A stretch of 44,863 bases of DNA from Robiginitomaculum sp. (GTDB lineage: Bacteria; Pseudomonadota; Alphaproteobacteria; Caulobacterales; Maricaulaceae): NCBI GenBank assembly GCA_021776595.1, contig JAJFFP010000092.1, positions 1 to 44,863 on the forward strand, in the 5' to 3' direction. Position 1 is the first letter of the stretch. Each line of letters begins with the position of its first letter. Position numbers and translations under genes: made by a program. The notes beneath the pieces were generated by a model, which had not been told where the DNA came from, did not search any database, and saw nothing but the letters and a program-made list of their open reading frames with translations. This document shows positions 1 to 44,863 of the stretch, piece by piece.

Positions 1-128
1 TGATGCTGCATCAGGGCCAACTGGCTTGCCGGCGCAAGGAGTTTTGCCAGCCCCGGCAACAGAAAATACAGGGCCAGCAAGAGGCGGCCAGTCCCTGTAA
101 AAATCTGCGATGTTTTATCCTGTGCCAT
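1..128 (-). CDS. DoxX-like membrane protein, N-terminal part (truncated by window edge)
   Basis: Reading leftward from an ATG at 128-126, 42 codons stay open to the window edge. The peptide begins MAQDKTSQIF and then has a hydrophobic stretch, LLLALYFLLPGLAKLLAP, which matches the first transmembrane helix of the DoxX/DoxD family (small four-helix inner-membrane proteins, often linked to redox functions). The start is supported by an AGGGGA Shine-Dalgarno sequence five bases upstream. The rest lies outside the window, so the family call rests on the first helix only. It is divergent from the TfoX-like gene. Confidence 0.6.
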   Translation of the reverse strand, partial: MAQDKTSQIFTGTGRLLLALYFLLPGLAKLLAPASQLALMQH

Positions 129-187
129 AAAATCCCCTGTGTCTGTTCTCTTACTATACCGTGTGGGGTAAGAAATCGAGGATATTT

Positions 188-562
188 ATGGCGGTATCAG
201 AACCATTCAAGACCTATATCTGTGAGTTATTATCAGGGCTGGGGGAGGTCACAACGCGCCATATGTTTGGCGGTGCCGGGATATATTGTGACGGGGTGAT
301 GTTCGCCCTGATCGCCGATGAAGTGTTGTATCTAAAAGTTGATGAGGCCCTGAAAGCCGATTTGCTGGTATTTGGCTGTGGCCCTTTCATGGTGGATTTT
401 GGCAAAGGCGATGGACCCAGACCCATGAATGGCTATTGGTCCATGCCCCCAAACGCACTGGATGACCCGGATGAAGCCTGTCAATGGGGGCATCGAGCGC
501 TTGATTTTGCCCTTCAGGTGCAAAGACAGAAAAAACCAAAAAAGAAAAAGAAAAAAAGATAA
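188..562 (+). CDS. TfoX N-terminal domain family protein
   Basis: A 124-residue protein. The region from about residue 5 to 105 matches the TfoX N-terminal domain: an early RHMFGGAGIY segment, DEVLYLKVDE, and a late GYWSMPP segment typical of these stand-alone proteins. Full-length TfoX is a competence regulator in gammaproteobacteria; single-domain versions are common in alphaproteobacteria and their role is not established. The ATG at 188 is chosen because GAGG lies just upstream and the protein then starts MAVSEPF; an upstream in-frame start at 161 lacks such support. The tail is very lysine-rich (six consecutive Lys before the last Arg), possibly for nucleic-acid or membrane contact. The stop is one base from the convergent stop of the next gene. 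Confidence 0.8.
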   Translation: MAVSEPFKTYICELLSGLGEVTTRHMFGGAGIYCDGVMFALIADEVLYLKVDEALKADLLVFGCGPFMVDFGKGDGPRPMNGYWSMPPNALDDPDEACQWGHRALDFALQVQRQKKPKKKKKKR

Positions 563-563
563 T

Positions 564-3500
564 CTAATTGGAAACCGAGTTTTCCAGCTTGGCCAGCAGC
601 GTAGCGTCTATGCGCCCGGTCTGGGCAAGCCCCAGATCGCGCTCATAGGCAATGATTGCCTGGCGGGTAGAGCGGCCCGGATTGCCATCGGCAGGACCCG
701 GTTTATAGCCAAGACGCGCCAGTAAAACCTGGGCACGGGCAATGCTGGGGGCGGTGTTTAACTGGGGTCTGGCCCAGGTGATATTACGGAAGATACCATT
801 GGCGGCCAGATCAAGCGGCCGGGGGCGAAAACTGGTAATAATCGCTTCGGCTTCGCTTTTGGTTGCAGGAGATAAATTGGCCCCGATTTCATCAGCGCGC
901 GCTTTGGCTCCATCATCACCGGCTTTGGCAGCGATGGAATACCAGGCAAAGGCCTGGGCCAAAGATTCGGGGACACCAAGGCCCTGCTCATATAAAAATG
1001 CCAGATTGTATTGAGAGTTGGTCAGACCCATGCGTGCCGCTTCCTGAAACCATTTTGCCGCCTGTTCATAGCTCTGCGGTAAGCCATTGCCTTCGGCATA
1101 GACCATGGCCAGATTGTGCATGGCGCGGCGATTGCCGCCATTGGCCGATCGCTCGGTCCAGCGCCGTGCTTCTTTTATATCCTTGGGAACGCCAGTGCCT
1201 TCCTCAAAAAGTTTGCCAAGGCGGTATTGGGCAATGGGCAGGCCGCGATTGGCGGCCTGTTGCATGAGTTTGACGCCTTCTTGCATATCTCCGGCATCCA
1301 GTTTGGCCGAGGCCAGTTGAAACTGGGCAATGGGATCGCCATTGGCGGCGGCCTGTTGAATGGTTAAGCGCTGGTTTGTGTTCCGGGTGGGCGGCGTCGC
1401 GGTGGTGTTGCGCGCCACCACAGGCTGGATGACCGCTTTACCCGGTTGTTCCAGCGGGGCGCTGCTGACCGGTGTGGTGGGTTGTGGTGTGGGTGTGATG
1501 GTGGTTTGTGCGCTTGCGGTTTTTACGGGGCGTCTGGTCTGTGACTTTACCGGTGGCTTTTGTTGCCCGGATCGTCCGGCTGTGCGGTTCTTCACAGGTG
1601 ACTTCGCGACTTTATTTATGTTTTTGGGCGCTTCATTGATGGAGGCGCGCTCTGTAATTTGGTTTTCACCGCCATCCAGTTCCGGGTCTTGCGCCTGACC
1701 TTCGCCGGCTATGGCATCCACCGGGTTTAGCAACTGAGCGCTTTGCGCAGGCTTTGCCGCTCCATCAATCAGCGGATCCCATTCTGATCCTGCATCAGCA
1801 ACGGCATCGGTTCCGGCAGGGGCTTTGCCAAGCCCCATAAAGGCCATGCCACCGGCACCAGCCAGAGTGATAATGGCAATCACACTGGCGGCCACTAAAA
1901 ATTTACGCGATCCACCACTGGCTACAGCTTTATCATGGCGCGGATTTTGCTCGCCGGACATGCGCACTGAACGGCGCGCGGCGGAGAGAAATTCTGAATC
2001 AGCCGTGGCACCGGCCGGCGCGTATTGGGCGGTATCCATTGGCGAATAGAGCGGCGAGATAACAGTTTCGGGGGCGCTTTGCGGGTCCTCCTCCGTGTGG
2101 GCGAAAGGTGCCGTATCCAGATCGGGCGATAATGGCGGTAGCGATGGTGCGGCATCATCATCAAACTGCATGGGCGGTGTCAGCACCTCTTCCAGTGCAG
2201 GGTTGATCGAAGAGGCGGTGGACGCATCGGGGAGAGTTACGCCATCATAACCTTGAAGATTGGTGTCATGGCCTGGATCAAAGGGCGGTGGGTTTTTAAC
2301 CACGCCCTCCAGTGCTTCCAGCCGTTCAGCCAGCGCCAGCATGGCCCGTTGCACGGGACTGTCTTCATCTTCGGTATCACTGGTTTTTGTATCCAGCCGG
2401 TCCTGAATACGCTGCAAGGCGTCTTCCACCATTTTGGCGGTGCGTTCTTCCGAGGCGATAATGCGCGCTTCCAGGCTGTCTTCTGCGCCGCGCTGTGCCT
2501 CAACGATATTGAGTTTTTCTTCCAGCCGGGTCATCGCCCCGGTCAGACCATCGCCGATTTTATCAATGGCGCTGGCATGGTCATTCTGAAATTCGGTGAA
2601 GCGCGCATCCAGCATTTTATCAAGGCTGATGGCGGTATTACGCTCGGCTTCGCAAAAGCGATGGTCTATGGCACTGCCCAGTTTGCCAACCTCACCGGCA
2701 ATGCGCTCCAGCGTATCGGCATGGCGTTTTTCAGAATTGGCAATATGACCGCGAACTGCACGCAAAGAAGCCTCAAACTTTTCAAGGCGGGGTGCCGCAG
2801 CCTGCGCCTCGATCTGTGCGGCCAACTGGCCACGGGTCTGGGCCACCACATGGATCAGTTCTTCACTTAATGTTTTGAAACGCCGGTTGAAGGTATCAGA
2901 CAGTCCCGCCTGGCTGTTTTCTCCGGCCTGTTTCTCGGTCTGCCGCAGACGCTTTTCCAGTGCATCCATGCTGGCTTCAAGGGCGCGCACCGCATGATCG
3001 GTTGAGCGCTCTGCGGTGCTCAGGCGCTGGCTTAATTCATCGGAGCGATTATTGACCAGCTCCAGTTCCTTGGATAGCTCATGGCGTGTCTGGTCCAGTT
3101 GCAATTCGGTATGTTCGGCCACCGTATCAATGCGCCGCGCCGTATCTTCCGTGGCCCGGTCCACCTTGTACCCGACACGATCAATTTCCTCGCGGGTTTT
3201 GGCGGTTACGGTTTCAAGGGCATCGAGTGAATTCTCCAGCTTTCCGGTCAGATTGTCATGAACCTTCTCCATACCTTCAAGGCGGGTCAGAAGGCCAAGA
3301 ACCGTCTGGTCAATCCCGGTTATGGCCAGGGTGGAGCGCCGTTCGGCCGCCTCCAGCCGCGCCGTCAATTCTTCAAGGGCGTCCTGGGATTCTGGATAGT
3401 TTGCATTGCTGCCAAGAATGGAAAGAGAGCCGGGGGCGGTAAAGCGGGCGCGCTCTTGCGCCGGGGCAAAGTTATCGTTCAGCAGGCGCTGATTCATCCA

Positions 3501-3596
3501 CTCGCCCAGGGTCATGCCAGCACGCTGGGCAGCGGCTTTGGCGGCTTCGCGCGCGCGCGGGTCGATTCCTTTTACGCTCCACGGGCCAGTGGCCAT
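564..3596 (-). CDS. PodJ-like polarity/SEL1-repeat protein with peptidoglycan-binding domain
   Basis: A 1010-residue protein with an alphaproteobacterial PodJ-like architecture. The N-terminus MATGPWSVKGIDPRAREAAK carries a conserved cytoplasmic motif. A long heptad-rich coiled coil spans about residues 75-440, followed by an acidic/proline-rich linker. One transmembrane helix lies near 565-590 (FLVAASVIAIITLAGAGG). A Pro/Thr-rich periplasmic linker leads to about four SEL1 repeats (about 750-910; FEEGTGVPKD, YEQGLGVPES) and a C-terminal peptidoglycan-binding domain (about 945-1010; LLARLGYKPGPADG). Proteins of this type organise cell poles in Caulobacter and relatives; the role here is inferred. 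ATG 3596 is preferred over GTG 3605 because AGGGGA sits nine bases before the ATG but only two before the GTG. Confidence 0.8.
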   Translation of the reverse strand: MATGPWSVKGIDPRAREAAKAAAQRAGMTLGEWMNQRLLNDNFAPAQERARFTAPGSLSILGSNANYPESQDALEELTARLEAAERRSTLAITGIDQTVLGLLTRLEGMEKVHDNLTGKLENSLDALETVTAKTREEIDRVGYKVDRATEDTARRIDTVAEHTELQLDQTRHELSKELELVNNRSDELSQRLSTAERSTDHAVRALEASMDALEKRLRQTEKQAGENSQAGLSDTFNRRFKTLSEELIHVVAQTRGQLAAQIEAQAAAPRLEKFEASLRAVRGHIANSEKRHADTLERIAGEVGKLGSAIDHRFCEAERNTAISLDKMLDARFTEFQNDHASAIDKIGDGLTGAMTRLEEKLNIVEAQRGAEDSLEARIIASEERTAKMVEDALQRIQDRLDTKTSDTEDEDSPVQRAMLALAERLEALEGVVKNPPPFDPGHDTNLQGYDGVTLPDASTASSINPALEEVLTPPMQFDDDAAPSLPPLSPDLDTAPFAHTEEDPQSAPETVISPLYSPMDTAQYAPAGATADSEFLSAARRSVRMSGEQNPRHDKAVASGGSRKFLVAASVIAIITLAGAGGMAFMGLGKAPAGTDAVADAGSEWDPLIDGAAKPAQSAQLLNPVDAIAGEGQAQDPELDGGENQITERASINEAPKNINKVAKSPVKNRTAGRSGQQKPPVKSQTRRPVKTASAQTTITPTPQPTTPVSSAPLEQPGKAVIQPVVARNTTATPPTRNTNQRLTIQQAAANGDPIAQFQLASAKLDAGDMQEGVKLMQQAANRGLPIAQYRLGKLFEEGTGVPKDIKEARRWTERSANGGNRRAMHNLAMVYAEGNGLPQSYEQAAKWFQEAARMGLTNSQYNLAFLYEQGLGVPESLAQAFAWYSIAAKAGDDGAKARADEIGANLSPATKSEAEAIITSFRPRPLDLAANGIFRNITWARPQLNTAPSIARAQVLLARLGYKPGPADGNPGRSTRQAIIAYERDLGLAQTGRIDATLLAKLENSVSN

Positions 3597-3639
3597 CCGA
3601 ATCACTCCCCTATTCGACAGATATTAAGTTAGTCATACC

Positions 3640-3662
3640 AACATGCGGTGTAAACATGCGGT
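3640..3662. repeat. 10-bp direct repeat AACATGCGGT x2
   Basis: AACATGCGGT occurs at 3640-3649 and again at 3653-3662, 13 bp apart start to start. It lies in the divergent promoter region between the PodJ-like gene and the nitroreductase. The spacing would suit a tandem regulator site, but no known regulator is recognised. Confidence 0.4.
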
Positions 3663-3744
3663 AATACACACAATATACGGGGTAATTCCAGATGGTATTC
3701 CCGGTAACACCGTGTCAATCTTGGTTAACAAATGCGCCTATATT

Positions 3745-3760
3745 GTTAAGATCGCGTAAA
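3745..3760 (-). promoter_or_regulatory. CtrA-like box (near consensus)
   Basis: On the minus strand this reads TTTA-N7-TTAAC, one mismatch from the CtrA consensus TTAA-N7-TTAAC. CtrA is the alphaproteobacterial cell-cycle regulator that controls polarity genes. The site faces the PodJ-like gene from about 150 bp upstream of its start. Short AT-rich motifs occur by chance, so this is suggestive only. Confidence 0.3.
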
Positions 3761-3801
3761 TATGGTTAATGAAAATTCATATTTATGAGGGGAAAAGTTC
3801 T

Positions 3802-4488
3802 TTGAATTCAACACCAAAAGCCAGATATGTTAAACTGGAAAACCTGCCGCAGGTTGCGCCCAAAACCATGGTGGCGCGGGCCAAAGATTTTTATGAACGG
3901 ATGCGCCGCCGTCGCACCGTGCGGGATTTTTCGGATAAGGCCATACCGCAAGAGGTGATAGAGTATGCCATTCGCACCGCCGGTAGTGCGCCCTCTGGTG
4001 CCAATAAACAGCCCTGGAGTTTTGTTGCCATCAGTGACCCTTCCTTAAAAACGCAAATCCGTATTGAAGCAGAAAAGGAGGAAAAGGAGTTTTATGCCGG
4101 CAAGGCCGGCAAGGAATGGCTGCGCGATCTGGCGCATTTAGGCACCGATGAACACAAGCCCTTTCTGGAAACAGCGCCCTGGCTGATTGTGGTGTTTCAG
4201 AAGAATTATGATATCGACCCGCAAACCCGGAACCGCTCAAAAAATTATTATATCCATGAGAGCGTGGGTCTGGCCTGTGGCCTGCTGATCGCCAGCCTGC
4301 ATCAGGCGGGGCTGGCGACCCTGACCCACACCCCCAGCCCGATGAATTTTCTGCGTGACCTTTTGGGCCGCCCCAAAAATGAACGGGCGGTGATGATTGT
4401 GGTTGCCGGCTATGCGGCAAAAGATGTTATGGTGCCTGACATAACGCGCAAGGCGCTCGAAGAAATCGCCGTTTTCAAAACAACATAA
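3802..4488 (+). CDS. Nitroreductase family FMN protein (iodotyrosine-deiodinase-like branch)
   Basis: A flavin oxidoreductase of the nitroreductase superfamily, about 228 residues. Visible motifs are RRRRTVRDFSD (phosphate/FMN-binding Arg cluster), SAPSGANKQPW (FMN contact), EKEEKEFY, and HESVGLACGLLIASL followed by LTHTPSPMNFL. The EKEEKEFY and THTPSPM segments are typical of the branch that includes iodotyrosine-deiodinase-like enzymes. The natural substrate cannot be inferred. Start: an in-frame ATG at 3769 has no ribosome-binding site, whereas TTG at 3802 follows GAGGGG by about ten bases and gives a family-like N-terminus (NSTPKARYVKLE). If the ATG is used the protein has 11 extra residues (239 in total). 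Confidence 0.8.
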   Translation: MNSTPKARYVKLENLPQVAPKTMVARAKDFYERMRRRRTVRDFSDKAIPQEVIEYAIRTAGSAPSGANKQPWSFVAISDPSLKTQIRIEAEKEEKEFYAGKAGKEWLRDLAHLGTDEHKPFLETAPWLIVVFQKNYDIDPQTRNRSKNYYIHESVGLACGLLIASLHQAGLATLTHTPSPMNFLRDLLGRPKNERAVMIVVAGYAAKDVMVPDITRKALEEIAVFKTT

Positions 4489-4540
4489 GGGCCGGGTTAT
4501 CACCTTAGGTCCTGGGGAATGAACATGATGGAGAAATGTC

Positions 4541-5686
4541 ATGATCAACGACCTGTGCTTACAAGCAAATTATTGTAAAGCCACATCACCGCTCTACGCC
4601 GCTCTCTTTGAAAGTCTGGTAGAAGTGTTTAAGGCAAAACAATCCGGTATCAGCACTACGGACCTTGAAGGGTTTTTTCAAACAATAAATTCCTGCTGGC
4701 AGGATCGCTCCTTCACCAATTTTTTTGAACGGCCATTACTGCTGGCCGGTGCGTTGCATGCACAGGCACTGCAAGGCCATGCCCCCGCACTGGCAGAGTT
4801 TTATGCAAGTTGCGGCGGCCATTTTATGCCTTCGCAAAAACCGGATTTGGCCAAGGCAATAAAAACGGTGCTTGGTGAAAATTATCAGGAAATGATCCCG
4901 TTTTGGGCGCAAACCACCATTCAGACCAATGAAACCTCAAGAGGCCCGGCCTGGCTGTTACCCTTATTGGCGCATTGGTCCGTAAAGAAGCAACACATAA
5001 CGCTGATTGAGTTGGGGTGCAGTGCCGGGCTGGGGCTGGTGGCTGATGGTTATGGGTATAAGGTGGCGGGCCCCAAGGACCATCAATGGTCACAATCAGG
5101 TCAGCCGTGTTTTGAGGTTTTGCTCAGCAGTGCAGGTGCAGAAAAGGCATTCTCATCACTGGATAACCTGCCGGTGCTTGGCGCCGCTATTACGCAGCGC
5201 ATTGGCTGTGATCTAAACCCGCTTGATTGTCGCGATGCGAAGCAAAAACGAATTTTAGAAGCCCTGATCTGGCCGGATAATATGCCGCGACTGATGCGCT
5301 TGCGGGCCGCCATAGAGACGCAGGGCCAGTATGATGTGCGTTTTGAGCGCGGCGATATGGTCGATTGCATCAAGCGCCTAAGCCGGCGCGATTTTGAAAA
5401 CACACCTATGATCTGTCTGTTTAACACGGTGGCCAGTTGTTATCTGGGCGATCCGCACTATGGGCGTTTGCGCGCTGCCATAACAGGTGCCTTTAACGGC
5501 CCCTGGGCCGATAAAGACTGTCTGTGGATCGAACTTGAAATGCCGCGCATGGATGAGCGCCTGCCGGATTATACCATTGGTAAAGAGCAATTGATAAAGG
5601 TCCACCAGCGGTACGGGCAAAGCGGAATGCAGACACACTATTTTGGTGCCGGAGCGGCACACCCTAAAGAGATTGAGGTTTATTGA
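4541..5686 (+). CDS. DUF2332 family protein
   Basis: A 381-residue protein matching DUF2332. Signatures include LLAGALHAQAL and PALAEFYASCGG near the N-terminus, QTNETSRGPAWLLPLL, a glycine-rich LIELGCSAGLGL motif resembling the SAM-binding loop of Rossmann methyltransferases, GCDLNPLDCRDAKQKR, and ALIWPDNMPRLMRLRAAI. The family is widespread and biochemically uncharacterised; a methyltransferase-like fold is a reasonable inference, but a function is not. ATG 4541 is preceded by GGAG at seven bases. It lies 52 bp downstream of the nitroreductase in the same direction and may be co-transcribed with it. Its stop is three bases from the convergent Cys-rich gene. Confidence 0.75.
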   Translation: MINDLCLQANYCKATSPLYAALFESLVEVFKAKQSGISTTDLEGFFQTINSCWQDRSFTNFFERPLLLAGALHAQALQGHAPALAEFYASCGGHFMPSQKPDLAKAIKTVLGENYQEMIPFWAQTTIQTNETSRGPAWLLPLLAHWSVKKQHITLIELGCSAGLGLVADGYGYKVAGPKDHQWSQSGQPCFEVLLSSAGAEKAFSSLDNLPVLGAAITQRIGCDLNPLDCRDAKQKRILEALIWPDNMPRLMRLRAAIETQGQYDVRFERGDMVDCIKRLSRRDFENTPMICLFNTVASCYLGDPHYGRLRAAITGAFNGPWADKDCLWIELEMPRMDERLPDYTIGKEQLIKVHQRYGQSGMQTHYFGAGAAHPKEIEVY

Positions 5687-5689
5687 CGA

Positions 5690-6040
5690 CTAGTCGCAAC
5701 CGCCAACGGAAGGGTCATTACTATCCTCCCATATGGATTTTCCCTTGCATTTGCCTGAATCAATCAGACTTTTGCAATCGAGCATGCCTTTGCACACACA
5801 CCCGCCAAAACCCTTGTCGGTCTCGGTGCATTCCCATTTCTGGGTCTGGTTGGTGGTGATGCTGTTGGCGGCGTTTTCAAAACGCTTGCTACGTTTAAGT
5901 GTGGCCCGATAGGGTTTCACTTTGGCTATTGTGGTTTGTTTGACCACGCGCTTTGCACTGGATTGTGCGGCCATTGACGGTGTGGCCAGCATTGAAAACG
6001 CAAACAAGAAAGCAAACAGGATTGCCAGATATTTTAACAT
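5690..6040 (-). CDS. Small secreted cysteine-rich protein, unknown function
   Basis: A 116-residue protein of unrecognised family. The N-terminus MLKYLAILFAFLFAFSMLAT is a strong signal peptide, with a likely signal peptidase I site at SMA-AQ. The mature part is basic at first (KRVVKQTTIAKVKPYR). Its C-terminal 50 residues hold six cysteines (WEC, GGCVC, LDC, GKC, GGCD), enough for three disulfides in the periplasm or outside the cell. ATG 6040 is chosen because GGGGAG lies seven bases upstream; a further ATG at 6055 would add MGRNI before the signal peptide. A 17-bp palindrome lies just upstream. Confidence 0.7.
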   Translation of the reverse strand: MLKYLAILFAFLFAFSMLATPSMAAQSSAKRVVKQTTIAKVKPYRATLKRSKRFENAANSITTNQTQKWECTETDKGFGGCVCKGMLDCKSLIDSGKCKGKSIWEDSNDPSVGGCD

Positions 6041-6058
6041 GATATTTCTCCCCATAGG

Positions 6059-6075
6059 CGGAAAACAATTTTCCG
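6059..6075. promoter_or_regulatory. 17-bp inverted repeat upstream of the Cys-rich gene
   Basis: CGGAAAA-CAA-TTTTCCG is a perfect 7-bp inverted repeat 19 bases upstream of the ATG at 6040. It could be an operator or a leader hairpin; no matching regulator is recognised. Confidence 0.4.
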
Positions 6076-6112
6076 TTATTTCGTCCCTGGGGCCAAGGTA
6101 ACATATTTAGAT

Positions 6113-6149
6113 AAAAAAGGCATCAGACACCAAAAAGAATGTAAATGCC
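6113..6149 (-). terminator. Probable terminator downstream of atpC
   Basis: On the minus strand, after the atpC stop, GGCAT and ATGCC can pair (with extra ACA/TGT pairing inside) and are followed by six T residues. The loop is long, so the stem is weaker than a textbook terminator, but the position and T-run fit the end of the atp operon. Confidence 0.45.
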
Positions 6150-6151
6150 GG

Positions 6152-6556
6152 TCAATTCATCATGGCGTTTTGTAACGCCTGAAGGTAACCCAGCCTGTCC
6201 TGCAGTTTGCGGCGCGCGTCATCACTTTTGGCATCCGCCAAGTCTTCTTCGGTATTGCGCAGGTCCTTAGCCACTTTGGCGGCGTCCAGCGTGGCTAGGT
6301 CCACCGCTGCTTCGGCGAGGATAATCAGGCCCGCCGGTGTCACATCGGCAAAGCCGCCGCGCAAAAACATGCGCCGGGTTTCTGCGCCGTCCTTAATGCT
6401 GATCGCCCCCATGCGAATGGTGGTCATCACCGGGGCATGGTTGGGCAGAACCCCAAAATCGCCTTCTTCGCCGGGCACATCGACGCCGTCCACTTCTCCC
6501 GAAAAAAGCTCACGTTCCGGGGAAACCAGTGAAAATTGTAATCTAGCCGTCATCAT
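6152..6556 (-). CDS. atpC: F1F0 ATP synthase subunit epsilon
   Basis: The epsilon subunit of the central stalk of F1, which couples rotation to catalysis and restrains ATP hydrolysis. The 134 residues contain the N-terminal beta-sandwich (LVSPERELFSGEVDGVDVPG, GDFGVLPNHAPVMT) and a C-terminal helical hairpin region (AAKVAKDLRNTEEDLADAKS). The length fits alphaproteobacterial epsilon. Three consecutive possible starts exist: GTG 6559, ATG 6556 and ATG 6553. AAGGG lies five bases before the first ATG. It is the last gene of the operon, and the upstream small ORF ends within a few bases of this start, implying translational coupling. Confidence 0.95.
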   Translation of the reverse strand: MMTARLQFSLVSPERELFSGEVDGVDVPGEEGDFGVLPNHAPVMTTIRMGAISIKDGAETRRMFLRGGFADVTPAGLIILAEAAVDLATLDAAKVAKDLRNTEEDLADAKSDDARRKLQDRLGYLQALQNAMMN

Positions 6557-6558
6557 CA

Positions 6559-6761
6559 CTACCCTTGCGCCTGAGCGCTCTTCAACCTGGTCTCAAAAAG
6601 GCGGATCGCCTTTTCAAATTTATCGCGGCAATCAGGGTTGCAAAATCCAACCACTTCACCGCGATAAAGACTTAAAGCATTGGCACTGACCGGATCACCG
6701 GACCAGGGACACACATCATTGATGCAGTCCGCCAGGCCCAGTATCTGTTCAGCGCCTGCCA

Positions 6762-6762
<1 letters not shown>
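6559..6762 (-). CDS. YHS/TRASH-like small metal-binding protein inside the atp operon
   Basis: A 67-residue protein with cysteines at 13, 18, 41 and 45 in the pattern NDVCPWSGDPVS...YRGEVVGFCNPDCRDKF. This resembles the YHS/TRASH class of small Cys-based metal-binding modules (C...V...Y.G..Y.FC...C...F). Similar short proteins occur in alphaproteobacteria, sometimes with unhelpful names; no function is established. Its ATG overlaps the atpD stop by one base (TAATG), and its TAG abuts the atpC start, so it is translated as part of the F1 operon. A role in ATP synthase assembly or metal/redox sensing is only a guess. The aromatic-Cys pattern and tight coupling make it a real gene. Confidence 0.8.
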
Positions 6763-8249
<1,487 letters not shown>

Positions 8250-8275
8250 TTATGAGAGAGCATTATTTGCGGTCT

Positions 8276-9163
8276 CTATACGGCTTCGGCACCGGCAATG
8301 ATTTCGATCAGTTCGGTGGTAATCATGCTCTGGCGTTTACGGTTGTATTGCAGTGATAATTTTTCAATCATTTCACCGGCATTGCGGGTGGAATTATCCA
8401 TGGCAGACATTTTTGCGCCCATTTCACCGGCTACATTCTCAAGTAGAGCCTGAAAAATCTGCGTGGCGAGATTGCGTGGCAAAAGGACCTTCAATATGCC
8501 TTCTTCGTCCGGCTCGTAATCATAGGCCGCTCCACCAAGATCAGGCGCGCTAGCGGCCTCATCAAGAGATTGCATGGCCGGGATCAGAATTTGTGTGGTG
8601 GGCACTTGCGAAATCACGGATTTGAACCGTGAAAAAATCAGGGTGCAGATGTCAAACTCACCGGCTTCAAACATGGTGAGTATTTTGGTGGAAATGTCTG
8701 CCGCCACAGTGCTGTCTATATTTTTATGTTCGCGAAGCGATATTACATCCAACATGTTGTCACTGTGGATACGCCCCAACTGATCCGCCGCCTTGCCCCC
8801 GACGCATAGAATTTTGACGGTTTTCCCCTCGCCCAGCAGGCGGGAAATTTCGACGCGGGCATGGCGGGCAATCTGGCTGTTAAAACCGCCGCACAGGCCC
8901 CGGTCCGCACTGGCTACTACCAAAAGATGGGTATCACTCTTGCCGGTGCCAACCAGCAATTCAGGCGCGCCCGGACGGCCATCCATGGCAACGGAGAGAT
9001 TGCCAACCACAGCGCTCATACGCGCCGCATAGGGGCGCGCAGCCTCAACGGCCTCTTGCGCGCGGCGCAGTTTTGCAGCCGCCACCATTTGCATGGCCTT
9101 GGTGATTTTCTGAATGGATTTCACGCTATCAATACGATCGCGGAATTCCTTCAAACTCGCCAT
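8276..9163 (-). CDS. atpG: F1F0 ATP synthase subunit gamma
   Basis: The rotating central-stalk subunit. The 295 residues start [20 protein letters not shown], the conserved N-terminal helix, contain the [12 protein letters not shown] motif, and end with the C-terminal helix ([20 protein letters not shown], then [18 protein letters not shown]). These paired helices form the coiled coil inside the alpha3beta3 ring. The start has AAAGGA seven to eight bases upstream. The gene lies 25 bp after atpA. Confidence 0.98.
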
Positions 9164-9188
9164 GGGACTATTCCTTTATAGTCAGGGT

Positions 9189-11281
<2,093 letters not shown>

Positions 11282-11394
11282 TCTAATCCACCTGTAGTCT
11301 AATTCGTCTGCTATCGTATCGCAGAGGGTTAACGCATTGAAAACTCTGTAGTTTGTGGGGGTTGCAAATTGGTGAAACCCGGTCTATTTCCACA

Positions 11395-11431
11395 GCCCGG
11401 CGGGGGCATAGCATGCCCTTTAAGGCCGGGC
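11395..11431. promoter_or_regulatory. Nested inverted repeat between atpH and histidine kinase
   Basis: An outer stem GCCCGGC (11395-11401) pairs with GCCGGGC (11425-11431). Inside it GGGCAT (11404-11409) pairs with ATGCCC (11413-11418) around a 3-base loop. It sits in the 281-bp divergent gap between the atp operon and the kinase. It could be a leader hairpin or a double operator. No T-run follows on either strand, so it is not a normal terminator. Nothing else is recognised in the gap (11282-11562). Confidence 0.5.
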
Positions 11432-11562
11432 AAGATAGGGACGACAGCATGACGGTCAAAGATGTTGTGTTGTATTATTGGAGAATAAAACAAACCGGCT
11501 CTACGGTATGTTAACCTGTTTATGTCATCTTGCTCGTCCTGAAGGGGAAAAGGGCAGGAATA

Positions 11563-13506
11563 ATGTCTCCCATACGATTAACAGAACTGGCCGTTTTTCG
11601 TTCACGCACCGCGCTGGTGGTGCTGGCCCTTACTCTTACCATAGCCATGGTTGCCGGATTAGGTATTACCGTTCGTAATGCTGCCATTCGTATAGCCGAT
11701 GCCTCCCATACCAGTGCGCAACTGGCGCAGATCCATGGTGATCTTGTCTCTATTAATCGCGAACGCGGCTTTGTAATTCGCGCCGCCAAGGAAAGTGGTG
11801 ATCGACGCTGGGAAAGCCGTTATCGTTCTCTTGGTGCGCAATTGGACAAGCGCCTGCATGATGCCAGTGTGCTGGCCGTTAGTACAGAAGTGAAAGCGGC
11901 GGCAGCGCGTGCCAATGCTGCCAGACAGGTTGTCGCCCCGGTAGAGGCCAATGCCTTTGCCCAGATACGCAAGGGAAATACGACCAAAGCCAGCCAGATT
12001 ATCAATGATCCACGCTATGTTGCCAATGCAGATACCTATAAGCGCGCCGTTGATGAGCTGTTAAGCGCCACCTGGAAACATGTGGAGAAGCAAAGGGTGG
12101 CTGCACAGGCGGCTACGCGCTGGGCGCTGATTGGTGCCGTGGTAATATTGGTGGTGTTGAGCATTATATGGTATGCCATTTTACAGGACGCGCAAAAGCG
12201 CGGCAAAGCCCTGGCCGTTGCCCAGGCAGAATTGCTGGCCTATCGGGACAAGCTGGAACACCGTGTTCGCGAACGCACACAGGCCTTGCGAAAAGCGCGC
12301 GACAAGGCGGAAACCGCCAGCAAGGCAAAATCAGAGTTTCTGGCGGTGATGAGCCACGAGATTAGAACGCCTCTGAATGGCATATTGGGTATGACCAAGG
12401 CTCTAAGCACCACCGCAGTTACCGCAGAACAAAATGAAATGCTGGAAGTGGTGGAGCAATCGGGCGCCGCGCTGTTGACTATACTCAATGATGTGCTGGA
12501 TTTGTCCAAGATTGAGGCTGGTGAGTTCAAACTCAACAAGGCCGAATTCTCCTTACAGGATATTTCGCACGCTTCACTGGAAATGTTTGGCAATGCCGCA
12601 CGGGCCAAAGGGCTTGCTTTTGATGTTCAGTCCAACATTGCATTGAATACTAAATTTACCGGGGATGCGGCGCGTATTCGCCAGGTTTTGAATAACCTGC
12701 TTTCAAATGCGGTTAAGTTCACCCACGAAGGCGGCATTGAGGTGCTGATTTCTGAAGAAACCGATAGTGCGGAAAAAACCCATTTATGTGTGGCGGTTCG
12801 TGATACCGGTCCTGGTATTCCTCTGCGTGCACAAAAAACCATTTTTGATCGCTTTACCCAGGTGGACAGCTCGCTTAGCCGCTCCCATGAAGGCACGGGT
12901 CTTGGTCTGGCAATCTGCAAGGAACTGATCGAGCGTATGGACGGCGAAATTGACATTAAAAGCGAGACCGGTGAAGGCTCCTGCTTTCGGTTTTATGTCA
13001 CACTGGAAAAATCTGAACCCATGCAGATCAATCAGAAAAATACGAATGACGCCGTAGAAGATAAAGGGTCAGCCAAAAATACCAAGCGGGCTTTGCGCAT
13101 CCTTGTGGCCGAGGACAATCCCACTAACCGCATGGTCATCAAGGCCATATTAAGCCATGCCAAGGCCGAGGTGACGTTTGTTGAGGACGGCGAAAAGGCG
13201 GTCCATATCTGGCAGACGCAGAACTTTGATCTGGTGCTGATGGATATACAGATGCCCCATATGAACGGGGTAGAGGCCACCCAGGCGATCCGCAAGATTG
13301 AGGCCAGTGCGGATATGGCCAAAACACCGATCGTGGCGGTGACAGCCAATGCCATGCCGCACCAGCGCGATGAATATCTGGCCGCCGGAATGGATGACCA
13401 TGTGGCCAAGCCGATCGAGCCACAGCTTCTTTTTGCCGCCATGAAGGGCGCGTTAAAAGCAAGAGTCGCCAATGACGAAGGCAAGGTGCAAACCGTTAAC
13501 GGCTGA
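11563..13506 (+). CDS. Membrane-bound hybrid sensor histidine kinase
   Basis: A 647-residue hybrid kinase. TM1 lies near 17-39, followed by a periplasmic helical region of about 145 residues and TM2 near 187-208. A coiled coil leads to HisKA with phospho-acceptor His265 (AVMSHEIRTPLNGI). The HATPase has the N box (NNLLSNAVKFT), G1 (DTGPGIP) and G2 (GTGLGLAI). A C-terminal receiver domain has VAEDN, phospho-acceptor Asp561 (LVLMDIQMP) and the conserved Lys in VAKPIEP. The periplasmic input domain is not a recognised ligand-binding fold, so the signal is unknown. ATG 11563 follows GGGCAGGA; a TTG at 11530 is less likely. No response regulator gene is adjacent, so its output partner (probably a phosphotransfer protein) lies elsewhere. 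Confidence 0.92.
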   Translation: MSPIRLTELAVFRSRTALVVLALTLTIAMVAGLGITVRNAAIRIADASHTSAQLAQIHGDLVSINRERGFVIRAAKESGDRRWESRYRSLGAQLDKRLHDASVLAVSTEVKAAAARANAARQVVAPVEANAFAQIRKGNTTKASQIINDPRYVANADTYKRAVDELLSATWKHVEKQRVAAQAATRWALIGAVVILVVLSIIWYAILQDAQKRGKALAVAQAELLAYRDKLEHRVRERTQALRKARDKAETASKAKSEFLAVMSHEIRTPLNGILGMTKALSTTAVTAEQNEMLEVVEQSGAALLTILNDVLDLSKIEAGEFKLNKAEFSLQDISHASLEMFGNAARAKGLAFDVQSNIALNTKFTGDAARIRQVLNNLLSNAVKFTHEGGIEVLISEETDSAEKTHLCVAVRDTGPGIPLRAQKTIFDRFTQVDSSLSRSHEGTGLGLAICKELIERMDGEIDIKSETGEGSCFRFYVTLEKSEPMQINQKNTNDAVEDKGSAKNTKRALRILVAEDNPTNRMVIKAILSHAKAEVTFVEDGEKAVHIWQTQNFDLVLMDIQMPHMNGVEATQAIRKIEASADMAKTPIVAVTANAMPHQRDEYLAAGMDDHVAKPIEPQLLFAAMKGALKARVANDEGKVQTVNG

Positions 13507-13514
13507 GCCTCACT

Positions 13515-15692
13515 TTACAAAAAAGAATACGGGTCAATATCAATTTTAAGGCGCACATGGCGGGGTAGCTTAACCCGCGCGCGCCAGGCGGTGATCATGG
13601 CCGAAAGGTCCACCCGGCGGTCGGCGCGCAATAGCAATCTTCGCCGCCAGCGACCGCGCACACGGGCCAGAGGCGGCGCGCTGGGCCCCCATATATCCAC
13701 GCCCTGAACCACGGGTGCAGCGGCGACAAAAGTGCCGGCGGCTTTGCTGGCTTCGGCTTCAGTGCCCGCCGAAAAAATAAGGGCGGCCAGGCGGCCAAAG
13801 GGGGGAAAGCCCATGTCTTCGCGCAAGGAAAGTTCCGCCGCCATAAAGGCTTCCCGGTTACCAGAGCACAAGGCCATAATGGCTTCATGATCAGGCTGGT
13901 GGGTCTGTAGCAGGGCCCGGCCCGGCTTGTGCGCGCGTCCGGCGCGCCCGGCCACCTGCATCAGCGTCTGCCAGGTGCGCTCGCCAGCACGCAAATCTGC
14001 CCCGTGCAGCCCCATGTCTGCATCGACCACGCCGACCATGGTGAGATTGGGAAAATTATGCCCCTTGGCGGCAATCTGTGTGCCGATCATAATATCAATA
14101 TCGCCATTTTCCATGCGGCTGATCATATCATGCACGCTGGCGGCATCGGCCGCTGTGTCCGAGGAAAACACCTCAATGCGTTTATCGGCGAAGCGCTCCA
14201 GCACCTCTTCGTGCAGGCGCTCCACACCGGGGCCAACCGGGTGCAGACTGTCTTTCGTGCCACAGGCCGGGCAGGCATCTGGCTTGGGAATTGAATAGCC
14301 GGTTAAATGACAGATCAGGCGGCCGCTATAGCGATGCTCGACCAGATAGGTATCACTGTCAGGTGCTTTCATCCGCTCGCCACAATGGCGGCAAATGGTC
14401 AGTGGTGCATAACCCCGGCGGTTGAGAAACAGGAGGCACTGTTCCTGCCTTGTCAGGGTCTGGTGCATGGCGTCAATCAACGGCGCGGAGAGCCATTTTT
14501 TTGCTTCTGGCGGATGTTCGCGTAAATCTATGGTGGAAATCGGTGGCAATACCGCCGCGCCCGGTCTTGCTGGCAGACGCACATGGGCATAGCGGCCCGA
14601 TCTGGCATTTTGCATGGTTTCCAGCCCCGGCGTGGCCGAGGCCAGAATGATCGCCGTTTTGGCGATTTTGGCGCGCACCACGGCCATATCGCGGGCATGA
14701 TAAAGCACCCCTTCTTCCTGCTTATAGGACGTGTCATGTTCTTCATCGACAACGATCAGATGCAAGTTGGCAAAGGGCAGGAATAGCGCCGAGCGGGCAC
14801 CAACCACAATACGGGCGCGACCCATAATCACCTCGCGCCAGACCCGGCGACGCTGGCCGGCTGTGCGATCCGAATGCCATTGCGCCGGCTGTGCCCCAAA
14901 ACGCCTGGTGAAACGCGCCAAAATGTCCTGGGTTAAGGCGATTTCTGGCAACAGCACCAGCACTTGAGCGGACGCATCGCGGCGCAGCACATCGGCTATG
15001 GCATCAAAATAAACCTCTGTCTTGCCCGATCCGGTAACCCCATCCAGCAAAGCCGGGGCAAAGCCGTCCTGCCGGGTGAGCGCAATCAGGGCATTGGCGG
15101 CATCGCGTTGAATATCGGTCAGGTCCAGTTTGCCGGGCACCGGGTCTGGCGGATCAAAGGGCCTGTCGGTTTGCCGGGTTTGCACCACCAGCCCCCCGGC
15201 TTTGGCCAGAGATGTGATTACACCGGTGGAAACCCCGGCCTTTCTGGCCAATTCACTGGCGCTTGAAAATCCACCTTTGGCCGCTTCCAGCACTTTTTTG
15301 CGCGCCGGGGTAAGCCGGGAAGGGACTTTTGTGCCGGGGCCGTAAAGCGTATGGGTTGGTGATGGCATAAGCGCATCAGGATTGCTCAGCACCATGCGCA
15401 GGACCACGCCTTGCAGATGACAGGTATAACGCGCGACAAAATCCACAAAATCCATACAGGACTGAGGCAAGGGCGGGTGTGGCAATACCTCTTTGATGAC
15501 TTTAAGGGTGCGCCCCGCATCAACCTGGGTTTTGTTACGGATTTTCCAAACCACGCCGCGCACGGTGCGCGTTCCAAGCACGGCCAGCACAAAATCCCCC
15601 TGTTTTACATCCAGATCGGCGGGGATCAGATAATCAAACGGTTCGGGCACTGGCATGGGGAACAATACCGATGCCAGTTGCGTTGCAGACAT
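13515..15692 (-). CDS. priA: Primosomal protein N' (replication restart helicase PriA)
   Basis: The superfamily 2 helicase that recognises stalled forks and reloads DnaB. The 725 residues show the N-terminal 3'-DNA-binding domain (LFPMPVPEPFDYLIP), Walker A GVTGSGKTEVY (from 218), the DEEH box (VVDEEHDTSYKQ), SATPGLET, and the helicase C-terminal GTQIAAKGHNFPN with QVAGRAGR. The zinc insertion is unusual. At the eight cysteine positions of the canonical PriA domain it has C434, C437, A443, S446, C461, T464, C474 and C477, so one four-Cys site is intact and the other is largely lost. This may be a lineage trait rather than a defect. It is convergent with the hybrid kinase. Confidence 0.97.
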   Translation of the reverse strand: MSATQLASVLFPMPVPEPFDYLIPADLDVKQGDFVLAVLGTRTVRGVVWKIRNKTQVDAGRTLKVIKEVLPHPPLPQSCMDFVDFVARYTCHLQGVVLRMVLSNPDALMPSPTHTLYGPGTKVPSRLTPARKKVLEAAKGGFSSASELARKAGVSTGVITSLAKAGGLVVQTRQTDRPFDPPDPVPGKLDLTDIQRDAANALIALTRQDGFAPALLDGVTGSGKTEVYFDAIADVLRRDASAQVLVLLPEIALTQDILARFTRRFGAQPAQWHSDRTAGQRRRVWREVIMGRARIVVGARSALFLPFANLHLIVVDEEHDTSYKQEEGVLYHARDMAVVRAKIAKTAIILASATPGLETMQNARSGRYAHVRLPARPGAAVLPPISTIDLREHPPEAKKWLSAPLIDAMHQTLTRQEQCLLFLNRRGYAPLTICRHCGERMKAPDSDTYLVEHRYSGRLICHLTGYSIPKPDACPACGTKDSLHPVGPGVERLHEEVLERFADKRIEVFSSDTAADAASVHDMISRMENGDIDIMIGTQIAAKGHNFPNLTMVGVVDADMGLHGADLRAGERTWQTLMQVAGRAGRAHKPGRALLQTHQPDHEAIMALCSGNREAFMAAELSLREDMGFPPFGRLAALIFSAGTEAEASKAAGTFVAAAPVVQGVDIWGPSAPPLARVRGRWRRRLLLRADRRVDLSAMITAWRARVKLPRHVRLKIDIDPYSFL

Positions 15693-15783
15693 GCTTATTT
15701 AACCTTCATCTGGCAGGGCTTAACGTCACAGGATAATGTAAGCGAATCATAATTCATACCAAACACTATAGAGGGCAAATGCC

Positions 15784-16443
15784 ATGCAGTTTTTTCTTGA
15801 TACCGCCAATGTGGACGAGATCCGGACGATGGTATCCACCGGCCTGGTGGATGGCGTAACGACCAATCCATCCCTGATTGCCCAATCCGGCCGGGATCTG
15901 GTGCAGACCATAAAAGAAATTTGCGCGCTGACCAATGGCCCGGTCAGTGCCGAGGTCACGGCCACGGATGTTAAAGGCATGGTGGCCGAAGGTGAGTATC
16001 TGCGCGACATTGCCGATAATGTCTGCGTCAAGGTGCCCCTGACCTGGGAAGGCCTTGAAGCTACTCACCGGCTCAGCGAACAAGGTCATCCGGTGAATGT
16101 CACCTTGTGTTTCAGTGCCAATCAGGCCCTTTTGGCGGCCAAGGCGGGCGCGGTGTATATATCCCCATTCATTGGCCGTCTTGATGATACCGGTGCCAAT
16201 GGCATGGAACTGATTGGCGAAATTCGCACCATTTATGACAATTACCCGGAACTGGATACACAAATTCTGGCGGCCTCTATCCGCCATGTATTGCACGTCA
16301 AGGAATCGGCCATGATGGGGGCTGATGTGGCCACCATTCCGGCCAAGGTTCTAAAGGCACTGGCGCAACACCCGCTGACCGACAAGGGTCTTGCCGCCTT
16401 TATGGCCGACTGGAAAAGCACGGGGCAAAGTATTTTGTCATGA
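15784..16443 (+). CDS. tal: Transaldolase (small FSA/TalC-type)
   Basis: A 219-residue class I aldolase-fold enzyme that moves dihydroxyacetone units in the non-oxidative pentose phosphate pathway. Schiff-base Lys83 lies in CVKVPLT; N-terminal FLDTAN and [10 protein letters not shown] are conserved. Alignment to E. coli FSA puts Glu57 (SAEVTA) where FSA has Gln59, and Phe (SPFIGRLDD) where FSA has Tyr131. Those are the residues reported to separate true transaldolases from fructose-6-phosphate aldolases, so transaldolase activity is favoured. GAGGG lies eight bases before the ATG. It is followed by DUF484 with a 4-nt ATGA overlap. Confidence 0.93.
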
Positions 16444-17003
16444 GTGAACATCCGGACGCCGCCATTATTGACTTTGACGCCGCCGCCCGGTTGCAACTGG
16501 AAGGCAAGGTGCGCCGTCTGATGATGGAGCGCGATGCACTGGTCCAGACCTTGCGCACCAATCATGCCAGCACGGCACAAATACACGGTGCGGTGCTGGC
16601 GCTGGTCGATGCCCGCGATCTGACCATGCTGGACCAGCGGCTGGCCGGCCATGTGCGCCAGTCCCTGGGGGCAGATGTGCTTCGGGTGCTGGTCGAGGGT
16701 TTACAGGCCCCGGATCATACACGGGCAATCCAGGGCGCGCCCAAAGGGCTGGTGGTGCGCATCATGGAAGGCAATGCAGAGCGCCTTGGCCCCTGTCAGG
16801 CGAATTCCGCCGATCTTTTTGGCAAGGAAAGCGAGGGACTGGCCTCTGCAATGCTTATCCGTATCAGTGTGCGCGGGCGCGAGGGTGTATTGGCGCTGGG
16901 CAGTCGCGACCGGCTGACTTATCGACCCGATCAGGGCACCGATCTGGCGGCGTTTCTGGCGCGCGTGGTGGAACGGCTGGTGGCCGCATGGGCGCCGGCT
17001 TAA
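16440..17003 (+). CDS. DUF484 family (GAF-like) protein
   Basis: A 187-residue member of DUF484, a GAF-like family commonly encoded next to xerC in proteobacteria. The N-terminal helix ([23 protein letters not shown]) is followed by the GAF-like region and a near-C-terminal signature [19 protein letters not shown], typical of the family. The biochemical function is unknown. Its ATG overlaps the transaldolase stop (ATGA), and its 3' end overlaps the xerC start by 16 bases, so the three genes form one coupled operon. Confidence 0.9.
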
Positions 17004-17926
17004 AGCGCACAGCCAATGAGGCCCTTACAGGCTTCATTACGCATTTAAGGGCGCAGCGCCGTCTTAGCCCCCATACCTGCGCGGCCTATGCGCGTGATCT
17101 GGATGCGTTTTTCGCGCATTTACAGGACCATCGGGGCGAAGCGGTAAATTTACAGGTGCTGCAAAACCTGAGCGCTTCAGACTTTCGCAGCTATTTAGCT
17201 GCCCGGCGGCGCGGGGAAAACCCTTTATCCTCGCGCTCACTTGCCCGTGCGCTTTCATCCATTCGCGCCTTTTATCGCTTTATCGGGCGTCAATGGGGTA
17301 TTAAAAATGATCAGTTATCCCTGATCGAAGGCCCCAGGCTGGGTCGCAGCGCCCCCCGGCCCTTATCGGTGCGCGCCGCCGGTGATCTTTTGCGCCAGTG
17401 CGCTGATCCGTCTGGTGTGGCGCCGTGGATCGCAGCGCGCAATACGGCGTTGTTAACGCTTTTATACGGAGCTGGCTTGCGTATTGCCGAGGCCTTATCA
17501 TTGTGCGGCCGTGATTTGCCTATTGGCGAGGCGCTGTGCCTGACCGGCAAGGGCAATAAAGAGCGCATGGTGCCAATCCTGCCAGCCGCGCAAGAGGCAA
17601 TACAGAATTATCTTGACCTGTGCCCCTGGCCAATGGCACCCGCCTCACCGCTTTTTTTTGGGGTGCGCGGCGGGGCCATGGGGGCACGGGCGGCGCAAAA
17701 ACTGATGGAGGTTATGCGCGCCCGTCTTGGCCTGTCCAATAGCGCCACGCCCCACGCTTTGCGCCATTCCTTTGCCACGCATTTGCTGGCTGGTGGCGGC
17801 GATTTGCGCGCCGTGCAGGAATTACTGGGCCATGCCAGCCTGTCATCCACGCAAATCTATGCCGACGTGGATGCGGACTCGCTTTTGCGCATTTATGATC
17901 AGGCCCACCCCAAAGGCGGGCGTTAA
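16988..17926 (+). CDS. xerC: Tyrosine recombinase XerC
   Basis: A site-specific recombinase that, with XerD, resolves chromosome dimers at dif. The 312 residues have an N-terminal SAM-like core-binding domain (about 11-100; LSPHTCAAYARDLDAFF) and the catalytic domain with R165 (GAGLRIAEAL), K188 (TGKGNKERMVP), H256/R259 (HALRHSFATHL), H282 and nucleophile Y291 (STQIYADVD). All expected active-site residues are present. It is distinguished from phage integrases by length and by its DUF484 neighbour. It is convergent with fabI. Confidence 0.95.
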   Translation: MGAGLKRTANEALTGFITHLRAQRRLSPHTCAAYARDLDAFFAHLQDHRGEAVNLQVLQNLSASDFRSYLAARRRGENPLSSRSLARALSSIRAFYRFIGRQWGIKNDQLSLIEGPRLGRSAPRPLSVRAAGDLLRQCADPSGVAPWIAARNTALLTLLYGAGLRIAEALSLCGRDLPIGEALCLTGKGNKERMVPILPAAQEAIQNYLDLCPWPMAPASPLFFGVRGGAMGARAAQKLMEVMRARLGLSNSATPHALRHSFATHLLAGGGDLRAVQELLGHASLSSTQIYADVDADSLLRIYDQAHPKGGR

Positions 17927-17940
17927 GGCGGCAAGGCGGA

Positions 17941-18768
17941 TCAGCCTTTCAAGGCTTCCTCATCGGGCATGCCCACCGCATGAAAACCCGCATCCACATG
18001 GACCACTTCCCCGGCGACTGAGCGGCCAAGGTCTGAAAGCAGCCAAAGCGCTGTGCCGGCCACGCCCTCCATGGAGGTGTCTTCTTTTAAGAGGCTCCAG
18101 GCCTTGCCGGTGGAGAGCATGCCGCGTCCTCCCGATATACCGGCCATGGCCAATGTGCGCATGGGACCCGCAGAAATAGCATTCACACGAATACCCTTTG
18201 GCCCCAGATCGCGGGCGATATAGCGGGTGGAGGCTTCCAGCGCCGCCTTGGCCACGCCCATGACATTGTAATTGGGGATCACCCGTTCAGAGCCAAGATA
18301 GGTCATGGTGATCATCGACCCGCCGGGCTTCATCAAGGGGGCGGCGCGATTGGCGGCGGCGACAAAGGAATACACCGAAATATCCATGGTCATGGCAAAA
18401 TTATCGCGGGTAACATTTTCCACGAACGAGCCTTTGAGGCCATCGGCCCCGGCAAAGCCGATGGAATGGACCAGAAAGTCCAGCCCGCCCCATTTTTCTT
18501 TCACAGTGGCAAAGGCGGCATCCATACTGGCATCATCGGACACATCGCAGGGCACGAAAATACTGGCATCCACACTTTCTGCCAAAGGCTGGACCCGTTT
18601 TTCCAGCGCCTCGCCCTGATAGGTAAAGCCAAGTTCTGCGCCCTGTGCATGAAGCTGCTGTGCAATGCCCCAGGCGATGGATTTCTTGTTGGCCACGCCC
18701 ATAATCAGGCCGCGCCGCCCGCGCATCAATTTGCCTTTGGGAAAGCCGCTTTGGATATCATCACTCAT
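17941..18768 (-). CDS. fabI: Enoyl-[acyl-carrier-protein] reductase (NADH)
   Basis: Catalyses the last reduction step of each fatty-acid elongation cycle. The 275-residue short-chain dehydrogenase fold shows the cofactor loop GLIMGVANKKSIAWGIA, HSIGFA (101-106), and the FabI-specific Tyr-x6-Lys catalytic pair Y167/K174 (NYNVMGVAK), with Y157 also conserved. It is the target class of triclosan; the residues here look wild-type, but resistance cannot be judged. It is the third gene after fabA and fabB, 27 bp from fabB. Confidence 0.96.
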   Translation of the reverse strand: MSDDIQSGFPKGKLMRGRRGLIMGVANKKSIAWGIAQQLHAQGAELGFTYQGEALEKRVQPLAESVDASIFVPCDVSDDASMDAAFATVKEKWGGLDFLVHSIGFAGADGLKGSFVENVTRDNFAMTMDISVYSFVAAANRAAPLMKPGGSMITMTYLGSERVIPNYNVMGVAKAALEASTRYIARDLGPKGIRVNAISAGPMRTLAMAGISGGRGMLSTGKAWSLLKEDTSMEGVAGTALWLLSDLGRSVAGEVVHVDAGFHAVGMPDEEALKG

Positions 18769-18795
18769 GGAGGTGTTCCTTGTTTACAATATTTA

Positions 18796-20010
18796 TCAAT
18801 TGTGTCTGCTGAAAATCACTGAGCCATTGGTGCCGCCAAAGCCGAACGAGTTGGACATGACGGTGTTCAGTTCTGCTTTGGTGGTTTTGGTGATGATATT
18901 GGCGCCCTCAAATTCGGGATCGAGATTTTCAATATTGATGGAAGGGGCAATAAAGCCATCCCGCATCATTAACAGGCTGTATATGCCCTCCTGCGCCCCG
19001 GCCCCGCCAAGGCAATGCCCGGTCATGGATTTGGTACCCGAAAGCGCCGGCATATTATCACCAAAAAGCGCGCGAATGGCCTTCATTTCGGCAATATCGC
19101 CCACCGGGGTCGAGGTCGCATGAGGGTTGATATAATCAATCGGGCCGGGTGCGGTTTTCATCGCCAGTTTCATGGCGCGTAATGCCCCTTCGCCAGAGGG
19201 TTGCACCATGTCAAAGCCATCAGAGGTGGCCCCATAACCGGTGATTTCGGCATAGATTTTGGCACCTCTGGCCAACGCGTGTTCGCGTTCCTCGACAATA
19301 ACAATGCCGGCACCGCCAGCAATAACAAAGCCGTCGCGGTTTACATCAAAGGCGCGGCTGGCCCGCTCCGGTGTGTCGTTATATTTGCTGGACATGGCGC
19401 CCATGGCATCAAACAAAGCCGACATGGCCCAGAATAATTCTTCACCGCCACCGGCGATCATCACATCCTGCTTGTCCCACTGCACCTGCTCTGCGGCGGC
19501 CCCGATACAGTGCAGCGAGGTGGTGCAGGCCGAGGAGATGGAATAGCTAAGGCCCTTGATCTTAAACCCGGTGGCCAGGGTGGCCGAGCCGGTGGAACTC
19601 ATGGCTTTGGGCACCGCAAACGGACCAATGCGTTTAACGCCCTTCTCGCGGGCAATATCGGCCGAGCGGATCAGCACTTCGGTAGAGGGACCGCCGGTGC
19701 CGACAATCAGGCCGGTGCGGGGATTGGAAACTTCGTTCTCCTCCAGCCCGGCGTCCTTGATCGCCTGTTCGGCGGCCAGCCAGCACCAGGCCGAGCCATC
19801 GGCCATAAAGCGCAGCAGGCGCTTGTCGATCAGTTCTTTGAGGTTCAGCGCCGGCGGCGGGGCCGCCACTTGCGAACGAAACCCCATTTCGGTAAAGACC
19901 GGCGCAGCCTTAACGCCGGATTTACCCGCTTTCAGGGAAGCGGAAACCGTATCCAGATCCAGCCCGATGCTGGAAATAATGCCCATGCCTGTGATCACTA
20001 CGCGGCGCAT
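18796..20010 (-). CDS. fabB: Beta-ketoacyl-ACP synthase I
   Basis: The condensing enzyme needed to elongate the cis-3-decenoyl intermediate made by FabA in unsaturated fatty-acid synthesis. The 404 residues have the Cys-His-His triad C162 ([12 protein letters not shown]), H298 ([11 protein letters not shown]) and H333 ([11 protein letters not shown]), nearly the same numbering as E. coli FabB. Start ATG 20010 ([10 protein letters not shown]) lies four bases after the fabA stop, with AGGA inside the fabA end; longer upstream readings overlap fabA and are unlikely. Confidence 0.96.
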
Positions 20011-20014
20011 GTCT

Positions 20015-20539
20015 TTAATCCTGTTTTTTTTCTTCGGGCTGGAACAGGCCAACGCGAAGGTCTTTGGTCTTATAAATGGTTTCGCCGTCGGCCATTACAA
20101 TACCATCGGCAATGCCCAGCACCAGACGGCGATTGATCACCCGCTTCAGGTCCAGACGATACTGCACCAGCTTGACGTCGGGCGTGACCTGACCGGTGAA
20201 TTTCACCTCACCAACACCCAGCGCCCGCCCGCGTCCGGGCCCGCCAATCCAACCAAGAAAAAAGCCGACCAATTGCCATAAGGCATCAAGGCCAAGGCAC
20301 CCTGGCATTACCGGGTCATTTTCAAAGTGGCAGGGGAAAAACCACAAATCGGGGCGCACATCCAGTTCCGCTTCGATAAAGCCCTTGCCATGCTCGCCGC
20401 CTTCATCAGAGATTTGCGTGATCCGGTCAAACATCAACATGGGCGGCAAGGGCAATTGCGCATTGCCAGGGCCAAAGACCCCGCCATGACCGGAACGGAT
20501 CAGGTCTTCATACTCGAAGCGGGTGTTGGTCTGACGCAT
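20015..20539 (-). CDS. fabA: 3-hydroxydecanoyl-ACP dehydratase/isomerase
   Basis: The bifunctional dehydratase and trans-2/cis-3 isomerase that starts anaerobic unsaturated fatty-acid synthesis. The 174 residues show the hotdog active site with H71 ([14 protein letters not shown]) and D85 ([11 protein letters not shown]), both matching E. coli FabA. The start is ATG 20539 ([14 protein letters not shown]); reading upstream to 20614 would add 25 atypical residues. It heads the fabA-fabB-fabI cluster. Unlike many alphaproteobacteria, no irr/fur-type gene precedes it. Confidence 0.95.
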
Positions 20540-20565
20540 GACGTGCTCACTTTTTATGGTTTGCC

Positions 20566-20588
20566 GAGCCAAGCCGACAATTTGGCTC
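20566..20588. promoter_or_regulatory. Inverted repeat in the fabA leader
   Basis: GAGCCAA (20566-20572) and TTGGCTC (20582-20588) form a perfect 7-bp inverted repeat, about 27 bases upstream of the fabA ATG. It could be an operator for a fatty-acid regulator or a leader hairpin; no regulator can be named. Confidence 0.35.
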
Positions 20589-20645
20589 CCGCCTAGCATG
20601 AAGGGTGCATACACTCAAGCAGGGCCCAGGATGGCAAACAGCGGT

Positions 20646-21173
20646 CTATTTTGGTGGTTTGGCAGGAATATCCACGCCCCACAGGCCACTTTTTTCTGCC
20701 CAGCCGCGTATCTTGTCCTTGCGCAACTGACAACGGCTTTGCTCGCACGGGCCAAGGCGTAAAATCGCACCGGGATCGGCATAGGCAATGACGTTTTCAT
20801 CATCCCCGGCCATACGATAAAGCGGCACAGGTGTTTTGGCGATAATCATGGCGGTGGGGTGACGGGTGGTTAAAAGAAAGTCGCGCATCCACACCGTATC
20901 GCCCTCAAAATCCCTGACCTGTCGCCAGAGCGGGGTTTCATCGACCACCAGCAAAGGCAGGCCGCGCCGCTGATATTGCCATAATACCGGCTGTTTGCTG
21001 GAGGGGCCACGGCGACCCCAGGCCTCGTCCGGTTGCAAAGTGGCAAAATAGGGAAGACCGGCGGGGACGGCATTGCGTTCAGGGGCCGTGCAGGCACCCA
21101 GCAGCGCTAAACCCGCCAGCAGGATCATCAAGGAAAAAACGCGTTGTGGAATGGGTGAAAATAAATCGGGCAA
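20646..21173 (-). CDS. SH3-domain lipoprotein (DUF1058/SH3_4 type)
   Basis: A 175-residue protein with a lipoprotein signal (ILLAGLALLGAC, lipidated Cys28), so probably anchored in the outer membrane or periplasm. The mature part matches the alphaproteobacterial SH3_4/DUF1058 family: LPYFATLQPDEAWGRRGPSS, WQYQRRGLPLLVVDE, RQVRDFEGDTVWMRDFLL, a C..C pair (GPCEQSRCQL), and KIRGWAEKSGLWGVD. The family is thought to bind cell-wall components; direct evidence is lacking. It is divergent from a 2-hydroxyacid dehydrogenase, an arrangement seen in many alphaproteobacteria. Confidence 0.85.
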   Translation of the reverse strand: MPDLFSPIPQRVFSLMILLAGLALLGACTAPERNAVPAGLPYFATLQPDEAWGRRGPSSKQPVLWQYQRRGLPLLVVDETPLWRQVRDFEGDTVWMRDFLLTTRHPTAMIIAKTPVPLYRMAGDDENVIAYADPGAILRLGPCEQSRCQLRKDKIRGWAEKSGLWGVDIPAKPPK

Positions 21174-21223
21174 CTGGTAAAAGGTCCTTGCCTGTCAAAT
21201 GGAATTGCACGAGTTTAAACCCC

Positions 21224-22207
21224 ATGAGCGCAAGAACCAAGGTCATTGTTACACGCAGACTGCCAGAACCGGTGCAGGACCGGCTTTGCGCCTTGTTTGA
21301 TGCAACCTTGAACCTTGCGGACAAACCTTTTTCTCATGATGAATTAAAAGCGGCGGCGGCCAAAGCCCAGGTGCTGGCCCCTACGGTGACCGATGTAATT
21401 GATGCAGACGTGATCAATGCCGGCGGCGGGAATTTGAAACTTATTGCCAATTTTGGCGCCGGTATAGACCATATCGATCTTGAGGCGGCGGCGCGCGCTG
21501 GCATTATTGTCACCAATACGCCGGGAGTGCTCACCGAAGATACCGCCGATCTGGCCATGGCGCTAATCCTCGCGGTACCGCGCCGCCTGGCCGAAGGGGC
21601 CAGGGTGATGCGCGCGCGCGGGTTTCATGGCTGGTCACCAACCTGGATGATGGGCAACAGCATTGGCGGCAAGAAGCTCGGTATATTAGGCATGGGCCGC
21701 ATTGGACAGGCCGTGGCGAGGCGCGCCCGTGCCTTTGGTTTGGAAGTGCACTATCATAACCGCCACAGGGTCAGCGCCGCCATCGAAGAAGAATTGGGCG
21801 CACTTTACTGGGATGATCTGGACGCCATGCTGGCGGCTATGGATATTCTTTCCATCAACTGCCCTAAAACGCCGCAAACACATCATCTGTTATCCCGTGC
21901 CCGCCTTGAAAAACTCCCTTCCCATGCGTTTCTGGTCAACACCTCACGCGGGGATGTGATCGACGAGGTAGCGCTGGCCGATTTGCTTGAGTCTGGTGCG
22001 CTGGCCGGGGCCGGTCTTGATGTCTATGAGTTTGAACCAAAGGTCGAACCACGCCTGTTAACCCTGGATAATGTGGTGGCCTTGCCGCATATGGGCTCGG
22101 CGACCATTGAGGCACGTATCGCCATGGGCGAGAAAATGATCATTAACATCAAAGAGTTCGAGGATGGGCACCGCCCCCCCGACCGGGTGATTATGGAACT
22201 GACGTGA
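21224..22207 (+). CDS. gyaR: D-2-hydroxyacid dehydrogenase (glyoxylate/hydroxypyruvate reductase)
   Basis: An NAD(P)H-dependent reductase, 327 residues. It has the substrate-binding FGAGIDHID, NTPGVLTEDTADLAMALIL, and the Rossmann motif GILGMGRIGQAVARRARAFG ending in a basic HNRHR patch that may favour NADPH. Catalytic residues are Arg (NTSRGDVIDE), Glu (YEFEPKVEP) and His (ALPHMGSAT). The sequence fits the GyaR/GRHPR branch that reduces glyoxylate to glycolate or hydroxypyruvate to glycerate. ATG 21224 gives the family N-terminus (KVIVTRRLPEPV); an upstream ATG at 21146 would add 26 unrelated residues. Glyoxylate-cycle genes lie 7 kb away, so glyoxylate detoxification is plausible. Confidence 0.88.
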   Translation: MSARTKVIVTRRLPEPVQDRLCALFDATLNLADKPFSHDELKAAAAKAQVLAPTVTDVIDADVINAGGGNLKLIANFGAGIDHIDLEAAARAGIIVTNTPGVLTEDTADLAMALILAVPRRLAEGARVMRARGFHGWSPTWMMGNSIGGKKLGILGMGRIGQAVARRARAFGLEVHYHNRHRVSAAIEEELGALYWDDLDAMLAAMDILSINCPKTPQTHHLLSRARLEKLPSHAFLVNTSRGDVIDEVALADLLESGALAGAGLDVYEFEPKVEPRLLTLDNVVALPHMGSATIEARIAMGEKMIINIKEFEDGHRPPDRVIMELT

Positions 22208-22294
22208 TCCACATTTCATGTTCACGATTTTGTGAAGGGCAATACCTTGCCGGTGCGCTATGCTTTATGAAAATAGCAAATAAGGAAATCCATC

Positions 22295-23206
22295 ATGAAA
22301 AAGACAGTTTTTGGCCTGACCATGCTCGCCGGGGTCTGTGCATTCGCATTGTCAGCCAGTGCACAGGAAGATCGCTTTGCCAAGGTAGAGATTAAAACCA
22401 CGGACCTTGGCGGCGGCGTTTATATGATGGTGGGGGCCGGTGGTAATTTGGGCCTGAGCACTGGTGATGACGGGGCGTTTTTGATTGATGATCAGTTCGC
22501 GCCGCTATCGACCAAAATCAAGGCGGCGATTGCCGCGCACAGTGATACGCCGGTTCGTTTTCTGGTCAACACCCACTGGCACGGGGACCATGCCGGCGGT
22601 AATGAGAATTTTGGCAGGGACGGGGCCATTATTGTGGCCCATAACAATGTGCGCAAACGCCTGTCCACGGATCAGGTGATGAAGGCTTTTGACCGTGAGG
22701 TCAAAGCCGCACCCGCCGATGCCTGGCCGGTGATCACCTTTGCCGATGAGATCAATTTTTATCAAAACGGCCAAAGTATTCATATTTTTCATGTGAAAAA
22801 CGCCCATACCGATGGCGATGCCTTTATTTATTTTGAAGACGCTGATGTGCTGCATATGGGTGATGTGTTCTTCAATAACATGTATCCCTTTATTGATCTG
22901 GGCAGCGGTGGTTCCATTAATGGGGTTATCGCCGCGCAGGAACGGGCGTTGGCCCTGGTAACCGATGATACCAAAATTATTCCAGGCCATGGTCCGCTGG
23001 GCAACAAGGCTGATCTGGCCGAAACCCTGGCCATGCTCAAGGTGGCGCGCGCGGCCATCCTGAAAACCATAGCCGAGGGCAAAACCGTCGATGAGGCGGT
23101 GGCTGCCGATCCGCTGGCCGCCTTGAATGAGGAATGGGGCAAGGGCTTTATCAAGCCCGAACGCATGGTCAGAAGCCTTTATGCGGATTTGTCTGCTGGG
23201 GGCTGA
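22295..23206 (+). CDS. Secreted metallo-beta-lactamase-fold hydrolase
   Basis: A 303-residue exported MBL-fold protein. The signal peptide is MKKTVFGLTMLAGVCAFALS with cleavage near ASA-QED. The dinuclear zinc site is visible: H94, H96, D98, H99 (NTHWHGDHAGGN), H171 (VKNAHTDGDAF), D190 (LHMGDVFFN) and a C-terminal His (IIPGHGPLG). This is the glyoxalase II/SoxH-like type rather than a proven beta-lactamase; the substrate is unknown. AAGGA lies about nine bases before the ATG. Its 3' end overlaps the convergent MoeB-like gene by 28 bases. Confidence 0.88.
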   Translation: MKKTVFGLTMLAGVCAFALSASAQEDRFAKVEIKTTDLGGGVYMMVGAGGNLGLSTGDDGAFLIDDQFAPLSTKIKAAIAAHSDTPVRFLVNTHWHGDHAGGNENFGRDGAIIVAHNNVRKRLSTDQVMKAFDREVKAAPADAWPVITFADEINFYQNGQSIHIFHVKNAHTDGDAFIYFEDADVLHMGDVFFNNMYPFIDLGSGGSINGVIAAQERALALVTDDTKIIPGHGPLGNKADLAETLAMLKVARAAILKTIAEGKTVDEAVAADPLAALNEEWGKGFIKPERMVRSLYADLSAGG

Positions 23207-23943
23207 TTTCCACAAAGCGGGCAGGCCCGATCCGGCGGTAGCGTCAGGGTTCGGCATTGCCCGCCCAGTCCGTCAAAAATCATCAAACGCCCATAAAGCG
23301 GGGTGCCGGCATTGGTGATGATTTTTATCGCCTCCAGTGCCATCATCGAACCGATAACGCCGGTCAGCGCGCCAATGACCCCAACACTTTCGCAGGTGTC
23401 GCCCTCATCAGGCATGGTGGGCACCAGACAGCGATAACAAGCGGTTTTGTGTGTATGGGAATGAAAACAGGCAACCTGCCCTTCAAAGCCGATGGCGGCA
23501 CCGGAAACCAGCGGTTTGTTTTTCTTGTGACAGGCGTCATTAATGGCAAAACGGGCGGCAAAATTATCGGTGCCGTCCAGCACCAGATCATAGCCATCCA
23601 ACACGGCCACTGCGTGTTTATCAAAACGCCCCTCATGCAGGTTGAGCGCCATGTGCGGGTTTAGCGTCTGTAATGCGCGCGCGGCCGCTTTGGTTTTTGG
23701 CGCGCCGACATCATCAGTTTTGAACAGGACCTGGCGTTGCAAATTGGAAAGGGACACGGTGTCATGATCCATCAGGCCCAGTGTGCCAATCCCGGCGGCG
23801 GCAAGATAAAGGCTGGCCGGTGCCCCCAAACCCCCGGCACCGATCACCAGCACTGTGGCCGCTTTTAGTTTTTGCTGGCCCGGCCCGCCAATGTCTTTAA
23901 GCACAAGGTGACGGGCATAGCGTTTTATCTCATCGGGGTTCAT
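23179..23943 (-). CDS. moeB: HesA/MoeB/ThiF family E1-like adenylyltransferase
   Basis: A 254-residue E1-like enzyme that adenylates the C-terminal Gly-Gly of a sulfur-carrier protein (MoaD or ThiS). It has RYARHLVLKDIGGPGQQKL, the nucleotide loop VIGAGGLGAPAS, DHDTVSLSNLQRQVLF (Arg finger region), LDGTDNFAARFAIND, and two CxxC pairs (CYRCLVP and CPLCG) for zinc. No rhodanese domain is fused. MoeB versus ThiF cannot be decided because no moa or thi genes are adjacent. The start overlaps the upstream TPR gene by 14 bases. Confidence 0.88.
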   Translation of the reverse strand: MNPDEIKRYARHLVLKDIGGPGQQKLKAATVLVIGAGGLGAPASLYLAAAGIGTLGLMDHDTVSLSNLQRQVLFKTDDVGAPKTKAAARALQTLNPHMALNLHEGRFDKHAVAVLDGYDLVLDGTDNFAARFAINDACHKKNKPLVSGAAIGFEGQVACFHSHTHKTACYRCLVPTMPDEGDTCESVGVIGALTGVIGSMMALEAIKIITNAGTPLYGRLMIFDGLGGQCRTLTLPPDRACPLCGNQPPADKSA

Positions 23944-24721
23944 CTGGTGCCGTATACTTCAGATAGATGATGGCGCGTTGCCGGGCAGCTTTAATACCGT
24001 CATTTTTCATAATATCCAGCACCTCACGGGCGCGCGCCTTCATCGCATCATCAAAGGCAATGTCATTATCAGGCATATTCTGCGCTTGTTCCAGAGCCGC
24101 TTTGGCCTCATTTTCAAAGCCTTCAAGGCGCAATAAACCAAGGCCGCATTGCAAAGCTATGCCTGCATCCACGCCCGGATTATACAGTGCAATCTGGCAG
24201 GCCTCGGCACCCTTTTTGGCACGGGCACCGGTAACGCGAGCGCCAAATTTTCCGCCCTGACGGATAATTTCAAGATGCCACATGCCTTGCATGGCCTTGG
24301 CCCATGCGGATTGCGGATCAAGGACAAGCGCGGCCTCGATTTGTTTTTTGCTTTTGCCGGCCATGCCTTTGCGAAAACTTTTCATTTTGCTCATCCCGCG
24401 CGCCAGCATGCCAAGGGCCGCGACTTTCATGAGATGCGCTTGCCCATTACCGGGGTCCAGCTTAATCGCCCGTTCGGCATTTTTTAGTGCCGCTTTGGCA
24501 TCGGCTTTGCGATTGTCACTTTGCCCAAGATCAATAATAGCCAGTTGCGCCCGTGCGGCCAGCACCAGCGCTTCGGCGCTGCCATCTTGCTCGCCAAGCG
24601 CGATGGCGGTGCGATATTGCCCGTCATTATAGGCGCTTTGCCATGCAGGTGGCACGGCGGCTCTGGCGGTAAAGGCGAGAGCGATAAAAATCACGATGAT
24701 GTTGAGGACGAAACGGTTCAT
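23930..24721 (-). CDS. Exported TPR-repeat protein
   Basis: A 263-residue protein with a signal peptide (VLNIIVIFIALAFTARA). Tetratricopeptide-like helices follow (ALKNAERAIKLDPGNGQAHL, IEAALVLDPQSAWAKAMQG, ALEQAQNMPDNDIAFDDAM). It is probably periplasmic and a protein-interaction scaffold; no specific family is recognised. It overlaps the MoeB-like gene by 14 bases, so the two are likely co-expressed. The start has no clear ribosome-binding site. Confidence 0.75.
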   Translation of the reverse strand: MNRFVLNIIVIFIALAFTARAAVPPAWQSAYNDGQYRTAIALGEQDGSAEALVLAARAQLAIIDLGQSDNRKADAKAALKNAERAIKLDPGNGQAHLMKVAALGMLARGMSKMKSFRKGMAGKSKKQIEAALVLDPQSAWAKAMQGMWHLEIIRQGGKFGARVTGARAKKGAEACQIALYNPGVDAGIALQCGLGLLRLEGFENEAKAALEQAQNMPDNDIAFDDAMKARAREVLDIMKNDGIKAARQRAIIYLKYTAPDEPR

Positions 24722-24813
24722 AAAAATGATGCTATCAAGTGCGGGCGCTGGCGAACAGGAAAAAAACCTTTTGCCAATCGACAGGTGTCGGCGCTTCGGG
24801 TTAGTTTCACGTC

Positions 24814-26145
24814 ATGCAAAGCAAAGACATCATCCAGTTTGTTCAAGAGGGCGAAGCGCTTGTGCAAAAGTCGCTACACTGGGCGCAAAATACATTTTTA
24901 AGCCTTGATACCGCATGGCAAGCAGGGGCCGTGCTGTTGGCGGTCATTTTCGCGCTTTTTCTTGGCCCCTATGTCAAAGCCATAGCGGCGCATCTTGCTC
25001 AATTGGTGAATAACGAAAAGCTGAAACGCTTTATAACCCCGCCGGGGCAATTTCTGGGCCCCCTGACCCGTGCCATCTTGCTTTTCATTTTTCTGTTGGC
25101 CGCGCTTTATGCTTTCAATCTGTTGGAAAGACCGGCGGCATTGGTGCGTATTTTTGCTTCCCTTACCGGGGCCTGGATACTGATCCGAATGGTTTCCAAT
25201 CTGATAACCGAACCGTTTTGGGCCAGAACTGCGGCCAATATCGCCTGGGTTATTGCCGCCTTGAATATTTTTGGGCTGATTGGCCCGATTACGGATTTTC
25301 TGGGCACACCGCTGGGTTTCAAAATCGGCGAAAAGGATTTTTCCATTCTGCTTTTGCTGGATGGTATTATTCTGGCGACTATATTGCTGTGGCTGGCCAG
25401 TTGGTTATCGTCGAGCTTGCGCCAGCGCATCAATACGTTGCCGAGCCTGACCCCCTCTATTCGTCTGTTATTATCCAAGGCGGTGCAGGTAACCTTGCTG
25501 ACACTGGCGCTGCTGATCACCATGACCCGCATGGGGTTTGATCTGTCATCGCTGGCCATTATCGGCGGCGCGCTTTCCTTTGGTATTGGTTTTGGCCTGC
25601 AACGCATTTTTGCCAATTTTATCTCCGGTATAATTTTGTTGATGGACCGTTCGATCAAGCCCGGTGATGTGATCGAGGTTGATGATACCTATGGCAAGAT
25701 CGGCTCGCTGGGCCTGCGTTATACTTCGGTGGTGACACGCGATCGCAAGGAACACCTGATCCCCAATGAGAGCTTTGTCACCGGCAAGGTGGTCAACTGG
25801 TCTTATTCAACGCCCGAAGTGCGGGTCAAGCGTCCGGTGGGTATTTCCTATGGCGCGGATGTTAATGAAGCCATCCGGCTGGCGATTGAATGTATGAACG
25901 CGGTGCCACGGGTGTTGAAAAACCCAAAACCGGCCTGTCTGCTCAAAGGCTTTGGCGACAATTCAGTGGATCTGGAATTGCGCTTTTGGATCCGTGACGC
26001 TGAAAACGGCGTCAGCAATATCTCCAGCGAAGTATTACTGGCCATCTGGCAGAGCTTTAACCAGAACGGTATTGCCTTTCCCTTTCCACAGCGTGATGTG
26101 CATCTTGATGCCGATGCCCCCTTGCACGTGGTCATCGATCCATAA
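24814..26145 (+). CDS. MscS-family mechanosensitive channel
   Basis: A 443-residue inner-membrane protein. Several hydrophobic helices in the first 270 residues precede the pore-lining MscS segment (IIGGALSFGIGFGLQRIFAN, followed by FISGIILLMDRSIKPGDVIEV). The cytoplasmic beta and alpha/beta domains follow (IPNESFVTGKVVNWSY; ELRFWIRDAENGVSNISSE). It is larger than E. coli MscS owing to extra N-terminal helices, like YbdG/YnaI-type members. It likely releases solutes on hypo-osmotic shock. It is divergent from the TPR gene. Just downstream begins a long non-coding repeat region. Confidence 0.93.
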   Translation: MQSKDIIQFVQEGEALVQKSLHWAQNTFLSLDTAWQAGAVLLAVIFALFLGPYVKAIAAHLAQLVNNEKLKRFITPPGQFLGPLTRAILLFIFLLAALYAFNLLERPAALVRIFASLTGAWILIRMVSNLITEPFWARTAANIAWVIAALNIFGLIGPITDFLGTPLGFKIGEKDFSILLLLDGIILATILLWLASWLSSSLRQRINTLPSLTPSIRLLLSKAVQVTLLTLALLITMTRMGFDLSSLAIIGGALSFGIGFGLQRIFANFISGIILLMDRSIKPGDVIEVDDTYGKIGSLGLRYTSVVTRDRKEHLIPNESFVTGKVVNWSYSTPEVRVKRPVGISYGADVNEAIRLAIECMNAVPRVLKNPKPACLLKGFGDNSVDLELRFWIRDAENGVSNISSEVLLAIWQSFNQNGIAFPFPQRDVHLDADAPLHVVIDP

Positions 26146-26165
26146 GGTTTTTGTCCTCTTTGCTC

Positions 26166-26231
26166 CATCCTTCGAGATGATTGCTACGCAATCCCTCAGA
26201 GCCTGCCCCGGACCTGATCCTCAGGATGAGG
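26166..26231. repeat. REP-like palindromic element, unit 1 (chimeric)
   Basis: CATCCT (26166-26171) and AGGATG (26223-26228) form the outer arms. Inside, GATTGC-TAC-GCAATC is a perfect hairpin flanked by TTCGAGA and CCTCAG, the layout of the common alphaproteobacterial CATCCTTCGAGA...CTCAGGATG repeat. A fragment reading TGCCCCGGACCTGATC, resembling a second alphaproteobacterial REP type, interrupts the right arm. Confidence 0.6.
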
Positions 26232-26252
26232 CCATAGAAAGTATAATAACAA

Positions 26253-26294
26253 CCTCATGTTGAGGCGGCGCGCAGCGCCCTCGAAACATGGAGG
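26253..26294. repeat. REP-like palindromic element, unit 2
   Basis: CCTCATGTTGAGG and an imperfect CTCGAAACATGGAGG form the arms around a GGCGC-GCA-GCGCC hairpin (26267-26279). This matches the CCTCATGxTGAGG...CTCGAAxCATGAGG class of alphaproteobacterial intergenic repeats. Confidence 0.6.
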
Positions 26295-26325
26295 GCAACG
26301 TGCCACTAATATACCCCGACAGCGC

Positions 26326-26347
26326 GCCTGTAGGACAAGTTACAGGC
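26326..26347. repeat. Inverted repeat, unit 3
   Basis: GCCTGTA-GGACAAGT-TACAGGC, a perfect 7-bp inverted repeat whose centre (GACAAGT) resembles the GATCAAGTC centre of unit 5. Confidence 0.55.
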
Positions 26348-26363
26348 AATCCCCATCCTCGTC

Positions 26364-26386
26364 GTCCTCCGGCATGACCGGAGGAC
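26364..26386. repeat. Inverted repeat, unit 4
   Basis: GTCCTCCGG-CATGA-CCGGAGGAC, a perfect 9-bp inverted repeat with a 5-base loop, of the CCGG-type alphaproteobacterial REP class. It may also act as a transcription barrier downstream of the MscS gene. Confidence 0.6.
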
Positions 26387-26423
26387 CCATACTGAGTTGT
26401 AGTTAAATAGCGCTGCCCTATGG

Positions 26424-26446
26424 ACCCTCCGATCAAGTCGGAGGGT
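26424..26446. repeat. Inverted repeat, unit 5
   Basis: ACCCTCCGA-TCAAG-TCGGAGGGT, a perfect 9-bp inverted repeat. The TCCGATCAAGTCGGA core followed by GTGACGAAGGG is typical of a widespread alphaproteobacterial REP family. Confidence 0.65.
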
Positions 26447-26491
26447 GACGAAGGGCGGGGTTTGAAATTTAGAATGAGTTTATCCTGTGGA

Positions 26492-26630
26492 TTGACCCTC
26501 AAGGCAACACCAAGGGTCAACAGGTGACCCTTAATGACCCTCATGGTGTCCCTTAAATGTCCCTGAAGTGACCCTTATTACCCTTTTATGGACCCATAAA
26601 TGATGCTTATTACCCCTTAACATCCCTTGG
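26492..26630. repeat. Helically phased degenerate repeat array (about ten TGACCCTTAA-like units)
   Basis: From 26526 to 26630 the word (T)GACCCTTAA recurs with variation. CCC cores start at 26528, 26538, 26550, 26561, 26572, 26581, 26593, a degenerate GCTTA unit near 26604, then 26614 and 26624. Spacings are 9-12 bp with a mean near 10.7 bp, about one helical turn. Another direct copy (TTGACCCTCAA, 26492-26502) and an inverted copy (AAGGGTCAA, 26512-26520) precede the array. It is non-coding in all frames as far as can be seen. The remaining 26631-26800 is AT-rich and presumably holds the promoter of the small lipoprotein gene. Confidence 0.65.
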
Positions 26631-26800
26631 GTTTTGGGGATAATTGTGCTCATGTAGTCGATAGGCGATAGCACACTTAAATAACTAATCCCCACCCACT
26701 CAAAACAAGATATAATGGTGCAATTTGATCAAGGTATAGCCCTCATTAATCCTTAACTTCGCACCGTTAAGCTGACGCTTGCATTTGGGAGAGATCAGAC

Positions 26801-26995
26801 ATGCGTATCCGGTTAAATGTGTTTTTACTAACGGTTGTCTTGGGTCTTGGGGGGTGTTCGGTGATGAGCGCCGGTGTGGATCTGGCCAGTGGCGCGGTAT
26901 CAACAACTGGCCTTGTGGCCAAGGGCACAACCAAAGTGGTTAAAAAAACCGCCGGTAAAGTGACCAAAACAGTGATCCGCAAAAAGAAACGCTAA
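26801..26995 (+). CDS. Small basic lipoprotein, unknown function
   Basis: A 64-residue protein with a lipoprotein signal (FLLTVVLGLGGC, lipidated Cys19), then a short Ala/Gly/Thr/Val segment and a strongly basic tail (TTKVVKKTAGKVTKTV, then IRKKKR). GGGAGA lies eight bases before the ATG, supporting a real gene. Its predicted place is the inner or outer membrane facing the periplasm; the Lys-rich tail might bind nucleic acid, lipopolysaccharide or peptidoglycan. It is preceded by the phased repeat array and convergent with the ScfR-like gene (6 bp). Confidence 0.7.
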   Translation: MRIRLNVFLLTVVLGLGGCSVMSAGVDLASGAVSTTGLVAKGTTKVVKKTAGKVTKTVIRKKKR

Positions 26996-27001
26996 CCCGC
27001 T

Positions 27002-28426
27002 TTATGACTGAAACAGGAACGGAGCGATGCTGCGTCTGGTTTCATCAGCATAAAGACGCTTCTGTAAAGGTGGAAAGGCGCGCTGGACACAATCTGGCCG
27101 CTCACACAGGCGGCAGTTCAGACCGACTTTCGTTTCGGTGTCGGCGCGTTCATTATAAAGACCATCCGCATAAATAAGTGCGGACGCCTCTTCAGCCGGA
27201 CAAGCTAGCATGAGCACATGACGGACCCGCCCAAAAGGGTCATCCGGACTTGCGCTATCAATGGCACATGACAAGGTAAAATAACGGGTGCCATCGCCAA
27301 AAATGATAGGTTGAGCAAGGGTTTGCTCGCCCTTGCCCGTGGCTTGCCACAGGGCCAGCCGGGCGCATGAGCCGCCGGTTCTGGCGTAGGCAAAGCCTTT
27401 ATCGCCAAAGCGTTTGGTGATATTACCCGCCGCATCAACACGTAGCATGGAGAAGTTTACCCCGCGCGCGCCCGGTTTTTTCAAGGTGCACAGCCGGTGA
27501 AAAAGTTGTTCCCTGTTGACATTAAAACGGCGGCCAAGGGCCTCAAGGTCATAGCGTAAATCCTTTGCGGCCTTGAGTATGACTTCATAGGGCATGAGCA
27601 GGGCCGCCGCAAAATACTGGGACAGGGCAATACGGTAAAACCGCCTGGCCAGCTTGCTGGTAAGTGCGGTTTCCATCTGCATCTGATCCAGCAATTCCCT
27701 GTGTTCCAGCAAGGCAATTTGTATCGCCAGTTGAAACTGACGCGCCGGGGCGTCAAGCCACTCGCTGAGCAATAACCGCCTGGAATGCCGGTCAAAACGG
27801 CGCAAAGAGCCGCGCATCACTTCGACCGGCAAGATACGGGTGCGCACCCCATGCACTTGCAGCAGATAGGCTTGCAGGCCCGCGCTAATATGGGTGCGAT
27901 CCAAATGGGCTTCTTCAGCAAAAATTTCGCCGGCTTCTTCAAGTTCAGGAAAATAATTGTTATGGTCCTGCAGGAGGTTTCGCACCTGTTGCAAAGGATG
28001 TTCACCCGTATCGGATGTGCCCTGGCGATCATCGAAGCGATCCGCCAACGAGGCCAGATCACTGGCTGTGCCGCGATAGCTCTGGTGGAGCTGGATGAGC
28101 GCCTGTGCGGCGCGTGGATGGGCTTCGGCCAGCTCTTTCAGGTCGTGGACATCAAGGGCAATGCTCTCAATGGCCGGATCGGCTGCAATTTCGCGCAAGG
28201 CCAGCAGCGTGCTCTGGTCTGGCATGGCGGAAAAGGCCTTGAGGTCAAACTCAAAGGTTTCGGCCAGGCGGATCAGAACACGGGCGCTCAACGGGCGCTG
28301 ATTGCGCTCCATCAGGTTCAAATAGCTGGCCGAGACCCCAAGTTCGGTGGCCATTTTGACCTGGGTAAGCCCCAAATCCTTGCGCAGGCGTTTCAGCCGG
28401 GCACCGGCAAAGAGTTTTTTATCCAT
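27002..28426 (-). CDS. ScfR/RamB-type short-chain fatty acyl transcriptional regulator
   Basis: A 474-residue regulator with an N-terminal XRE helix-turn-helix (RLKRLRKDLGLTQVKMATEL, then GVSASYLNLMERNQRPLS), a central IrrE/ImmA-like (peptidase M78) region whose HExxH is not preserved (QLAIQIALLEHRELL), and a C-terminal domain with CRLCERPDC ending in RRSIAPFLF. This is the layout of RamB/ScfR proteins, which sense acyl-CoA or acetate status and control isocitrate lyase and related genes in actinobacteria and proteobacteria. It is divergent from aceA, its likely target. No Shine-Dalgarno sequence precedes ATG 28426; TTTACAA repeats lie there instead. Confidence 0.88.
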   Translation of the reverse strand: MDKKLFAGARLKRLRKDLGLTQVKMATELGVSASYLNLMERNQRPLSARVLIRLAETFEFDLKAFSAMPDQSTLLALREIAADPAIESIALDVHDLKELAEAHPRAAQALIQLHQSYRGTASDLASLADRFDDRQGTSDTGEHPLQQVRNLLQDHNNYFPELEEAGEIFAEEAHLDRTHISAGLQAYLLQVHGVRTRILPVEVMRGSLRRFDRHSRRLLLSEWLDAPARQFQLAIQIALLEHRELLDQMQMETALTSKLARRFYRIALSQYFAAALLMPYEVILKAAKDLRYDLEALGRRFNVNREQLFHRLCTLKKPGARGVNFSMLRVDAAGNITKRFGDKGFAYARTGGSCARLALWQATGKGEQTLAQPIIFGDGTRYFTLSCAIDSASPDDPFGRVRHVLMLACPAEEASALIYADGLYNERADTETKVGLNCRLCERPDCVQRAFPPLQKRLYADETRRSIAPFLFQS

Positions 28427-28430
28427 AATA

Positions 28431-28457
28431 ATTTACAATATTTACAATATTACAAAG
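28431..28457. promoter_or_regulatory. Three TTTACAA-like direct repeats at the regulator start (candidate operator)
   Basis: ATTTACAATA (28431-28440), TTTACAATA (28441-28449) and TTACAAAG (28450-28457) lie 5-31 bases upstream of the ScfR-like start codon, with 8-9 bp periodicity. An inverted relative, GTGTAAAT (28533-28540), lies nearer aceA. RamB-type proteins bind TTTGCAAA-like sequences, so autoregulation and aceA control are plausible. Confidence 0.45.
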
Positions 28458-28574
28458 AATCAAGCATACAAAATCACACATAAACCTCTATTAACTGGCC
28501 TATGAAGCTAAGGATGTTCTATTTTGTCATAAGTGTAAATCAATACGGCCTGGTGACCGTTAAAGGAAATTATG

Positions 28575-29867
28575 ATGAATATACAAGAATTCCAGAAGTT
28601 GGTTCCCGGCGCGCCTGCTGGCCGTTTTAACGGAATTGAGCGCAATTACACCCCGGCCGAGGTGCGGCGTTTGCGTGGCTCTGTGCCGATTGAATATACG
28701 CTGGCAAAGCGCGGAGCCAACCAGTTGTGGGCATTGCTGCAAAGCGAAGATTATATCAATGCCCTTGGGGCCATGAGTGGAAATCAGGCTATGCAAATGG
28801 TGCGCGCTGGCCTGAAAGCCATTTACCTTTCTGGCTGGCAGGTGGCCGCCGATGCCAATGTGGCCGGTGCCATGTATCCTGACCAGTCTTTATATCCGGC
28901 CAATTCCGGCCCGGAGCTTGCCAAAAAGATTAATCGAACCTTGCAACGTGCCGATCAGATCGAATGTGCAGAAGGCGGGGCGGAGCGCGACTGGTTTGCG
29001 CCTATTGTGGCGGATGCAGAAGCCGGTTTTGGCGGGCCGCTCAATTGTTTTGAGATTATGAAGGCCTATATCGAAGCCGGTGCCGCCGGGGTGCATTTTG
29101 AGGATCAGTTGGCCTCGGAGAAAAAATGCGGGCATCTGGGTGGCAAGGTGTTGATCCCGACCCGCGCCCATGAGCGTAATCTTCAGGCCGCCCGTCTGGC
29201 CGCTGATGTGTGTGGCGTTTCAACTCTGGTGGTGGCGCGCACCGATGCGGAATCGGCCAAGCTGATCACTTCGGATGTGGATGAGCGCGATCATGAATTT
29301 ATCGACAGGCAAGCCGGGCGCACCCCGGAAGGGTTTTATCGCCTTAAAGGCGACGGTGTGGCCCATTGTATCAAGCGCGGTCTTAGCTACGCCAAGGTGG
29401 CGGACCTTTTATGGTGGGAAACTTCCAGGCCAAACCTTGAGGATGCGCGGCGTTTTGCCGAGGAAATTCATGCGCAATTTCCTGGTAAATTGCTGGCCTA
29501 TAATTGCTCGCCCAGTTTTAACTGGGAAGCCAATCTGGACAAGGACACCATCGCCAAGTTCCAGCGTGAGCTGGGGGCCATGGGTTATAAATACCAGTTT
29601 GTGACCCTGGCTGGTTTCCATAACCTGAACCATGGCATGTATGAACTGGCGCGCGGTTACAAGGAGCGTGGCATGGCGGCCTATTCAGAATTGCAACAGG
29701 CCGAATTTGCTTCTGAAAAGCATGGCTACACCGCCACCCGCCACCAGCGCGAGGTTGGCACCGGTTATTTTGATGCCGTGGCCAATGCTATATCGGGTGG
29801 TCAGTCTTCTACTATGGCACTGGGCGAGTCCACCGAAAGCGCGCAATTTATCGTGGCGGCAGAATAA
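28575..29867 (+). CDS. aceA: Isocitrate lyase
   Basis: Cleaves isocitrate to glyoxylate and succinate, the first step of the glyoxylate shunt, which allows growth on acetate and fatty acids. The 430 residues contain the signature KKCGH (183-187; catalytic Cys185), the substrate loop segment [10 protein letters not shown], metal-binding [10 protein letters not shown], and [10 protein letters not shown]. The size fits the short bacterial AceA type. ATG 28575 is preferred (AAGGA seven bases upstream); ATG 28572 adds one Met. It is divergent from the ScfR-like regulator and ends at a strong hairpin. Confidence 0.97.
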
Positions 29868-29886
29868 TCCAATCTCCCCAAAGGTT

Positions 29887-29914
29887 GCGGGGCGCTGCAC
29901 AAGCAGCGCCCCGC
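29887..29914. terminator. Strong hairpin between aceA and TonB receptor 1 (possible bidirectional terminator)
   Basis: GCGGGGCGCTGC-ACAA-GCAGCGCCCCGC is a perfect 12-bp stem with a tetraloop, placed between the convergent ends of aceA and the receptor gene. It lacks a T-run on either side, so termination may rely on the stem or on Rho. Confidence 0.65.
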
Positions 29915-29930
29915 GCTTCACCGTATGGGT

Positions 29931-32156
29931 TTAATTAAAATCCACTTTTAGCTCCAGTCCGATGACCCGGCCTTTATTCAAGGGAGCAAAGGTGCCGCCG
30001 CCCAGCACATTTGGCAATTGCGTATCGCCGCCGTGGGTGACTTCGTTGAGCAGGTTTTTGCCATAAAGTGAAAGGGTTATCTGATTTTCGGTGTGCAAGG
30101 AGAGATTGATGTCGAGCATATCAGCACCGTTTAAGGTTCCCAGATTGTTGTCGGTGTAAAACGCCCGGTCGCGATGGCTCAGGCTGGACTGCAAGGTCCA
30201 GGTGCCAACGCCGTTCCATGCTTGCGAGAAGATAAATCCAAGGCTGTAAGTCCAGGGAGCCAGACGCGGTATTTGTAAGGCTTTATCGGCTGCATCAACG
30301 ACAAAATCACCGTTTAGATCAAACAGAACCTGATCATAGCGGCCATTGGTATGACCGATGGAGCCAAGCAGGGTGAGGCGGTCGCTGATATAAAACTGCG
30401 CCTCACTTTCAAAGCCCCAGATCTGTGCATTGGCCGTGTTGCGGATAATCTGCACCACCCCGGCGCGCGGATCAGATAGATTAATCTCACGCTGCATATT
30501 GGAGATGTCATTAAGAAAAAGCGCCGAGTTTATGCGCAAAAGATCATTTGGCCGGGCCTTTACACCCAATTCAAAAGCGTTGACTTTTTCCTCATCAAAC
30601 GGCCCCGGCGCGATAAAGGCAGAGGTGTTGCGTAAATTATAACCGCCGGAGCGAAAGCCGCGTGTCCAGGTGCCATAGACATTCAAATCATCATCCGGCA
30701 CCCAGGTGAGGCCGACTTTTGGCGAAAAATTGGACCAGGAATTCTTGTCGTTAAAATCAAACGGGCAGGTGCCGACAATGACATTGCAAGGGCTGGTGTT
30801 CAAGGTTACGGTGGCCACGTTAACGCGTTTGCGCTCATGGGTGTAGCGCCCGCCAAGAATAAGGTTCAAGCTGGGGTTTAGCGCATAATCGGCCTGTGCA
30901 AACGCACCAATGGTGCTCTGGCGCTGCTTGCCACCACCAAAGAAAGTCAAAAAGCCGTCAAATATGTTACGCGATTCCTGATAGCCCACGTCCTGGGTGA
31001 AATAATAAAGCCCGGTGGTTACATCCAGCCGATCAGCAAAACGTCCGGCATAGCGCAGCTCATTGCTCCATTGCTCTTGCGTGGTGCGGGTGTCTGAACT
31101 GAATAATTCTGCCGGGCTGGCATCAATGTCGGCACGGGTGCGGTTATCAAAATTGCGAAAGCCGAAAATATTGGTAATGGTGCCATTGCCAAGGGCCACA
31201 TCCCAATTAGTTTCAATACTGAACTGATCCCAGCGATGATCATAAAGGCCGGTTTCATTGATGGAAAAATCTAGGCTGTGCCGGTCAAAGCCAATGGCCC
31301 CTGCGGGGATAGGGCCAGCCCCGCCTTCATGCTTTTGCGCGGCCGGACCATCACCTTCGCTGGTGCCGTGCTCATAGCGCAAGGTAAATTCAAGATTGGC
31401 ATTTGGTGTGAATACCAAAGACGGACGCACCATAAAGGTTTTGGCCTTGCCAAAAGCGCTGAACTGATCGGGCTGGCCAAAATTTGGCCCACCTTCATAG
31501 TTTTTGAAATAACCATCATCCTTGTTGTAATAAGCAGAGAGTTTGGCTTTAAGTTTATCCTTTACCAACGGCCCGGACACGGACCCCATCAGATAATAAT
31601 TGCCCCTGGTGCCGCGAAAACCGGATTCGGCGGCCGCCTTGAAGCTCGCCTGAAATTCATCCGTGGGTTTTTTGGTGTTGATCAGCACCGCGCCGCCGGT
31701 CACATTTCGGCCAAACAATATGCCCTGCGGCCCGCGCAGCACCTCAATGCTTTGCAGATCAAAAATATCCAGCACCATGCCAGAAGTGATGCCCATATAG
31801 ACGCCATCAACAAAAACGCCAACGGTGGGGTCAATCGAGGGGATGGAGGAATTAATGCCAAGCCCGCGAATGGAAAAATTGGCTACGCCGCGCCAGGTGC
31901 CAATATCATCCAGCGAAACGTTGGGAATGGAATAACTTAAAGATTCAAGATCGCGCACATGCAGGGTTTCCAGTTGCGCTTCACCAAAGGCCGTAACCGC
32001 CAAAGGCGCGGATTGCAAATCCGTGCCACCGGCTTTTTTGGTGGCGGTAATGATAATCTCATCTTCCAGTGTGGTGCCAGTTTGCGCCATGGCGCTGTGG
32101 GTAAAGGCGGCAAATGCTACCGCAGATAACAGGCTTGCTCTTGCTTGATGTTTCAT
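29931..32156 (-). CDS. TonB-dependent outer-membrane receptor 1
   Basis: A 741-residue active transporter. The signal peptide (ASLLSAVAFAAFTHSAMAQ) is followed by a TonB box-like DEIIITAT. The plug domain follows (LSYSIPNVSLDDIG, SIRGLGINSSIPSIDPTVGV, SIEVLRGPQGILFGRNVTGG), then a 22-strand barrel with the C-terminal GLELKVDFN ending in Phe-Asn. Start ATG 32156 has GAGAG upstream; earlier Met codons give no signal peptide. It belongs to the large sphingomonad-type receptor family whose substrates are often lipophilic or aromatic compounds; the substrate here is unknown. It is closely related to receptor 2 and divergent from aceB. Confidence 0.95.
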   Translation of the reverse strand: MKHQARASLLSAVAFAAFTHSAMAQTGTTLEDEIIITATKKAGGTDLQSAPLAVTAFGEAQLETLHVRDLESLSYSIPNVSLDDIGTWRGVANFSIRGLGINSSIPSIDPTVGVFVDGVYMGITSGMVLDIFDLQSIEVLRGPQGILFGRNVTGGAVLINTKKPTDEFQASFKAAAESGFRGTRGNYYLMGSVSGPLVKDKLKAKLSAYYNKDDGYFKNYEGGPNFGQPDQFSAFGKAKTFMVRPSLVFTPNANLEFTLRYEHGTSEGDGPAAQKHEGGAGPIPAGAIGFDRHSLDFSINETGLYDHRWDQFSIETNWDVALGNGTITNIFGFRNFDNRTRADIDASPAELFSSDTRTTQEQWSNELRYAGRFADRLDVTTGLYYFTQDVGYQESRNIFDGFLTFFGGGKQRQSTIGAFAQADYALNPSLNLILGGRYTHERKRVNVATVTLNTSPCNVIVGTCPFDFNDKNSWSNFSPKVGLTWVPDDDLNVYGTWTRGFRSGGYNLRNTSAFIAPGPFDEEKVNAFELGVKARPNDLLRINSALFLNDISNMQREINLSDPRAGVVQIIRNTANAQIWGFESEAQFYISDRLTLLGSIGHTNGRYDQVLFDLNGDFVVDAADKALQIPRLAPWTYSLGFIFSQAWNGVGTWTLQSSLSHRDRAFYTDNNLGTLNGADMLDINLSLHTENQITLSLYGKNLLNEVTHGGDTQLPNVLGGGTFAPLNKGRVIGLELKVDFN

Positions 32157-32199
32157 TTCACTCTCTTTTTCGGGGTGCAAATGTTTGTTATGTTCAGAT

Positions 32200-32246
32200 T
32201 TGACATGCCCATACCAGAACGGCATTAGGGCATATCAATTATGCCC
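32200..32246 (+). promoter_or_regulatory. aceB promoter with overlapping palindrome
   Basis: TTGACA (32200-32205) is a perfect -35 element; 17 bases later CATTAG (32223-32228) could serve as a weak -10. A perfect inverted repeat, GGGCATA-TCAAT-TATGCCC (32228-32246), starts at the end of that -10, and a further ATGCCC half-site lies at 32205-32210. A repressor bound there would block transcription of aceB. Confidence 0.5.
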
Positions 32247-32257
32247 AGGAAAACGCT

Positions 32258-33859
32258 ATGTCCAATACCAATGCTGCGCTTTTACAAGACATCACAATCA
32301 CCGGTGGCATGACACCGGGTTTTGATGCGATATTGAGCCCAAAAGCACTTGATTTTGTTGCGCAATTACACAGGCGATTTAATCTCTCCCGTCTGAATTT
32401 ATTGGCAGAAAGGGCGCAGCGCCAGCGCCAACTGGATGCGGGCGAAGACCCGGATTTTGCCCAAAAGAGCGCCGATATTCGTGCCGCCGACTGGAAAGTG
32501 CGCCCGGCACCAAATGACTTGCTGGACCGGCGGGTGGAAATCACCGGCCCGGTGGATCGTAAAATGATCATTAATGCCCTGAATTCCGGTGCCAAATGCT
32601 TTATGGCGGATTTTGAAGATGCCTCATCGCCTTACTGGAAAAACATGGTGCAGGGGCAGGTCAATTTACGTGATGCCAATGCCCGCAAAATTGATTATGT
32701 GGATGAAACGCGCGGTAAAGCCTATGCGCTTAACGCGGATCCTGCGGTTCTGATTGTGCGCCCCCGTGGCTGGCATATGGTTGAGGCACATATGCAGGTG
32801 GATGGCGAAGCGGTATCGGCGTCGTTGTTCGATTTTGGGCTTTATCTGTTCCACAATCATCAGGCTTTACAAGCGCAGGACAGCGGCCCGTATTTTTATT
32901 TACCCAAGCTGGAAAATGCGGCTGAGGCCAGGCTTTGGAATATGGTCATACTTCATGCCCAGTCTCTGCTGGGCCTTCCCATTGGCACGGTGCGGGTAAC
33001 AGTTTTGATAGAAACCATTATGGCCAGCTTTGAGATTGATGAAATTTTATATGCCCTGCGCGATCATATTGTTGGTCTTAATTGCGGACGGTGGGATTAT
33101 ATCTTCAGTTACATCAAACGCTTTGCCCGTCGTGCTGACCGTATCTTGCCCGAACGTGCCAATGTGACCATGACCTCGCCCTTTATGCGCGCCTATTCGC
33201 GTTTGGTCATCGAGACCTGCCATAAACGCGGTGCCCATGCCATTGGTGGCATGGCGGCGCAAATCCCGATCAAGGGTGATGAGAAAGCCAATGAAGCCGC
33301 CTTTGCCAAAGTGCGCGCAGACAAAGAGCGTGAGGTAAAAGACGGCCATGATGGCACCTGGGTGGCGCATCCGGGCATGGTGGCTCTGGCCATGGAGGTG
33401 TTTGACGCGCATATGCCGCTGGCCAATCAGATTGAGCGCCTCAATGGCTATTGCGCCAGTGCGAAGGCATTATTGACACCAAGTGCTGGCGAGATCACCG
33501 AAGCCGGTGTTTGCACCAATATTGAAGTGGGGATTTTATATCTGGCTTCCTGGCTGCGCGGGCAGGGTGCCGTGCCCATTCATAATTTGATGGAAGATGC
33601 CGCCACGGCGGAAATTTCCCGCGCCCAGCTTTGGCAATGGCGGGTTCATGGTGCCAAAATGCAAAGCGGCATCATGATTGATGCGCCCTATCTGCAAGAG
33701 CAGTTTGCACGGATTCTGGCCAGGCTTAAAGTCGTTACAGGTGCGAAGGATTGGCAACAAAGCCGCATTGATGACGCGGCAAAAATTATGCGTGATCTGG
33801 TCTTTGTCGATGATTTTGAAGAGTTTCTGACCATTCCTGCCTATGAGTTGATCAAATAA
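32258..33859 (+). CDS. aceB: Malate synthase A
   Basis: Condenses glyoxylate with acetyl-CoA to malate, completing the glyoxylate shunt. The 533 residues fit the A isoform (about 530 residues), not the 720-residue G form. Visible signatures are VRPRGWHM (glyoxylate-binding Arg), LIETIMASFEIDEILYALR, the family signature HIVGLNCGRWDYIFSYIK, and the catalytic Asp in NLMEDAATAEISRAQ. AGGA lies seven bases before the ATG. It is flanked on both sides by paralogous TonB receptor genes on the opposite strand. Confidence 0.97.
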   Translation: MSNTNAALLQDITITGGMTPGFDAILSPKALDFVAQLHRRFNLSRLNLLAERAQRQRQLDAGEDPDFAQKSADIRAADWKVRPAPNDLLDRRVEITGPVDRKMIINALNSGAKCFMADFEDASSPYWKNMVQGQVNLRDANARKIDYVDETRGKAYALNADPAVLIVRPRGWHMVEAHMQVDGEAVSASLFDFGLYLFHNHQALQAQDSGPYFYLPKLENAAEARLWNMVILHAQSLLGLPIGTVRVTVLIETIMASFEIDEILYALRDHIVGLNCGRWDYIFSYIKRFARRADRILPERANVTMTSPFMRAYSRLVIETCHKRGAHAIGGMAAQIPIKGDEKANEAAFAKVRADKEREVKDGHDGTWVAHPGMVALAMEVFDAHMPLANQIERLNGYCASAKALLTPSAGEITEAGVCTNIEVGILYLASWLRGQGAVPIHNLMEDAATAEISRAQLWQWRVHGAKMQSGIMIDAPYLQEQFARILARLKVVTGAKDWQQSRIDDAAKIMRDLVFVDDFEEFLTIPAYELIK

Positions 33860-33893
33860 AAAAGGCGTTGTGAGCAAGTCACAACGCCTTTTT
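33858..33893. terminator. Rho-independent terminator after aceB (bidirectional)
   Basis: GGCGTTGTGA-GCAAG-TCACAACGCC is a perfect 10-bp stem flanked by an A-run (33858-33863) and T5 (33889-33893), so it can end transcription of aceB (+) and of TonB receptor 2 (-). Confidence 0.9.
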
Positions 33894-33913
33894 AGCTGAT
33901 ATGAGAATCAGGT

Positions 33914-36148
33914 TTAGTTAAAGTCGAGCTTCAATTCCAGCCCGATAATGCGACCCTTGTTCAGCGGCGCAAACGAGCCGCCGCCAAGCGTGGCAGGCAA
34001 TTGCGTGTCGCCACCATGGGTCACTTCATTGAGCAGGTTTTTACCATAAAGCGAGATGGTCACATTGTTCTCTGTGGTAAAGCCCAGATTAAGGTCCAGA
34101 ATATCGGCAGCATTCAGCTCACCAAGATTATTATCGGTGTAAAATGAGCGATTGCGGTGCGCATAATTGGTCCGCAATGCCCAGCTTCCAAGACCGGGAA
34201 CTTCGCTGTTCAGGATAAAGCCAACGCTGTAGGTCCAAGGGGCCAGACGCGGGATTTTTAAGGCTTTATCCGTGGCGTTCAAAGCGCCGTCGCCATTGAG
34301 ATCAAACAAAACCTTGTCATAGCTGCCATCAGTGTAACCAACCGAACCCAAAAGGGTCAGCATATCCATGACATAAATCTGAACTTCGGATTCAAAGCCC
34401 CAAATGGTGGCATCGGCGGTATTGCGAATAAACTGCACCACACCGGCCAGAGGATCGGCAATGTTAATCTCCCGCTGCATGTTGGAAATGTCATTATAAT
34501 AGATCGCAGAATTGATCCGTGCCCGGCCATTGGGCTGGCCCTTAAAGCCAACTTCGAAAGAACTGACTTTTTCCTCGTCAAACGGGGTAGGCAGGAAGGC
34601 CGCCGAAGTGTTGCGGAAATTATAGCCGCCGGAGCGGAAGCCTTGCGTCCAGTGACCGTAAACATTCCAGTCGTCATTGGGCGCCCAGGTCAGGCCGACT
34701 TTTGGTGAAAAGTTGGACCAGGAATCCCGGTCATTAAAGTCAAACGGGCAGGTGCCGGTAATGACATCACAAGGAGTACGATTGAAAATCAGCGTGGCAA
34801 TGCTGGCGCGTTTTTTCTCGTGGGTGTAGCGACCGCCAAGGATCAGCGAGACTTGATCGGTCAGGTCATAATCAGCTTGCGCAAATACGCCGTAGGTTTT
34901 TTGCCGTTGTTGGCCGCCACCAAAGAAATTCAGAGCACCAAAGGCGATATTGCGGGTTTCCTGATAAGCCGTGTCCTGAGTGAAGTAATAAAGCCCGGTA
35001 GTAATGTCTACACGATCACCAAAGCGGCCGGCATAGCGCAACTCATTGCTCCACTGGTCCTGATCGGTGGCAAAGCTGGCGTGGAACAGGGCCAGAGGCG
35101 TGGCATCAATATCACTGCGTCCGGTTCCCAGAAAATCACGATAACCAAAAATGTTGGTAATGGTGCCATCACCAAGGGGAATATCCCAGTTCGTTTCAAA
35201 AACAATTTGGTCCCAGTTATTATCGTAAAAGCCGTCTTCATCTATCGAGAAGCTGTCAGAATTGCGGTCAAAGCTGACAAAGGCATTGGGGAATGTGCCG
35301 TTACGACCAGGGTGGTTTTGTGATGCCGGGCCATCACCATTGCTCTCGCCATGTTCATAGCGAAGAATGAATTCAACATTGTCATTGGGCGTAAAGATCA
35401 GGGACGGGCGAACCATCACGGTTTCAGACTGGCCAAAAACGCTGAACGCATCAGGCTGGCCAAAGGCCGGGCCGCCTTCATAGTTTTTGAAATAGCCATT
35501 GTCTTTATTATAATAGGCCGAGATTTTGGCTTTGAGTTTATCTTCAACCAAGGGGCCGGAGATGGAACCCATCAGGTAATAATTACCACCGGTGTTTTTG
35601 AAACCCGATTCGGCGGCGGCCTTGAAGCTGGCCTGAAATTCATCTGTGGGCTTTTTGGTGTTGATCAGCACCGCACCGCCGGTCACGTTACGGCCAAAAA
35701 GGATGCCTTGCGGGCCACGCAGCACTTCTATGCTTTCAAGGTCAAAAATATCCAGCACAACCCCGGCATTAATACCCAGATACATGCCATCAGTGAAAAC
35801 CCCAACGGTGGGGTCAATGGAAGGAATGGAGCTGTTGATCCCCAGGCCACGAATAGAGAAGTTGGCGACACCGGGGGTGGTGCCAATATCATCGAGCGAG
35901 ACATTTGGGATGGAATAACTTAATGATTGCAGGTCGGTGACATGCAGCACTTCAAGCTGCTTCTCGCCAAAAGCAGTAATGGCAACCGGGGCTTCCTGGA
36001 TGTTGACGCCGCCCGCTTTCTTGGTGGCAGTAACGATGATCTCATCTTCAAGCACCGAGCCAGCGCTTTGCGCCAGTGCAGTGCCGGTAAGTGCAAAAGA
36101 AGATGCAGCACATAGCATTGCAATTTTTAGGGAGTTGCTGGTTTTCAT
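33914..36148 (-). CDS. TonB-dependent outer-membrane receptor 2 (paralogue of receptor 1)
   Basis: A 744-residue receptor with signal peptide (KIAMLCAASSFALTGTALAQ), a TonB box-like DEIIVTAT, plug motifs nearly identical to receptor 1 (SIRGLGINSSIPSIDPTVGV, VLRGPQGILFGRNVTGGAVL) and a C-terminal barrel end GLELKLDFN. Divergence from receptor 1 is concentrated in predicted extracellular loops. Both share a Cys pair (PCDVITGTCPFDFND here). ATG 36148 has GAGGA four to five bases upstream. The arrangement suggests a gene duplication around aceB. Confidence 0.95.
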   Translation of the reverse strand: MKTSNSLKIAMLCAASSFALTGTALAQSAGSVLEDEIIVTATKKAGGVNIQEAPVAITAFGEKQLEVLHVTDLQSLSYSIPNVSLDDIGTTPGVANFSIRGLGINSSIPSIDPTVGVFTDGMYLGINAGVVLDIFDLESIEVLRGPQGILFGRNVTGGAVLINTKKPTDEFQASFKAAAESGFKNTGGNYYLMGSISGPLVEDKLKAKISAYYNKDNGYFKNYEGGPAFGQPDAFSVFGQSETVMVRPSLIFTPNDNVEFILRYEHGESNGDGPASQNHPGRNGTFPNAFVSFDRNSDSFSIDEDGFYDNNWDQIVFETNWDIPLGDGTITNIFGYRDFLGTGRSDIDATPLALFHASFATDQDQWSNELRYAGRFGDRVDITTGLYYFTQDTAYQETRNIAFGALNFFGGGQQRQKTYGVFAQADYDLTDQVSLILGGRYTHEKKRASIATLIFNRTPCDVITGTCPFDFNDRDSWSNFSPKVGLTWAPNDDWNVYGHWTQGFRSGGYNFRNTSAAFLPTPFDEEKVSSFEVGFKGQPNGRARINSAIYYNDISNMQREINIADPLAGVVQFIRNTADATIWGFESEVQIYVMDMLTLLGSVGYTDGSYDKVLFDLNGDGALNATDKALKIPRLAPWTYSVGFILNSEVPGLGSWALRTNYAHRNRSFYTDNNLGELNAADILDLNLGFTTENNVTISLYGKNLLNEVTHGGDTQLPATLGGGSFAPLNKGRIIGLELKLDFN

Positions 36149-36165
36149 GTTTTCCTCACATTTGT

Positions 36166-36192
36166 GCCGGGTCCGGCCCATTATTGTTATGT
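36166..36192 (-). promoter_or_regulatory. Receptor 2 leader: palindrome and shared 11-bp word
   Basis: GCCGG-GT-CCGGC (36166-36177) is a perfect inverted repeat between the start codon and the word GAACATAACAA (minus strand, about 36183-36193). The same 11-mer precedes TonB receptor 1 at a similar distance (about 32185-32195), suggesting a common promoter or regulator site. Confidence 0.4.
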
Positions 36193-36363
36193 TCTACCCA
36201 TTGCAGGATTGCTGCTTCATAAGCATTTTTTGCCAATTTTGGCTAATAAAAACGCAGTTATCGGCGGGTTTGCCTTGGCAGAAGCTGACCATTGTGACAG
36301 ATTTGCAACATTCTGCCCATTATTTTAAGAATATCATAATCAGATACACGCAGGGGGCGTAAT

Positions 36364-37128
36364 TTGAGCCAGAGCCAACTCTCCCGTAAAAAATATGAGC
36401 GAGATCTGCGCACCTTACAGATCGCGCTGGGGCATATGCAGCGCCGGGGCGTTGAAAAGAACTGGCGCATATGCGTCGTTTTTGAGGGCCGTGATGCGGC
36501 GGGCAAGGATGGATCGATCAAGCGCATAACGGAAAATATGCCGCCGCGCGAAGTGCGAAACATTGCTTTGCCTAAACCCACGGCACGGGATCGTGCCAGT
36601 TGGTATTTTCAGCGCTATGTGCCGCATTTACCCGCAGAAGGAGAGATAACCCTGTTCAACCGGTCCTGGTATAATCGCGCCGGGGTGGAACCGGTCATGG
36701 GGTTTTGTACGCCGGAACAGACGCAGGTTTTTCTGACCGCCGCACCGCAATTTGAAGAAATGTTGGCCGAAGACGGCATAGTGCTGCTTAAATACTGGCT
36801 GGATATACCCAAAGCGGTTCAGCACAAGCGTCTGGAAAAACGCAAAAACGATCCTCTGAAAACCTGGAAGCTCAGCCCGTTGGATGCCTATGCGCAATCC
36901 CGCTGGGATGCCTATAGCGAGGCGCGCAATACCATGTTGCGGCGCACCGATCACGGGCTGGGCAAATGGAATATTGTTCAGGCCAGTGACAAGAAAATGG
37001 CGCGTCTGGAAATCATCCGGGATTTACTGCACAAGCTGGCACCTGACCTTCTGGATCATCCCGTTGACCGCAAAATTGTGCAGGAATTTACGCCCAAACA
37101 AATTGCCGATGGCACACTGGCCCCATAA
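36364..37128 (+). CDS. ppk2: Polyphosphate kinase 2 family protein
   Basis: A class I PPK2 enzyme that transfers phosphate between polyphosphate and nucleoside diphosphates, restoring ATP or GTP from polyphosphate. The 254 residues show Walker A FEGRDAAGKDGSIKRIT (from 40), RNIALPKPTARD, WYFQRYVPHLP, the lid-region LFNRSWYNRAGVEPVMGF, and a C-terminal WNIVQASDKKMARLEIIRDL. In the Walker B motif (usually FDRSWYNRAG) Asn99 replaces Asp; this may be a natural subfamily feature. The start is TTG, supported by AGGGGG six bases upstream. The 182-bp upstream gap also holds a GCCAA-TT-TTGGC palindrome (36232-36243). Confidence 0.92.
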   Translation: MSQSQLSRKKYERDLRTLQIALGHMQRRGVEKNWRICVVFEGRDAAGKDGSIKRITENMPPREVRNIALPKPTARDRASWYFQRYVPHLPAEGEITLFNRSWYNRAGVEPVMGFCTPEQTQVFLTAAPQFEEMLAEDGIVLLKYWLDIPKAVQHKRLEKRKNDPLKTWKLSPLDAYAQSRWDAYSEARNTMLRRTDHGLGKWNIVQASDKKMARLEIIRDLLHKLAPDLLDHPVDRKIVQEFTPKQIADGTLAP

Positions 37129-37164
37129 ACAGGCAAGACCTCTTTCTTTATTGTCAGGAAACCC

Positions 37165-38460
37165 ATGACTACTAAACCAACGCAACCCACCCGTGAGCTT
37201 GGCTTGCCCGAACTGATTGCCATGGGTGTTGGCGGTATGATTGGCGGCGGTATATTTTCCGTGCTTGGTCTGGCTGTGGGCATTGCCGGTCATGCGGCAC
37301 CGCTGGCATTTCTGATTGGCGCTTTTATTGCCCTCGCGGGAGGCTATTCCTATATCAAACTGGCACTGACCTTTCGCGATGACGGGGCCAGTTATACCTA
37401 TCTGGCACGTGCTTTTCCCAACTTCCAGTTTATCTCTACACTGGGGGGCTGGACGGTAATCGTGGGCTATGTGGGCACGCTGGCGCTTTATGCTTTTACC
37501 TTTGGTGCCTATGGTGCCGATCTGCTGGGGCATGGTGCGGATCACTATGTGCGCATGGCGCTGTCGGCACTGGTGCTTACGTTTTTCTTGTGGCTCAATT
37601 TGCGCGGTGCCGGGGATGCCGGTTTTGTCGAGGATCTGGTCGTTTATACCAAAATCGCCCTGCTTGGGTTTTTTGCCATTGCCGGGGCGCTAACGGTAAA
37701 ATCAGACCACCTTGTGCCGGTTTTTGACCGTGGATATGCCTCTGTCTTTATGGCGGGCGCGCTGGTGTTTGTGGCTTTTGAAGGCTTTCAGCTAATCACC
37801 AACGTCATGAGTGAAATGCGTGATCCAGATCGCAATGTGCCGCGCGGCATTTATGCTTCCATCATTATCACCTCTCTTATTTATATTGTTCTGGCCATTG
37901 TTGGCATTGGTAATCTGGGGGAGACAGAACTGATTGCCGCCAAAGAATACGCACTGGCGGCGGCGGCGCGACCGGTGCTTGGCGAGGCCGGTGTGGTGCT
38001 GGTCGGCGTGGCGGCGTTGCTTGCCACCTCCAGCGCCATTAATGCCACCGCTTTTGGGGCTTCACGCATGATGGCACAAATGGCCCTGGAAAAACGTATG
38101 CCAAAGGCTTTTTCCCGGCGAAATAAACGCAATGCGCCGCGCAATGCGGTTTTTGCCCTGATTGGCTTTGCTGCCCTTTTTACCCTTGCTGGCGGGCTGG
38201 AAGTCATTGCCGCATTTTCCTCCCTGACTTTTTTACTGGTTTCCATCGGGGTTTCGGCGGCCAATATGAAATTGCATAAAAAAAGCGCCTCAAAGCCCTC
38301 CTTGATACTGTTGGGTCTGACGTTAATGAGCACAACGGTCGTGCTTTTGGTGGTGCATTTATGGAATAATAGCCGAACGACCCTGTTCATTATACTTGCC
38401 ATATATGCCGTAGTTGGTGCCGCAGCGGTGTTTTATGGCTGGCTGGAGAAGCGCGCATGA
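37165..38460 (+). CDS. APC-superfamily amino-acid/polyamine permease
   Basis: A 431-residue inner-membrane transporter with about 12 hydrophobic helices. The first helix has the APC signature GVGGMIGGGIFSVLGLAVG. Family features include FVAFEGFQLITNVMSEMRDP with DRNVPRGIY and a late region NATAFGASRMM. The substrate cannot be predicted. AGGA lies before the ATG. Its stop overlaps the next gene's ATG (ATGA), starting a chain of four coupled genes. Confidence 0.92.
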   Translation: MTTKPTQPTRELGLPELIAMGVGGMIGGGIFSVLGLAVGIAGHAAPLAFLIGAFIALAGGYSYIKLALTFRDDGASYTYLARAFPNFQFISTLGGWTVIVGYVGTLALYAFTFGAYGADLLGHGADHYVRMALSALVLTFFLWLNLRGAGDAGFVEDLVVYTKIALLGFFAIAGALTVKSDHLVPVFDRGYASVFMAGALVFVAFEGFQLITNVMSEMRDPDRNVPRGIYASIIITSLIYIVLAIVGIGNLGETELIAAKEYALAAAARPVLGEAGVVLVGVAALLATSSAINATAFGASRMMAQMALEKRMPKAFSRRNKRNAPRNAVFALIGFAALFTLAGGLEVIAAFSSLTFLLVSIGVSAANMKLHKKSASKPSLILLGLTLMSTTVVLLVVHLWNNSRTTLFIILAIYAVVGAAAVFYGWLEKRA

Positions 38461-38930
38461 ACCAGAACGATTGGGACCTGCCGGCGCCTTTTATTCACAA
38501 AGTTGTGGCCAAACCGGAGCACATTGATGCTTTTGGCCATGTCAATAATGCGGTTTATAATAACTGGCTGGATGAAGCGGCCTGGGCGCACTGGGACAGT
38601 TTCGGCTTTGACAAGGCCTCCTGCGTAGCCGCCCGCCGTGGCATGGCTGTTTATCGCGCTGAAACCGATTATCTGGCCTCGGCTTATGTGGGCGATGAGC
38701 TGGATGTGGCAGTGTGGATCACGGCGTCAGACGGGCGTTTGCGGGCCGAAAGAAGATACCAGATTCGCCGTGTGGATAATGGGCAGAGCATTTTTCGCTC
38801 TTTGTGGAAGCTGGCCTGTTTTAACCTTGATACCGGTCGTCCGGCGCGGATGAGTGCGGAACTGGTTGCACATTATGTTGTAAAAGACCAAGTTAGAGAA
38901 CAACAGGAATTGAACAAGAATAAATCATGA
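38457..38930 (+). CDS. Acyl-CoA thioesterase, 4HBT hotdog family
   Basis: A 157-residue single-hotdog protein. The active-site motif HIDAFGHVNNAVYNNWLDEA contains the catalytic Asp and HVNN of the 4-hydroxybenzoyl-CoA thioesterase family; YRAETDYLASAYVGDELDV follows. It probably hydrolyses acyl-CoA thioesters; the chain length is unknown. ATGA overlaps link it to the permease upstream and to map downstream. Confidence 0.9.
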   Translation: MNQNDWDLPAPFIHKVVAKPEHIDAFGHVNNAVYNNWLDEAAWAHWDSFGFDKASCVAARRGMAVYRAETDYLASAYVGDELDVAVWITASDGRLRAERRYQIRRVDNGQSIFRSLWKLACFNLDTGRPARMSAELVAHYVVKDQVREQQELNKNKS

Positions 38931-39760
38931 TGACTTTTACCGAAGCTGAAGAGGCCCCGGCCGGGCGCACCAATATGATCAAACTGCATACGCCTGAAGA
39001 TTTCGAAGGCATGCGAAAGGCGGGTAAACTCGCTGGTGAATGTCTGGATATGCTGTGTGGGCATATGCGTCCAGGTGTGGTGACCAATGATCTGGACAAG
39101 CTGGCGCGTGAATTTATGCTCGATAATGGATCGCAGCCAGCCTGCCTTTACTATCGCGGCTATCCCAAAACCCTGTGCATTTCCGCCAATCATGTGGTGT
39201 GTCACGGCATTCCCGGTGAAAAAACCCTGAAAGATGGCGATATTGTCAATATTGATGTGACCCTGATCCTTGATGGCTGGCATGGTGATACCAGCCGTAT
39301 GTTTGCGCTTGGCAATGTGAAACGCCGGGCCCGGCGGCTGATCGATATTACCTATGAAGCGCTCATGCGCGGTATTGCTGTGGTTAAGCCCGGCGCACAC
39401 CTTGGCGATATTGGCCATGCCATTCAAACCTATGCAGAAGAAAACCGCTGCTCTGTGGTGCGCGATTTTTGCGGCCATGGGGTGGGCCGGGTTTTTCATG
39501 ATGCCCCCAATGTGCTGCATTATGGTCAGCCCGGCACCGGGGTCGAGCTGAAAGAAGGTATGTTTTTTACCATCGAGCCAATGCTTAACCTTGGCAAGCC
39601 TTCGGTTAAAATCCTCTCTGATGGCTGGACGGCGGTTACCCGCGACCGTTCCTTATCGGCGCAGTTTGAACATTCCATTGGTGTAACCGCAAACGGGACA
39701 GAAGTGTTTACCAAATCCCCTGCAGGTCTGGATAACCCGGCGCAGCTTGATAGCGAATGA
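38927..39760 (+). CDS. map: Type I methionine aminopeptidase
   Basis: Removes the initiator methionine from nascent proteins. The 277 residues have a short N-terminal extension and all five metal ligands: two Asp ([19 protein letters not shown]), His ([11 protein letters not shown]), and two Glu ([10 protein letters not shown] and QFEHSIGVT). An alternative ATG ([13 protein letters not shown]) lies 16 codons downstream and may be the usual start, but ATG 38927 is exactly in the ATGA overlap with the thioesterase. It overlaps radC in the same way. Confidence 0.96.
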
Positions 39761-40446
39761 GTGAAAAGACGACCAAACCGCATTATCATGGCCATCGCGC
39801 ACGCCTGCGCGAACGCTTTGAAGCATCTGGCCCGGATGCACTGGCTGATTATGAAATGCTGGAGCTCATATTGTTCCGTGCCATTCCGCGCCGGGACGTC
39901 AAGGGTATGGCCAAGTCACTGATCGCGCAGTTTGGCGGCTTTGCCGAAGTGTTGGGGGCGCCAATTGCCCGTCTTGCCGAGGTTTCTGGCATGAATGATA
40001 CGAGTGCACGAGAGCTTAAAATCATCCACGCGGCAGCATTGAGGGTGCATCAGGCCGGTGTCATGCACCGCCCGGTGGTTTCAAGCTGGACAGCTTTGCT
40101 GGACTACTGCCGTGCCGCCCTGGCACAGGAAACCACGGAACAATTTCGGGTTTTGTTTCTGGATCGTAAAAACCGCCTGATTGGTGATGAAGTGCAAAGC
40201 CGGGGCACCGTGGATCACACCCCGGTTTATCCGCGCGAGGTATTGCGCCGCGCGCTGGAGCTTGGTGCCTCTGCGGTAATATTGGTGCACAATCACCCCA
40301 GCGGCGACCCTACACCGTCCAAGGGAGATATTGATATGACCCGTGAGGTGATAACCGCCGCCCGTGCCCTGAAAATTACCGTGCACGATCACATTATTGT
40401 GGGCCGCGAAGAGGTGGTCAGCCTCAAGGCACTGGGTCTGATGTAA
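39757..40446 (+). CDS. radC: RadC family JAB-domain protein
   Basis: A 229-residue protein with an N-terminal helix-hairpin region ([20 protein letters not shown]) and a C-terminal JAMM-like domain carrying [16 protein letters not shown]. RadC was once thought to be a DNA-repair factor, but its function is unsettled. It overlaps map by four bases and is 13 bp upstream of the gamma-carbonic-anhydrase-like gene. Confidence 0.95.
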
Positions 40447-40459
40447 AAAGGAATGGACG

Positions 40460-40990
40460 ATGGCGCAATATAAACTTGACGGGATCGCTCCGGTAACACC
40501 GCCAGAAGGGCAATTCTGGGTAGCACCCAATGCCACACTGATTGGCAGGATTGAGCTGAAAAAACAGGCATCGATCTGGTATAATGTGGTGGCGCGCGGC
40601 GATAATGAACTGATTAGTATTGGTGAAAATACCAATGTCCAGGACGGTAGTGTTCTGCATACTGATATGGGGTTTCCACTTACCATTGGGGCGGATGTAA
40701 CCATTGGTCATATGGCCATGCTGCACGGCTGCACCATTGGCCATACCAGCCTGATTGGTATTGGCGCGACCGTGTTAAATGGTGCAAAAATTGGCAATTA
40801 TTCCCTGGTCGGTGCGCATGCCCTTGTAACCGAAGGCAAGGAATTTCCTGATGGCTCGCTGATTGTCGGTAGTCCCGCCCGCGTGGTGCGCACTTTGAGC
40901 GAAGACCAAATCAAAATGCTCAAGGCATCTGCTGAGCATTATGTGCAAAACTGGAAACGCTATGCAGCAGGGCTGCAAGTGCTCTCATAA
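40460..40990 (+). CDS. Gamma-carbonic-anhydrase-like protein (left-handed beta-helix)
   Basis: A 176-residue YrdA/PaaY-type protein. Hexapeptide repeats ([26 protein letters not shown]) form a left-handed beta-helix; zinc ligands would be H67, H84 and H89. These proteins are trimeric; many lack measured carbonic anhydrase activity, so the reaction is unproven. AGGA lies seven bases before the ATG. Its end overlaps the convergent small membrane protein gene by six bases. Confidence 0.92.
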
Positions 40991-41236
40991 ACCTCTGGTC
41001 ATCAGCAGATAAAGCCCGATGCGAACAAGCAAAGTGGCAAAGACCGTAATCCAAAGCCGGCGTTGCATTATCATGCCACTGGCCAGCCCCAATGCTGCTG
41101 CCAAAGCGGAAACCACGATAAAGCCTATCAGGTTAAAAACCCCAAGCGTCAGCCAGAAAAAAACCGACAGGCCATAGGAGGTGATAAGCGCCAGGACAAG
41201 ATGGGTGATGAGTGAAGGCTTGTTGGCCTTGCTCAT
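40985..41236 (-). CDS. Small three-helix membrane protein, unknown function
   Basis: An 83-residue protein with about three hydrophobic stretches ([58 protein letters not shown]). No family is recognised. Its ATG overlaps the stop of the GYF-domain gene (ATGA), so it is the third gene of an ispH-GYF-membrane protein operon. Confidence 0.7.
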
Positions 41237-41757
41237 TCGCTGTCCTGCCAGAACTGGCGGATGCGGGCATCGGTTTCCTGCCCCACATTAAACCAGGCGG
41301 AACGGCCTTTACTGGCATCGGCAATAAACAGGGTATCTTCGCTGCCAAGTACATGAGACATGGCATTGCGCAATGTGGCGGCATTGGCATGGGCACTTAA
41401 CAGCCACACCTCCGGCATGGCTTCGATGGCCACCCCAAAGCTGCTTAGGCTTTCCATAAAAGTGGCGCGGGAGTGATAGCTGATTTTTGCAAAGACGACA
41501 AACCGGTGTGCGGTCGTTGGTTGTGCGTTTTCACTTTTTTGTTGCACCGGCCCGCCCAGAAAAGTTGTCAGGATTTCGTCCTCAATTGCCGGGATGAACA
41601 GGCCATTTTTTTCGGTGCAGACCAGAGAACGCGCACCAAGGCGGCCTTCGCTGGCAAATAACTGCAAGCGTTCTTCATCATAGGGGCCATAAACGGTGTC
41701 TTTGACCTTGATATACCATTGCGGCATCGCGTTGGTATCTGGATTATCGGATTGCAC
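41233..41757 (-). CDS. GYF-like domain protein, unknown function
   Basis: A 174-residue protein. Residues 13-55 (WYIKVKDTVYGPYDEERLQL, then SEGRLGARSLVC) match the bacterial GYF_2 domain, a proline-rich-peptide-binding fold. The C-terminal two-thirds are not recognised. It starts with GTG, with GGAG seven bases upstream inside the last ispH codons; a later ATG (MPQWYIKV) has no such site. It follows ispH by two bases. Confidence 0.75.
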   Translation of the reverse strand: MQSDNPDTNAMPQWYIKVKDTVYGPYDEERLQLFASEGRLGARSLVCTEKNGLFIPAIEDEILTTFLGGPVQQKSENAQPTTAHRFVVFAKISYHSRATFMESLSSFGVAIEAMPEVWLLSAHANAATLRNAMSHVLGSEDTLFIADASKGRSAWFNVGQETDARIRQFWQDSE

Positions 41758-41759
41758 TC

Positions 41760-42752
41760 TTATTCTCCAAGCCTTGCTGCATTAGATCGTAACATATTTG
41801 GCAGCTTGAATACCACGTCTTCACGAGCGCTGACCTGATTTTGCACAGTGATCGCAAAGCGCTCTTTAAGAAGTGCCAGCAGGTCTGTCACCAGATTTTC
41901 AGGTGCAGAAGCGCCGGCGGTAATGCCCAGGGTTTTAACGCCATCCAGCCAGTTTGGGCAAATGTCATCGGCGCTTTCAATCAGGTGCACATCACTGGCC
42001 CCGGCCCGGCGGGCCACCTCGACCAGACGCATGGAATTGGAAGAATTAGGCGCACCAAAAACCAATACCAGATCGCAATCGGGCGCAATCGCTTTCACCG
42101 CCGTCTGCCGGTTGGTGGTGGCATAGCAAATATCTTCACGGTGCGGTGCGGCAATCCCGGCAAAGCGATTTTGCAGGGCTTCAACAATATCACTGGTATC
42201 ATCCACGCTCAGCGTGGTTTGGGTCACAAAAGCAAGATTTTTCGGGTCTTGCGGGACCATGCGCATCACATCCTCGCAGGTCTCAATCAGGGTTACGGCC
42301 CCTTCCGGTAACTGGCCCATTGTGCCGATGACCTCAGGGTGCCCCCGATGGCCGATCAGTAATACATGACGCCCTGCATTATGATGGCGCTCGGCCTCCA
42401 CATGCACTTTGGAAACCAGCGGGCAAGTGGCATCGACATAGATTAATTGCCGCCTTTGGGCTTCTTTTGGCACGGATTTTGGCACCCCATGGGCGGAGAA
42501 AACCACAGGCCGGTCATCGGGGCATTCATCAAGCTCGTCAATAAAAACCGCGCCCAGTTTTTCCAGATGCTTGACCACATGGCGATTGTGGACAATCTCG
42601 TGGCGCACATAAACCGGCGCGCCGAATTTCTCGATGGCCCGTTCGACAATCTGGATAGCCCGATCCACCCCGGCGCAAAACCCGCGCGGGGCCGCCAGAC
42701 GGATCAGAAGGGATTTTTTTGGTGTTGGCATGGAATTGCAGACATCTTTCAT
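41760..42752 (-). CDS. ispH: 4-hydroxy-3-methylbut-2-enyl diphosphate reductase
   Basis: The final step of the MEP isoprenoid pathway, an iron-sulfur enzyme. From ATG 42752 there are 330 residues. Cluster-binding cysteines lie in [10 protein letters not shown] (Cys26), DATCPLVSK and [10 protein letters not shown]; catalytic features include [19 protein letters not shown] and the family GASAPENLV. The true start could also be ATG 42731 ([12 protein letters not shown]), which gives a more typical N-terminus; neither has a strong ribosome-binding site. It heads a short operon with the GYF and membrane-protein genes. Confidence 0.95.
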
Positions 42753-42844
42753 TGCCGTTACTAACGCAAGACGATATGTCTGCGGGTCTATCAAACTGTG
42801 CGTCCCGGTCAACGGCACTTGTAATACTGGATGATTGAAACCTC

Positions 42845-43399
42845 ATGACACGCTCGCAAACCTTATTGCTCCTTACTGCTTTTTCGCTTGTGCTTTCCGG
42901 TTGCAAGACCGTAGGCAATGCTTTTGAGGAAAAGAAAAATATCGGCCCCTGCCCGGCAGCACTGGTGTTGTGGGATGCCGCCCGCAAGGTAGAGTTTAAC
43001 GGCCCGGAAAAATATGAGAATGTCGGCTTTACCGGCGAAATGCTGGGGGCGCGTTCGTTTTGCAAATATTATGACGAACGCCCCATAAGCGCGGATCTGA
43101 AAGTGGATATGGCCTTTGGTCGTGGCCCGGCAGCTGTTGGTGACACCAGGGAATATCGCTATTTTATCTCAATCGTTCGCAAGGATCTGGCTGTGATCGA
43201 CAAGCAGGTGTTTTCCACCACGGTTAAATTCAAACCCGGTGAGCAGATTATCCACCGCACCGAAAAATTTGGTAAAATTATTATCCCGCGCGCCAAAAGC
43301 AACACATCGGGAACCAATTTTGAAATCATAGTTGGCTTTGAATTGACGCCTGAAGAATTGGCCTTTGCGCGATCCGGCAAACGGTTCCGGCTGGACTGA
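42845..43399 (+). CDS. Putative lipoprotein, unknown function
   Basis: A 184-residue protein with a lipoprotein signal (LLLLTAFSLVLSGC, lipidated Cys20). Mature features include a Cys pair (GPCPAALVLWDAA, ARSFCKYY) and a beta-rich body (REYRYFISIVRKD, TNFEIIVGFELTPEELAFAR). Similar unnamed lipoproteins occur upstream of argS in other alphaproteobacteria, to my recollection. It is divergent from ispH and separated from argS by a single base. Confidence 0.75.
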   Translation: MTRSQTLLLLTAFSLVLSGCKTVGNAFEEKKNIGPCPAALVLWDAARKVEFNGPEKYENVGFTGEMLGARSFCKYYDERPISADLKVDMAFGRGPAAVGDTREYRYFISIVRKDLAVIDKQVFSTTVKFKPGEQIIHRTEKFGKIIIPRAKSNTSGTNFEIIVGFELTPEELAFARSGKRFRLD

Positions 43400-43400
43400 T

Positions 43401-44863
43401 ATGCACGCGCTGGCGCAACAATTGGGCAAGCGGCTGGGCGAGGCCTTTGCCGCCGAGGGCCTGCCCTTTGAACTGGGTCAGGTTAAAACCTCAGACCGGT
43501 CCGATCTGGCGCCTTTTCAATGCAATGGCGCGCTGGCGGCGGCCAGGCTGGCTAAAGCCTCCCCGCGTGATATTGCCGGGCGTATCACCGATCATCTGCA
43601 GGGCGATCCACTGATTGCCAGGACCAGCATTGCCGGGCCAGGATTTATCAATGTGGTGCCATCCGATGCCGCCTATGCCCATCAGGCCCAGGCGCTTTTT
43701 GGTGACGAAAATTGCGGAGCCAGCAAGACCGGGCATCCGCAAAAGCTGATCATCGACTTTGGCGGGCCCAATGTGGCCAAGCCCATGCACGTGGGCCATT
43801 TGCGCTCGTCCGTTATCGGCGATGCCCTGCAACGCATTGCCCGCTTTGTTGGCCATGATGTGCTCAGTGATATTCATCTGGGCGATTGGGGCCTGCAAAT
43901 GGGCCATCTGATTACCGAACTGGAAGATGAACAGCCGGGCCTGCCGTATTTTGACGAGAACCTTTGCGGTCCATGGCCCACCGAGCCGCCCGTCTCGCTT
44001 GACGATCTGTCACGCCTCTATCCCGTTGCCGCAACCAAAGCCAGGGCCGATACATCGCGGATGCAACGCTCGCGCAAGGCCACGGCAGAATTGCAGGCCG
44101 GACGGCCCGGTTATCTGGCACTATTGCACCATTTTATTGCCGTCTCGCGCGCCGGACTGGAAAAAGATTTTGATGCCCTTGGGGTGCATTTTGATCTGTG
44201 GAAGGGTGAATCGGACGTGCATCCTTTGATCCCGGCCATGATCGAGGACTTCAAGGCTCGCGGCATTACCGAGGAAAGCCAGGGCGCGCTGATCATCCGC
44301 ATTGCCCGCGAGGGCGACAAGAAAGAACAGCCGCCCTTGATTTTGGTATCCTCCGAAGGCTCGGCGCTTTATGGCACTACAGATCTCGCCACCATTTTGG
44401 ATCGCAAAAACACGGCTCACCCGGATCATATTCTTTATGTGGTGGACCAGCGTCAGGGCCAGCATTTTGAGCAGGTTTTTCGCGCCGCCGACAAGTCTGG
44501 CCTGATGAACGAAAACGCGCTGGAACACATCGGTTTTGGCACGGTCAATGGCAAGGATGGCAAGCCGTTCAAAACCCGCGAGGGCGGGGTGATGCGCCTT
44601 GCTGACCTGATGGACATGGCCAAAACCTCTGCGCGGGGCCGCATGGATGAGGCAGGAATTGGCGAAGGCTTTGATGAGACTGCCCTTGACGACATTGCCC
44701 GCAAGGTCGGCCTTGCCGCCATCAAATTTGCCGATTTGCGTAATCAGCGTCTGACGAATTATGTCTTTGACATGGATCGCTTTACCGCGTTTGAGGGCAA
44801 GACCGGGCCGTATCTGCAATATGCGGCGGTGCGGATTAAATCCATATTGCGCAAAGCCGCAGA
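43401..44863 (+). CDS. argS: Arginyl-tRNA synthetase, N-terminal part (runs off the window)
   Basis: The reading frame from ATG 43401 stays open to the edge, giving 487 residues without a stop. It starts MHALAQQLGKRLGEAFAAEG (Arg-tRNA-synthetase N-terminal domain). It has the class I HIGH-like motif in GGPNVAKPMHVGHLRSSVIG, LGDWGLQMGHLI, YGTTDLATILDRK, GQHFEQVFRAADK, and the KMSKS-region equivalent GKPFKTREGGVMRL. It charges tRNA-Arg. The C-terminal anticodon-binding domain is cut off. It begins one base after the lipoprotein stop. Confidence 0.96.
   Translation, partial: MHALAQQLGKRLGEAFAAEGLPFELGQVKTSDRSDLAPFQCNGALAAARLAKASPRDIAGRITDHLQGDPLIARTSIAGPGFINVVPSDAAYAHQAQALFGDENCGASKTGHPQKLIIDFGGPNVAKPMHVGHLRSSVIGDALQRIARFVGHDVLSDIHLGDWGLQMGHLITELEDEQPGLPYFDENLCGPWPTEPPVSLDDLSRLYPVAATKARADTSRMQRSRKATAELQAGRPGYLALLHHFIAVSRAGLEKDFDALGVHFDLWKGESDVHPLIPAMIEDFKARGITEESQGALIIRIAREGDKKEQPPLILVSSEGSALYGTTDLATILDRKNTAHPDHILYVVDQRQGQHFEQVFRAADKSGLMNENALEHIGFGTVNGKDGKPFKTREGGVMRLADLMDMAKTSARGRMDEAGIGEGFDETALDDIARKVGLAAIKFADLRNQRLTNYVFDMDRFTAFEGKTGPYLQYAAVRIKSILRKAA

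What the first reader, a model, noticed from the sequence alone, without database searches (positions are those of the whole stretch)
27002..36148. Glyoxylate-shunt genes interleaved with two paralogous TonB receptors beside a ScfR/RamB-type regulator
The order is regulator(-), aceA(+), receptor(-), aceB(+), receptor(-). Glyoxylate-shunt genes are usually adjacent or scattered, not alternated with outer-membrane receptors. The context suggests the receptors import a substrate that feeds acetyl-CoA (fatty acids, short-chain acids, lipids or polyesters) and are controlled with the shunt.
Basis: partly seen in the sequence, partly recalled or inferred. Interest (0 to 1): 0.62.

Follow-up and report, generated by a model that had tools for sequence, protein, structure and literature searches.

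The report
Outer-membrane receptors at a glyoxylate-shunt locus
A common bacterial gene set for living on acetate and fatty acids has, in one family of bacteria, picked up genes for outer-membrane import receptors, and in this genome a duplicated receptor gene sits between the two enzyme genes; this hints at what the receptors carry but does not prove it.

Summary
The observed order is real: ScfR/RamB-like regulator(-), aceA(+), TonB-dependent receptor TB1(-), aceB(+), receptor TB2(-). The regulator is divergent from aceA in 69 of 69 aceA loci found in the family, and aceB usually follows aceA on the same strand. TB1 between them occurs in only 4 of 69 loci, all in this genus; TB1 and TB2 look like a within-genus duplication. 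The link of receptors with the shunt is wider: the TB1/TB2 family (R1) or a second family (R2) is at 29 of 69 loci, in six genera, and linked R1 genes do not form one clade. Elsewhere a minority of R1 homologues sit in acyl-CoA-degradation clusters, which favours a substrate feeding acetyl-CoA. Control by the same regulator is not supported: its operator is found before regulator/aceA but not convincingly before TB1, TB2, R2 or aceB. In two other genera R1 and R2 share a promoter element that is nearly private to them, but the window's receptors lack it. Substrate and expression are untested. Verdict: a new variant of a known locus, of moderate interest.

The parts
27002..28426 (-). ScfR/RamB-like transcriptional regulator (HTH + Peptidase_M78 + ScfRs)
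   Evidence: Pfam PF09856 149.6 bits, PF06114 80.9, PF01381 45; NCBIfam RamB NF038139 350.6 bits, below its cut-off of 700; divergent from aceA in 69 of 69 family loci
28441..28455 (+). core of the predicted regulator operator (TTTACAAnnTTACAA; a further half-site TTTACAA precedes it at 28432-28438)
   Evidence: matrix built from the regulator-aceA gaps of 69 loci, best score 26.6 bits here; only exact match to the core pattern in the genome
28572..29867 (+). aceA, isocitrate lyase (431 aa)
   Evidence: PRK15063 733.4 bits, cut-off 562; the only place in the genome matched by the Pfam ICL family
29868..29930 (.). strong hairpin (-38 kcal/mol for the gap) between convergent aceA and TB1, possible terminator
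   Evidence: ViennaRNA fold; not reported as terminator-like by the consensus scan, so tentative
29931..32156 (-). TB1, TonB-dependent receptor of family R1 (741 aa from the internal start)
   Evidence: Plug 54.9 bits and barrel 137.6 bits; TB1 clade in trees
32157..32257 (.). short divergent gap expected to hold the promoters of TB1 and of aceB
   Evidence: sequence; no significant regulator operator here
32258..33859 (+). aceB, malate synthase A (533 aa)
   Evidence: TIGR01344 750.4 bits, cut-off 594.5
33859..33893 (.). terminator-like hairpin between convergent aceB and TB2
   Evidence: 15-pair stem, T tail; fold -25 kcal/mol for the gap
33914..36148 (-). TB2, TonB-dependent receptor of family R1 (744 aa)
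   Evidence: Plug 55.3 bits and barrel 146.6 bits; 3' neighbour of aceB in 7 genomes of the genus
36364..37128 (+). PPK2 polyphosphate kinase, flanking gene divergent from TB2 (context)
   Evidence: TIGR03707 322.5 bits, cut-off 301.8

Best explanation
This is the ordinary alphaproteobacterial RamB-type glyoxylate-shunt module (regulator, aceA, aceB) to which TonB-dependent receptors have been added. SHOWN BY SEQUENCE: the regulator-aceA pair with its operator motif is the fixed core; a receptor of family R1 lies near aceB in several genera; in part of this genus there are two R1 copies, one of which (TB1) lies between aceA and aceB, so that aceB now starts from a gap shared with TB1. INFERRED: the two copies arose by duplication within the genus. 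INFERRED: the receptors import an organic, probably acyl- or isoprenoid/lipid-type substrate whose breakdown yields acetyl-CoA, so that cells using it also need the shunt, and linkage is favoured for that reason. INFERRED: the receptors are switched by their own promoter elements and regulator rather than by the RamB-like protein.
For: Census of all 69 aceA loci found among 137 family genomes: regulator divergent from aceA in 69 of 69, aceB in the fetched stretch in 65 of 69, R1 and/or R2 receptor in 29 of 69 (15 R1, 20 R2, 6 both; R1 counted at 50% identity or more, R2 at 47% or more), in genera g1, g4, g5, g13, g14, g15. R1 within 10 kb of aceA in 15 of the 24 genomes with both. Linked R1 genes do not form one clade (AU p = 0.003), which suggests repeated recruitment. 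TB1s and TB2s form two supported clades inside the genus. At least three acyl-CoA-catabolism gene families lie within 8 kb of 5 of 33 R1-like genes but 0 of 68 other TonB receptors; named examples in Marinicaulis, Sphingopyxis and Haliea. Genes like methylmalonyl-CoA mutase (below the curated cut-off) lie next to R1 in G024 and about 5 kb away in G068. In g5/g15 a promoter element is shared by R1 and R2.
Against: 40 of 69 aceA loci have no R1/R2 in the fetched stretch (some are cut by contig ends); g7 and g9 genomes hold R1 or R2 homologues elsewhere. Only 5 of 33 R1-like loci are in acyl-CoA clusters at the stricter count, two of them nearly the same locus, and the seed proteins came from such loci; at one family or more the counts are 12 of 33 and 12 of 68. 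The four glyoxylate-locus R1 genes in that test (G062, G068, G073, G082) have none of the acyl-CoA families within 8 kb. G009, of this genus, has an R1 of only about 55% identity that falls in the other part of the tree. No expression or transport data. The shared promoter element is not upstream of TB1/TB2 in the window.
Confidence: 0.5

Rival explanations
1. The receptors take up ferric siderophores or haem; they travel with the shunt because iron limitation induces the glyoxylate shunt in some bacteria.
For: Nearest solved structures by sequence and by fold are mostly siderophore/haem receptors, FyuA first, then FoxA by fold and PhuR by sequence. NCBIfam TonB-siderophor matches at 131.6 and 136 bits. 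A paper states that Fe limitation induces the shunt in model bacteria (PMC6618146, passages).
Against: The NCBIfam matches are well below the cut-off (223.5). The fold is shared by TonB receptors of other substrates too (PqqU, OprC are in the same list). No Fur-box-like site exceeds shuffles upstream of TB1, TB2/R1 or R2 (0 of 40 at p<0.05 for two consensus patterns recalled from memory; TB2 of the window is borderline at p=0.05). Homologues occur in acyl-CoA clusters.
Confidence: 0.17
2. Chance and hitch-hiking: the spot 3' of aceB is a permissive insertion site where receptors happen to settle, without functional link.
For: Two distinct receptor families, an unrelated 214-aa ORF (G004, between aceA and TB1) and variable flanks are found at the locus; TonB receptors are numerous (18 Plug-domain matches in this genome).
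Against: The same two orthologous receptor families recur; about 0.2 co-locations were expected for R1 against 15 seen (related genomes, so no p-value). In g14 linkage is kept although the receptors lie on the regulator's side in four of six genomes. R1 and R2 share a near-private promoter element in g5/g15.
Confidence: 0.23
3. One reading: the ScfR/RamB-like regulator directly controls the receptors together with aceA and aceB.
For: Adjacency; RamB controls the shunt in Paracoccus denitrificans (PMC10370305, passages). A weak half-site-like block is conserved upstream of TB2 in the genus. With the long matrix 2 of 14 TB2/R1, 1 of 5 TB1, 2 of 21 R2 and 3 of 65 aceB stretches reach p<0.05; the TB2 of G006 has p=0.015 at that block.
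Against: With the long and the short matrix, p<0.01 for the regulator/aceA gap in 69 and 62 of 69 loci (the matrix was made from these gaps), but in 0 of 14 TB2/R1, 0 of 5 TB1, 0 of 21 R2 and 0 of 65 aceB upstream stretches. Control genes reach p<0.05 as often (MSCS 1 of 6, APC 2 of 6, PPK2 0 of 6). The exact core occurs once in the genome.
Confidence: 0.1

Closest known systems
RamB (ScfR) - malate synthase - isocitrate lyase locus of Paracoccus denitrificans Pd1222 (PMC10370305)
   Same: ScfR-type regulator in reverse orientation directly upstream of the two shunt genes, with a conserved operator in the gap (passages read)
   Different: There the malate synthase gene comes first; here aceA is first and TonB receptors are interleaved/adjacent. 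The paper describes two boxes separated by 18 bp; the motif found here is a run of TTACAA-like half-sites spaced 8-9 bases. Whether receptors lie near the Paracoccus locus was not looked at.
Caulobacter crescentus aceA (CC_1764) - aceB (CC_1765) (PMC4551563)
   Same: aceA and aceB close together and both strongly induced in stationary phase (passages)
   Different: the passages name a hypothetical ORF after aceA and no receptor between the two; aceA and aceB are not co-transcribed there
TonB-dependent receptors of degradative clusters, e.g. EdcT for oestrogen uptake in Novosphingobium tardaugens (PMC7793797)
   Same: A TonB receptor encoded beside catabolic genes that include an acyl-CoA dehydrogenase and MaoC hydratases, and implicated in uptake of a hydrophobic carbon source (passages); a plausible model of function
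   Different: R1 was not compared with EdcT itself. The 68 more distant receptors of the named set are 25-37% identical to R1. Substrate of R1 unknown.

Membership tests
ScfR family regulators | HTH + IrrE-like (Peptidase_M78) + ScfRs C-terminal domains | tested here: met
   all above Pfam gathering scores
RamB equivalog NF038139 (acetate metabolism regulator) | score above the curated cut-off of 700 bits | tested here: not met
   350.6 bits over the full model: a relative, not a member of that equivalog
RamB-controlled glyoxylate locus | regulator divergent from the first shunt gene with a conserved motif in the gap | tested here: met
   divergent in 69 of 69 loci; a motif match in every gap, 10 to 31 bits
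RamB-controlled glyoxylate locus | regulator binds the operator and responds to CoA esters | not testable with these tools
   needs binding assays
TonB-dependent receptors | Plug domain followed by TonB-dependent beta-barrel | tested here: met
   TB1 and TB2 both; AlphaFold model of TB2, mean pLDDT 70.3, matches FyuA, FoxA, FhuA
TonB-dependent siderophore receptors (TIGR01783) | score above the curated cut-off of 223.5 bits | tested here: not met
   131.6 and 136 bits
TonB receptors for acyl/lipid/steroid-type substrates | uptake of such a substrate | not testable with these tools
   only neighbourhood evidence

The most novel reading that the evidence does not exclude
In this family the glyoxylate-shunt locus repeatedly recruits outer-membrane receptors. 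Two distinct receptor families (R1, R2) form with it a functional unit for an acetyl-CoA-yielding substrate, and in two genera they are jointly run by a dedicated, still unknown regulator through a near-private promoter element (TGCAACRSTTTYRYRAA), separate from the RamB-type control of aceA. In this genus a receptor duplication cut aceB off from aceA and put it beside a receptor promoter.
Probability: 0.35. Interest if true: 0.55.

Novelty: new variant of a known kind. Interest (0 to 1): 0.42.

Why it matters
Many TonB receptors of carbon-eating Alphaproteobacteria have no known substrate (general knowledge, not from a call). A recurrent tie between two receptor families and acetyl-CoA assimilation narrows the search to substrates that enter as acetyl-CoA, and the shared R1/R2 promoter element offers a handle on their regulator. 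If wrong (iron uptake or hitch-hiking), the same tests would show it.

Tried and rejected
Regulator control of the receptors: tested with a 27-column and a 15-column matrix from the 69 regulator-aceA gaps; no receptor or aceB upstream stretch reached p<0.01. The shuffles are first-order resamplings (200-300 copies), so p-values are rough.

Remnant of aceB between aceA and TB1 in G004 (as a tandem duplication of aceB-TB2 might leave): none found; the gap holds a 214-aa ORF that matches none of the window's proteins tested.

G007 as a TB1/TB2 hybrid formed by a deletion that removed aceB: not supported; 26 of 33 diagnostic sites are TB1-like, 4 TB2-like.

Broken contigs joined by end overlap in G001 and G016: no overlap found.

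Fur boxes upstream of receptors: none significant (patterns recalled from memory).

Alkane hydroxylase among R1 neighbours in G037/G041: the neighbour is in the Pfam FA_desaturase family (tested for G041) but has no NCBIfam match at E<=1e-20, so not claimed.

Structure as a guide to substrate: the model returns TonB receptors of several substrates.

One Sphingomonas plasmid aceA has the regulator and no annotated receptor within 12 kb.
Full report
OBSERVATION. The regulator carries the three ScfR domains but scores 350.6 bits against the RamB equivalog's cut-off of 700. aceA and aceB exceed their equivalog cut-offs. TB1 and TB2 are Plug-plus-barrel receptors, 71-72% identical.

WHAT IS ORDINARY. 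I searched 137 genomes of the family for this aceA: 69 have it. I fetched the surroundings of all 69 (68 stretches plus the window; several are cut by contig ends) and mapped regulator, aceA, aceB and receptors in each. The regulator lies divergent next to aceA in 69 of 69. aceB is in the fetched stretch, on the same strand as aceA, in 65 of 69: within about 1 kb behind it in 61 and behind TB1 in four. The exceptions are G001 (aceB on another contig), G007 (no malate synthase found in a genome 70% complete), and G014 and G156, whose stretches end soon after aceA. The arrangement of an ScfR regulator upstream of shunt genes is published for Paracoccus denitrificans (PMC10370305, passages), and a Sphingomonas plasmid has regulator-aceA too. 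So the core is known.

WHAT IS SPECIAL HERE. TB1 between aceA and aceB is found in 4 of 69 loci (window, G004, G006, G010); G007 has aceA, TB1 and then PPK2. TB2 follows aceB in seven genomes of the genus (window, G002, G004, G006, G010, G012, G017). G003 has neither. Trees put TB1s and TB2s (with G001) in two supported clades; the single receptor of G016 is unresolved beside them and the next outgroup is G044 of another family. The simplest reading is one duplication within the genus followed by losses. G009, of the same genus, has a different R1 (about 55% identical) that falls in the other part of the tree. With TB1 in place, aceB no longer follows aceA directly; a strong hairpin separates aceA from TB1 and aceB and TB1 share a gap of about 100 bases.

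THE LINK IS WIDER THAN THE INTERLEAVING. R1 (the TB1/TB2 family) was found at E<=1e-150 in 35 of 137 genomes, of which 24 also have aceA. In 15 of these 24 R1 is within 10 kb of aceA (eight of the genus, four of g5, two of g14, one of g15); four have R1 and aceA on different contigs (G001, G009, G016, G101), and in five (g9, 48-50% identity) R1 is also on a different contig. For scale, 20 kb out of 3 Mb would give about 0.16 by chance (my estimate, ignoring kinship). A second receptor family, R2 (about 25% identical to R1; cluster 1), is at the locus in 20 of 69 (47% identity or more). R2 was found at E<=1e-120 in 53 of 137 genomes, 50 of them with aceA, so 20 of 50 are linked; among R2 of at least 60% identity to the query, 17 of 22 are within 10 kb and two more lie 18 and 23 kb away (G162, G026). 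R1 or R2 is at 29 of 69 loci. In five of the six g14 genomes a receptor is at the locus: on the regulator's side in four and 3' of aceB in G100. The linked R1 genes are not one clade: holding 20 of them together against 12 others costs 60 log-likelihood units, AU p = 0.003 (clade named after the first tree, and three of the 20 rows are linked only by assumption). This suggests repeated recruitment, although an old linkage with loss of aceA in other genera, or transfer, is not excluded.

IS THE RECEPTOR UNDER THE SAME REGULATOR? I built a matrix from the regulator-aceA gaps; its centre is TTTACAAnnTKACAA-like and every one of the 69 gaps has a match, from 10 to 31 bits. Scored against shuffles, the gap reaches p<0.01 in 69 of 69 (long matrix) and 62 of 69 (short matrix), partly by construction since the matrix was made from these gaps; 0 of 14 TB2/R1, 0 of 5 TB1, 0 of 21 R2, 0 of 65 aceB and 0 of 6 PPK2 upstream stretches reach p<0.01. 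At p<0.05 the long matrix gives 2 of 14, 1 of 5, 2 of 21, 3 of 65 and 0 of 6, against 1 of 6 MSCS and 2 of 6 APC controls. The exact core occurs once in the whole genome. A weaker conserved block upstream of TB2 in the genus resembles two half-sites and gives the best TB2 score (G006, p=0.015), but it is not significant in the others. Direct regulator control of the receptors is therefore not supported.

A DIFFERENT SHARED ELEMENT. A word count over 40 receptor upstream stretches showed, among other over-represented words, ACTGTTGC and AACTGTTG in 12 of 40 each against 0.3 in shuffles. Laid out, they give TGCAACAGTTT-like sites 169-213 bases before the start of R1 and R2, on the same strand, in g5 and g15: at least 10 of 11 core letters in 5 of 5 R1 and 6 of 14 R2 genes there, 9 of 11 at the same place in five more R2, and 8 of 11 in the second R2 copy of three loci. 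The R2 genes of g4 and g13 lack it, and of the g14 receptors examined only the R2 of G100 has 9 of 11 at that place; 9 of 11 alone is not discriminating, as the window's receptors reach it on the other strand. In eight whole genomes there are 14 sites with at most one mismatch to TGCAACRSTTTYRYRAA: nine lie upstream of R1 or R2 in the six g5/g15 genomes; one is inside an ORF of G159; four are in the window's own genome, of which three are inside ORFs and one was not examined; G025 has none. The pattern was derived from these same promoters, so their presence is by construction; their near-uniqueness in those genomes is not. At up to two mismatches there are 6-14 sites in each of the other seven genomes and 35 in the window's, against 2-8 and 15 for the reversed pattern, and one recurrent two-mismatch site looks like a tRNA sequence (my reading). 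A shorter form of the element is in 0 of 69 aceA and 0 of 65 aceB upstream stretches, and no site with at most two mismatches is upstream of TB1 or TB2 in the window.

WHAT MIGHT THE RECEPTORS CARRY? R1 homologues in named genomes (44-53% identity) include several inside acyl-CoA-degradation clusters: Marinicaulis flavus, two Sphingopyxis MAGs (nearly the same locus) and Haliea sp. (gene names there are my reading of ORFs), and, unnamed, G057 (acyl-CoA ligase above its cut-off; acyl-CoA dehydrogenases by matches below cut-off). With seed proteins from such loci, at least three acyl-CoA gene families lie within 8 kb in 5 of 33 R1-like loci and 0 of 68 loci of other TonB receptors; at least one in 12 of 33 and 12 of 68. 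The seeds came from these very loci, and the four glyoxylate-locus R1 genes in that test have none, so this is suggestive only. Genes like methylmalonyl-CoA mutase (below cut-off) lie beside R1 in G024 and about 5 kb from it in G068; in G001 aceA is followed by an acetoacetyl-CoA ligase (above cut-off) and a symporter-like gene. Uptake of a hydrophobic carbon source by a TonB receptor beside catabolic genes has a precedent in EdcT (PMC7793797, passages). The fold model (mean pLDDT 70.3) matches siderophore receptors best, among receptors of other substrates.

RIVALS. Iron uptake is a serious rival because iron limitation can induce the shunt (PMC6618146, passages), but siderophore-family cut-offs are not met and no Fur-like site stands out. 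Pure hitch-hiking is possible but has to explain recurrent linkage of the same two receptor families and their shared element.

PRINT. Full-text searches for TonB receptors with isocitrate lyase/malate synthase or glyoxylate listed no paper whose title or abstract start describes this linkage. The library lacks most subscription journals, only the top of one list was shown (12 of 35), and of the papers listed I read passages of two (PMC4551563; PMC6618146).

VERDICT. A known module with a family-specific addition of receptors; new variant, moderate interest.

Noticed in passing
L038 (G007:C4:5028-24311): aceA is followed by TB1 and PPK2 with aceB and TB2 missing; no malate synthase found in this 70%-complete genome.
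   Followed up: partly
L037 (G004), about 7480-8124 in aceA orientation: A 214-aa ORF, unrelated to the window's proteins tested, sits between aceA and TB1, showing that the gap is open to insertion.
   Followed up: partly
L040 (G010:C6:158496-160733): TB2 of this relative carries one in-frame TAG: decaying gene or sequencing error.
   Followed up: no
window 26426-26450: A 25-base palindrome-like sequence with 8 matches (up to 3 mismatches, this one included) in the genome and none of the reversed control: a dispersed REP-like element.
   Followed up: partly
window 26493-26578: Short irregular repeats of TGACCCT-type words in the gap between the MscS-like gene and the regulator; meaning unknown.
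   Followed up: no
L041 (G001:C232:1-6281): aceA is followed by an acetoacetyl-CoA ligase and a sodium/solute-symporter-like gene on the other strand instead of aceB.
   Followed up: partly
L111 and L043 (G016 contigs C187 and C23): The ends of the two contigs seem to hold the two parts of a glyoxalase-like gene, so aceB and R1 may be linked there too; my reading of the contig ends printed, no overlap found.
   Followed up: partly
L118 5128-8533, L117 11055-14353, L114 2175-5501: In three g5 genomes R1 is flanked by the same two genes; in L118 they are a Peptidase_S9 protein and a protein without any Pfam or NCBIfam match.
   Followed up: partly
g9 loci such as L230, L232, L237, L240: A different TonB receptor (27-33% identical to R2) shows about 7 kb upstream of aceA, at the edge of the fetched stretch, in 9 of 19 g9 loci.
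   Followed up: no
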